From Scatophagus argus (Eukaryota; Chordata; Actinopteri; Scatophagidae): a stretch of 64,000 nt of DNA. Positions 1-64,000 of this stretch are shown piece by piece. The notes beneath the pieces were generated by a model. The model made no database searches. It had not been told where the DNA came from and was given only the letters and a program-made list of their open reading frames with translations. A program made the translations under genes and the position numbers. The stretch's first letter is position 1. Each line of letters begins with the position of its first letter. The stretch spans positions 14,679,872-14,743,871 of the forward strand of contig NC_058499.1 in the NCBI RefSeq assembly GCF_020382885.2, written 5' to 3'.

Positions 1-3000
1 CAGGTAAGTGCATGTGGCATTGGAACAGAGCCTAAATGAGCCTCCATCTTTGCTCACTACATTTTAGCCTGTCTTACCCTCAGGTGTGCAGGTTATGAGC
101 AAAAATGTGAAATTATTGATCTCAGCCATTAGAAACACCTATTGGTTATTGGTTATCAACATTGGTTGAAAAAAATGTATATTATATATCCTTAAATTAA
201 GATGGAAAAAAATGGGGGGTTTTAAGAGTTCAGGGAGGAATTAATGTTTGTCATGTTTTAACCTCATCTTACCTCTCTGATTTATTCTTGTTTCTGTCAC
301 TTCATCTTTATTCCTTCTCTTTACAGATTCCTACCCAGCAAGTGATGATTCCGCCATCCTCTCAGTCATCCCCCTCACAGCAGCAGCCACATTCAGACAG
401 CAGCAGTACTCCTCAGAGCTCCACTGTACCGCAGTTGCAGACTGGAGTTCAGCAGCTACAGGTGACCCTCTGTGCTTTTACGCCACTCTTTTGCTTGACC
501 ATACTCCAGTATGAATTTCCTGCTCTCTATTTTTATGTTTGTGTTTTTTCTTAAATTTTGTTTCTTTTCACTGGACGTGCTGTCCCGTGTTTTTCTTCCA
601 CTCTTCCTTTCTGCATGCTGCATATTCCTGCATGACTCTTAGTCTTGGACCAGTGATCCAAGTCCTCCTATTATGTCTCCACCACTCAACGCAGAGCATC
701 TATACTTCCTCTATCAGGCCTCATGCCTCTCTGTTTTGCAGGTACTCTACCAAGGACAAAACAAATATGTGTGGGTGGTTGTATGTGGGTCAGAGGTGAA
801 ACATTTGGTTCACAACTCTGAATGGTTCCTGGTCCTTGAAGTATGTGTACATTCATGCTTCAAAAAATGCATTCAGGGTGTAAATTAAGCAGATTTTCTA
901 TAGCTATATTAAATAAAATAAGAAATTTATATAAGTTATCTAACATTATAGAGTACTAGTAAAAATGTCAACAGTTATCTACTGTAGTATATGTGCTAGA
1001 ATGTGAGAACAGACAACAGCGTTTCTTTTCATGCCTGTTATATTTTGACTAAAAGGAGGCAATTGAAAGTTTCCTCTTCCTTCTGGCTGTTCTGAAAATC
1101 AACACCTCAAGATGGTTATTTGGAGATTCAATCCTCTATGAAACCAGCAACCCAATGAATAGAATATGTGGCCATTAATATATAAAAGACACCTTTGTAT
1201 CAAAAGTATCACATTTTGTGACTACGCACAACTGGAAATTCATAGAACCGCAGTGACTTGTAAGAACATAATTTATATTCATTTCAGCACAGCAGAGAAA
1301 AAATGGCCACATTCTGAAGGAAATTAAATGAAAACTCCATTCTACAACAATATTTACAATCTGCCGGGGAGATGAATAATGGCGTCGCTTCTAGTACTCT
1401 GATGCATCAGTTTTCAGCAGGTTGAACAACTCCATCTGGTGGTTTCAGTCATTCCTTCCCTGTAAATAGTTGGTCTTCAAAAATTATCAAACTAAAAAAT
1501 AGATAAATAAAATGAATAGAATGGACTAAATAGATAATCATCAGTTTACTGTCTAAATCCCTAAATTATTACAGGAGAATACGGGATAAACAATAGGACT
1601 TTGCATTTTAAGATTTGCTTCTGACATGAAGTGTTTGATTTATAGAAGGTTTTTGTGTTCCAGGCCAGTGTGAGTGTTCCTCAGTCAACACCAGCAGAGC
1701 AGCCTGTAGGCTCAACTGCTCTGGTGCCACCAAGTGTAGAAAGGTGAGAAGGAAGTTATTTTTAAAAATGCAGATACATGCATGTGTCCAGTGGATTTCT
1801 CTCATGGGTCCATTTCTCTTTCAGCTGCCTGTCAGATGCAGCTTCAGGTCTTAGTGATGGCAATGATGGAACTTCTACATCAGGAGGTCGCCACGAAGGA
1901 CGCTCACTGAAGCGTCACCAGCGCAGATCCGTACGCAGCCGCTCCCGCCACGAGAAGACAACAAGGGCCAAGCTAAATGTTCTCAGTGTACGCATTTGAA
2001 CTGACAAGTTTAATTGTATTGTGTGCTCTTTGTCACTGAACACTTTTAACCTGAATGACTGTTTTGTAGATCTCCAATGTGGGCGACAGAGTAGCAGAGT
2101 GCCAGCTGGAGACGCACAACAGAAAGATGGTGACCTTCAAATTTGACCTTGACGGTGATAATCCAGAGGAGATTGCAGAGATCATGGTACTATTTGCTAT
2201 TAAACATTTAGAAAATATTAACTGTCCACTGGTTGTTTGTTATTATACATATCATATAATACATATCAACTAATGTTGCTGGGGTTTTTTTTTTTTGTTT
2301 TTTTTAAAATATCAACTAATGACAGTGTCGAATTTTGTGGAGTGTTCTCACAGTACATGTAGTTTTTGTCACAGTGGTTGAACTTTTGTGCTTTTTGTTT
2401 CAGGTTAAGAGTGAGTTCATCTTGGAGAGTGAGTGGGAGTCCTTCATTGAGCAGATCCGCGAAGTCATAGAAATGGCTGACGAGAAAGGAGAAGGCATGA
2501 AGGAAGGTTTTTCCCAGGTATATCTTTACTACATGTCCGCTTATTAGCCAGATAACTGATTTTTATCTTCACCTGCTGAACATGAGCATTTAACTATATA
2601 CATTTTTATTTCTTTTTGCAGATGAGTGATCACCAACAACAGCCTGAGCTATCTGTTCCCATGCTGCCAGGTCAGCAAACTTTAGCCAAAATGACACAAC
2701 ACTGCTTAAATTGACAGTTCTTCTCTACAGATGTACACTTAACACAAACAAATTTAGATGAAGAAACACTACAGGTAGAAGGAAAAATATATTTTGATGT
2801 TGAAGTGAACTGTACTTTTACTGTCAATTTTTATGAAGTAGAACTCTTGCCTCACATCTGGCTTTCTCTTTTGACCTTTCTTGTAGGCATTTCTCCCAAC
2901 ACTGCAGCTCAAGTGGTGCATTCAGCAGGGCGAAGATTCATAGTCAGCCCAGTGCCCGAGTCCCGTCTCAGAGAACAGTTCTTTGGTGCTCCTTCTGCTA

Positions 3001-6000
3001 ATACTTCCTTTGGAGATGAACCTGCCCCGGGTGAGAGAAAAGTTTTATTTTATTTACTGTTTGGTTTCCCAAAGTAATATATTTAATTTTATATTTCTAT
3101 AAAATTATATATATTTTAGATTATATGTATTGCATGAACATAGATGGAATATAGTGGTAAACATAACAAACAGCTAATTTTAACTGAATAAACTAATTTT
3201 TTTAACGGGCTGTACGTGTTAGAACTCAGTAACATGACTGAAAATAAAATGAAGTTGAACCTTAGCAGGTAATATTTTCTGAAAAAACACAAAACAAAAT
3301 GTAATGAAAAATTAAAACTCTGAAATTTTGCTGGTTATGTAGTATTACACAGGTGTTTACACAAGCTGTTATTGACACTCACAATGCTCATTCTTAATTT
3401 TTTAATTTTTTATTTTCCTATAATAACTTCCTCTTTTCACTTTGCTTTAGCTCCCACTATGACACTGGGCCTTTCTCTGTCTGCTTCATCTGGGACTCTT
3501 CAGCAGGCTTTCAGTAAAATGAGGCAAGATCGTATAGAGAGATCCAACACCCTTGATCCTCCTGCTGCAGAGCAAGAATCTGGCACTGTCCCGTCCACTG
3601 AAGCTGGACTAGGCCCAAAGACTAGCAATATACTGGCTCCTCCAGAGGGTGTAGCTTCTGCCACAAGCATTGCTTTTCCTGCCGTGTCTCTCTCATCTAC
3701 TGCAACATCCTCACCACCTTCCTCAACTGGGAGGGTTTCCCCTCCTCCTACATCCACTCAGTCCCAAACTCTAGCTCCTGTCACCACTGATCCCAGTCCA
3801 GCTCCTCAGTCTTCACATGAACCAGTCCCTTCACAGCATCCACCAGCTGCCAGCATTCCTCCCTCATCTTCCACCATTTCTCCTCCATCAGTACAGAGTT
3901 CCGTCCCTTCAGTACCTGGGCCTCAGCCGAGCAGTAGTTCTGTTTCTGTCTCATCTGTTGCTAGTGTTACATCCAGTAGTACTGGTTCTGTCCCTGCTTC
4001 GGAGCAGCAGCCTTTTAGTAGTGCTGTTACGTCTTCTCAGTCTATCAGTTCATCCATCCATGCACCACAGCACACAAACTCCCAGAGTCATCCTGTCCCT
4101 ATTTCCACTCAGCCCCCTCCTCCCACTTCCTTACCGAGTCAGAGCCAGGTGCAACCACAAATTGTGGAGTCAGAGGGAGCAGAGCTCCAGACCAAGGCCG
4201 CTGGCGGAGATGATATCCAAACTCTAGATAAGAAGCTACGGTCCCTCTTTAAAGACCAGAGTTCTGCCTCATCCTCCACATCAGTTGACCCCAGTCACAG
4301 CACAGGCACCTCCTCTCCTCCCACCGGGACTTCTTCCCCTCCACCTGGTGCTGTCCTGGTGCCCCCATCTAACCTTCCACTCACCTCTGGGGTGCAGGGT
4401 GTGCTGGGTCCCACAACCACCCCAGGACAGAGTACCACCCCGGCAGGACATGCACAGACGCCTCCAACTAAGCCCAGGGCACAGGTTAGTGGTACCTGCA
4501 GGTATAAGTCCAAAATGCTGTTTATTGTGATAAAGTATTTTGATTTGATTTTGCTGTCTAATATTTTTTAGACGTTACCTACCGGTTTTGATCAAGCTGC
4601 CACACCACCCTCTGACCTTGTACCCCCATTTCCTGGACCAAATCAGGTGAGATGTACTATATGCTCGTCATACCACCTGCTGTACTACTTTTGTTTTGAA
4701 CAGATAGCTTCGATGTACATATGTATTAATTAGATTGGTCCTTGTATCCTGTTTGTGTGACTCCACAGTCACAGCAGCCCCTGGGTAATTTGGATGCCGA
4801 GTTGAGGAGAGCCCTGAGTCCAGAGACTGTTCAGGGAGGCAACAGAGTCCAGCCCCAAGCAGCAGGTTTCACTCTTGGACGTTTCCAAGTGAGTTTTAGT
4901 CAGAGCTCAAAATCTATCTGGTTAATACATCTGTAGCGGTTAAAACTCTTACATTTTGGGCTGAATCCAATAACGTTTTCCCCCTCCTCCTCTTTTTCAG
5001 GTGTCTGTTGCCACTGATAGTGCATCTAACACCGTTGCAGATCCTTTGAACGTTGTCTCCTCTTCTTCCCTTACACCGTCCTCTACCTCTACCTCCTCCT
5101 CCTCATCTTCTTCTTCTTCTTCTTCGTCTTCCTCGTCCTCCCCCTCAAGTCCCGAAAATACCCTCCATCGCTCATCCTCTCTGGCCAAAGGAGTTGGTGA
5201 AACTGACACTCTGAATGGAGCCTCATCTCTCTCTGTTGGTCCTTCCCATCAGTCCACTACTATTGGGCGTTTCCAAGTGTCTGCAAGCACCAATGCCACA
5301 TCTCCTCCTGCTGGCTCTAAAGTGGGACGTTTTTGTGTCACAGGTGTGTACCAGACAGCAAATCACATAGAAATGTAACTGAAAAGGCTAACTTTACCTT
5401 CTTAAATGTTTTAAAATGATAGACCATTTTATCAGATCCACCCCACCCTTCATGTCTGTATAGAAAGTTGTGCACTCTATGGAGGCATCGTTTCCCCCGC
5501 CTCACTCAGTATTTTTAAATTTATTTTAAATATTTTAAATTAATCCTACTGGAAGAGGCTTCAGCTAGAATTAATAAAGCTTTTATAGCATTTGCAAATT
5601 CCGTAAATGTATCTGTCAACAGAATTGGGTTATTATTATGTATAACCACATTAGAAAATAATCCTTGGATTTGGTCTGTAAAGTTGCATGAAACAAACAT
5701 TTGCTTCAGCTTATGCAAGGAGCACAAATGTTCAGGTTACATTTTTAACTCATGAGGTTCCCAGGTAAAGCCAGTAATGGCCTTATGTGTTTGATTGGCC
5801 CCAGTGACCCCGGCTCCAGCAGTAGGCTCTGGTCCATCACATGGTTCTTGTAAGCAGAATGGTCCCTCATCTTCAACCTCCGATCCTCCTCACACACACA
5901 CCCATTACAGTAGTGACAATGACGATGACTCTGAGGCTGAGGATGAAGCTTTGCAGAAAGAAATCAGCCGTCTCAGAGAAAAGTAAGTCACGTGTTCCTT

Positions 6001-7483
6001 TATTTCCTGTAATGAATGTTAGGTCTCAGTTCAGTAGCAATATATTAACATGACTGTGTGTTTTTCTCCTTTCTTCTCCCTTTCTCAGACATATGATGGA
6101 GATCCAGGCCTTGCAGACTCGTCAGAAAGAGGAGATAGAGTCTCTGTTCACGCGGATGAGAAAACCACCCCCCCCTTCTGTCTTCTCCCCTGCTGTAGCT
6201 ATGGCTGGAGGGCGACGACGGCGCAGAAGCCACAAGTCTGCTCGCAGTAGTGGACAGCCCAGCCCCATACACTCAGGTCAGGACGGTGAACTGCCTTTTC
6301 AATTTACTGCCTCTCAAGACAAATTTCAGACTCACTTTGATGTTAATGCAATAGCTTTTGCTTTATGTACAAGCTTCTTCTAATCACTGCAGCTGTGGTA
6401 ATGTTGCGTTACTCTGCGTCATTGTGTATTATGCTTGTATGTTCAGCATCCCCAGTCTCTGCTCCGAGTCCTCATGGTTCAGAGTCCTCTCCAAAGCAAA
6501 GTTCACCCTCAGTAACAGAGGCCTCAGAAAGAGCTACAGAGGTATCACAAGCAGCTATGAGGTCATCTCCATCCATGCCCAGTCTCAGTAGTTGCTCCAC
6601 AGGTATGTGCAGGCACTTACTCTCGTCACAATGAGCTACTTGAATTGATTTCCTGAATTTATTTTCTAGTTTGTCTCTCTTCTTGTTTCCCAGCACCAAG
6701 TGGAACCAGCTCCACAAATGGTTCAGGCCACTGCCAGAACCACTCTGCTTCCCTGACCCAGGCGACTGGACCCAATCCTCCTGCCTCTCACACCCAGAAG
6801 GGCAAGGGCACCTTTACTGATGACCTGCACCAGCTAGTGGATAACTGGGCCAGAGATGCCATCAATCTCTCCCAGTGCAAGAGAGGTCCAAAAACTGGAA
6901 CACAGATAGCACCAGGACATGATGTAGGCAATCAGTAATATCTTTGAACTTAAAAACTGTCTTGTCATGGGAGTGTTTAATGGCCATATGGCTTCATATG
7001 TCTTTTTTTTTTTCTTTAGTTTTTGTCGGCCTCTTACAGTCATGTAATAATTTTACATATTCAGTGGTAACTCTTACTTTTTCTCCATTGCAGATTATCC
7101 CTCCAGCCAACATGGGCCGTAAATTCTCTGCTCCAGCATACCTTTGCTCAAACCTTCCAGCACCTTCCAACACCACGTCCACCACCGCCACCGCTCACCT
7201 CCCCAACCCAGCCAATCCCTCTGTCCCTTTGGGGCCTCGTAAAGGCTCTCTGGGCCCAGTTGCCCCGGGGTTTGGATATGCCTCAGCCCCGTACAGCGCT
7301 CCTCAGTGGGCAGGACCCACAGGCACGTGCCAGGTCAGCATGCTTAACCCTGCACAACCACTAACACAGTACCAGCCGCCTACGACCGCAGCAGTGTCTC
7401 TGCACCAAGGTTACCACATGGGAGCCACGTCAGCCCCCCAGAAATCAGTCAGCCAAGGAGGGTCCAACCTGAGGCCCACGTAG
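1..7483 (+). CDS. wnk1: WNK1 kinase, C-terminal part (5' end lies outside the window)
   Basis: WNK1 is a cytoplasmic serine/threonine kinase that senses chloride and osmotic state and activates SPAK/OSR1, which control cation-chloride cotransporters. Only the region after the kinase domain is here. Exons: 1-3 (end of one), 327-461, 1664-1743, 1825-1987, 2070-2186, 2404-2517, 2622-2670, 2887-3030, 3451-4484, 4572-4646, 4769-4888, 5001-5343, 5805-5982, 6089-6276, 6447-6602, 6694-6923, 7094-7483 (stop TAG); all phases agree. Visible parts: a PF2/CCT-like domain over 1900-2517 ([19 protein letters not shown]), four RFxV docking motifs, a long Ser/Pro/Thr linker, the C-terminal coiled coil at 5915-6165 ([18 protein letters not shown]), and the conserved [19 protein letters not shown] block near 6800-6860. 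These blocks and the [20 protein letters not shown] segment match human WNK1 better than WNK2-4. Which teleost paralogue this is cannot be decided. Confidence 0.95.
5091..5150 (+). repeat. coding TCN trinucleotide tract (poly-serine) in wnk1
   Basis: Serial TCC/TCT/TCG codons in the exon 5001-5343 encode a run of about 18 serines followed by PSSPE. Human WNK1 has a much shorter serine cluster at the matching position (SSSSPEST). The mixed codons point to an old, partly stabilised expansion. Confidence 0.8.
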
Positions 7484-10330
7484 CCCAGTCAGAGCCCTGG
7501 TCCAGGCTAAGACAGAGGGGCCACACAGGGCAGAGAGGGCAGACAGTTGATGAACGAGAACCACTAGCTCTCTTTGCTAGTAAGCTAGTTAGCTGGCTGG
7601 ATATCGTGCTTTTTATTTTTATTTCAACTTTTATTATTATTATTGTGTTTTCTTTTTCCTGTAATTGAGTTGACCTGTGTGGTTCAAGTCCTTTCAGGCA
7701 GAGTGAAATCAGCCTGACAATTGGAGGGAGAGTGCAATACACATCCACAGCATAAGAATCTCACACTTAGCCTGCCATTATCTGTGGAATCGAGCTGTGA
7801 CGAGTCGGTTGGTCGTGTCTGGTGATGTAATGACCCAAAGGCATAACCAGCAGCAGCCAAAGATGTCTTTTGAGAGCAGACTTTGCATTGTCAGCATTCC
7901 TTTGAAGACGAGAACGTAGGAGGGATTCTGGTTCACATACTAACTGGTCCTGATGTAAATCCGATCCATTAATCTGCTTGAGTGATTTGGGATGATAGGT
8001 TAAGTTGTCTCAGAGAGTGAGGAGGGCCGTACCAAAAGTGGGAGATAAGTGTGGGACAGTGAGTTTGTCCCTGATGGAAAAGTAAAGTGTGACTGCTGAA
8101 GTTGAGAGAAGAAAGACATGGTAAGTTAGGCAAGAGCGTAATGGATGGGGTTGCAGTATGAATACATCCCAGTGGCTACCTATTAAGAAAAATGCAATAA
8201 TGGCAAAGAGTAGATATACTGTCCCTTGTAACTGTGGCCTTAATCCCCAAACACATTAAAACATTGAGTTTGTACATAGATATTTCTTCACTGGGTTATG
8301 ATTCCATGTTTAGCATATTTATGTCCCCATGAGAGTCTGGTGTCATTGTGATTTGAGCTTTTTGTCCATACAGATTTATTATCATACTGATTTAATCTTT
8401 ATGTCTCATATGTAAGCCAGTAGATCTGCCGTATAAAAAGTCGTGGGCCTGGTGTTGATCACCATCCAGTTTAAATCTTAAGAGGTGTTGCTGCTGTAAA
8501 TCACAGTTTGGGTAGGTAGGGGTTTACAGGGTGTTCAGTTTTTATTATTATTTTTTTTTAATGCAAGAATTATATCTTGTCCAGAATCCCAAGATGACAC
8601 ATGAAACCACATCACTTAGTGCTTAGCAGTGAGATATGAGCAGTTCAAGATGTGACCGTCATATCATACAAAATTAAACAGGTGTTTGTTTTTTTTTCGT
8701 TTGTTTGCTTGTTTTGGCTTTTTTGGAAATAGTATTCGTGGAAGGGATGCAGTATCTCAACATCTCCTAGCTGTTTAGGCAGATAGTACACAGATGAACT
8801 GGTTGTTAGTGAAGTCATGTCACATTAAATATCTCTGCTTATAATATTTAGCCGTCACTTCTCAAATCACAAGTGTCTGGGGTTCTCTCTTTCTGTGGTC
8901 TGTTTTTGTATGCGTATATTTAATAAAACAAATGTTCTTTATGGACCTGTATTCAGCCATCAGATTTTGATGTTGTCTCACTGTAATTATTATTAAAGGT
9001 TGTTAAACAACATGTAGTTAAAGGAATATAAAAAAAGTGCAATTGCAGGGTTGTTGTTGTTGTTGGTATTCTATTCACCAGGCAGGAATAATCCTGCAGT
9101 TTATTAAGCTCTTCTATCTATGACTGCCCTGCCCCTCCCTTTTCTATTTAATTGTATATATGTTCACTTAATGCTCAGTCGCTAGAGTATGCTTGTGGTG
9201 ACCCACTCTACATGCACATGCACTCTAACTGTAAAACATGAGGAACACTTTAGTGCCTTGCATCCTCACTAATGACAAGTTCCAGATTCATCTAGTCCCT
9301 GTAGCTGTGACTGTACTGCAGAAAACCAGTTAACGAAATCTGTAATACACAACGTAAACACAACTTGTGGCTCCGTAACTGTCACGCGGCCAACTCGGAG
9401 GATTTAACACTCTGAAACACGAGACTAGACACGACACACGGGAGTGCAGAACAAAGAGCACACTGAGTAATGTCGAAACTGTTTCTTTTCTCTCTACAGT
9501 TACATTTGTGTTGGTTGTGTAATCATCTGTGTATTTATATTTGGCTCATGCATTCATGGATTTTGCTGACATTTGTTCTTGTGGATTTATCATTGAACCG
9601 TCGAATAGAAGCACTTGTTCAGGCAGTGAGTGAGCTGTGTAAAGGTTTAAAAGTTGTTGCACCCTCATGACTGGCTCAACCTTTGTCTCACGCGAGTGCC
9701 ATGCTGCCATTGTGACTGTTTCGCCTGCTCGTAGATTGGACGAATAGTTAAACTTCTCTAGAGAAAAAGTAAGTTACTGCAATGCAGAATATGCAATGTT
9801 TAAAGTTTTAAAGGGACTAAGGGGTAATGGAAACATTTGCATGCTGATGAGGGTTGTTACTGACTTCAATGTTTTTGATATTGGACTATTAGAGATCTTT
9901 GTTGTTGTTTTTTTTTTTTGTTTTGTTTTTCTTCTTTGCCTTTTTGAGAGTCATCACTTAAGTGTTGATCTGTTCAAATGCCATTCACCAGTATCACAGG
10001 CACAACTTCAATATCGGACTATCAGCATATGATTTCTGCATGCCAGCTTCACTGATGTTTAATCTTACAAATGACAACCAACTTGCAGCTGACCCCACTG
10101 TACAGCACAAGCTCTCGACAAAGCTTAAGGTTCATGTGCTACTACGCTGTTATCAGTAACTGTCAGACCTCTATACAGTACTGTTTGAGGCTGCTGACAC
10201 TCAGTAATATCTGTTGAGCTCTTTATTTCTGATCCCTCCTTACTGACTTCCTGTGATTCAGTGTCTGTTTTGTGTATGTTTTTCACATTGTACAAAATGT
10301 AAAAACAAATAAAAATAATATCAGTTAAAG
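7484..10330 (+). other. wnk1 3' untranslated region and wnk1/rad52 tail-to-tail gap
   Basis: This AT-rich stretch has no coding sequence I can support. An AATAAA at 8922-8927 is a likely polyadenylation signal, giving a 3' UTR of about 1.45 kb. A second AATAAA at 10308-10313 could end a longer form. The small open frames at 9470-10361 have no recognisable content and lie in this UTR or gap. Confidence 0.6.
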
Positions 10331-10629
10331 CACTTGTGTTTAGTGGTGCTTTGCTTGGCATGACCGAAAAGTGCTTTTTAATTTACCAATTAATTCCTAA
10401 AATTTTTTTTTTTTCTTGTTTGTTTTTCTGCCACCCCGTTCTTCAGTGCACATTAAGATTTTATTTCAAGGCTCTGAGAACTTTTCATTTCAAATCCTTA
10501 ACACCTCTGTTAAACATCTGACAATAAGTAAGAAAGTTTTTCAAAAAATACGTCCATAAGTTCTATACAGTTCTGCTGGATACAAATAAATACTGTATAT
10601 ACATATATCAATAAAATTCAGCTGACTTA

Positions 10630-10635
10630 TTTATT
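10630..10635 (-). terminator. candidate polyadenylation signal of rad52
   Basis: TTTATT on the plus strand is AATAAA on the rad52 strand. It lies about 155 bp past the rad52 stop codon, in an AT-rich context. Confidence 0.5.
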
Positions 10636-10789
10636 TTGTACAAAACCAGGTACCATTTCTCCAAATATCAGACATAGCAGCAATTCATTGCAAAACGAAC
10701 AAAATTACATGTATGCAATGAGACAAGTATAAAAATAAAATATCTGGATCGTAAACGTGGAGGAAGCCGTGGAACAGTGAGATAAAATC

Positions 10790-13700
10790 TCAGGTGTCCA
10801 GTCTGCGTTTCTTCATGTATTGTCCCTGCCTGTAGGGACTGAGGGCTTCACCTGTAAGGTTGAAAAATTAGACAAAGTTCAAAATTCAGGAAACAACACA
10901 TTAACAGATCGGCGACTTTTCCTAAAACCTCACCTGGTCTCGCCTGGTGCTGGTTCTGATGTTGAGGTCTGGACTGAGCCCAGTCCTGTCCTCTGCTGTA
11001 CGACGAGGCCCCGTCAGGAGGTCTGCCCGGGGCTCTCTGAGGGGTCTTACTGCGTGTCTGCATTTGGTGATTCCCAGGCGTGCTGGGCCTGTGCCCTCTG
11101 GACGGCGGGCCACCTACGGGGACGTCCAGCTCCTCAGTCCCATCCAGAATTAAATCCCAGAACTCGGGATCATCTGCAGGGACATAAAAACCAGATGATC
11201 TGAGTTAGGCTGGTGAATGGAAGCAGGTTTCTTCACTGCACAGTCTGAGTGTGTTGAGCCCTCTGGTGGTGACCTACAGCACCTGCCAAACACTCATCCC
11301 TGCCGCTGGGCTTTCCGAGTCCAGTCAAGGTGCCGTCACTGAACGCAGGTTCACCTTCGTGACCTAGAGGAATGGATATGCCAGAGGAAAAATACATTTA
11401 TACTCCCAAAAGTTAACATTAAAGACCAACTCTGTAAGCCACTGGTCTCAAACCTGGAGGCCAAACATGGCTCGCGAGACAATTTATATGTCATGGTTTT
11501 CCCATTTTAACACATGAAGCCTTTACCTCCACCGGAACCTTGTCCAATCGCAACTTCGGTGTCCTCAGACTTGGTGTGATCCTGTTTCTGCTGCAGCCTC
11601 TTGGCTTCCATCTCTTCCCTGAACTTCTGTTGAAGCTGCTGCTGCCGGAGCTTTCTCAGCTGCTTGGGGTCTGTGTGCCCTTCAGAGCTGACAACATCCA
11701 CAGAGTCCATGAGAGGTCTTAGAGGAAGAGACAAAGGAAACAGAGTGTTGACGCACAAGAGAAGAGTGAGTCTCTGTGAGATTAAAAACAGGAAAAAGAC
11801 CCATGGTTGTTTACCTAGAGCTCACATTCTCACTCTGCCTGTCGGGAGCAGCAGGGGGAGTATAAACTTCTGAACAGTCGTGGTTCTGGTTGAGGACTCT
11901 GGGCTCCAGCGGCTTCCTGCCAGGACCAACCGAAGACGCAAGCTTTTCCTCCCGGACCAGACTGGTGTACCGGGCCTTCTCTACCGAAGGTTCACCATCA
12001 GAGCGCTTAGTCTGGGCCAAGTCTAGAGGAGGAGGAGGCTTTGTGCAGAAGAGAAGTGACAAGATTCATCATCCAAAGAGTGTCTGAATAAAAAATTACA
12101 AAAGCTAAAAGTACATACAATATATCTGACCTGTTTGGAGATCTTGTTAATGGCTAAGAGGTATTCTTTATCCAAGATGCAGTTTCCAAGAGCATTGCCA
12201 AAGCATCTCAACAAGACACAACACAGATAAATCAAATATCAGCAAAAGACTTTGAATGATCTTAAAACAAAACATATTTTAGAAAATGTATATGTTCTAA
12301 ATTATTTTGTCTTCATATTTCAGACTGGTCAGATATAAAAATGCAAATCTTAGTACTTTAGTGCTCTCTTCATGCCATCAGTGACAGCTTCCTTTCGTGC
12401 TTTTTCCAGTGACAGAGCTTTAGACTTCAGTCCTTCACTGACTCCATAGCCGACATCCTCGTGAAACGACCCGTCCTGGAGGAAAAGCGCATGTCACACA
12501 CAAATTCACATGGACATCGGACAAATTAATCTTGATCAGATTATCCATCATGTGAAAATACTGTTTAAGTTAAAATCAGTAGAGTCATATGAATGTGGTT
12601 ATTTATCCAACCTTCAGCTGCACTTTGACAAACGCACTAACTCCAACATAAAACCTCCCATTGATGAGGTCGACAAAGTCTGCAAAATAGAAGTGTTTTG
12701 TTAGTCTAACTGTGTAGTGATGACTTGTCTTTAACAGGATCATCTGGCAATAGGAAGCTCTATGAGTCGTACCGACATTCTGCTGAGAGATGGAGTGAGA
12801 CCATCCGTTGTATCCAAACATCTCATTAGCCAGGCTGATTACGCGATGCCCTTCAACATAGCACACCTGCAAGAGTCCATTCAAGAGCTGACATGAAAGA
12901 GAGAAGGAGAGAAAGGGAAAGAGAGAGAGCATGGGGGGCTGCGAGTGGGGTTTTGTCTGATTTGTTGAACTGAAAAATGTGCAATTTTGGGTAAAATTTC
13001 CTCCTTACTGCAACAAAAACTTACTGTTTCCACTTAAGGAAAAGTAAGAAAATTAAAAAAAAAAAAAAAATTGTATTACAGCGATTAAAATTTGTGCATT
13101 TGTGCAATACTGCCGTTATAAATTCACTGTCACCCCGCTCAAAGACACATGTGACTTTGCTTGCAACATTTCTGCAGTTCATACAAATCGGCGTCACAGC
13201 TGTAAACAAAGGCAGAGGGATAAACAAAGACTTGCCCTCTGTCCTCCTCCGGCCACTCTGGTACTGATGTACTCCGGTCCCAGCTTCTGTCGCAGAGCGT
13301 TGTGCACCGCCTGGTACTCCTCAGCTGTGTAGGTATACTGACAACACAGTCCAGTGAGGGGGGAAAACACACACACACACATGAACCACGATATAACAAA
13401 GGGATGGATGTTTTTTAGGAAATCCTGATTGATCCGTGATTGAATAACAATCACCCAGTCTTGTCACACCACGCTGTAAAACAGCATGTTGCTTCAGTAC
13501 CAGAGCAGTCACACACGACTCGAATCCACAAAACCTTATTTTAAATTACGTTTCCGAGAATATCAAATGTGTATGTCAGGGTGAATCTGGAGAAACTCTC
13601 ACACGGTGATGTGTGTTAGAAAGTTACAGCTGTAAAAAACATCAAATCCTGAGTTTAAATATTTCACTCAGTATAAACATTACATAGATTCAGTGATGCT

Positions 13701-14112
13701 GCCAGACAATGCTGAATCAGATGGTTTTTCCAACCTTAAAGCTAAATAAAGAAAATTAAATGAGACTAGATGATAAGGGTTGAAATTACTCTTGTTTATC
13801 ACTTGTCATTTTTGGACCGTGGATGGCAGAAGTCAATCCCTGCATTAAACACTGAAAACACCTCTCTCTCCCTGTCGCTCACAGTTATGTGTAGGGTGTC
13901 CACCTTGATAGGGAAAACACAATGACAAGGATTTCCTTCATAATTTCAACATCTGTTACGTGACAGGAAGGCGACGTGAGACCGCTGCAGATGTGCTGCT
14001 AGTTAATTCACTCTGCACACCTGAGCCTCATTTCAGGTTATCCAAGTTATCCTCCCACCTGTCCGAAGCTCACGGGTGCAGAGCCGCTCCTCTCCTCGGC
14101 GTTACCGGACAT
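10790..14112 (-). CDS. rad52: RAD52 homologous recombination protein
   Basis: RAD52 is a nuclear ring-forming protein that binds single-stranded DNA, anneals complementary strands and assists RAD51 loading. Eleven exons in transcript order: 14112-14059, 13337-13236, 12866-12773, 12679-12612, 12475-12357, 12206-12131, 12038-11815, 11717-11527, 11363-11283, 11173-10934, 10851-10790. They total 1,311 nt, a clean 436-residue frame (human 418). The N-terminal annealing domain is strongly conserved: [89 protein letters not shown]. The C-terminal half is more divergent but keeps the basic, Gln-rich [19 protein letters not shown] segment and the terminal KKRRLDT. Intron 2 appears to use a GC donor (13235-13234). 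The start codon follows from the short first exon [10 protein letters not shown], like the human start. Tail to tail with wnk1, as in human 12p13.33. Confidence 0.95.
13368..13380. repeat. short CA run in rad52 intron 1
   Basis: A short uninterrupted AC/CA run next to the rad52 second exon. Confidence 0.6.
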
Positions 14113-16190
14113 GACTGCAGAGCTCGGCTATAGCTTGTTTAAGTCACTAAAATAAACATACATGTAAACAGTCAGTGCGGTTAGCTCGTCTGACTAACCT
14201 ACCAAAAGGACATTTAAACACTCATGCTGGTAAAAGTTATTTTATTAAAAGCTGAGTGAACCCACAAGTGACTGCGAATTGATGCTAACGTTGAAGGTAT
14301 GTTGCATTTATCTGCAGGTCAACCCTACAACTGATGCTGGCTTAAGTTAGCCGGCTAATATTACATTGTCTATGACTGTAAGCCGGTGTAAGTTTGTAAG
14401 CCCGTTCATATAGATCCAAACGCACCTGTTAAATTTCCTCAAAAGTGACTTCTGTGCTAACTGAGGTAGTCGGAGGAACATTTGCTACATTTTAGCTAAA
14501 CGAAGCGACGAACATCTGAACTTCCCGCTCGGACAACCCGGAGGAGGAGTTTATGCTGCCTTCCGGTCCCGTTGGAAACTAAAGCTGTAATGTAACTGAA
14601 ATGTCGGGATTATTTTGTGTTCAGTTTCTCATGAGGAATTTCATTCTTTATCAACAACACGAGTTAAGCATAGACAGTGTTTGCGTTGTACAGTCGGTCT
14701 GTTTTAATTTCACCCGATACGGTTAGGGGAATTATCCAGTCCTTCTTCGAGAAATGAAGCACTTCTCACAAGCTTTAGTTCACAACAATCCCAGTTGTTG
14801 CTGTTATTTTATAGAAACGTTGGGCTGCCTTGCTAATGCTAGGAGGTCAGTGTGGGACAAAGTGGCAGACGTGTTCGGGATGTGTATTTATTGAGTAAAA
14901 ATAAAACGAAGAGGGCTCAGATAAAGTACATGTCAGTTTTGCCCCTTCATTCATTCTGCCACTTTCGCCCGATGTTAGCAGGTTAGCAGAAGGACAGTTA
15001 GCTCACCTCCCGCCTGCTTAACCGCCGAGGGTTTACTTCAGGGTCCTCAACAAATTACCGTTAATGAAAAGATACAATATACATTAACAACAATTTACCT
15101 GAATCAGTGAAAACGGCTGCACTTAATTTGTCTCCTGTAGCACTGAATCCATTAAATAAATAAATGCTGGCATGTTTTCCCCAGTATTTTTCATACGACA
15201 TTAAAATGAATACCAGAAATGATTACCACACACATCAGGTCACATAGGGATGTCCCAGGTGTCCAGGGTAGTGATTCATGTGCAGCCGTCTCACAGGGCC
15301 AGAAAAGAGAATTTACGAGACAGTAAGTGAACATCACCTTTATGGCCTCGGAAGATGAAATGAAGATAACTGACGCATTTTTCTCCTCTGCTCTTACTTG
15401 GGACTGTCTGTGGATTCGTAACACTCTCAGCTGTTAATTTAGTTAAAATCTGTTTGTTTTTTTCACTTCACAAAATTGTGCAGTTAAAAATACTTACAGA
15501 ATGAGTCTGAATTGTTCTCTTTTTGTCTATTGGTGCTGTACAGTGTTCATATTTCTCTTGCTCTTTTGAACAGATTCATTTTCACTACATGTTGTCATAA
15601 TTTGGTGTTCGGATATTTGTGCACCTGGCAAAATGATATTAAAAAAGGCGAGTAATTCTCAGATATCAGGGAGGCAACTCAAATGTAGCCTCAGCTCTTA
15701 TTGCGTGATTTTTACACCAGTGAAGTCACGAGACGCACTTATTTACATCAGGACCCATGGAAATAAGGGATTATCTGCAAAAAGCCTGCGCCTGCTGACA
15801 GATGGCAACACACCCGCTGTGTTAAACGGCATAGATTGGGGTCAGAGCTGGATACTATGCGTTTACCACCTCCCACTCTGTGCGTGAAAGCCACGCACAC
15901 AGGAGGCCGAAGCAACGTGGCACATGCAGGCCTGTCTTCAGCAACAGCGTGTGCACACCTGTGCTGGACTCTTGTGCAATAGTGCAAACACAGTAGCCTA
16001 TAGCTCTGTGTTTATTTGTGTGGGGGTTCAGGCTTTGTACGTCAACGTGTCTCTTAAAGTCTACGTTGTAATGCATGATGAATAAAGCGAACCGTTTCGT
16101 GCGTGACCAGTGCGTGAAGAAACTAACCTCATGCTTGTGTTGTTCTTCTCTCGCATCCCTGTGATTCCCCTCTTTTACCTACAAGCTGGA
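14113..16190. promoter_or_regulatory. rad52 5' region and rad52/prr5 head-to-head intergenic region
   Basis: No coding sequence is supportable here. rad52 transcription must start to the left of about 14.55 kb, but I see no clear TATA box. The remainder is unremarkable mixed-composition DNA. Small open frames at 15191-15424 and 15633-16076 have no recognisable motifs. Confidence 0.4.
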
Positions 16191-16494
16191 AACCACAAGG
16201 CGCGTGCACGTGCGGCTCGTGGCCGCGGCCAGGTTCGCTTTGCATCTCGTCAAAACAAAGCGGGGGCGAGCCAGAGAGGGAGCGAGAGAGCGAGCGAGCG
16301 GCGGTGCATGCTTCATGAATGAGTCCTCCGCCACCGCACCGCAGGTCGGACCCCTTTCATCCGCCTGCGCCCTGATACCCGTGTGGGTGCCCAGACCGGA
16401 GGGACCGTCAGAGGAGCCAGCCGCTGATGAGCCCGGACAGTAAGCTCATCAGCACCACATTATCGTTTCATCGCATCGGGAACAGCACGACAGG
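16190..16494 (+). promoter_or_regulatory. CpG-rich promoter and probable noncoding first exon of prr5
   Basis: The stretch around 16195-16440 is dense in CpG and GC-rich, unlike its surroundings. A strong donor (GTAAGT) begins at 16495, so a noncoding first exon probably ends at 16494. An open frame across it ends at 16443 and resembles nothing I know. Confidence 0.45.
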
Positions 16495-17295
16495 GTAAGT
16501 AAGGTACAATGAGTACAGGCTACAGTGGGCGGGCAGAGGCGCATGACATACGGCAACTTTGTGGCCATTATGATACAGTTTGTACCCATAGGTGGACTTT
16601 GTGATGCATCTGCGCCAGCCTGTGTGTGTTTAGGAGACAGTCACGTTGTTTACAGTGGCACCTTGCCTCATTTTCTCTTCCACACAGGTAGAAAAAAATA
16701 GAAAAACCTCCACGTACGCACGACTGGCTGTACATTCCTCCCTGTAGGATGGACTGTTGATTGCCTGTCTAGTCGATTGACGGGCTGTCTGCTGTCGAAT
16801 AAACATGGCAAGGACAGCACAGCGGGGTGTGAATTGGCCAGACATGCAATGGAGACTAACAGAAATGAAAAGTGTGATCGATCGGACTGTGGTCGCCCCC
16901 ATAAAACGACAAGGAGGGAGGGGGTTAACAAAAGCAGAAATGCCCAGACTGGCGTGGCATGGCATGTCGGGCAGACAGACTGTAGCCTGCCTCTGTGCCT
17001 CTGACTGAGATGTGATCCTACTCTAATGAAACCGCAGGCCAGCCCCCCCACCCCCCACCTGAAAACACGCAACAGTCACGGATTTTTATCAGTCGCTTGC
17101 AGGGTGGCAGTGGAGGAGGTTTGCGTTGTGTCTTTGTCTGAGGACTGACAGCCCAGACTGTTGTTCCCCCCTCTGACCAGGGGATGGTGCTTTACTATGT
17201 ACAGTGTGTTTCTATGGGGAGACACCCAAATACACTACTGTAATGTCACACTCCAGGAGAGAGGATAATGGCTCCGTGGCTTTTACGGGAAAAAA

Positions 17296-17296
<1 letters not shown>

Positions 17297-17326
<30 letters not shown>
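17297..17326. repeat. (CA)15 microsatellite
   Basis: An uninterrupted CA dinucleotide run in the 5' region of prr5. Confidence 0.9.
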
Positions 17327-17328
<2 letters not shown>

Positions 17329-17804
17329 CATACTGTACATGCTCACACACGCATCTCCTCTATCTTCTCTGATGTAATGCGTGTGTGACTGGTGGTGAGG
17401 TTGGGCGTAGGTTGAGCTGTGATTGCAAAACACTCTTCCTACGTGTTGAAATAACAGAAAAACAGAAAGCAGTCAGCTGATTTACCTCCATAGAGGAGGT
17501 CACAAATGTGTGGAGCGATTTTCTGCTGTGCCCCCGCCACCGTAAGTTTGACTTTAATTTGTCTTGTCCGTATGTTGTGGTGCTTCCATGTTCCCCGTGT
17601 CATTCATTGTGTCAGAGTAGAATTAGAGAAGTGTCGTGAGTGTGTCAGGGCCTCAGACATTTTTCGCTGACGTCTCACACACACAGCTGCTGTATGATCT
17701 TCTTGTGACCACTTGTGTACCTGTTACGCGCCTCTGATCATAGGTTTTGGCTTCATGTCACAGCTTAATCACCATTTCTCCATCATCTCCCCTCTCATGC
17801 TCAG

Positions 17805-17935
17805 ATGCTCGATGGACTCCGGCGGAGGCACGCCTCCCGACCCTCCTCCCGACCCCTGTCACTCAACTTCAGCACCTTCTCGGCTCCTCCCCCGAGCCCG
17901 GACATGGACAGCAGCAGCGAGCATCCAATCAGGAG
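17805..17935 (+). CDS. prr5: putative alternative first coding exon of prr5
   Basis: A pyrimidine-rich acceptor ending CAG at 17804 is followed directly by ATG, then an open frame of 43 codons plus AG, then a GTGAGG donor at 17936. The frame reads MLDGLRRRHASRPSSRPLSL and continues Pro/Ser-rich. The end phase (two bases, AG) is the same as that of the canonical first coding exon, so joining it to 20204 restores AGC and continues in frame. Joining it to the acceptor at 19922 instead gives a stop within three codons, making it an upstream ORF. Coding status is inferred from phase only. Confidence 0.45.
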
Positions 17936-18699
17936 GTGAGGCTCAGTTCCTGGAATTAACATTTCACAACACAGAGCATCCTGCAAAGTGCATGAAATAT
18001 TAATTAGCCTTCATAAAAAAAGAATCCCACCACCATCTCCCCCTCCAGAAGATTTCATTAAGCGGCTGAGCTTTGCTTGCAGCTCTCACATTGACCTTAC
18101 AGTGATCCCCTGGTGGGATGCTTGATTGGCTCATTTCCTTGTGTGTGTGTACATCTCATCAGTTTGCACTCTTGCTTTACATGTTGTTTACATGTTACTG
18201 ATGTCTGTGTTGTGTGTGGATGTGGGGTCTGTTGTTTACTGCTGTGCTGTCAGCAGAGAGTTTCTGGACTTTGTGGGTTCTCACTCATCATTTTGTTCTT
18301 ATTTTATATTTTTATGTTTTACACTCATTGCAGTTCAGGGCGTTTTCACTTTTTCTGTGAAAGGAATTATTTGTTTAAAATCGTGGACGTGAGAATCATG
18401 TGTGGAGTTGGACCGACAAATTGACGGAGACAATATTATTATAGCTTATTGTAAATATATGGTATCAGTATGGTATCAGATATGTTTGAGGTAGTTTAGA
18501 AACTAAAAAACAAAAGAAAGTTATTTTTCAACTGCAGAGTGTATAGCTGGTATTTTTTTACATTTAAAAAAATGTAAAAAAAAGTTTTGAAAATAGGCGT
18601 CAAAATCAGAGCATTTTCTTCATGTTACCTGTAAACTTGGTTAATATCAGCTGATGTGTTGCGGTAAGATCTGTTTAAGTGAGTTTTAAACTTAACTTA

Positions 18700-18844
18700 A
18701 ACCAGTTGGCTTAGCTTAGCATTAAGACTGGAATCGGGGGGGAAAAGTTAGCCTGGCTCCGTGTGAAGGTAATAAAATCTCAAAATCACAATTTCCAACC
18801 CATTTCCAGTCTTTATGCTAAGCTAAGTTAATCAAGTACTGGTT
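18700..18844. mobile_element. short palindromic (MITE-like) repeat
   Basis: Imperfect inverted repeats bound this 145 bp segment. The left arm, near 18709-18732 (CTTAGCTTAGCATTAAGACT...), is the near reverse complement of the right arm near 18804-18828. The outer ends AACCAGT (18700) and ACTGGTT (18838) also pair. The core with AGCCTGGCTC resembles a dispersed fish repeat I have seen often, but I cannot name the family. It lies in the 5' intron of prr5. Confidence 0.6.
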
Positions 18845-19970
18845 GAAGTTTCACAGTTAGTGTAACAATCTCGTCATCTAACTCTTGGCAGAGAAAGTCA
18901 GTGAGAGGATTTTCCTGAATTTCAAACAATTCCATTAACCCCTTAATAACCAGTGCTCTCATGCTGCGGCAAGAAGTTGTTCAGTTCCGAACAATTTCCA
19001 AAAATGCCAAACATGTCAGGTTGAATATTGGGAAATTTGTCCCAAAAACAAGACACACAGGATAATATTCAGTTTGTTGTTAGTCAGAAAAACATGGAAT
19101 CCTGGTTTTGAATATCTCATTCAGGGCAGTCAGCTGTTGTGAACAGTCCAACAAGCTGATACACAACATATATGTGAAACGGTCAAACTGGGTAGAAAAA
19201 ACATATTTTTTTCAACCGCGAAGCAATATAAAGGATGTGAAAAATAAGAAACTGGATGTTTAAACTAAATATCAACATTGCAGTGAGCTTCAGAGATCCT
19301 GTATCTGTCCGCCTTTTTTACTTTTGTTCTCTTGCGACAGCTGTGCTGAAAATGGGAGAGCAGGAAAACCTTCTTTATTGTCCCACATTGTGTCACTGCT
19401 TCCTATCCCTGTTGTTGTCAGTGAGCTGAACGACTTCCTCGTCCACCTCCTCGCCGTACAGTGACAAGGACAACAAAGTCCCTACTGCTTCGGCCTGCAT
19501 TCCCTGCAGTTCCTCTGGCATTTGTGCTCTGCATAAATATTTGTTTGCATCAATGGTTGTATTGTGCTGAATGACAGGCACAGAAGGAGGAAGAGTATGC
19601 CCCCATCAGTGCATGTGCTATTGTTTTCTCCTCATATGAGACCTGGGGCAACGCGGTGGCCCACCTCCAGGCTTGGCTCCACCCATCCTGCTCTTAACGT
19701 GCTGCCCCTCTCTCACCACGCATCATTCTGTCCTACTTCTCTCCTCCTCCTCCTCTGTCACCGGCTGCTCTTTGTATTGTCATCGTGCTTTTTTCCCCTC
19801 TGCGTACTCTATCTGTCAGACTCACGCTGCTTGTGTTCCCTTCTCCCCTCCAGCTCTCTCCTCGTGTTTCTTCTCTGTGTCTCCGTCATCCCGTAGCCTG
19901 ACCTTCTTTCTCTCCTGTCCAGTACTTAGTGCGTACTCTGTTTTCTCTCCACTTCCTCCATATCTTCCTC

Positions 19971-22900
19971 ATGAGGACTCTGCACCGGCTGAAGTTGATG
20001 AGCTCCCCCAGCCTCAGTGAGCTGGGAAAGAGCGAAAAAAGTTCACCCGAGGACAGAGGGGAGAAGCAGAAGAGGGCAGGAGCCAACGCCACATGGAACA
20101 GGTACACCAAATACTGTGCAGAAAATGTAGTGGTTACAATGCATTTTAACCACGATAATCTGGACCAGTTTGTGTTTGTATGTGTGTGCGTGTTTTGTTG
20201 CAGCATCCACAACGCCGTCATAGCAGTCTTCCAGAAGAAGGGTTTGGCAGATAACGAGCTCTACGTCCTCAATGAGGGTGTCCGGTAAGTTTCGACAGCC
20301 ACAAACACTCACACAGCAGAGAGAAAACATCCTTATTTTAGACTGTCGATGTCCTTTTGTGCTATAATTAGTAATACTGTCTGTCTTATGTTTGCTGACT
20401 GAACGTCTCCCTGTGAATGAGTTTGTTTGTGTGTGTAATATATTGTATGTTCGCCTGGGGAGTCATGTGGCTGTGCCAGATATCTCATTATCTTTCTCAA
20501 CCAGACCCATCACTTCTATCACATCAGCCTCCATTATAGCCCAGTAAACATGTTTCCATGTACAGAAAAGCCACAAGGAGGCTGACAACACATTTCTTCA
20601 ACTACACAGGAAGCTCTCAATTATAATACAGGATGAACAGGGCACTGGCAGATCGGTTTACATACTGTGGTTTTATTTTGTGTAATTGCACAGTCACATG
20701 AAACTGAATGCATGTTGTAAACACACAGAAATTCGAATATAGCTAATAATGGTTGGATACTATCCATCTTACGATCATCTGTTTCCTCAGACATCTTTTG
20801 AAGACGGAGCTGGGGTCCTTCTTCACTGAATACCTTCAGGTAACACAGGCAGATCGTTCAGATTCATGAAAACCACTCAGATATAAGACTTATTCTCATA
20901 TATTGCAGCAGAAGACTTTTTACTATGGTTGTCACTCTGCTGTTGAGTTGTGACGTCTCCCATGTTTATACCTAATGGCATCTTTTCACTGTATTTCACA
21001 GAACCAGTTGCTCACAAAAGGCATGGTCATCCTCCGGGACAAAATAAGGTTCTACGAAGGTATGACCGGGGTTGGATAAGTGGTCTTTTGTTGTGGTCTA
21101 TGGGAAGTTAAAATTTAATCACATCTCTGTTTTGGCTGTGTGATTGATGCAGGTCAGAAGTTACTTGACTCTCTGGCAGAGACCTGGGATTTCTTCTTCT
21201 GTGATGTTCTCTCGATGCTGCAGGCCATCTTCCATCCGGTTCAGGTACACAAGCATCTTCAGAGTCAGCTGGTTTTTGTCTTTGCTCCCCAAAGGACCAA
21301 TGAACATAACTGCCAAGCCTTTCCCAAACGGTGGTCATTGTTGCTCAGCGCTGCTGTTTTCTGTGTCCTCGCTGTGTGCAGGGTAAAGAGCCCTCTGTCA
21401 GACAGCTAGCTCTGCTTCACTTCAGGAACACCATAGTCCTGAGTGTAAAGTTAGAGGACGCCTTGTCTCGACCCCGAGCCCGTGTGCCCCCCTCTGTCAC
21501 ACAGATGCTGCTTATTCTACAGGTAGGCCTGCAGGCACAGAGTCACTGTTTGTTTTTGAACTTGGCTCATGCTAATTTTCGACTGCTTCCAAGCACAGAA
21601 GGGTAAAGCACCATCACAGATGATCAACACCTGCCGATTGTTTTTATCTTCAGTACAGCTCATGTTTTGTATCTAAACATGAAAACACATTAGACTGAAA
21701 CAGCAAAAAATACACACAAAACTAATATAGAAATTCTAATTTATTTACTTTTTTCTCGCATATCAAAGTGCCCAATTGAATAAAATAAATCTGACCTATT
21801 TTGTGAGCACTTTTGTATTGTTTTACAAACTAGCTTAATTGATTGACATGAATGGCAGGTCTGCATCTAATGAATCATCAATCATTATCAACTCACCTGG
21901 TGGGTTTTCTTTTTAAAATTTTAGTTACAAATGACCTCCATAAATTTCTCATAATCAAGTTTCAGATTGTATTTATGGGATTTTATTGTTTATTCCCATC
22001 CCTATTATTGTTTTATTGTATCTTCTTAGGGCGGCACGGTGGTGCAGTGGTTAGCACTGTCGCCTCATAGCAAAGGGTTCCAGGTTCGAATCCCGGTCTG
22101 GGCCCTTCTATGTGGAGTATGCATGTTCTCCCTGTGCCTGCGTGGGTTTTCTCCGGGTGCTCCGGCTTCCTCCCACAAAACCATTAGGTTAATTGGCTAC
22201 TTTACATTGCCCCTAGGTGTGAGTGTGAGAGTGTGCAGTTGTCTGTCTTTGTGTGTTAGCCCTGTGATTGACTGGCGACCAGTCCAGGGTGTAACCCGCC
22301 TCTCGCCCGTAGTCAGCTGGGATAGGCTCCAGCTCCCCCGCGACCCTGATGGATAAGCGGTATAGAAAATGGATGGATGGATGTATCTTCTTAGCTTTAT
22401 TACTGCTTAGTGCCTGAAATACAGTCATAAAAAACAAAATTGGTCAGTTTACACTAATGTCAGGCTGAGAAATGTACCAAATCCTCATATTTGAGAAACT
22501 GCATGAAGAAAATGTTTGATACTTTTATTTTATAAATGACTTATTTATAATTTTTCTTATGGTCTTGATTGCTTGAGGCTGGAGGGACAGCTTTATTTCA
22601 GACCATCAGAAACAATCTATGGTAGTTACTGGAGCCTTAAATTCACACTTTGATGCTGGTCTCCGTCTGCCTTTAGGGGGTCCATGAGTCGCGTGGTGTG
22701 AATGAGGATTACCTGAAGCTCGAGTCTCTGGTTCAAAAGGTTGTCTCTCCGTACCTGGGCACGCACGGGCTTTACTCTGGAGATGGTGCCGAGGCCCATT
22801 GCTCTGTTCTGGGTGAGACTGTGTGGGCATCATCCAAAACCCAGAGTAATAATAGCATGTGTCCGACAAGGAACATAAATTAATCATTTACCTTGCGTTT

Positions 22901-23562
22901 CAGAGAAGTGTTTGCCGTGGCCCAAGTCTGCAGATCAACCGTCCAAAAACCCTGTGGTACGTTCGAAAAGCTACAATATCCCTCTGCTGCTGACTCCGGT
23001 GGCTGAGTATGACCCAGATGCCAGCTCTGTTGGCAGTGGAGGAATTCGGCGCCACTCGGCCTGTGAGATTATATCATGCCTCGAGGAACAAGGACTGGCC
23101 TATGCTGGCCTGGCCTCAGGACCTGAACTGTCTGGCCCCTCCTCCAACAGGCTGTGTGTGGGCTCTCAGTTCAATGGTATGACACAAATTAAGTTTAAGT
23201 TATATTAAGTTATCATGACAAAACAAAAATCATAATGTAATAATCTATAATAATCCAGTACCCCCTCATTCACAGGTATTGTACAGGCAGGAGCGAGTGC
23301 CATGGACTTGCCCCTTTCTCCCTCCATCCTTCCCCTTCATTCCTCAGGAGCTCTCCACGGCACTGAGGCCACAACAACAATGACTGATCTCAGTAAAGGT
23401 GCATCCTCCACGCCGCCCAGTGAATCATCCAGCCCTGAAACCATCATCGGACAAGTGCTAGAGTCTGCAGACTCGGACTCAGATGGGATATTTATTGATT
23501 TCCCACCTCACTCCTCAGAGGCCATGGGGTACAGTCGCGAGAGCAGGCAGAGCACTGTGTAG
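19971..23562 (+). CDS. prr5: PRR5 / Protor-1, mTORC2 subunit
   Basis: PRR5 binds Rictor in mTOR complex 2, the cytoplasmic kinase complex that phosphorylates AKT and SGK1. Nine coding exons: 19971-20101, 20204-20284, 20791-20839, 21002-21059, 21153-21244, 21382-21522, 22677-22812, 22904-23176, 23276-23562. They total 1,248 nt, 415 residues with intact frame (human 388). The start MRTLHRLKLMSSPSLSELGK matches human PRR5. The conserved HbrB-like core follows: HLLKTELGSFFTEYLQNQLL, KGMVILRDKIRFYEGQKLLD, SLAETWDFFFCDVLSMLQAI, GVHESRGVNEDYLKLESLVQ. The C-terminal half is Pro/Ser-rich with NPVVRSKSYNIPLL and the terminal ESADSDSDGIFIDF motif. These resemble PRR5 rather than PRR5L. The ATG lies inside an exon opening at about 19923 after a pyrimidine-rich acceptor. 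Confidence 0.95.
22030..22381 (+). mobile_element. tRNA-derived SINE in prr5 intron 6
   Basis: The element opens with a tRNA-like head that contains a pol III A box (TGGTGCAGTGG) and B box (GGTTCGAATCC). A body with ACTGGCGACCAGTCCAGGGT and TGGGATAGGCTCCAGC follows, and it ends in (GGAT)n. It is flanked by a perfect 13 bp target-site duplication, TGTATCTTCTTAG, at 22017-22029 and 22382-22394. The open frame inside it is a by-product. This is a common type of fish SINE; I do not assign a family name. Confidence 0.9.
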
Positions 23563-25550
23563 CTATGGTTGACTCTAGGACCATAGCGCCCGCCCCAGTG
23601 TGTACGGTAATAATCTGTGAGAAAGATTAAAGAAACCTACATTTCATTAAAAGGGTACCATCTTCCTTTCTCACCGTAGTACGAGAGTTTCCATGACGAG
23701 TCCAAGTGCTTTCACTGGTGAGTGACAATCTCACACCTTTATCCAACAAAATACAAAGGAAATCCTAGAGGGACTGTTACTAAAAGACTCAGATGTTTTG
23801 CAAGGTTTTCAGCTTGTGGACAATGTAGTAGTGACTTTTATCCAAGCTGTCTGTCCTCAAACAAGTCAGATAATGTCAACTGATATTCTATATTTTGTAT
23901 TGACAATAAATCCCATGAAAACCACACACCAAAATCAGCAATGAATTGATCCTAGTAACAAGTGTTACAGTTTACTAGCTAAACTGGTACATCTTACTCA
24001 ACTGTGCTGCAGACCTCATCTTTTGTCAAAAAAAGAGGGGGGGGGACACATCAGTGAGCCACAAAGTTGCACTGACATGTTTCTTGGTTTGAATGAACCT
24101 TTGGATGATGGTTTGCACTCTAGTTTAGTTTGAGTCAATCCCACATACACCAACCTGCTGCCGTAAATACCTGTCAAGCTACGAATGTGTATTCATCTGC
24201 AGTTGAAAGTAGTATCAAACAAATGCACTATTTACCCGTTTAAGTAACTAATGCTAAAAACTGCAGTTCCCAGCTCTTTAAGGGGATCATTCAGTAGGTT
24301 TAATTAAGAGACTAACACATCGTTCGTTTTGGAACTTCATGAGACTACAAAGTTAAAATCACAAAAATTAACAAAATTTAAGTTTTGAGGTTTTCACACA
24401 GAAACAGATGGCTTTCAAAACCAACCATTTACATGGAAAAATGAGAGAGACCCAACATATTTCTCATGGGTTTGTTTTGTTTTCTATTTTATGTTTACAT
24501 GTTGTTGTCTCCCTCCCGGCAGTAACACAGTAATGAGATCTTCTGCTCTCACTTTTGTACGACATCTTATGAAAATGTGGACTGTTGAATTGTTTTTATT
24601 GCCAGCGGTGGTTATGGACTTGTAATGCAAAATTCTCTTTTAGCAAACACCAGTGTGACAGCATTTGCTTTTCTGTATGAGCTCTGTACAGCAGGAGTTT
24701 GAGGACTATGACGATGTTTATTGTTTACATTTGTCAAAGACATGGATATTTTGGCTGAATGTCGTCCCACACACTGTATTTTGCACCGCCACTACCTTGT
24801 AAATAAAAGTGCATTTGTTGGTTTTTAGGACAGCTAAATAGTGTAAAGTGAGCTTTCACCTTTAAATGAATTGAGATTTTAATAAGGGCTTTTTAACTGA
24901 ATCTTTTTCAAATGATGTTTTACCTCACGCGTTTTGTACTTTACTTTTTTTGACAATCTATGATGTCTACAGAGTTGTACTTTGTATTAATTTGTTATAC
25001 TAGCCCAGTAAAAATTAAATAAATTTGAATAGTATTTAAAAAAACATGTTATCACCTTCTATGTCAAAATAATTGATTTATCATAAATAGAATATTTATC
25101 AATAGCTACACAGATGACTAATTATGATTGATTGAATGATTTTTCATACTTTATGTTCATTCTTGACCCTGGCAATAATTTTAGTTGTGCACAAAAGCTT
25201 TCCACACATCGTGGCCTTTGAAAATGGAAAATGGACTTTGTTCCATGGTCATGGGGAAGAAATCGAGCAAATGGACACTGAGTTAAGTTTTTTCTTTTGT
25301 CATATCCCCACCAGCTTGATAAAAAAAATCCGAACAAACTGTAGAGGGCATGAGATCCCCAGTTGCAGCAACAGCCCTACAGTTATCTATCAAAATAAAA
25401 TACATCAGCCCATAATCTCATGCTTTTGTTTTGAAAATTGTTGCCGGAAGCCATGTAGATATCCATAAAAATAAAACACCACCCTTGATTAAAACGTACT
25501 TTTATTTTGTAAAAACTGACCGGAAGCCTTGCAGTTACTGCTGACGGAAG
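23563..25550 (+). other. prr5 3' UTR and prr5/tmem60 gap
   Basis: Noncoding. AATAAA at 24802-24807 is the likely polyadenylation signal and a second AT-rich AATAAA lies near 25018. Nothing recognisable is seen between there and the tmem60 promoter; the open frames at 25122-25468 look random. Confidence 0.55.
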
Positions 25551-25589
25551 CACCAACACGAACTAGCTAAAAGCTAACTACACTGCACT

Positions 25590-25960
25590 TACCGTTGTGG
25601 TCGTGGTGCTTTGCTGTGAAAACTAGTTCTTCTATTTAAAAGTGTCGAAATTGACTTGTTGGTGAAGAGTTGGTGTTTCAAACAGGTTGACTCTCCAGGT
25701 CATCTTGGTAAGACATTCTTCTTTGGATAATGTTTTTGTTTGGGATTTACAAGTTAGCTTTAGCTAATGTTGGCCAACAGGCAGTTGCTTCAGGACTGCA
25801 ATGAGTGTAGCAGCAAAGTGGCAGCAAAATGATTTCTCAGCACCTTTTTGAAAGCCTGAACGCCGGTGGTATGAGTTTTGATGCATGGATATGGTTAACT
25901 CTTACTTTCCGCCACTACAGTGATATGAAAGTGAGATGTTGTGTTTTGGTTTGTTTTTAG
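25590..25960 (+). other. tmem60 5' UTR exon and intron
   Basis: A probable first noncoding exon ends at 25707 with donor GTAAGA. The intron ends with a T-rich acceptor at 25960, so the coding exon starts at 25961. No other ATG occurs between 25961 and the start codon at 26046. Confidence 0.55.
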
Positions 25961-26045
25961 ACCATTGTGCGTGTGTGTCACCTTGGCTGTGATCCTCAGT
26001 CTCTGTGGGTGTGGGTGATACTGGCTCCGTGCCAGTCCTACGTAG

Positions 26046-26450
26046 ATGAAGATGTCCCTGGCCCAACGAGTGCTCCTCTCCTGGATCTTTGCACTGATCT
26101 TCCTTATCATGCTGGTCCTCAAGCTGGACTCCAAGATCCACTGGAACTGGTTTCTCATCTTCCTCCCTGTTTGGACCTTTGACACTATCCTCATCCTCAT
26201 GCTGATCGTGAAGATGGCGGGGCGCTGTAAGCCGGACTTTGACCCCAGGGATGGTGAGCAGAGCCTGAAGAGGAGGTTGTGGTACCTGACAGCCCTGCTG
26301 CTGAAGCTGGCCTTCTGTCTGACACTGTGCTCGCGCCTGGAGAGGCTCATCGACATGTGGGTCAGTGTGGTGTGTGTCCCTCTGTGGGTGCTTTTGGGTG
26401 GGGCACTGGTGGAGCTGGGGCACAGTGTTTTCCACTACAGGAGGGACTGA
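26046..26450 (+). CDS. tmem60: TMEM60, small four-pass membrane protein
   Basis: The entire protein of 134 residues sits in one exon, as in human (133). Its function is not established. Four hydrophobic helices are visible at about residues 8-28, 34-56, 77-95 and 104-124. Between helices 2 and 3 is a polar loop with MAGRCKPDFDPRDGE, and the N-terminus MKMSLAQRVLLSWIF matches human TMEM60. A second in-frame ATG lies at 26052; the first is preferred because it aligns with the human start. It is followed by rsbn1l on the opposite strand, the same neighbour as on human 7q11.23. Confidence 0.95.
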   Translation: MKMSLAQRVLLSWIFALIFLIMLVLKLDSKIHWNWFLIFLPVWTFDTILILMLIVKMAGRCKPDFDPRDGEQSLKRRLWYLTALLLKLAFCLTLCSRLERLIDMWVSVVCVPLWVLLGGALVELGHSVFHYRRD

Positions 26451-28120
26451 ATCTGAGAACTCTGCTATACATAGTTATGAAATGTAATATATGCACTAAT
26501 CTGATCCACTGGATTGGTATCAGGGTATCAGAACTTTACAAGTGGATTGTATATCAGTCAGACACAACCGATCCACGTTAAACACAGTTACAGTTTCCTT
26601 GTCAGTGTCATTATAAAAGTCACTGTTTCTTAGCTGTTCTTCTAATTTACATTTTAGTCATAGCAGGATGCAGGCTGTACACAGATTTTAACACATTATT
26701 TTACACACGGTGGCAAAAAGGAGCACCACAGTTGGATCTGGAAATAGTCTTATCAGTGCATCCTTTTGTCGTGCCACAGTGAGACCTAACCATGTGTCAT
26801 TCTGTGATGCCACTGGATCTTAGTTTAAAAGGAAGATTTTAAATGCATTAGTCCACACAGTTGGGCATCGAGCTGTCACGTCGTTTTGGCATTCACGTTA
26901 CTGCCTTCTTGTGCATCTTTAAGCTGCAGGAATTAAATTAACGAAATTATAAATGAGATTTTTTATTAATATTATTTTATATAAGCTAGTCCAGGTGAGA
27001 TACTGCCAGGTGAGAAATGGAGCTGAGCAATAAGGTGCACATAATGTGCCATTGTGATCCAAAATGTTTATATTTTCTACACTAAATGTTGTTCTGCAGT
27101 TGACCTTTTTAGGGAGAGAACACACACAGATATGTGCTAATACAGTTATATATTATGTGACACAAACTAGGCATGTACTGATGGTATGAAGTGATCCATC
27201 CTGCACTAGCATGCACTCTGCGTCACTGAACCATACTGTACCTCTCTGTGAAGTCCCCATTGAAGCATGTATTTCACTATTCGAGCATTTCTGTAAAGCA
27301 GTTAAAAACCTGACGGCTTCCTATGTGATGGCCTCAGTACGTACCTCTCCCTCTGTCACAGTTTGAATGTACATCCTTTACTAAAAGATGTGTGCTAACT
27401 CCTGCAGAGTTTACAAGGCCATATTAAATACTGTTAAAAAAAACAAACTAACAAGGTTTATCACAGTTCGCATGAACAGGCACAGCTCAACACTCAACAT
27501 TTATCAGTCTAAAATGGTAAAATGGACTTTGTCGGTCCTGTTTCAGGGTCTGTTAGCTTCATTTGCACTTCATCCTTGGTTATTTTCTGGTATCACAGCA
27601 GACGCTTTCGTCCAAATTAATTTGCAGTAAGTGCATTGAGTTTTAGCTGTAATTGGTCAGGTGCACTGCCGACTTATGGTTAAATTATTAAACAGGCCTT
27701 TTCACTCAAGACATTTGAACATGTCACAGTAGGAAAAGCACAGGTTTAAATAATAAAATTGAAGATGCCCAAATTACATTTAGCTGCTTTGATTTCGCTG
27801 TCCTGGTATTGTGTGTGTTGCTTCATTGTGATAACATGCTGGGACACTTGAGATAAAAAGGCATTGTTAATATTATTAGTAACTGCTACTGTAAGCATTT
27901 GATATGCAGTCTATGTTCACATCATACTGAAAGTACAGCTCAGACCGACAGGAGGTTTTAGAGATATCTGAGATGAACTGATGGAGCAGAAGACATTTTG
28001 AACTGCTGTGGCAGCAGTCGATCCAAATGTCATCTGTAGACCCAGGACTTTGAAGTCGCTTAAAAGACATATTGAAAAGTTAATGATATGAAACGCAGGA
28101 GAGACAGCAACAGTAAGTCC
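26451..28120. other. tmem60 3' UTR and convergent gap to rsbn1l
   Basis: Noncoding. A candidate tmem60 polyadenylation signal AATAAA lies at 27752-27757. Small open frames here have no recognisable features. Confidence 0.5.
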
Positions 28121-28136
28121 ATATATTTTTGAACCA

Positions 28137-28142
28137 TTTATT
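28137..28142 (-). terminator. candidate polyadenylation signal of rsbn1l
   Basis: TTTATT on plus is AATAAA on the rsbn1l strand, about 780 bp past its stop codon. The sequence between is AT-rich and lacks other genes. Confidence 0.45.
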
Positions 28143-28921
28143 GAGAGGTTCTGATCAGAGTATAAATCACACTACCAAGTCTTATCTTAGGAAATAAAAT
28201 GTATTTACAACAAAATTTTCACATACATTGCTTTCAAATAAAAACAGACAGTAAATGATATAAATAAGTTCTATGGAAAATAAAACTTGTCTTACAAAAA
28301 ATATATGCAATTTCTGTATACATTTTCTCACATTGGTGCTAATAACATCTATACTGTACAGTTTTGGTACATACAGTATCATTTACAGCCCTGTGTGAGT
28401 CAAACAACGTCCAGTCTGAAAACAACTACTTGCTCCAATGTCATGAACAACAAAACGCCATCGACTAAACCAACACGGCAAGGAAGATTTCAGCAGGAGC
28501 TCAGTGACATGCCGAAATGTCCCCAACAGAGAACGCAGGTATTTCCTATAGCAGGGAGTAAGGATGGCTGTTTTCAGATTGGTTAGTCCAGTACCTAAAA
28601 TAGGTGCTTTAAGAGCGAAGCTAAGTAGTGCACAGGCACTGACACGTGGGTCACATAACATTTCATATAGAGCCTACGTACATTCGCTAACAAACGTGAA
28701 GTGAGCTACTTAGCTTACATTCTTAGGCACTGATAAAATACTTGGATAGTGCATCCTCTTTTCACTACGTCGCTGGAGTAATGTGGCTGTGTCACACCTG
28801 CTCATCTGTTAGCAAATTAGAAAGCAACTGAAGTCTGGAGGATGTATTTTCAAATATTTTAACAAAGCCTCAGCGTAAGTTGTACAGTAAAAAACAAAAG
28901 AAAAAGAAGACTTCTAGACAT

Positions 28922-31900
28922 TCATATTAATAAGTCTTTCTGTGTTTGGGGCGTGTGTGTTTTAAGGGGCTGTTTTAACGAGTGCTGCTGTGGCCGAGTG
29001 TCCTGTAGGGGCGTGGCAGGTTTTCCCTGCACTGTGTCCTTTACTTTTGGTCCTTTAGAGGGCACAACTGTCCGACTGTCAGATCCAGGCTTTGAGGAAG
29101 AGCCTCGAGAGTCACTGTGATGGTGGGTCTTAGGCCTACTGTCTGTGAAGGAAAGGGCCAGTGTTTGGTGAGCCTCCATAGGCTTAAAGAGGTCAAAGGT
29201 GATGAGTGTCCGAGGTGGTTTGTGTTCTGGTAGCGCAGTACCAGAGGCAGACTTCTTCTTTTCCTCTTTACTGCTGATGTCTTTATCCTTCTTTCCTTCT
29301 TTCTTTACCTGAATGTTGGCATGTTTGGGAGTGCCCGTCTTCCCATCTTCTCTCCCCAGTTTTGCCTGCACCACCTGTGTACCCGCCGCATTGCCCTCCT
29401 TGTGCCCGCTTTTCTCTTTCTTTCCAAGTGAAGGCTTGTGTTTATGTGAACAGGTGTCTCGAGCCTCCTCTCTGTCTGGCCGCAGGTGAGACGCTCCCTG
29501 CGTGCCTCCCCTGTCTTTATCGTGCTCCTTCTCCCTCTTGACGTGGGGTTGAGTCTTTGAGTCCCACTTCTCATCTCTCTGTGCAGGCAGGGATGTTTGA
29601 GAGACTTTACTGCCCTCTCTTGTCCGCTCCTCGTCCTCCTTTCTTCTTATCTGTGGCGACGGCTGCGTCGATGTACTACCCTCTCTTCCTCCCTCGGCTT
29701 TAGCCTTGTCCTGCTCTCTCACCCTGTCCTTGTCTCTATCCCTGTCTTTCCCTCTATCCTTTTTATCCTTTTCCTTCTCTTTATTCCTATCCTTGTCCTT
29801 CTTTTCCTTCTCTTTAACCCTGTCCTTTTCATCTTTCTCTCTTTTTCCTTTATCTTTTTCCTTTTTGATCTGTGGCGTGTTGTAAGAGCTTGCTACACTA
29901 TCTTTAGTTTTTTCTCTTAGACCTTGACCTGGTACTGTTGTCTTTTGCTGCCTCTCTTCCTCCACATCATTCTCCTTTCTCGATTGCTGTAGTGACTTTA
30001 AGGATGCACTGTCCACTCCACCGTCTTCATGGCCCTTCTGAAGTGTCCTGCATGCGTCTGCATCTTCATCTCCCCCACCCATGCAATCCTCTTCCTCATC
30101 TTCCTCAGCTTTAGGCTCCATTAGCGTGTGAGTGATTACACCTTCATCTCCCTCCTTCTTGACTACAGGTAGGTGTGTTGTTAACGACGCCATTTCCACT
30201 CTGTTCTCTTGCTCCTCCTCCTTGAAAATCTGTGTCGGAGTTTGCGAGGGCAGCCCCTCCCTTCCCTCGGTCTCCTCGTCCTCTAGCTTTGTCTGTACAG
30301 CGGGGTCACACTCCTTCCCCTCAACCTCCTTGTCTTGCTCCTCTTCTTTGATATGAAGTGTCACGACTCCGGGTGGATCCTTCTCCTCTTCTTTCTCCTC
30401 TTCCTCCTCCTCTTCTTCATGTTGGTGATACTGTTTGAGTCTGATATGCCAGGCCAGACTGCAGACAGCAGACACAGTTTTGAACTGGTGAACAACTCCT
30501 CTGGGAATGAAGTAGATGTCATCGTGGTAGAGTTGGATTCGAGCATATCGGATCCCCTCTCTCCTCAGCTGGTTCAGTTTGGCATCATCGATCCACTGTA
30601 CACACTGTGGAGGCGGTGCACACAAACACATGAGATTTCAGCAGTCCCTCAAAATAAGCAAATGTTTTAATTCCCACGAGTACTCTGAAGTGATTAATAA
30701 CAGTTGCATGTTGGAGGTCAAAGAAAATCTCTTCTTTTAGCTTTATGTTTTGCACTTAAAGCTGCATTGTTTGACTTTTTTGGACACTTGGGGATAATCC
30801 AACATGCTGTAAACACAGCTGTGACATTATCACCCATAAAGCTGTGTGGGTGAAAATATTAGCACAACATTTCCTTTTTTCTTTTTTTTTTTACACATTC
30901 AGCAGACATGGACCAACATTATCATTCATTTGGAAAAAGCAATGAGCTGAAACCCATGCTAAAGCAACACAGGAGGGTGACAGTTAATCTGCAGATTCAT
31001 AACTACAAAAGCAACCACATTTTATATTACAGTCAACTGATTTATTGCTAATGTAAAAATATTGACTAGTGCAGGTTGAAAGGATGTTTGATGACACTTG
31101 ATCTCACAGTCACATAAAAAAAGATCTATTTATACTGCTGTACCCTACCAAGCTAAAATTAATAAGTCTAACCCACCTGAGACAGTGGAGGTTCGTGGAG
31201 GTCCAGCTGCAGCCTCATAACCACATCTGGGAAATCTCCAGCGTGAAAACACACAACATCTTTGGTGATCCGGGCAGGAGCGTAACTGCTGTAAGGCAAT
31301 TGGCAAAGTTTTATTTACTGATCAGAGTTAAACTCTGAATGCAAAATAAAAAGCAACACCAGCTGTGTTTCTTACACATCACTGTTTCACAGGAAAAGGC
31401 AATGACACCTTTAACGATGTATTCTGTTATAAGTGTTTTTGCTTATTTACATTGACTGTCTACATTTCATTGCCCTTAACTGTCCATCACAGCAGAACAA
31501 AGGTTATCTAGACAACACATAGCTGTCAGGTTGTATTCAATGCAAATCTGTTTTCCTGGGTGTGTGTACTGTATGTAGTACGGTAAAAAAGAAAAGTCAC
31601 TGTGTACTCACTCCTCTCCGCAACGCACAGCCTTCAGCACACCAACAGCAGCAGTAGTTTGTCTCTCAAACCCCTGACCAATGTGGTCAGCGTGGGCTCT
31701 CGTCCGGTCCTCAAACAGCATCTCCCTGGGCTCGCTGGCTCTGGGTAGATACTGCAGGTTCTTTATCTCATTGGTGGACCTGAAATATGTTTATTCACAA
31801 CAGTCATGATATGTTCCTGATTAAGTACCTGTACATGGCATGTGGTGCTGTAAGATAAGCTGTAAGTATTTCTCAGGTTTTGCTCCATCAGCTTTACTTC

Positions 31901-34900
31901 AAACTACTTTTTTTTTTTTTTTTTAAATGATGCTGGTGATGAGATGGTAACACCTGTGCAGAGGCAAACATTTACGGGCTCAACAGGTCATCTCACCTTT
32001 TCCTTTTGAAGGGTGATTTTGGCATGTCTGCCATAGGGATCATCTGTTCTCCAGGTCTGACCCACATGATGGGGCCGTCGTCGCTCTCAGTAGGGCTCTG
32101 CAGCCGCAGACTGGAGAATGTTCCCCAGGGCAGAGTCCGCTACATAAACACAGGGTGAGAACCTTCAGAGTTACATAATAACTTCCTTCCCTCCGCACAT
32201 CCACTGGCTGTAGGGGTGCTTACACGTACAGAAATACATACACACTAACCTCCAGAAAGGGAGATTCCTCTAACATGCTGAGGAATTCTGGGAAGTAGTC
32301 TCCAACCTCTTCGTCCACAGCCCCAACCAGACTGACCTGCCGCATGGCCCCGGCACGGTAAGTTCCCTGGGAATATGTCCGCTTCACCTGCAGGGGGGGA
32401 CCACAGAGAAGACAGATCACACCCTCACCCAGCAGGTATTGAAATATCTTAATGTGACAGGTCTAACAAGTAAACCTGACATGTACTTTATGACCTTTTC
32501 AAAAACATCATATGCCTTTTTACTAGACTAATATTGTTTTCCTTACTATTAAGGCTAGGACTGTCAGTGTGCTCTTAACATAGAAGCTGTGACCTTTCCT
32601 TCAAGCACCTGCCTTCAAGAAAGCACTCATTAAATCACCATGAGCATCTGCTTGGTAGTTAACAGGAGCTTAAATACAAAGATTTTGGTCATCAGAACGT
32701 TAAGGAAGAAGAGGTAAAGAAGGAAGAAGTTAAAGGCAAGTTACTTTCACTCAGAGTAATAAAAGATTGTCTTTGAGATTTTCATTTTCAAGCACGGTGG
32801 ATTATACTATCCAATCTAAGAAAGTGGAAGACAAAGATCAGACGTGAGGTTCACATGGGTCCCTCATCAGACATTAAGGCTCAGCTGCACAAACACCAAC
32901 ATTTAAATGTCAACTCTGACAGCATGAATGGGATTTCCTGAACCAGGAACAAGAGCCCAGAGCAGCTCATAAGCCTTTATTATGTGTCAGAATGTGGGTG
33001 ATACAACTGTTCACGATTTTGAAGTTGTGGTGCTCTTTTACTGCAGTGTAATAAACTCCAAGATGTGCCAAATTTATTGTGTGCTGTTTTATGGCAGTAA
33101 AGAATTCATAAGATTCTGGAGTGAATGATATGCAAAGGAAAAAAAAATCATATTGCAATCATTTTCCCAGACACCTCAATCTTGATACAAAATTTTTCAA
33201 AAAAATTATTTTCAACATTGGTTAATCTGCAGGTTATTTTCACATTTCTTAAGTCTATAAAATGTCAAAAATTGAGAAGCTGAAACCGTATTTGGCCTTT
33301 TTGATTGAAAAATGACTTATCTAAATAATTAAAGGAAACTAAAGGAAAGTGCCAAAGACAACCAACAGTGCACATGACAGGTTACTGTGTTGTGTTAGAA
33401 GGAATAAAACTGCACAAACTTAAGTGTTTACTATGTTATAAGTGTTGTGAATTACAACTTAGAATTGCTATAACAAGAAAATATAAGCAATGACCAGAAT
33501 TAAGGGATGCGTCATGGTATAAGTAAGAGATAACAGTGACTGGTCACTGGTAATGACACCAGATTCTGATGAAACTGATACGGCCCTGTGAGCGTTCAAC
33601 TACCGCCAACATGTTGAAATTGTTAAAAAAAAAAAAAAAAGGGGGAGAGAGAGAGACCTGTTTCTTAAAAATGTCCAAAGGGCCCTTTACCTTTTATAAG
33701 TTTTGTTAGCAGTTATCTTGCTACATCTTCTCTCTGTACTTGGCTTTGTTTATGTCTTTAATACAAAACTGTTTGAAAAGGAAAACTAAAAAAGTCACAA
33801 CATGCTGCAGCATCACAAGATGCCTGGTGATTCTCAAAGTGAGAAATGAAGACTGCTGGGGTCTGTGACATACATCCCAGAGGAGCAAAACACTGTTATA
33901 AAACTGTGTGGTTACTAAAAACTGCATACTTGAGCTAAGCAATGCAGTAAAATACATGTAATACTATATCCATTACATGTAAGCCCAGTGCCAGTAGAAA
34001 CTGTCTGCCAGTCCAACAGCAAATGCAGTCAGGAATCAGTCCCAACTTGATGGGCACTGAATACTGCTGCTGCACCATCTCAACACTGTTAGCTGGGAAA
34101 CACAGTCCATAGATCAAGTGACGTTAAGCCCAAAGTAGCTAAATTAAGAAAATATGCTGACAGTCATGTTGAGTTTGGTTTTATTGAGAACAGCAACAGG
34201 ATGAAATGTACCATCTGCCCCGTGTTGGTTGGTAGCAGAGGAAGTCATGATGCCAGACGAGCTGTAGCAATATCTGATTACAAAGCACTCCGGGGATCAG
34301 TACGATCAAGAGAGAGAGACACGCATTGGAAATGTTTTCTTCCCAGCAAGGGGTCCCTGGGTTTGAATAATTTTAGGTTTTCCTGACTTAATTCTCTCAA
34401 TTTGACAAAACATGTTCAAATGGCACCAGAACACAAACTCTCATTGGAGTGTAGGTTGGACCTAATTTCTGCCTTTTCTGATTTAAGAAATATTAAACTG
34501 CTGCCTCAGGTGGATCAGATTTTTTTTATCTTAACTGTGCCTTGCTCTAGTGTGACCTGCCAAGATCAGTTCTTGCCAATTCAAATTTTCTTCTGAACAA
34601 CTATAATTGACAGCATATACAAACAAACATCAACTTTTCTTCAATGCAAAATTTTACTTTCATAATAAAAGAAAATATTTAACTTTACAATTTCCTTTCA
34701 AAATAAAGTGCTCGGCAACTGGAAAGACACCCTACTTTATCTGACACATTTTACTTTATCAAACAAAAGCAGGTGCAACAGATTTATATAACAAAACAAA
34801 TGTCAGTAACATATACTGTTTTACTGTATGCTTAAAATTCACCAGGGCTGAGGTAATTTATCAAATTTCTGAAGCTTCTATGGAGATCAGCAGATTATTG

Positions 34901-37900
34901 AGGGTCATGAATTCCGTAATTTTCCTCCAAATTGTTTTGGTCTTTTCACTGCTCATACCATGAAAAGACAGGAGAGGCTGCTAGCTTGTGTCTGGCACTG
35001 AGCTCTGGCTAGCTTTAGGTTTAGCTGTTTTTCCTTTGCTAGCTTCTTCAAACTGGGCATGTTCAGCTGGGTGATGGTGTTTTAAGTGTCTGATTATGTT
35101 TGTTGTTCCTAATGTTTTTGTGACGGCACCCCACGGCTTACTCTGGCCTTACATGTATTACAGATTGTGAGCTTTGTCTTCTTCGCTCGCAGTAACGTCC
35201 AGGCTAAAAACATGTCAGCGTGCGGCTGTGACGTGTTTGCCTGCATCGCTCTACATATGCGCATGCGTAAAACAGACCCGCTTGAAGTCTGATACTGGAG
35301 ACTGACCGGCTGGTCTCCGGTGCGGGTTAAGAATGCTGAAAACTGTCCGATTCCGGTCCCTGGCTGACCGGTCGGTCGGTGCATCTCAAGAGATGACGCT
35401 AATCTATTATATGCGGCAACACTGTTTTAAGTCTCAGATGGAAAAAAGTGTGAACCATAAAATAAAACTGATTGTTTCTGACTGTCATTGGTGTTCTTGC
35501 ATGATTTGTTGAACAACGATAACAATCCGTTTTTTATTTTGTCAAATTAAATTCATCTCGGGATTTTAATTCAATTCAATTTAGGACGCCAAATCACAAC
35601 AGAAGTTGTCTCATGACGCCTTCCAATCAGAGCAGGTCCAGACCAAACTCTCTCTTAATTTTTGGCACAGAGAGACCCAACAAAACCTCATGATCAAGTG
35701 CCTGGCGACACTGGTGAGGAAAAACTTCCTTTCAGAAGGTAGAAACTTCAGAGCAGAGCCTGGTCTGATTTTAGATTATGAAGGACAACACGAACAATCA
35801 AGACAACATGAACCATACATGAGTGCAGCAGAGTCCAGCAAAACAAAATTATCAACACGACTCAGGTGTACTTTAAAGCAGTCGTCCTGAATGCAGACCT
35901 TGTCACTATCAGCTTCACAAGGCAGACAATAACATTTTTTCAACTTAGACAATGAAACTTTCTTCAGCAGTATATTCAGAGGTTGACATGAAAACACAAC
36001 TCCAACTGACCGGGCCATAATCACTGTCAAGTACTCCTGACAGAAGAGCTTTCCAAGAAACCACTACATTAAAAGACAAACAATGTGACACAAAACGTTA
36101 GGGCTTAGTGCTCCACAAGACAACCTGGATGCTGAAACACAGGAGAAAAGATGGCTTGAGGCAGCGTGAAAAGCTCTGGCGATCAACAGACTGGATGAAG
36201 GCTGACACACAGAGAACTTCACAACACACATATAAAACTATTGTTTCAGCTTGTGGCAGCTGAGTCTGTGCACCTCACACCTCCGTACTACAAACTGACA
36301 CTTCACAGTATTGAAGGGGACAGTTCAGCATCCTCTTACGCTCAGAGCCTTTTTACTGTGTTTACCACAGAGGAGAAAAATAAAACAAAAAACAACCAGC
36401 TTACCTGAGAGTGGAAGTTTACCATGGTCGTCGTCTCTATGTCTTTCTTCCCGAGCACCTCCATCTTCACTGGTGCATTAGGGAACTTGTAGGAGAAGTA
36501 GTCCAGGAAGTCTGGGAGATAGGATGCCGCTCCATGGATGATTCCCATCACAAAACAAGCAGCCTGGGCCTCGTCCTCACTAAATGAGAGGGTCACAAAC
36601 TCCTGGGCGAAACGCTGCATCTCATCCGGAGACAGACAGGAGAGCTGATCGCTGTAGGCATGCACCACAGAAGCGCCTCCATTAGCCTGCTGCTCGATGT
36701 GGATCAGGTGGCCAAACTCCAGGCCGGGCAGGCCTGGCACTGGGGTGCAGTGTAGCGGAGAGCTGTAGCCAAGCCTGTCCCTGACCATGGAGGAGATGGA
36801 GGCAGAGGTAGCGGAGGTAAGAGGGGGATCCTGATGGTGTTGTTGTGGTGGTGCGGGAGCGTGGTGTAGACTGCTGCTGTTAATACTGTTATTCCCATTA
36901 ATTCGACTGAGGAACTCGGGCAGCGCCAAAGACACTCCTGAACACACCGTCTGGCAGGAGCGATGATACATTTTGGGTCGGCTGTGCCTCTCCTTCACTC
37001 GCTCACCATCTTTGTGCTTCTTTTTCTTCTTCTTCTTGAGTTTCTTCAACAGGAGGTCTTCCTCTGAACCAGCTTTGGGCTTCTCTGTAGACTCTATAAT
37101 GGAGGAAAAGACAATTTTATAGACAAAGTATGTTGTGCTTCAACTGAGGCCTAAAATATGTAGACGATCTGGGGACTTCAAATAGCAATTTTATATACTC
37201 GAGATTTCAACTTGAATTATCAGAAATTGATAATCCATTCAAATTTCAAATGTTCAATTCATTCAAATGTTGTTATAAATCAAATATGTAATCATGCCAG
37301 TCTGCTTTAACTTCTTCTCATTATTAGTTAGGTGACTTGAGCATAGATGCCAGAGTCACACCTCCAACACTGTATCCATGTATAACATCTTACAGAGACT
37401 AATGTAATTTCACGTTCTCCCAAGTTAATAAAAATAAAATCACTTTTCACACATCCCAACTGGTCAGCGTTAAATTTCATCCCTACCTTTCTGTGGAGAA
37501 ATCGCCTCCCCGTTTTCTCTTGTAATGTCCGGTACAGGCGGCAATTTGTGGTTTTTCCACTCTTTAATCTTCTCCTTCTTCTTCTCTCTGTCTTTCTCCT
37601 TCACACGGTGATCTTAGAGGAGCAGAAGAGGACACGAAGTGATGTGAAATGTTGCTACATGCTGAGCAACATAAGTGACGAACAAACATTTCCACGTGTA
37701 TATATATATCACCATCTGGGCCTAATAAATACTGGGGCCTGTAGTAGAGAAAATTCTGTAATAGTTTAATAAATCATTTAATACAGTACTGCTTCTCCTA
37801 CAGTTTTAATTTGACCGTAAAGTGTTTTAACAGGGTGCTGTAGTGAGCAGGCTGGCCGTGCTGTCCTACCTCTCTGTGGCATTTTCATGTCGCCGTTCTC

Positions 37901-38359
37901 GGTCTTTGTATGGCAGCTAGCTGGGCTCACTCTCTCCACACCAGCGACCGAGCTCCGCTGCGCTTCACTGCCTTTCTCCTTCTCCTTGTGTCGCTTCTCT
38001 TTCGCCTTTTTCACTTTGGGTGGCGAGGCAAGGAAGTTGCTGATTTTAAAGATTTTCCGAGCGGGAGTAGCTGGCACCGCTGCGGCGATGGAGTGGCTCG
38101 CCTTGGCCGGGCCGAAACTCCATTTCGCTGGGCTCCCACAACTCTGCTTCCCGTTGTGTTTTTCCCCTGCGCACACCTCTCCGTTCAGTTTCCTGTGCTT
38201 CAAGCCCTTCTCCTCCACCCGGACCTTCTTAGGGGGTGGTGGGTATATGTCGCTGGAAGACTGCGGTCGGCTCTCCGGTGGCCGTTTAGCTATCAGGGGT
38301 TTGGGGGAATTTGTTTTGCTGTTTGCTGCGAAATGCATGGAGTCCACGGCCTCGGCCAT
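28922..38359 (-). CDS. rsbn1l: RSBN1L, round spermatid basic protein 1-like (JmjC-type)
   Basis: RSBN1-family proteins are nuclear and related to the nematode histone H4K20 demethylase DPY-21; the activity of RSBN1L itself is inferred. Eight exons in transcript order: 38359-37870, 37612-37487, 37093-36405, 32387-32250, 32139-31997, 31779-31612, 31285-31177, 30604-28922. They total 3,546 nt, 1,181 residues (human about 846). The N-terminus is basic and low-complexity with a Lys run (37015-37047). The conserved core begins near [20 protein letters not shown] and runs through [60 protein letters not shown] and [20 protein letters not shown], ending at [17 protein letters not shown] in RAHADH fits an HxD iron-binding motif. 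After the core comes a tail of about 500 residues rich in Lys, Glu and Asp. [20 protein letters not shown] favours RSBN1L over RSBN1. Confidence 0.94.
34980..35424 (-). pseudogene. decayed hAT-family transposon fragment with BED zinc finger
   Basis: On the minus strand the segment encodes a BED-type zinc finger: CNTC (about 35151-35162) followed by KARVSRG, then after a one-base loss [20 protein letters not shown] (about 35050-35115), then [20 protein letters not shown] to about 34985. The shift falls at a run of G where one base appears missing (about 35134-35139). The minus-strand motif CAGTGTTGCC at 35415-35424 looks like a hAT terminal end. No transposase catalytic region and no opposite end are found, so this is a broken copy inside an rsbn1l intron. 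Confidence 0.65.
35567..35775 (+). repeat. dispersed fish repeat
   Basis: Starts TTCAATTCAATT and continues with CGCCAAATCACAACAGAAGT, TCTCATGACGCCTTCCAATC, AGAGACCCAACAAAACCTCATGA and GGAAAAACTTCC. I recognise this order of blocks from a very common interspersed repeat of teleost genomes, but cannot name it. The open frame across it is not a gene. Confidence 0.7.
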
Positions 38360-38500
38360 CTTGGAAGTTTCTATTTTTTACGGTCAGACGTAACTGGTGC
38401 GTGAGAGCCAGGTCGGGGGCGGGGTTTAACGAGGTACGTAAGACGCACAGAGGAAGGAGAGCAGCAGACTGGATTGTTTACAGCCTACAGAACAAGAAAC
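37900..38500 (-). promoter_or_regulatory. CpG-rich promoter and first-exon region of rsbn1l
   Basis: This stretch is GC- and CpG-rich compared with its flanks and covers the first coding exon and about 140 bp upstream. No TATA box is evident, which fits a housekeeping promoter. Confidence 0.45.
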
Positions 38501-41500
38501 AGCACGGTACTGCTAACTGTATTTGTACTCTTGCTGCAACGTTACTGTAAACATAACAGAGCTGCTGAGTCTTTATCAGTTCTACTCTGCTGCCCTGGAC
38601 AACCAGTTTATCAAACCATACATTAAGAAGTCGACTTATTCATATTCATTGTAGAGTAGCACTGAAATATATTTAGCAAAAATGGCATGTTTTAGTTCCT
38701 GATTAGTCGTCAGTATTTATATTACGTGATTTATTAGTTTTTGTTTATTTTTACTTCTGATTTTTGGCTATCTGCTTTTGTGGTTCAGCCTATTTTATTT
38801 ATATGGCCTAAAATTAAACATTTGAGAGAGAGCGAGAAAGAGAGCTATAAAATCTGCACCACATACGATAACAATAAAAATGTACACAGAAAAATGTAAA
38901 TAAAAGTATTGATCAGAGAAGACGAGGAATCCTCCAGGTGTGGCTACTTGCTGTAATAATTACACCGTTACACCCGATGAATGGTTATATTTTTCTGTCA
39001 TAATTTTCATTTTCTTCCAATTTTGGATTCACAAGTCCATTTTGAGATATTAATACCATTATAAGTTTATCCATTTCATCAATGGACCAACAAAGTCATA
39101 TTTTGACCTTTTTAAAAAACCTAATTTGCACGTATTGAGATGTTACTTCAAAATTCACTAGGTGGCAGTGTAGGGCTCTTATTCCTCTGTGGAAATCATC
39201 ACATAAAATGATCCGCACAGCAACGTCGAGGGCTCATGAAAACACAAAACAACACAATCAGTGTTGCTTGGACATGTCAACTGAAAATGCACTCTTTTCT
39301 ACTGCACAGTAAGACTGGGTTAATCACTACTTTATTGCCTCCATGATCTAAGTACTATTATTCATTTAACATTAGCATTATGCAATTGAAGTTTTAATAC
39401 AATGCCTAAACACTTTGTTTCTTAGCATACGAATACTGGATGAATGTTTTCATCATGACAGATAACAGAAACAAATCCTGCCATGATGTGGAATGTCAGT
39501 GGAATACATGTCAGACGGTCCTCTCTCTCAGACTGCATCCATTTACATGCTACTCTCTTCTGTATCTGCAGCCACTAAAGTAGAGGTCTTAATATGCCAG
39601 GGAGATTGGAGAGGTTGTGTATACATTGTTCATCAGCGCTGACATTGGCTTACTCTAAAATGAGATTTGCTTATTTCTTTTAACCCAATTTGTTCATCGG
39701 GTGAATGTCACACTCAGCGTGGATGCTTAAACAGTTAACATAGACAAGAAGACACAGTTTACAGAATTATAAAGTAAAGGTTATTTTGGGCTCCAATAAC
39801 ATGAGATGGTGCAAAGAGAAAAAGCTTTTATGGCAGTTTGAGCAGTGGTGAAAAGTTTGTACTCAAGCCTGAAAGGTACTTGCATCCCACTTAGTTTTCC
39901 ATTTTATGTGACTTCATCTTTCACTACAGTTCAGACGGAAATACTGTACTTTGGCCTCCACTGTATTTATTTGACAGCTATGGCTGGATTTTACATACAG
40001 TACATAATGATCTTAAACATTCATTCATTCATTCATTTTCATTCATTCATTCTCTAACTATTGATGTAGAATTGCTGCAGAGAAGTGGAAAAAGGTCAAC
40101 AAACTGTCAGTGTATTTACATCTCATCCATCCACGTGGTTTCTGTTACCCACGGGTGGGAAATAACTGTCTTTATAAAGTTTACACACAAATATTCTCCA
40201 TATGCCATGCTCTCAATAATGTACCCTTTTACCTCGGGGGCCACTCCCTCTGGGCAGAAGGTGACCACAGCAGATAACCTGTTCCCACATTACACCTGCT
40301 TTCCATATCCTTCATCAGGACAAGGATTCTTAAATATAAATTCCAAACACTGTCATAATGAAGTCCAGGCTTTTGGATTAGAAACAAATTGACCTGACGT
40401 TATCTGGTGTTGCTTAGCTGTAGGAAATCCAGCCCAGATGTGAGGGACACTTGGTTGTTCTATTTTCAAGAATCCCTATCAGTCAGTAGACACATGAAAC
40501 AAACCTTCTCTCACATGTCGAAGGAATGAATCAGTAACTGAAGAATTAAGGACCAGACAATGGACAGCTCATGTGAATATGAACGTGGTTGTGTGTGACA
40601 GAGAGTACGAAAGAGACAGGAGTGATACTTCGAATTTTAAATCAATACACACTGATCCACAGGATTTAAGACAGGTGTTATATCAGGTCTGTTTTGCTAA
40701 AGGAATCCGCTGATTTGTTCTCAGTATGCAAGCAGTGAGTCAGTAGAATAATATTGTCCAGGTAGGTTTATACCTCCAGGCAGACAGGCTGAGTGTGGTA
40801 TTACAAGAGGCTGGCGCGACATTATGACAGTGGTTGGGTTCACTCCAGTTCAGTTGGAAATGAGACACTTATGCACATAACAGACAAGACCGACGACATT
40901 GGCTCCTCTGCCCGAAGTGTAGGGGGATGAAGTGTTGTGCCAGGAAGCACCAGCAGCAAAGCTGGACTGATGGTCAGATGTTTGTTCTAGTTCGAGTGGA
41001 AAAAACCACAGTGTTTACACAATCCAGGACAGAGAGTGGGCCGAGCCAGCTCGCTAGGGGAATTCAAAACACTGTGTCCAAAGAGGGCACCCTGAGGAGA
41101 AAAAAACCTGCACTCCATAAATGGGTAAAGGCAGGAGTGAAGGTATTAAATTGGGAATAACAGACTTCCTGGCCGCACTCCGCTGCTTTAGAGATCAGAA
41201 CAGATTAATTAAGATTGACTATTATCAAATGAATTGACCCGGTTAACCATAATCCACTGCATTAATCGTTATCGTTCCTCCTGCAGCTCATGCATCAGGT
41301 TAGTTTGTTGTGGCTAAGCAGCGACCGTATGAGATTTATGCTTGGCTACGCTGTGACAGATGTGGCTCTGTGATAATAAAGCGGTCCGATCTAGTGTTCA
41401 GACAGAAGTCTCTCCAGAATGTAAACATTTTTCTTACACTATTTCCCCGTGTAAGTGTTGAAGAGCCAAAGTGACTGTGAAAGGTGAAAGGATAAAGGAT

Positions 41501-42800
41501 AGGTCCAACTTGTAATGTAAAGTCAAACTGGATGTCTGAAGAGTCACCACCTTTATATACAAGGATTACAAGGCCTCAACATTGTCTAGTTGAAATCTAG
41601 GGCAATCTAGGGAAATCTAGGGCAAATCAAAAATTGAATTTCTTGAACCATTTCCTTTTCGTCTTCTCAAGATTTAATATTTTTTGCAAACTGAACCATT
41701 CGAAGCTGTCATGCTCTTATACTCCAGACATAACTATGAATGTGCAGGGCAATGTTGTCCTTTATTGAGCCTTTTTGTCTCTAACCTGATGCTTCCCACA
41801 CTCCTCTCGTTTACCAAATGGTTTCCTTTGTCATTATTAAAGGACAGCTGAGAAGTCTCTCCAGTTTTGTGCCTTAAGAGAAATGAGCCAATGCAAGAGA
41901 CAGAGAACAAAAATGCACAAGGGTCATGTTTCATCAAAGTCTACAAACAAGACAATTTAAGTGGCCTAACTAGCAGTACAAATGGACACATTTCTGAAAC
42001 ATCAAACACTGGCATTGCATGCTATCACTCATATCTAATATCCTGTGGTGGGACTGACATTTACACCCCAGGTCTGAGAAACTAAAGCCTCATTATCTAA
42101 ACTCCCTGCCAAGCAGATGCCTCATTTAGTTCATGTGACTGTGCTTTCTCTCTTTCTTTTTTTCTGACTATATCTAGACACAACGAATTAGCACAGTACT
42201 GAAATCTTACATGAACAGACAGTGTGCACACTTTGAGCTTAGCTTCTCCACTCAGAGATTGCCTCACCAATTCTCTGCACTTGTTGAGGATTAGTACTGT
42301 CCAAGTAAAAGTCAATAACACATGAGAAATGTCTCTCGACTAGCAGTGCATTTGAATCAAGCTGCCACTTGGATAAATCTGACATTCTGACATCCTGACT
42401 TCCATTAGTCAGAAAATGAACTAAACCACAGGTTACAGCAAAATGAAATATGTCCTTACAAATCTGAGTGACAAACTATTCTGTTTGAAATGCATATTTT
42501 GACCTGTCACATCTGTCACTCACATGTTTGTGGACCCACTGACAGGAAGCTTGGGAAGCGCCTGCCAAAGCAACTGTGACACACATGCATATTCAGTTGC
42601 ACGATACTACAGCATGGAGTGAGAATGCATTACGAATGGCCTTCATTAAGTGATTACGATCAGGATACACCGGAATGTAATAATAGGATTATAGTAAGAC
42701 ACATGATTCCAAAAGCTTTCACAGTTTGTGCTTTTTCGTAAGTGATTCAGAACTGTGATGCTTATGTTATGAAGTAGAAATATTTTATAATTTCCTCACG
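38500..42800. other. intergenic region between rsbn1l and fgl2 (head to head)
   Basis: No supportable gene. It contains an (ATTC)n simple repeat at about 40018-40052 and a degenerate tandem of AATCTAGGG units at about 41594-41626. The open frame 40927-41160 has no known motif, no visible splice partners and no homology I recognise. Since both flanking genes read outward, cis-regulatory DNA is possible but not shown. Confidence 0.5.
40018..40052. repeat. (ATTC)n simple repeat
   Basis: Eight or so ATTC units with one interruption, in the rsbn1l/fgl2 intergenic region. Confidence 0.8.
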
Positions 42801-43071
42801 CCTCATGCTTATTGTCCACTATCTCAAAGAGACTGTCTAGGACCACCCAATCCTCCCCACAATCCTCCTTTTTTTCCACCTGTTTCCCTCACAAAGCTTC
42901 TCGCTCCTAATTTCTCTCACAGACTCACTTTCCACTTAACAGCTCCATCCCCTCCCTCCTCTTCTCCCTCCCACCTTACCTCCTCCTTTCACTGTCACTG
43001 CGCTTCTCAAACTGAGGTGGGTCTTTTTTACACTCTCTGCCGCCTCTCCTTTTACTCTTCACTCTCAGGAC

Positions 43072-46000
43072 GTGATGAGGTTAACAGCACTGTGCATATG
43101 TGGGACCCTGCTGGCCCTCTTGAGCTTCTGTTGGACCACAGTGGACTCTGATGAAGGAGATCTCCTTGGGGATAATGGATTTGGGCCCTGTACTGTAACT
43201 CTGAGACCTGAGGGGCCATGCAGACATGAACAGTATGAGAGCACGTGTCCCTACCTATTGAGCCTACCGCCGCTGACTGTCCATTTGCCAAAGCAGCTCA
43301 GAGAGCTGGATACAATCGTGGAGGATCTGCAGAAACTGAAGGATAATGTGGATCAACTGCGGAAGATGTGCGCAGACTGTACAGTAAGCCAACCTGCGAG
43401 AGAGTGTGGAAGGGAAAGAGAAAGCGAGCATGAAAAGCTGAATGAGGGTTCGAATGGACATAAGAATGAGAGGAACTGGCTGAGTGAGACAAATCCTGAG
43501 AGACTAAAAGATTTCAACTATGCGTGTATGACAGACAGGGTTAAAACAGGAAAGACTATGAGAGGCAATGGTGACACTGACTCTGAAAAAAGAACAATTT
43601 TGGAAGAAAAAGGAGGAAAGAAATGGGAAGCAGAACGAGATAGTGATGAAGTAGTCGTAAAAGAAAATGAGGATGAAAAAACCCCAGAACAAGTGACAGA
43701 AAAAGACGGAAAAACTCAGGCAGAGGGGGCAAAAGGAAAGGACAAATTGGAGCAAGCGGCAGTTCCAGCTGCTAGTGGAAATGACAGAAAAGTGGATGTG
43801 GTCATAAAAAAGGTTGCTGAACAAAATAACAGGGGGAGAGAGACAGGCAGAAATAAAGAAAAACACAGAAAGGGGAATTCAAAGGGAGATCGAGAGGACA
43901 CGGAAAACGAAAAGGACAGGAAGATTACCAGTATTATTAAAAATAAGGAGAAAACAGAACAAAATGACCATAACATATGGAGACATGAAACAAAGGAAAG
44001 AGAGAAAAAGACCCAAACAGCAGAAGACAGGGGCAGTGATGGAATAAAGATGTCTGAGGATCATGATGAGCATACAAATAAGGAGCGAGAGCACCACAGC
44101 GAGGAGAGAAAAATGGAACTAGAAAAGAGAATAAAAGTGGAGCAAAATAATGAGAAACCAAAACAGACTGAAAGCATCGAGCGTGCAGAAAAAGAGAAGA
44201 CTATAAAAAAGGGTAAAGTAGGAGAGGATAAGGACAGCGAAACAGGAAACGAGATCAAAACAGAAGGAGAACAAACGGTCCAGAGTGTACAGAGAGACAG
44301 TGATGGAGATTTAGCATCCAGCAAGGCAATCGAGAGGACAGACGACGTTTCAGTCAGTCCGACTCCTCACGCTACCACTAGTTTATATCCAACACACTCC
44401 ATGGACTCAAAAGAAGCTACAAGCTTTGCATCATCTCTTCCATCTCCTCATTTGGCCAGCTCGACTGCAATTCCAATCACAAGCGTCAATAAAGGGATGA
44501 CAATAACTGCTGATACACCACCAACCACAAGTACGGACATAGAAGCAGATGGCATTTTTGAGCACTCAAGCATTGATGCAGAGGCAGGCTTTTGGACCAC
44601 AAGTAGGCCAGCAACGACGGCCACAATAAGCACAATGGGTGACCAAGGACAGCAGATAACCAGTGCCACAATGAAGTTCGCCTCTGCAACCAGTGCAAGA
44701 TCTGGGGCAGGCCCCCAGGGACAACTTAGCTCAACTATGGCAACTGCAACTACCACAGCTCATCAGAATTTACACACAACTACATTCACAGGAGTTGCAG
44801 ACCACAGCCACTGGACGGCTAAGAAGAACATCAGCTTAAACATTACGACTGGCATGAAACCTCTACCAGGCCCAGGACCGATGCCTGGTGAAAAGCAAAA
44901 ACCTGTAATTAAGCTTGAAGAAGACCTAAAGCTTAAAAATCCTAAGAATGACCGTAAACGTGGTGAAGCCCCTCTGTCTGACAAAAAAGCAAATTATAAC
45001 CAAAAACAGAAACTTCCTCACCAAAAACCTATAATCAACCAGAAATCTGAACCTGACAGAGACTCTGAAAGAGTCCAAATTCCAGAACCTGACCAAAGAC
45101 CTCTACCTGACAATTTAGCAACTGATCGACATCCAGAAAGCATTCAAAAGCATAAACATGGCAGAGAACATACCACTGCTCAAAAACAGTTACCTGTTCA
45201 AAAGCCAAAGCCTCATCAAAAGTCTGTGCCTCCTGTCCAGAGACCTAGAACCTTAAACACAACTGGTTCTGACAAAGACCCTCTAACTCACCAAGAGCCT
45301 AAACCTGTTGTGATCCCAAGTATTAATCAAAACTTGAAACCTCAGAAAAATCCAGTCCATCCTCTCAAAACTGACAAGCCGGACCAAAAGCAGAAACCTC
45401 ACAAAGACCCAAAAAGTGAAGAAAAAACAAAACCTGATCAAAGCTCTACATTAAACCATTATTTTACACCTGTTCAAGTGCCTGAACCTGAAAACAGTGA
45501 AACAGTAAGTTTTACATCAAAGCCTAAGCAAAAGCCTGTAACAGAGTTAGTGGAAAATTCTGGTGACAATCCCTTGACTGAGCCTAAATCTGTCCAAGAC
45601 TCATCACGCAGACAAAAGCTTATACCTGATCATGGCCTGATCAAACTCCCTGATCAAGAGGTTAAACCCAGCAGTACAACCCTTAAAATAGAAGAAAAGT
45701 CACAACCTGTTCAAACACCTAAACATAACCAAAAACATCCAGAAATCCACACTAAACCAAATGTGAAGCCTAAACCTGGTCAAACATCACAACCTAATCA
45801 AGAGCTTAAAACACCTCAACGAGACCAAACGCCAAACAACAGATCTGTGGATGATGAAATCTCTGACATAGAACCCAACAAAACAGCTCACCCGAGGTCT
45901 CTCCCCAGATACGGGACGCCAACCGAACCTACAGTCGAGCCAGGAGCAACATCTGCTCACAGACCTAAATCATCAATCCATCTAAAGCCAAGTCCAAAGA

Positions 46001-48718
46001 CCAAAACAGATTTAGATCCTCCTCAGACCACCAGGACTACTTCAGACGGAATCCAAAACGCACAAACTGACATGCCACCTGCATCTGGCCCTGTAAAACA
46101 GACTGCTGACACAACTCATTCTCCAGGGGAAAGAGAGGTCAGTCCCGAGGAGGTGAAAACCATCACTCTGGGTTCAAAGACCTCCAACAGCCTGGAGATT
46201 GGAGCCTCGCCTCGCCTTCACACTCTCAATGAAGACTTCACAATCAGCCCAAACAGCAGGATTATGTCTGATCTGAGGCCACAAACAGATGGTCAACCAT
46301 CATCTATCCCAATGACAACAAGACCAAACAAAATCATGCATGGGATCCTCTCAAGTGTTATTCCTAGCATCAGTCCAGGATCCACAAAGCCAAAACAAGT
46401 TTCTAATACTGACTCCAGGTTGCCTGCTAAGATTCTTCATAGTATGGAAGAAACAGTCCCCAGACCAACTCCACATCCAGGCAAAATGATGAATCCAGTC
46501 TTTTCCCCCAGAGCCCAGACTTTCTCCACAGCAAGCCCTGACCTCAGGTTGACAAACCCTGCTACCTCCGGCCCTGATCCCCGGACTCCCGAAGCTTCCA
46601 CTGCCAGTGCACGTGAGCTGCGAGTGAAAATCAACCAAGTGGCTGCTTTCTTTAACAACAGCCTACAGCGTCCAATAGAAAAACCAAAGGACAACCAGGG
46701 AGACAGCAAGCATGACAGCATGGACAGCAAACCACCAACGCTGGTACCATCTAAAGGCAAGAGACATCATTATTTTTTAACACTATTGCCGTGTTTAAGC
46801 TTTGTCTTTGTACGCAAGCTCTAATGTGAATTTACACAACTGTATGGAGGGAGTGTGGTTGTTATTGACAGAGATGGCACGTACTTATATTACCATGGGC
46901 AGCAGCAAAGTGAATTTCCACCACCAATTACAAAACCATATTGTACAATAGTTGCTTAGCTTCAGCCAGTCAACTCAAAGAAATGTATGAATAGTCACTA
47001 AACAAGGACAAAAATACAGATTAAACTGAGGAAGAAAAGAGAGGAGGCATATGCAACAACCACCCGCCTCATAAAAATCTGTTGATTTCTATTCACATTA
47101 CATCACAACAATTAGGCTGAGAGAAAATTGTCAAGGGGCTGTTGTGAATTAGCATTTCAGTGCTCATAATTGTATTACTCATTCAAAATAGCTAATTGGT
47201 ATGACCTGAGCTGAGAGGATTTTAAGTAAGAGGACCACACACTAAGCACTGATGATCTTCCCATAAAAAAACGATAACAGAATTATGTGGTCTGTGATCA
47301 TCTTTGAAAAATACAGGATGTCTAAAGAAGGAATTTGCTTACGTGTGCAAAATGTGTGTGTGTTGTGACTAAGGACAAAAACCACAACTATGTGTAGAGT
47401 CACAGCTTTAAAACATTCAAACCTTCAGTGGGTTACGGGAAGTGAATAATGGTTTACAGGCATCTGGCAGTCAAGTCAATCATTAGACTCATCAGTTTAA
47501 CACCTGTGTTCACATACTATACATGAAATAAACTAACAACCTTATTATGCAGGTGAAATTCAAGAGGATTTTCTCATTTGTTCATGGATTCATACCGCAT
47601 ATTTGTCTTTTACTCATCAAAACGTTCATCAGATTTTTTTTGTTTATTTATTTAGAAAATTCATGTCAATAAACATTGTTATTTTATAGTCACGAAAATC
47701 TGCACTCACTTTTATCTCAAATCCAATTTTGGTTTAAAACGCTAGATTTAATCTACAGTGGGGGTCCGTCTGCAAAGGCTTCAAAAGCACTTCGTGTTTT
47801 ACGGTGGAAAAGTAGTTTTGCACTGACCTGTTGCACTTGTGACCTCATTTCACGGCTGCATCCCAGCTGCAAGACGATAATTTCACCTGCAACGAGACAA
47901 AACAGGACTTTGGTTAAATCACTTGTTAAATGAATAAAGAGGGAAGTTTTGAATGAGAAAAAAAATAATCATAATTCTTTACAATTTCTTCGAATTTCCC
48001 CTGCGCAGTTAACACGATGAAGAGAGACTGCTCCGACTACCTGCTCAGCGGGGACACAAACAGCGGTGTGTACCTGGTGACCCCTGACCTCCGCAGCAGA
48101 AGCTTCCCGGTCTTCTGTGACATGGAGCTGGGTGGAGGAGGGTGGACGCTGCTGCAGCGCCGACAGGACGGCAGCGTGAGCTTCAACCGCACCTGGGCTG
48201 AGTACCGATCAGGCTTCGGGGAGCTGGACGGAGGGGAGTTTTGGTTGGGCAATAACCTGATCCACCTGCTAACCCGGGACAGGGACATGGTACTGCGGGT
48301 GGAGCTGGAGGACTTCGACGGGGCGACGGAGTACGCAGTGTACGAGCAGTTTAGGGTGGCAAGTGAACGGATGCGCTACAGGCTGACGGTGGGCGGGTAC
48401 TCGGGTACCGCAGGTGATGCTCTGCGCTTCAGCAAAAGTTACGATCACAACAACAGACAGTTCACCACTCCTGACAGGGACCACGACCGCTACCCCTCCG
48501 GGAACTGCGGGGCCTACTACAGCTCCGGCTGGTGGTTTGATGCGTGCATGGCTGCAAACCTCAACGGGAGGTACTATGTAGGCAAGTACAAAGGAGTCCG
48601 GGATGGGATTTTCTGGGGGACATGGCATAACATATCTACAGAGTATTACCCCACAAATGACAGACAGTCTTTTAAATCTGTCAGGATGATGATCAGACCA
48701 AAGGGCTTCGCACCCTGA
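43072..48718 (+). CDS. fgl2: FGL2 / fibroleukin with a giant low-complexity stalk
   Basis: FGL2 is a secreted or membrane-associated fibrinogen-related protein with prothrombinase and immunoregulatory roles in mammals. Two exons as in human: 43072-46756 and 48009-48718, total 4,395 nt, 1,464 residues (human 439). Residues 1 to about 24 form a signal peptide. Residues 38-103 match the human N-terminal segment, including CPYLLSLPPLTVHLPKQLRE and the cysteines in CADC. Residues about 105-425 are Lys/Glu-rich, 427-593 Ser/Thr-rich, 600-927 Pro/Lys/Gln-rich and 927-1228 Ser/Thr/Pro-rich. Exon 2 is a normal fibrinogen domain: DCSDYLLSGDTNSGVYLVTP, GGGGWTLLQRRQDGS, calcium-site region TPDRDHDRYPSGNCG, SSGWWFDACMAANLNGRYY, SVRMMIRPKGFAP. 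The junction uses an apparent GC donor; a GT donor at 46613 is also in phase. The paralogue (a or b) is undecided. Confidence 0.92.
46757..48008 (+). other. fgl2 intron
   Basis: Phase 1 intron. The preferred donor is AAAG/GCAAGA at 46756/46757, and the acceptor is CTGCGCAG ending at 48008. Reading through the donor gives a stop TAA at 46822-46824. AATAAA motifs occur inside at about 47527, 47668 and 47933. Confidence 0.65.
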
Positions 48719-49181
48719 GCTGTGACTCTCTGATAGGGCATATTGGGGAAAAAACAGCTCACCATAAGCTCCTAAAATGCTCAGTTCAATTTAACAAAAC
48801 GTAATCCACTATCTACAAAGTTACAGTTATAGTACGCTATTGACACAATGCTGCCGCCTTGTGGTGTTTGATTCTGCAGTACTTATTTGTTTACAGGACA
48901 GTATGACTATGACTGAGGATGTACATAGTTACAAAGGGTATAGTCCTAACTATATGGTATCTATAATCTTAATATGTAGAATGATTTTTTGAGAGTTTAA
49001 TTTGTTTAATGATGAGAGAGGGAAATCTTCCTGTGAGGAGTTATTTTTCAGTGAAGTCTAACGGGTATGAAGCAACAGAGACTGATATATATTATTTATA
49101 TCATTATATTACTGGAAACCTGTTGATGGTTGACTGAAGCTGTTTGGGATGTTTTATAATTAAGACTGTTTTGTTAAGATA

Positions 49182-49187
49182 AATAAA
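49182..49187 (+). terminator. polyadenylation signal of fgl2
   Basis: AATAAA about 460 bp after the fgl2 stop codon, in an AT-rich context. Confidence 0.6.
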
Positions 49188-49199
49188 ATGTATGAAATA

Positions 49200-50530
49200 T
49201 CAGGGGTTCGTAAATTTTTTTATTTTAATTTTATCTTTCTTTCCGTTAAAATTATCTGCAGACTAAAATACAAGTGACCAATAAATTCAATAACAAGCAG
49301 CCCAACTTCGGACGTATCTCACAGGCACTGCAGGCAAACGATTCAAGGCTCAAATTCCCTACAGCCTTTGCGGCAAGGACGACGTCCTCTATAACGTGCT
49401 CACACAGACCTGCTGATTGGACAAGACAAAAGAGGGGCGGTGCTATATTTACACAAGATTTCTCATCCGGTTTGTTAAGTTTATTGAAGTGGGGCGGACT
49501 AAAATCGGAAGTAAAAGATTTTGCCTTCAACATAAAAGGATGAAAAAAACGGAAAACACGTACTGCTCGTTTTGCATTTCTGTTTTCATTTAAAGAGGTG
49601 AAAAGTGAGAGCAGTCCTCAGCATTTGCAATGTGTTGTGTGCAATGCTGCATCACCTCCCACAAACTGCCCTGGGGCTGGCTGCCTGGAATCACAGGGCA
49701 CCCAAAACAAAAAAACCAAAGCCAATTTTGCAAAACGACTTGTGATAATTTAACTGAAAATTTGTTTGGGAAAATCGTCTACTGAAGCACATTGTCATAC
49801 AACATGAGGCGGGCTCCCGTCTTGAAAAGGATCACTGTGTTGATCTTTAGTTTTATTTCATTTATTTCAAATCTGTTCAATTTTGTTCAGTCAAATTAGC
49901 ACACAGCAAATCTGGGACCAGGCAGTATTTAGCACAGATGTACTACACAACTATACATACATGCATGCATGAGTTGGTGGGGTTAAGGCCAGGCATCTTG
50001 TGGATGCTTCAAAGCTACTTAGCAGGTTATAATAGTGAGTCAAAGAAAATTGCAACAAATTAAAAATGTATTCATCACAAAAAATAAACAAAGGTGGTAG
50101 AAGGTCACTATGAAAATATCTTTAATATATTTCTAAACCTACACAGTAACAGGGAAATCAATACGTATAAAGTAAAAGGTATAAATTATGCTTTATTCAT
50201 TATAAATCCTGCTTAAAATATGTATCAGGAAAGCAATTTAGCAAAGGCTCTCGAACTCTGTAATACAAGTGTGATGTTGACTTCATTTTGTGGGTTTATT
50301 TTTAGTGATCTTCCTTCGTAACTGATTATTATTGTCTCTTTTTCAAAAAGAAAACTACTTTGGTCAATTTGCTGTAAAGCGCAGATTATGCTTTTAGTCT
50401 GAAAACTCGTAGCGGAAGTATTAGCATTGTGCAAACTGTACAAATGTGCTTGAGACAACCTGAATGGCAGAATGGCAGCGTGTGTAGTCCAGTACGTCTG
50501 TGTTGTTTATTAGCTCCATCAGCAGCGGTG
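49200..50530. other. fgl2/fam185a intergenic region
   Basis: No gene can be supported. The open frames at 49252-49543 lack known motifs. The last 100 bp before fam185a are less AT-rich and are probably its promoter. Confidence 0.5.
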
Positions 50531-50540
50531 TGAGGTGTGG

Positions 50541-50564
50541 ATGAGCTGCTTTACCGCAGGGTAA
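50541..50564 (+). promoter_or_regulatory. short upstream ORF in the fam185a leader
   Basis: An ATG opens a seven-codon frame (MSCFTAG) that stops at TAA, six bases before the fam185a start codon. Whether it is inside the mRNA depends on the unmapped transcription start. Confidence 0.35.
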
Positions 50565-50569
50565 CAGAG

Positions 50570-53500
50570 ATGTCTTGGAGCTCCGCAGGTCTGAGGGGAT
50601 GTGTCGGACTTCTCCGATGCCGGTCCTTCACAGTCAGCAACAGGGCATTGACAACCCCTGAGTGCCCTTTGTATACCTCACGGTTCTTCACCACGTCTGC
50701 TCGTTCCAAGTGTCCAGCACAAGAGGACGTAAATCAGCCTCTGAAGCAGTGGGCCCTGGAGGTGAGCCCCTTCCTCACGGTGCGGGCACGGCTGGCCTGC
50801 AGCATCTCCGTCCGCCCGCTGGACCCGCACGCCTTCCCGGAGGCTGACCGAGCCTACATCACGGTCCATGGCACAGACACCGAGCAGGAGGTCGGTCTGG
50901 ATCACTTACACGTCCACTACGATGATCAGAGCAAAGAGCTGCTCATCTCAGCCGAGAAGGTTAACAGCAGCGTGTCGATTGATCTCACTGCACCTATAAA
51001 AAGTAGTGAGTGTCTCTCCTGCTAAACGATGACGTAAATGTGAATGGAAATGATCTGTTAATGTTCACAAAATATCCAGGGACAATATTGGATGTCTACA
51101 ACCAGGTCTATTATTGATCCTAAGGGTGTTTTAAAATGTTTTCAGGTGAGATTTCTCAGCAGTTGGCATGATGTCGTCCTCCTAATGAACTCTTGTTTCT
51201 GTCAGATCTCTTCATTGCCACGCAAGGGAAAGGCAACGTGCAAGTGAAGAAAATGGAGTGTGATATCTGCAAGGTGCAGACAGACGAGGGCAACTGTTTT
51301 CTGCACTCTGTCAAGGTAGGTGATGGCCTGACAACATCAATCAATACCCTATTGAAGAAAATTAGGCAAAACAAGTGGGGGCACTGACATGTTTGCACAG
51401 TACTGTGTCTTATTGGTAGATTTCACCCATTAAAATATCATAAATATTATTTGTGCTGATATTTGACTGATTGTCAATGTCACTTCATAAGACATAATAA
51501 GGCATGTCTACTATATGATTATCCAGCAACATATGAACTAATAATCTTGCACATTGAAGTCAGTGGCTAATATATAAGGGAAAAATATGGTCATCAGTGT
51601 GTCCGTGTTCAGTAACTTAACAGTACCAAAGGGAGGTTACTCATACTCATACTTTGCAGCTACAGTCGACAACTACACCCAAAAGTATTCAGTTAAATTC
51701 AGTTTTAAAATCAAGTCACTATACTGACAGAAAGGCTTTATCAGTTGAAGGAACTTGTTTCACGCTGACATTCCTGACTTTTGGTCTTCTCACTGTTGTT
51801 TGTTGTGTCTCAGAGTCACCAGGTTGAGGTCAAGTCCCATGGAGGACACATTACAGGTGCAGGCACTATCCATGGCAACGTGGACATCAGCACATGCAGA
51901 GACAGTGTAAGGACATCATTATACTTACACTCAGCGGTCATTAGAGGGCAGCAGTGGTTTGATTACAGGCTTTATCTAAATGTGTTTACAGCATTGAGGT
52001 TTACATTACAACCTTGATTTGGAAACTGAAAGAAGTTCAGTCATACATCATCTGGCTACAGTTCTGTGCAGCGATTATTTGCGTGCGTTTGCAGGCAGTG
52101 AATGTCAAGAAGCTCCAGGGCACCAAAATGAATGTCTCAACAGAGGGCGGCCCCCTGAAGGTCAAAGCCATCTATGCCGAGTCCAGCTGTGTCTCCTCCT
52201 GTTCTGGCAGAATCGAACTGGGGCATGTACACGGTGAGCAAACAGCTCCATCTAATCTTTCTTTGTGCTAAAGTGACGGGCTACATCTATGTTGCCTGTG
52301 TGGTTGTAAATGCTACAGCCAGAATCAAACATGAAGTGGAGAAAAAAATTAAATTGCACAGTCGACTGTGTCTAAAAAAACATAAGGTTTTTGATCAAAT
52401 TTGAGTTCACTGTCTTGTTCAAGAACATTTCAGCTTTTGGACAGGAACAAACAGGGATTAAACCACCAACGCCAGCACCACCTGAGCTACTGCGGCCTGC
52501 ACTTTAAACCAACAGAATTCATGTATTTTTAATTAATCTGCAACCTGCAGATAGTAGGTCACTCTGCCAGTAGGTCCTAAAATCTTTAAAAACCTCTCCA
52601 TCAGCCGCTGCAGCAAACGGCTTCACCATGTTCGAAGAAGGGCTGTGATATGTCAGGAGTCGTGTGCTCTGACTCTGCAGAGTCTACTTAGCTGTAATAT
52701 GGTTGCTGTTTGTCACAAATTCGGAACTGCAGCTATTAAAAGGATTAGTAGTAAAAAGACTTAATTGTCTGATGTACTGTTTAAAGCATAAAGACAAACA
52801 GAAATGCGACATCCTCTTAGAATTATCTGTTATAATTTACTTCATATTGACTGAATGTCATCTGACAGCTGGTCATATTAGTTAAACCTGACCCTGTGCT
52901 TTTGTTGATTAAAAGGTACTGCCACAGTGAAGAATGTGTCCGGAGATACAGTTATTGGTGAGCAAGCTGACTCTCTGATTGCACAATGAGCCCCGTATGG
53001 TTTCCATCAGTGGCTGGTAAAAACAACCTGAGGCTTTCTTTGCCTTTGTAGATGGTTCAAATAGTTTCCTGAAGATTTCCTCTCACAGCGGAGGCATTGA
53101 TGTCTATGTGGGAGATGGCGGCAGTGCCGAACTTCACACTCGGGAAGGTAAACACGCAGTCTAAGAGGAATATTCACCTTATGAACCTGAGTTTTTCTTC
53201 CTGCTCTGTCTGTTGAATCATATTCTTCTTTTTTGTTTTCCCCTCATATTTCCGCACACTCACTACATAGGAGCAGTGAGTGTGCGTGTCCCCTCCTTGG
53301 TGAAAGCTGGGGTGGAGCTCTGCGGAGCGTCGGTGGATATCAGCCCAGAGGTTGTTCTGCATGGAGAAGAAAACAACACAACTGAAGGCCAAACCACAGT
53401 TACTGGTAAGCCATTATCTGTCATTACACCACACTGTAAACCCTTCAACAAATAAATCAACACAGAACGTTCTGTTTCCTTTCCCAAACATGTTTCTCTC

Positions 53501-53615
53501 AGGCTACATAAATGGGGAGTCTCCAGTGGAGCAGTGGGTTAAAGCTCGGGCAGACAGAGGCTCTGTCACACTGAAGACACAAAGCTGGTTTGAGTCCCTG
53601 AAGCTGGGGAGCTGA
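50570..53615 (+). CDS. fam185a: FAM185A-like protein
   Basis: FAM185A is a conserved animal protein without a firmly known role. Eight exons: 50570-51005, 51206-51315, 51814-51906, 52095-52233, 52916-52957, 53052-53147, 53271-53405, 53503-53615; 1,164 nt, 387 residues (human about 392). The first 45 residues are rich in Arg, Ser and Thr with few acidic residues (LRGCVGLLRCRSFTVSNRAL), which suggests a mitochondrial presequence; this is inference. The rest consists of short beta-strand repeats with recurring Gly-X-Ile/Val turns (SHGGHITGAGTIHGNVDIST, SSHSGGIDVYVGDGG), like the DUF4097 adhesin-type fold. The C-terminus EQWVKARADRGSVTLKTQSW plus FESLKL matches human closely. The start is the ATG at 50570; a frame extending upstream has only a GTG. 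Exon 1 could also end at 51002. Confidence 0.93.
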
Positions 53616-54718
53616 AACATGAGTGACAAAGTTTTGGCTTGTAATGCTGCATCACATTCTTGGGGCTTTAGACTTACGGACAGAGCCAGATATTTACTGG
53701 CGCTCCTCAAGACTTGATGTACTTTTACCTGATTCAAGTATTCAAAACTCAGGATCTACTGTGCTTCCAGGGTGAACATCATGTATCATCTATACAGTGT
53801 AACAAATATTTGCATATGTTCAAAATCACTGTACAAACAGAGTCTGGAAAGCACACTGGACAACTGCACATCAGTGTTGGTCTGTGATGAGCTGTCAAGG
53901 GGTTTGAATGTTAATTAGAAACTGTTTGCTCATTTGTCTGTATGTTTACTGTGTGTTAATGTATATCTTCTGTGCAGCATGTAAATAACGTGAAAATAAT
54001 TATCTCAAAACTGACAAAAGCGTGGGAGGTGTTTTTTCATCAAGAGGCAAATTCAGTTATAGTTACAAAAAAAAAAAAAAAAGAATCTGGCTCTGAATGA
54101 CAAAAGCTAAGACATTTTAACCTAAGCTCAAAGTACTGACTCACAACAATCCCCTGCGCACTCTAGAGCTTTACATCATTGTCCCCAATGTGCAGCAGCA
54201 CTGTACATATTAACAATTAAAAATGAATCTGCACATTTTCAGTAAAAATAAAACCAAAGGAAATGCAGTTATAAAGTGTGGCATAAAGAAAGGATAAAAT
54301 AGGACTGCAAATAAATACAGATTTTTAATTTAAACAGCATAATTAAACAAAATTGTAGAAATTTAATAACAATTTGAACAAATTTTAACTAGCTTTGACA
54401 TCACTATTGACTATTGAAATGGTTATCAACACCAGATCAAATTTAAAATGCCTTGTACTTCCATAGATATCAAAGTATGAGGTTTCTTAAATAAACTGAC
54501 ACATATGATGCTCATTTCTTAGTGCTAAAGACCAACTTTTACATGCCTGAGAACATAGAAAGGTATAATGGGATTATTAACCAGTGATTTGAGACACGTG
54601 ATTCATTCTTGTGTGGATTATCTCAAGTGTATCATTCAAAATGGTTTGTTGAAATTCCTCTTAATATGTTTCGAAATGATGTCCTACAAATCATGATTGC
54701 AGTGATTGTGTGATCTGT
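53616..54718. other. fam185a 3' UTR and convergent gap to fbxl13
   Basis: AT-rich and noncoding. Candidate poly(A) signals on plus are ATTAAA at about 54213 and AATAAA at about 54311. I see no clear fbxl13 polyadenylation signal. An A-run lies at about 54066-54082. Confidence 0.45.
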
Positions 54719-57700
54719 TTATGTCCTCTCTGTACTTGTTGCTCTTGTCACCACTGAGTGCTGCTCCATCACTTCCCACTTGTCATCAGTTTTGATGGGT
54801 CTTGTGAGGGAATTCACAGTCATTTGGCCCATGTTATTTCCAAACCAGAATGGAGGATTATCATTGCTGTGCTCCCAGTACTCCACGTGTGGCTGAAGCT
54901 TCAAGGCAGCTGCCCTAAGTGAACAAACACCCTCTGGTCATATAAAAGTTATCAAGCAGGACTCTAACTTGGCAGTCGTCTTTTAAGTTTGTCTTACTTG
55001 GAGATGCTATTGCAGCAGGCCATGGTGACAGAGCAGAGTGGGGGGCAGATCTTCTCCAAGTGTCTGAGAGTGCGATCTGTGAGAAGAACGCAACCACTCA
55101 CATCGAGTTCTCGCAGGTACTGAGATCCGCTCGTCAGATACTGCACTGCCATATCTGTCATCTGAGGCATAACAGGAGAAAATAAAGAACATGTGGCATG
55201 ATGTGGCAAAGGGAACACTTAAAGGCTTTAGAGGTGTGTGTGTGTGTGTACCTTGGGACAACCTGACATCCGCAGTGTGACTAGACCTCTGCAGTAAAAT
55301 GAAATGGCTCTGATGGCCAGGTCTGACAGAGCTACACAGTGAGACACATCAACATGTTGCAGATCTCTCACATTCTTGCACAGCTTCTGCTCACGTGAGG
55401 AACAGAGGAGGTGAGGTGAAGATGTGGGATGAAATGTGAATGAATCAGGGGAGGGCACACTCAAAGCTCATTTCCTGTCAGCTGTCGATATTAGCAAACA
55501 CTGGAGAAAGAGGTAAACTTGATCCCACTAAGTTTTGTAAACAGCTCTATAAAAATACCACATCTGGCCATGTGTTAACATTCTAGCTACATTTGTACCT
55601 CTATGCCAATGTCTGTGATGTAGACACACTCGGCAAGAATTAACTTCTTCAAGCAAACAGCCTCAAGGGCCGCCAGCCCCTACAAATTAAAATACCAAGT
55701 TACAGACATCACCACCGGAGTCAGTCATCTTTTTTTCAGGAATTTGTGAGGGTAAGAACAAACATTCACACAATACCCGATCCTGGATGTTGCAACCGCT
55801 GATGTCAAGAGAGCAGACTGAGCTGCCACTCAGGAACTCCAGACTCCTGTCGGTCAGTCTCTCACAATAGCTCAAGTTGAGGTGGTACAGCTTACACAAC
55901 CTGATATATTGTGAACACACACACAACACCAAAGGTTGCTGTGTGAAATTATTGAACAGCCCACAAAATGTATGTTTGCATGAAGGTACCTGCATACCTT
56001 TGCGCAATTCTCATGACAGATATGTCGGTGATGTGAGTGCAGTGGCTGACGTTCAGTTCTCTCAGTTTGGTGGTCGAGGATCCTTCAGTCAAGAATTGGA
56101 TCCCAATGTCACTCACCCTGAAACACAAACAGTAAACCCATTACTGTCCTGCAAAAGTACAAGACCTAAAACTACGGCAGCAACACAGACACACTTGTTA
56201 CAAAGAGAGATGTCCAAGTGTTGCAGGTTCTTGAGGGTGGCCACAGATTTGAGGCTGGCGTCGGTCATTCTGGGGCACTCTGCAGCGTGGAGTCTGTGGA
56301 GGCCATGTGAGCTGCTGCACAGGGCCGCCCAGCTGATGTCTGTCAGTTGGCTGTTACCTAAAGCACACGTAACCAGAACAGAAATTACCTTTATATTTTC
56401 ACGTGTGTGTGTGGAAATGTATGTTGCAGAATGAAAAATGACTTCACCCTCTGTGCTAAAAGTCTTCAGTTTGGCAACTTCAGCAATGGCTTTGAAGGCG
56501 ACATCGGAAAGATGAGGAGCATCCAGCAGAGAAATGGCAGTCAGACAGCGACATCTGGCAATTAGTGTCTGTTAGAGAAGAATAAGGCTCACAGCTTCAC
56601 CGTGCTGCAAACAGCACATTCTTTTCTAATTTGCTCCTTATTTTCTTTTTTCCCCTGTACATTCCAAAGTTGGGATGTTGACCGTGTAAAAAAATCTGTG
56701 CTATGTTAGAAATGAACAAACTTACCAAGACACAGCTATCTGACAGCGTGGGCATGTCATTGATCACAATCTCTTTGAGTGAAGGACATCCGGCAGAAAT
56801 GTATCTGAACCCATTTACTGTCATCTAGGAGGAGAGAGGGGAGGAGGGAGGAAAATGTGTGTGCATGTTGAAATCTGAGTCTCATTCTCATGGATTCAGG
56901 GCCCCATAAAGTGAAACCGTACATCTGGAACCAAAGTAATGCACATTCCGAGAGGAAGGTGTGTTTTATGTTGTGGTGCATGCGTGTTATGTTATGGAGT
57001 GTCCACATGGTTGAGTGGGTGGGCCAGAGTTGGTTGTATAAACCCAACCCTCCACTCTTCCACATCTGCCTTTTACTTTTCTTCTCTGTCATATCTTTGT
57101 TCATTCGCTCTGAGTGCAAACGGTCATCAGCGTGCAGCCAGGAACAAGAGGAGACACGTGTAAGGGAGAGGGACTGGATTTATCCAAGGCGGACTTAACA
57201 CGGACAAAGCTGTGCCATCTCTGCAGTTGACACCATGTGGAGTGACTTTATACCAAAGTGAGAGGAGCATACCAACTGACCTGAGTGCACCCAGAGAGGT
57301 TGAGGTGGATGAGATTGTGGCAGCCCTTGCCTGTGTTCAGGTACATGAACCCTTTATCTGTGAATCTGTAGCAGTAGGCCAGACTCAGGTATTGAAGGTT
57401 GAGACAGTTCCTGTTCAAAATCAGCATTTTCAGTTAGTTTATGTGAGATGAGTTCAGCTTAAGCTTTGTGTAGATTATAGTTGGTCGTTTTGCTATTTTT
57501 TTAACAAAAGAAAAGATGTAAAGAGTACAAGGAAAGATCTTTATCAAAAGATCACATTTTGAATTAAAATCAAATATCTACAAATTCTTCATAGTGTGTG
57601 TTTTGGGAAATGTGAAATGTTTCCAAAACATTTTATGTAATAGTCCTAACCAAGAGTGATCCAGTGACTGTTTAACCTACAAATCTATCTTCAGTGCAAT

Positions 57701-60700
57701 CACACAGTCTAGATGTTATGAGTACATCTGTTCCTCTAAATCATTTAAGTTGGCACTGAACAAGCTGCTTTCAAACATGAAATACAAGCCAGGAGTGAGC
57801 TCAACTGCACATTGGACAAACAGACATGAAGATAATTCTGTGAAAAAAGGGGGGAAAAAAGCCAACCAGCTGCAGTTCAGAACACAAATCTGGTCGTGAA
57901 GTGATGTTACCACAACTGGAGGTTTACCTGGACAGTTCTCTCAGAGTTTCGTTTGTTATAAGTGTACAAGAAAGGTTCAAGTAGAGTAGGCAGGGACAGC
58001 CCTCGACAATTCTCTGAACCATCACATCCTGTTAAAGAGCAAAGATTTTAAGGTTAATTCATGTTCTCTCAACAAGGCACCTGTTACTAGAGTGTCTGGT
58101 ACAGTGTAATATCACAATCAACAGCACATTAGCCAAAATTTACATTATTGGCTTTCATAAATAGGAATCAATATTATGTTAAAAAAAAACAATGAGTAAA
58201 GCAGTGAAACAACTTGGGAAAACCAAACCAAACCAACCAAACACTGAACATGCAGCGTTGCTCTAACCTGTGATAGGCTGCGAGTCTTAACAATGAAATG
58301 AACACTGAGGACACCTTCCCAGACAAATAAAGTGTAATTTTAGTTAAATGTTTTTCTACTGATATTTTCATTGCTTAATATAGAGCAGGGCTTTACTGAT
58401 GTTTTTCATTATTAGGAATCTAGCTGTTAAACTTAAGTAAACAAACAAAAAGTACAAATGATATGAAAACTTACAATTTTGCAATCACCTGCACATTGTT
58501 ATTAGTAGTAACAATGTCTAACTTACCGTAACATTAACACACTCTGACATATTGAGCTCCTGGAGATTTCTGCATTCACCTAGCAAAACACAGTATGGAG
58601 AAAACAAGAGCAGATAAATGGCTGTTCACAATGTTTTTGTAAATGCTTTGCCATTATAATTATATGTATGTTGTTATATAATAAAGTAATACACAACATT
58701 AAGGAACAAGAATCACAGTAGTATTCTGGCTTCTTTCAAAGCTGTATATACATTCTTAGATGGCTCCTATCTCTTACATAATGTGCTACCTCTCACTTCT
58801 TCCACAGCATAAACAGCAGCTGGGTTCCATCAACAATAACACTGTTCACCTTTGACCAGTTGCTTCTGTTTCAAGCCTGTTTTTTGTAAGGCTTTTGCCC
58901 AAACTCCTGCTTTGGCTCCAGTTCCTCTTAGTGAAAAAACAATCCCTGCAGGGCTCAAGATGCGTATGATATCCTCATTCCTCTTCGCCTCCATGCTCCT
59001 TCTCTTGGTCCCGTCCACAGAGATGAAAAGACCAGGGAAGGGCAGAGGCCTCAGAGGAGCAAGACACAAACTTACAAGGGACAGGTATGGATTTACTCTT
59101 GGGTCTAATTTTGTTCAATCATTTTTTCACTTACTCTAATGACTATGACAAGACATTTTTTCATTTTTTGTGTGTTTAAAAACTGTCAGGGTCAGGGGTG
59201 TGGGGCGTCACAGCAGATCAGGCCCCTCCAGGCTTGTGGCACCTGACTGCTCAGAGTTGAAGGAATCTGGAGACGTCTTTGTAGACTGTCAGGACAGACG
59301 CCTCAACTCCATTCCCCCCTCACAGACATGGTCCAAGCAACCCAAGCACCTCCTCCTAGCCCGCAACCAGATCAAAGTCCTGCGTGATGGGACCTTCATT
59401 GGATATGAGAGTTTAACCAGTTTGGACCTCCAGCAGAACCAAATCTCTTTAGTGGAAGAAGGGGCCTTCCAGGGCCTGACACATCTCACAAGCCTGCTGC
59501 TGCAGCACAACCGCCTGGGAACACTTAGCGAGGAGGCCCTCATCCCCATGCGTAGCCTTGTCTACCTACGTCTATATGATAATCCCTGGCACTGCGTCTG
59601 TGAAATGGAAAGCCTCATAAGCACCCTTCAGGTCCCGAGTAACCGTAAACTAGGAAATTATGCCAGGTGAGTGATTCCACAAAAGAGTTTGACATAGTGT
59701 GATCGATTTCTCTGATTCCACAGGTGTAAGACTTATTAATGATTTGCAGAATAACAAACTCCCCCCAAATATCACATCTGATTTCACTGTGATGTACGGC
59801 CTCTCTTCTTCTAGGTGTGCAGAGCCAATCCGGCTAAGAGGTATGAAGTTGAAACAGGTGGACACTGAGTTACTCTGTAAGGAAATCGACCCAGCCGGCG
59901 ACCCACAGGGAGACCAAACAGATCCCACATTTTCTCTCGAGCCTGTTCCAATTCGCACCAAACCAGATGCCACCACAACTTGCCACACCTACCTTTTCCC
60001 CCAAATACGGATGGACTGCAGTAAGCGAGGCAAGCTCACAGTTAGCTCTTATTTTCCTAAATCCGTTTGAGTCATTGTACCCTACTTTGAACCTCACTGT
60101 GTTTTTAGAAATTCCGCACACGTGTTTCTTATGCAACAGATGGGTTAGGAAAAATGCTTCTGAAACTTTGTCGGACAGCTCGTATGCTTGTGATTAAATA
60201 CTGCTGTTGCATGACTGGAGGACTAAACTTCCATTTCTCAAAGGGATTTCGGGGCCAGACACAGAACTGGCAAAGAAACACATTTAGTTTGGCATGTGTT
60301 CTCTATTCATTGTTATGTTTCCTGAACCTCTGATTCTAGTCATTTGTCACCTTATGAACAACTTGGAAAGTATTAGCTAAACAAAGTTCTGCCAGTACAT
60401 CAGAATAAGTTCATTGCAAAATATGTAAAAGTATTTGAAATTTGAATAGAGTAAATCAAATAATGTGTTACAATTATCTGTCTCCTACTGGCAAAACGCC
60501 TTGATCTTAATATCAAATGCAGATTACGGATAGAAGCAGAGCATAAATCTGTCTCTGCACCAAGTTTTCAGCCACTACACAGCAGCAAGAATGGAAAGTC
60601 AAGCTGATTTCTTAGAGCAGTCTGTGGCTTGACAAAATTAACTGGTATAGGTGAGAAATCCATAATTTGGATAATTATAATAAAAAAACTGAATGTGTGA

Positions 60701-63700
60701 ATGACATGTGAATGAGCAAGACCTTTAAAAACCCCTTCACCTCCATTTTTAGGTCTAACTGAGGTGCCCGCAGGTATTCCAGAGGAAGTGGTTCATATTG
60801 ATCTGTCCTATAATTCAATCACTCTTCTGAGAGCCAGAGATTTCCAAGGAGCGAAGAGCCTCAGAACCCTAAACATCAGTAATAACAATATGGAGCACAT
60901 TGACACAGGTATGTATGCTATGCATACCTATTAATCAATGAATATTACAGTGCGTGTTTTCCAGGATGAATACCTACACACACAGAAAAGTTGTTTCTGT
61001 GACTAATAGGTAACATATGGGCAGCAAAAAGGTTGAGAACAGGTTATACAACTTCTGTTTGCCATTTTTCCATTTTAGAGACAGCTGGAATTCTGCCATC
61101 TTTGTGTATACAGCACTGGCTTTATTTATAGTGAGGAAAGCAGAGAGGGATACAGACATAAAATAATCGCTGTGCTTAAGTGATTCAGACACAAGCTAAA
61201 TACCAGCCCACACATTCCTATGAGTTTAATTGCTCTGCTGCCATTTTCTTTTGGTTAATAATAAACAGCAACAGGTCCATGTTAATATAACTAAACAAGA
61301 AAGCAAGAGGCAAACAAATGAATGTTACGCCCAAGCATCTCTTCATTTTCTTTCTCTCAGGTTCCCTGGCTGGGCTCCTGCACCTCCATGAGCTGGATCT
61401 GTCGAACAACAGACTGCAATTTGTACAGTACGGGGTTCTCGAAGACCTTTACTTTCTGTCTAAACTAAAACTGGGAGGAAACCCCTGGGCGTGCGACTAT
61501 AGGTGGGTTCTTCTGCTCAGATGTTTACAATTAGATTTTTTCACAAAAAAAAACCCCAAAAAAACAAAAAACCTAAAAACCGATTGTATTTTTCCAGCAT
61601 CCACTACATGGTGTACTGGTTGCGTTTGCACCCAGGGGTGAGGCACTCGGGCCTGCTGTGTCACTCCCCCCTTGAACATAATGGGGAGCGTGTGGAGGAG
61701 TATGTGCATTCCTATCACAGAGTGTGCCCAAAGGACAGACAGCCCAGCAACGCAGATCAAGACCAAACAGACCCAGAGCTATGGAACACACCGATGGAAT
61801 TGCAGGGAGAGCTGGAGGAGGAGCTGGAGCCGAGCCACTTGAGAGCACCACAAAAATACCAGATCATCAGGCTGTCCTGATTGAAAATTTTACTTAAAAA
61901 CGGTTCTTTGCTATGCCTTCTTTTAATGTTATGAAACTGTCTGTATCAGATGGAGAAGCGACATTTTTCAATGATGCTTTTATGTTTTGCCAGTTTTGTC
62001 TTTCAATCAAAATACAAGAATTCTAATTTTTCTTTTTTTTTTTTTTACTGTTTTTACTAACTAGTACTGTAAGAGCATAATCTGTACGGCTCCAAACACA
62101 CCAAAGTAAAGCACGATCATTTCACAAGAAACAACTGTGACAAAAAGATATCAACATTAGCAACATAATGTTCAATACTCACTGATACATTTCAAGCTGG
62201 GCCATTTTAGAGATGTGCAGCCACGCAGGTTGAGATAGATCACAAACGGGCGATAGCTCTGCAGAATCTGCTTCACTGTGCTGTCTGTTATCCAGTCTTT
62301 CTCCACAGAGAAGTTGACCTAACAGGGACACACATTAGGTAACATTTACACTTCGGTTTTAAGCATCACTTTAAACACTACTGCTACGAATTAAATACAG
62401 GAAGAAAGTTCTCATTACAGACCTGACTCCACAATGTGCCTGATTGGATGATAGCTTTCCATGTGCAACACACCTCAGCACAATTTAGCCAGTCTCGCAG
62501 TTCTAAATATTTAAAGATCTGCAGAGAATCATGACATTTGATCATTCAGAACGTTTGAAATATTTCAATATCCTCTCTATTTATTTCTTTTTTTCCACAA
62601 GAATTACGCTGAAAGTAAGGTTGATACTTTTTCACAAACTGAAGGTTTTTAAAATCAGAAAATATATGTTGGTGGAACATGTCTTGCTGACATACATATA
62701 AAGTGAAAAGAGTGCCAAATGATGTGGGAGAGTAAACCGCAGATTAAATCAATGAAGCAACTTCAAGACTGATCACATGATCAATATTTGGTCTTGTAGG
62801 TTTTAATCTGATATAAATGGGTGTGGAAATGTTTGGCCAGTGTCAAGAGCACAGGACTCACTGCCACCTCTGCCACTTTGGAAGGCAGTGTAATGTAAGT
62901 GAACAAGTAGCCTCTTTCTTTCTCCAAACATAGTCATGCTGAAGCACTTTCCAGGAGAGGTGTTGGACAGATACACCAGAGCACATGAAGCCAACACTGT
63001 GCTCTCTTAGCAAGCGCAAGTGAACCCAAAACAAACAGGGGCTACAAGTGGTAAGAGCAAACAAAGTCAGAAAGATGTTTACTGGAGTTTTAAGCATGTT
63101 TGTAAATTACAGAGCCACTGGTATGAGAGTCCTCCAGTAATTATGTAAGATCTACAATTTAAATGCAAAAAGAAAAAACTATCAGGAACAGATCTTGTGA
63201 GAAAGTTTTGGCATAAATACAACCCTTTCTGTGGCCAAGGGTCATAGGTATACTCAGCTATAATGAGCTGCAACTGACATCAATCAACTGCCTCACAGGG
63301 ACTGGAAGCATGTTTACAGTACAGACCACTTTAGAGCCTTAAGTCTTATGTAATATATATGATCTCATCGCTGCTTAGGGAGCAGAGAAGTGAAGCTGCA
63401 CCAGCTTTAAATCCAGGGCTATCATCATTGTGTGGGAACTAATCAGGCTCATCAACTATAAAGTAAATACATGAAAAAAGTGGCTGAGTGACACATGAAT
63501 GTGGTGTAGTTTAAGAGGAACTACCTTCAGTGAGAGGCTGCTAGGGAGCGCTGACAGTCTGTCACATCCTTCTCCAATCTGGTGAATGTTGCTGATTTCA
63601 ATAAAGCCTCCGGCATGCAGCCTCTATGACATTCACACAAACACAAAAACAAAAAAATCTAGAAAACTGCTTTAATTCATTCTAATTTATTATTTTTCAA

Positions 63701-63847
63701 ATTTTTTTTTTTTACAAAAATTCCAAATAAAGTATACCTGAAAGTATTCTTTTGTCCTCTTTGAGTCCAGTGTAACATTACGCCATGCAGTTATGATACG
63801 TTTAAACCGGCCAGCGCTTACAAGTCTCTCAAGTTTCTCAGTGGCAA
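54719..63847 (-). CDS. fbxl13: FBXL13, F-box and leucine-rich repeat protein (5' end outside window)
   Basis: FBXL13 (DRC6) is an F-box/LRR protein assigned to the ciliary nexin-dynein regulatory complex and, by its F-box, to SCF ubiquitin ligases. Sixteen exons lie here in transcript order: 63847-63738, 63623-63525, 62518-62423, 62318-62189, 58579-58527, 58028-57928, 57410-57281, 56824-56726, 56568-56448, 56357-56195, 56117-55998, 55900-55777, 55679-55599, 55386-55252, 55161-54998, 54914-54719, giving 639 codons plus stop with consistent phases. The F-box spans the 63.5 and 62.4 kb exons: LSALPSSLSLK then IFKYLELRDWLNCAEVCCTW. A long series of cysteine-containing LRRs follows (NLQELNMSEC, YLSLAYCYRFTDKGFMYLNT, HLNLSGCTQ, LRELDVSGCVLLTDRTLRHL). 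The C-terminus ISKAAALKLQPHVEYWEHSN-DNPPFWFGN resembles human FBXL13. lrrc17 lies in the 58580-62188 intron. Confidence 0.94.
58960..61880 (+). CDS. lrrc17: LRRC17, secreted leucine-rich repeat protein nested in fbxl13
   Basis: LRRC17 (p37NB) is a secreted LRR protein, reported in mammals to restrain osteoclast formation. Six exons: 58960-59084, 59190-59666, 59815-60029, 60753-60908, 61361-61502, 61598-61880; 1,398 nt, 465 residues (human 441). A signal peptide covers residues 1 to about 20 (ISSFLFASMLLLLVPS), followed by a basic stretch. Two LRR blocks are visible. The first is HLLLARNQIKVLRDGTFIGY to LRLYDNPWHCVCEMESLIST, closed by a cysteine cap. The second starts with a cysteine N-cap (MDCSKRG), continues with IDLSYNSITLLRARDF and LHELDLSNNRLQFVQYGVLE, and closes with GGNPWACDYSIHYMVYWLRL. 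The tail is acidic. The exon 3 donor is either GC at 60030 (keeps human-like spacing) or GT at 60021 (three residues shorter). Position and orientation match the human locus. Confidence 0.94.
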
Positions 63848-64000
63848 CTAGTTGGGTAAGAAAATAATGTCGTTTCAAATATTCATCACTGTTAAGTATT
63901 TACATCTGTTTTTTTAGCAGAGGATAACATGTGGGAAAAACTAGCATGACAATATCATGATCACAAAGCTGAATTTCACTGAATCTCATGACAAGTTTAG

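Follow-up and report, generated by a model that had tools for sequence, protein, structure and literature searches.

A predicted long-stalk FGL2-type gene in Scatophagus argus, with a 1,227-codon open frame ahead of a fibrinogen head

The window, the whole stretch of 64,000 nucleotides of Scatophagus argus DNA that was analysed, carried a predicted fgl2-type gene, one of two such genes detected in the fish's own genome. A stop-free plus-strand open reading frame spanned positions 42940-46824, and from the ATG at 43075 it ran for 1,227 full codons, ending at 46755. This single frame joined an FGL2 N-terminus to 1,124 further codons, referred to here as the stalk, and was followed by a complete fibrinogen domain (FReD) in matching phase. 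The features of the gene are collected in Table 1.

Table 1. Features of the fgl2-type gene, with positions counted from the first letter of the window.
Feature	Position	Strand	Description
FGL2-type N-terminus, residues 1-103	43075..43383	+	Signal-like hydrophobic start (by inspection); C39, C49, C58, C99-A-D-C102
Stalk zone 1, residues 104-422	43384..44340	+	Polyampholyte rich in Lys/Arg and Asp/Glu (composition)
Stalk zone 2, residues 423-590	44341..44844	+	Ser/Thr-rich, most mucin-like part; Ser+Thr 0.35 in blocks 424-503 and 504-583
Stalk zone 3, residues 593-938	44851..45888	+	Degenerate array of hexapeptides close to X-Q-K-P-K-P, repeating every 18 bp
Stalk zone 4, residues 939-1227	45889..46755	+	Ser/Thr/Pro-rich; no significant periodicity
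Candidate coil-start remnant, residues 1180-1197	46612..46665	+	VKINQVAAFFNNS / VKLNRMSASLRNA, local match to the coil exon of the C22 duplicate, score 29
Alternative GT donor	46613..46614	+	Reads in frame into exon 2 (phase 1); score 7.74, among the top 1% of the window's GT/GC sites
GC donor AAAG/GCAAGA	46757..46758	+	Reads in frame into exon 2 (phase 1); score 4.14, top 6%
Exon 2, complete FReD and stop	48009..48718	+	PF00147 Fibrinogen_C; acceptor score 6.58

The identification of the gene as fgl2, made earlier by a sequence-only reading, was upheld by both of its ends. When the N-terminus was searched against the fish's own genome (571 Mb), one other match was detected, on chromosome C22, with 45% identity over residues 38-102 (E 8.1e-11), and cysteines 39, 49, 58, 99 and 102 of the window copy aligned with those of this duplicate. 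We take both N-termini to be FGL2-type, the two having been compared with each other; among solved structures the N-terminus had no relative, the best hit being an endonuclease at E 0.14. Exon 2 matched positions 2-221 of the 221 in Pfam Fibrinogen_C (E 3.9e-84), and its top-scoring solved relatives were FGL1 and angiopoietin-2. The domain contained four cysteines and was 69% identical to the best FGL2 piece on C22 and 47% identical to a match on C23; in an alignment with the C22 duplicate, 158 of 230 residues were the same. The FReD as query drew 5 and 14 pattern-matching stretches from viral and prokaryote contigs, none of which was confirmed. On C22, the N-terminus and then the FReD pieces lay in order within about 8.2 kb, and a reading of the window copy as two unrelated genes was rejected on this shared order. 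Changes in the head numbered 13 in the window copy and 16 in C22, 5 and 17, and 8 and 14 with three outgroups (209, 180 and 117 columns, the last, of only 117, being the C3 outgroup), and the head of the window copy was not accelerated in this relative-rate count.

On both chromosomes fgl2 is followed, without a change of strand, by a leucine-rich-repeat gene that we take to be lrrc17; the two copies match at 64% identity over residues 74-173, in a stretch interrupted by one TAG, and at 50% in a second piece. The neighbour that we presume to be rsbn1-type (rsbn1l) had a weaker C22 match about 0.95 Mb off.

The stalk (residues 104-1227) held no stop in its 1,124 codons, while the other two plus frames over 43384-46755 held 52 and 105 and the minus frames 35, 34 and 68. 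A first-order Markov model (500 simulations) gave an expectation of 51.5 stops and codon-position composition one of 25.5, and the longest open run among the Markov simulations was 234 codons. An ordinary intron was therefore ruled out, because no stops were found against the 25.5-51.5 expected. The claim of one very long open coding exon was supported, and the accompanying claim that its openness implies selection was supported in the form that selection or recent coding use maintains the frame. Third-position GC (GC3) of the stalk was 0.28-0.44, far lower than that of the FReD (0.745) and close to the GC of the downstream intron (0.36), which counts against the long-tether reading developed below. 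Low GC3, and the fact that the stalk matched nothing in Pfam, NCBIfam or solved structures, would also fit a stalk that is not real protein at all, whether a chance frame, a pseudogene, an assembly error or two separate genes. Such an origin is extremely unlikely given the stop statistics, the order of N-terminus and FReD shared with C22, the complete and unaccelerated FReD, and the phase match with exon 2.

Phase-compatible splice sites predicted a two-exon layout for the gene. No canonical GT donor was present at 46756. Towards the end of the frame two in-phase candidates were available, a GC donor at 46757 and a better-scoring GT donor at 46613, either of which may serve exon 1. The earlier claim that the long exon splices to a normal fibrinogen domain was borne out as a predicted phase-matched join, with either donor as a candidate. 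All splice-site scores were built on general consensus frequencies. A further GTAAGC donor, in phase 0 and scoring 5.56 (top 3%), lay at 43384, exactly where the sequence-only reading had begun the stalk, and phase-0 acceptors were found at 45241 (8.26) and 46027 (7.25), while joining 43384 to 46519 would leave an open frame of 418 residues. These sites raised the prospect of an exitron, a coding stalk that is often spliced out so that short, normal-sized and long FGL2 are both made. However, the acceptor at 46519 was absent from the acceptors scoring above 6, a splice from 43384 directly to exon 2 shifts the frame and stops after three codons, and chance alone would be expected to give frame-compatible pairs in 3.4 kb. 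The first-intron sites of C22 scored 10.9 and 13.0, although the exon-2 acceptor of the window copy is itself low. We regard the exitron as unlikely.

The growth of the linker to about 1,100 residues, as first proposed, was upheld by comparison with the duplicate. In C22, a 76-residue low-complexity linker reaches the coil start and is followed by the coiled coil itself and by a further pair of cysteines (a CTTAC stretch). Between the N-terminus and FReD of the window copy, the coil was represented by no more than a short candidate piece of its start, and that with weak support: when the last 81 residues were matched to the C22 coil exon, 88 of 2,000 shuffles did as well, and the next-best place in the stalk scored 28 against 29. 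No cysteine occurred in residues 152-1227, so the second pair is absent, and the segment after the CxxC is hugely longer than in C22 as judged from the two sequences. Should the weak match to the coil start hold, the distance from CxxC to coil start would be about 1,080 residues in the window copy versus 76 in C22. The stalk was not simply the lengthened coiled-coil linker that had been proposed: the added length sits in the flexible part that precedes the coil, and relative to C22 the coil and its second pair of cysteines have largely disappeared.

Composition analysis showed that the four zones described earlier are real. Zone 1 (319 residues) was charged, as claimed for a Lys/Glu-rich zone, but its composition was that of a near-neutral polyampholyte. 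It contained the only two cysteines of the stalk (111 and 151) and the only helices that AlphaFold2 predicted there. A single alpha-helix was rejected for the Lys/Glu zone, as opposite charges at a spacing of 4 were not enriched (18 vs 17.7 expected, residues 239-373). The Pro/Lys/Gln zone, zone 3, was the only part of the stalk with significant periodicity. Protein autocorrelation peaked at lags 6 (z 4.3) and 12 (z 4.4), and the top z over 40 lags was reached by none of 1,000 shuffles; codon shuffling of the DNA gave z of 5.7 at lag 18, 4.6 at 111, 3.8 at 36 and 3.2 at 54. The hexapeptide profile placed Q (0.56) and K (0.45) at neighbouring positions. Tandem Repeats Finder returned only two short rows over 43000-48800, and the period was visible by autocorrelation. 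The loose repeats such as QKPKPHQKS noted before are better described as a decayed hexapeptide array; zone 3 likely grew out of a repeat of 18 bp, now decayed. Of 13 candidates scored in the 571 Mb genome, the one match to the stalk was the stalk itself, and an origin in another gene or repeat family was rejected on the lack of a second match there and of any in Pfam, NCBIfam or solved structures.

The stalk is likely mostly disordered according to prediction. AlphaFold2 gave pLDDT below 50 for 967 of its 1,124 residues, in a single-sequence run that is weak evidence for disorder, and FoldIndex was below 0 in 78% of stalk windows, yet the folded FReD also scored below 0 in 52% of its windows. 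The proposed disorder was thus favoured by the former, while the latter separated stalk from head poorly.

Our findings point, with somewhat better than even confidence, to a long-tether FGL2 composed of an N-terminal disulfide node, a long flexible stalk and a fibrinogen head. We infer that such a protein would be secreted and joined at the N-terminal node, with each head on a long flexible tether that would replace the rigid, doubly disulfide-linked coil. This could allow multivalent long-reach binding or, alternatively, a readily shed head. No furin-type RX(K/R)R site was found in a search of exon 1. By analogy with fibrinogen alpha-C, and most speculatively, the Gln/Lys/Pro repeat zone might be a transglutaminase substrate that fixes the protein to matrix or clot. 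A repeated motif bearing both Gln and Lys was present in zone 3.

The same stalk could have inflated without adaptation, if demands on the linker of one copy eased after duplication and slippage of the repeat then lengthened it, the stalk gaining no function other than to stay open. The decayed 18-bp repeat, the low GC3 and the low-complexity linker at the same place in C22 are consistent with this account, which we consider somewhat doubtful given the loss of the coil and second cysteine pair beneath an unaccelerated head, and given that 1,124 stop-free codons would need ongoing removal of truncations. A mucin-like spacer, in which O-glycans on the Ser/Thr zones make the stalk stiff and keep the head clear of the cell or matrix, the Gln/Lys zone being incidental, seems rather unlikely. 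Ser+Thr was high in the two zone 2 blocks and 0.21-0.29 in 80-residue blocks from residue 904 onward, and the stalk has six N-glycosylation sequons. However, Ser+Thr made up only 216 of the 1,124 residues (19%) and reached 0.35 in those two 80-residue blocks alone (residues 424-583), zone 1 is a charged polyampholyte, and the Ser/Thr zones lacked significant periodicity. Pro/Thr/Ser-rich tandem repeats did not extend across most of the stalk. Of the mucin-like or polyelectrolyte stalk first suggested, the partial Ser/Thr richness stood and the term mucin-like fitted poorly.

FGL2 has been studied as an immune regulator. Oligomeric state matters for this role, as the monomeric soluble form was described as more immunosuppressive than the native oligomer (PMC5356913). 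A duplicate with half of the inter-chain cysteines lost and its head set on a stalk of some 1,100 residues would serve as a natural experiment on the effect of tether length and oligomeric state on FGL2 function. It would likewise illustrate how a disordered region can grow out of a decayed 18-bp coding repeat, the normal-sized copy on C22 being available for comparison. No description of a long-stalk FGL2 form was found in open-licence papers among the matches listed, and PMC7720500 makes no mention of fgl2 or fibrinogen. A still bolder proposal, which we hold to be improbable, is that a fish FGL2 independently gained a fibrinogen-alpha-C-like design after duplication, trading a rigid, doubly disulfide-linked coil for a lectin head on a giant stalk that is elastic and can be cross-linked. 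If true, this FGL2 would be a matrix- or clot-anchored long-tether lectin and not a soluble tetramer.

Like mammalian FGL2 and the C22 duplicate, the window gene has a signal-like start, N-terminal cysteines with a CxxC and a C-terminal FReD. Unlike the C22 duplicate, which has serines there, it lacks serine throughout the 30-residue stretch ahead of the CxxC (LPKQLRELDTIVEDLQKLKDNVDQLRKMC), the place expected for the prothrombinase serine. That serine was given as Ser89 in PMC3721661, and in human FGL2 it is reportedly Ser91. The gene apparently shares two coding exons, predicted in its case, with human FGL2 (PMC3721661, PMC5356913), whose chains are linked via Cys94, 97, 184 and 187 (PMC5356913). 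Unlike FGL2, the window copy would have about 1,080 residues before its candidate coil start, and it lacks the bulk of the coil along with the second cysteine pair (Cys184/187, PMC5356913).

The overall layout also resembles that of fibrinogen alpha-E (fibrinogen-420), in which a disulfide node precedes a lengthy disordered region of degenerate repeats and then, on a separate exon in human, a FReD. On C23, a gene that we take to be alpha-E had a Ser/Gly-rich open frame upstream of its FReD exon, in the same order as the window fgl2. Unlike orthologues, the two share only 47% identity in the FReD, and the C23 upstream frame, at 296 residues stop to stop, is far shorter than the stalk. The fibrinogen alpha-C repeat has 13 residues (PMC8984085), versus 6 in the stalk.

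Cysteine-free hexapeptide repeats with Gln, Lys and Pro are also known from the cementoin domain of trappin-2 (pre-elafin), 38 residues long with five motifs of consensus GQDPVK (PMC3110255). Against the transglutaminase analogy, no Gln or Lys of the GQDPVK motifs was found reactive with epidermal proteins, though the abstract of the paper placed other reactive residues in the domain (PMC3110255). The X-Q-K-P-K-P array differs from trappin-2 in consensus and order, is about 9 times longer and is attached to a different domain. Lubricin (PRG4) is similar in its one long exon, with degenerate Lys/Glu/Pro/Thr repeats (KEPAPTT) between folded ends; unlike the window gene, lubricin has no FReD.

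The open frame that carries the stalk (residues 104-1227 of the window fgl2) extended over 42940-46824 of the plus strand, and from the ATG at 43075 its protein began with MRLTALCICGTLLALLSFCW, which was signal-like by inspection. The sequence-only reading had claimed an uninterrupted long frame, and this was borne out: the stalk frame held 0 stops in 1,124 codons, against an expectation of 51.5 from a first-order Markov model fitted to this sequence and 25.5 from independent codon-position composition, while the remaining five frames held 52, 105, 35, 34, and 68. The longest open run among 500 simulated sequences was 234 codons. These counts and run lengths indicated that the stalk stretch is coding, or was until very recently. 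That the long reading frame exists is close to certain, and constitutive expression of its gene is probable. The main composition argument against a coding stalk is its low GC at third positions, 0.28-0.44 by zone (with borders slightly different from those tabulated) versus 0.553 for the N-terminal part and 0.745 for the fibrinogen-related domain (FReD, the head); low values fit a young or fast-changing segment. We conclude that the window gene is real and unusual, a new FGL2 variant.

Exon 2, encoding the FReD, began at 48009 after CAG, and the frame required a phase-1 donor. The claimed splice from the long exon to the fibrinogen domain could use either of two phase-matched donors close to the 3' end of the long frame; both are in frame with exon 2, and splice sites were scored on consensus frequencies. 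A scripted join of the GC donor to exon 2 gave 1,463 residues, and the stalk exceeded 1,070 residues with either donor. A candidate coil remnant, VKINQVAAFFNNS, sits in the tail between them, which tentatively favours the GC donor over the GT donor. A donor-like GTAAGC was also seen at 43384, exactly where the conserved N-terminus gives way to the stalk. With intron retention, the frame would continue for 22 codons (46757-46824) into a hydrophobic tail, HHYFLTLLPCLSFVFVRKL, and the intron holds four poly-A-signal-like hexamers (47020, 47527, 47668, and 47933); a stalk protein without the head is conceivable from a retained intron.

Features of the window fgl2 and of its duplicate on contig C22
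Feature	Position	Strand	Details
Zone 1	residues 104-422		Lys/Glu-rich, near neutral
Zone 2	residues 423-590		Ser/Thr-rich
Zone 3	residues 593-938		Pro/Lys/Gln-rich
Zone 4	residues 939-1227		Ser/Thr/Pro-rich
GC donor AAAG/GCAAGA	46757	+	phase 1, score 4.14
GT donor	46613	+	phase 1, score 7.74, top 1% of window
C22 fgl2 exon 1	9269510-9270100		197 codons, donor score 10.9
C22 coil exon	starts 9270820		acceptor score 13.0
C22 FReD	up to 9277693		three pieces

All four compositional zones described earlier were seen in the stalk. Only zone 3 showed significant periodicity, with protein identity reaching z 4.3 at lag 6 and z 4.4 at lag 12 and its top z over 40 lags reached by 0 of 1,000 shuffles; no period reached significance in zones 1, 2, and 4, where the top lag had a probability of 0.96, 0.21, and 0.46, respectively. 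The loose repeats claimed for zone 3 therefore correspond to a hexapeptide periodicity. At the DNA level, against 500 codon shuffles, lags of 18, 111, 36, and 54 bases gave z 5.7, 4.6, 3.8, and 3.2, respectively. The hexapeptide profile, built on 39 instances (position 2 Q 0.56, 3 K 0.45, 4 P 0.36, 5 K 0.29, 6 P 0.43), scored 237 on the real zone and a mean of 158 (maximum 180) on 40 shuffles, a gap somewhat flattered by using 40 seeds per shuffle versus 120 for the real sequence.

The proposed disorder of the stalk was examined with two predictors. AlphaFold2, run on the stalk alone as one sequence without an alignment, gave pLDDT <50 for 967 of 1,124 residues and placed helices in zone 1 only. 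FoldIndex was <0 in 78% of stalk windows versus 52% of FReD windows, and because of the latter it discriminates poorly here. Disorder is likely, judging from the composition of the stalk and its scarcity of cysteine and aromatic residues.

In exon 1 of the C22 duplicate, the N-terminal CxxC motif was followed by 76 residues before the coil exon; the window copy had 1,081 residues between CxxC (residues 99-102) and VKINQVAAFFNNS. The latter aligned with VKLNRMSASLRNA, where the C22 coil begins, with a score of 29 (matched by 88 of 2,000 shuffles), the best place along the stalk, with a runner-up at 28. This is only suggestive of a remnant of the coil start. Neither the remainder of the coil nor the second cysteine pair, which is CTTAC in C22, had a visible counterpart in the window copy, whose residues 152-1227 contained no cysteines. 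Human FGL2 is described as 439 residues in two exons (PMC5356913; PMC3721661), with inter-chain links at Cys94, 97, 184, and 187 (PMC5356913), and the mammalian prothrombinase serine is given as Ser89 (PMC3721661). No serine occurred within the 30 residues preceding the window CxxC, and serines were present in the same stretch of the C22 duplicate; this absence would make mammalian-type prothrombinase activity unlikely for the window copy.

All comparative results concern duplicates within the window's own genome (570,666,677 bases, 48 contigs; the window is G000:C7:14679872-14743871), whose size and gene repertoire point to a bony fish. Searching this genome with the N-terminus hit the window itself and one other site, C22:9269666 (45% identity, E 8.1e-11). 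A leucine-rich-repeat gene, which we take to be lrrc17, lay downstream of fgl2 on the same strand at both loci, ~34 kb away on C22 and ~10 kb away in the window; the two C22 pieces of this gene matched at 64% (residues 74-173) and 50% (residues 14-82). The rsbn1-type neighbour had a weaker match ~0.95 Mb away on C22 (43%, E 2.8e-8). These conserved neighbours suggest that the two fgl2 copies arose in the teleost genome duplication. One TAG fell within the 64% match (C22:9312752-9313051), which could mean that this copy is decaying, that the match runs over the edge of an exon, or that there is an error. In the window exon 28922-30637 (minus strand), presumably rsbn1l, a JmjC match that was weak and below threshold (E 0.64) was likewise followed by a long extension of low complexity, rich in Lys and Glu. 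Introns interrupted the C22 duplicate (9269510-9277693) before the coil and within the FReD; the window gene apparently has one, as human FGL2 is reported to have (PMC5356913; PMC3721661), and the difference may come from introns gained by one copy or from losses elsewhere.

The window FReD was complete, with four cysteines and the DRDHDRYPSGNC stretch, in agreement with the normal fibrinogen domain claimed. Relative-rate counts for the head (window copy/C22), with three outgroups, were 13/16 (C23, 209 columns), 5/17 (C15, 180), and 8/14 (C3, 117); by these counts, the stalked copy shows no decay of its head. The fgl2 head was also highly similar to another FReD gene, at C3:14284190-14285456, which matched it at 60% across residues 116-234.

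Judging from its parts, the protein would be secreted, with chains joined by N-terminal disulfides and fibrinogen heads carried on long flexible tethers; absence of the coil and second cysteine pair would loosen the heads. Each consensus unit of the zone 3 repeat contains both Gln and Lys, and the repeat may by analogy serve as a transglutaminase substrate. The C23 gene, which we take to be fibrinogen alpha-E, has a layout of the same kind, a FReD exon preceded by a Ser/Gly-rich open frame of 296 residues, although its disordered part is much shorter. Zone 3 recalls the GQDPVK repeats of trappin-2; that work reports no Gln or Lys reactive with epidermal proteins in these cementoin motifs, although its abstract assigns other reactive residues to the cementoin domain (PMC3110255). 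Zone 3 likewise recalls fibrinogen alpha-C, described as a cross-linked, disordered region with a repeat unit of 13 residues (PMC8984085).
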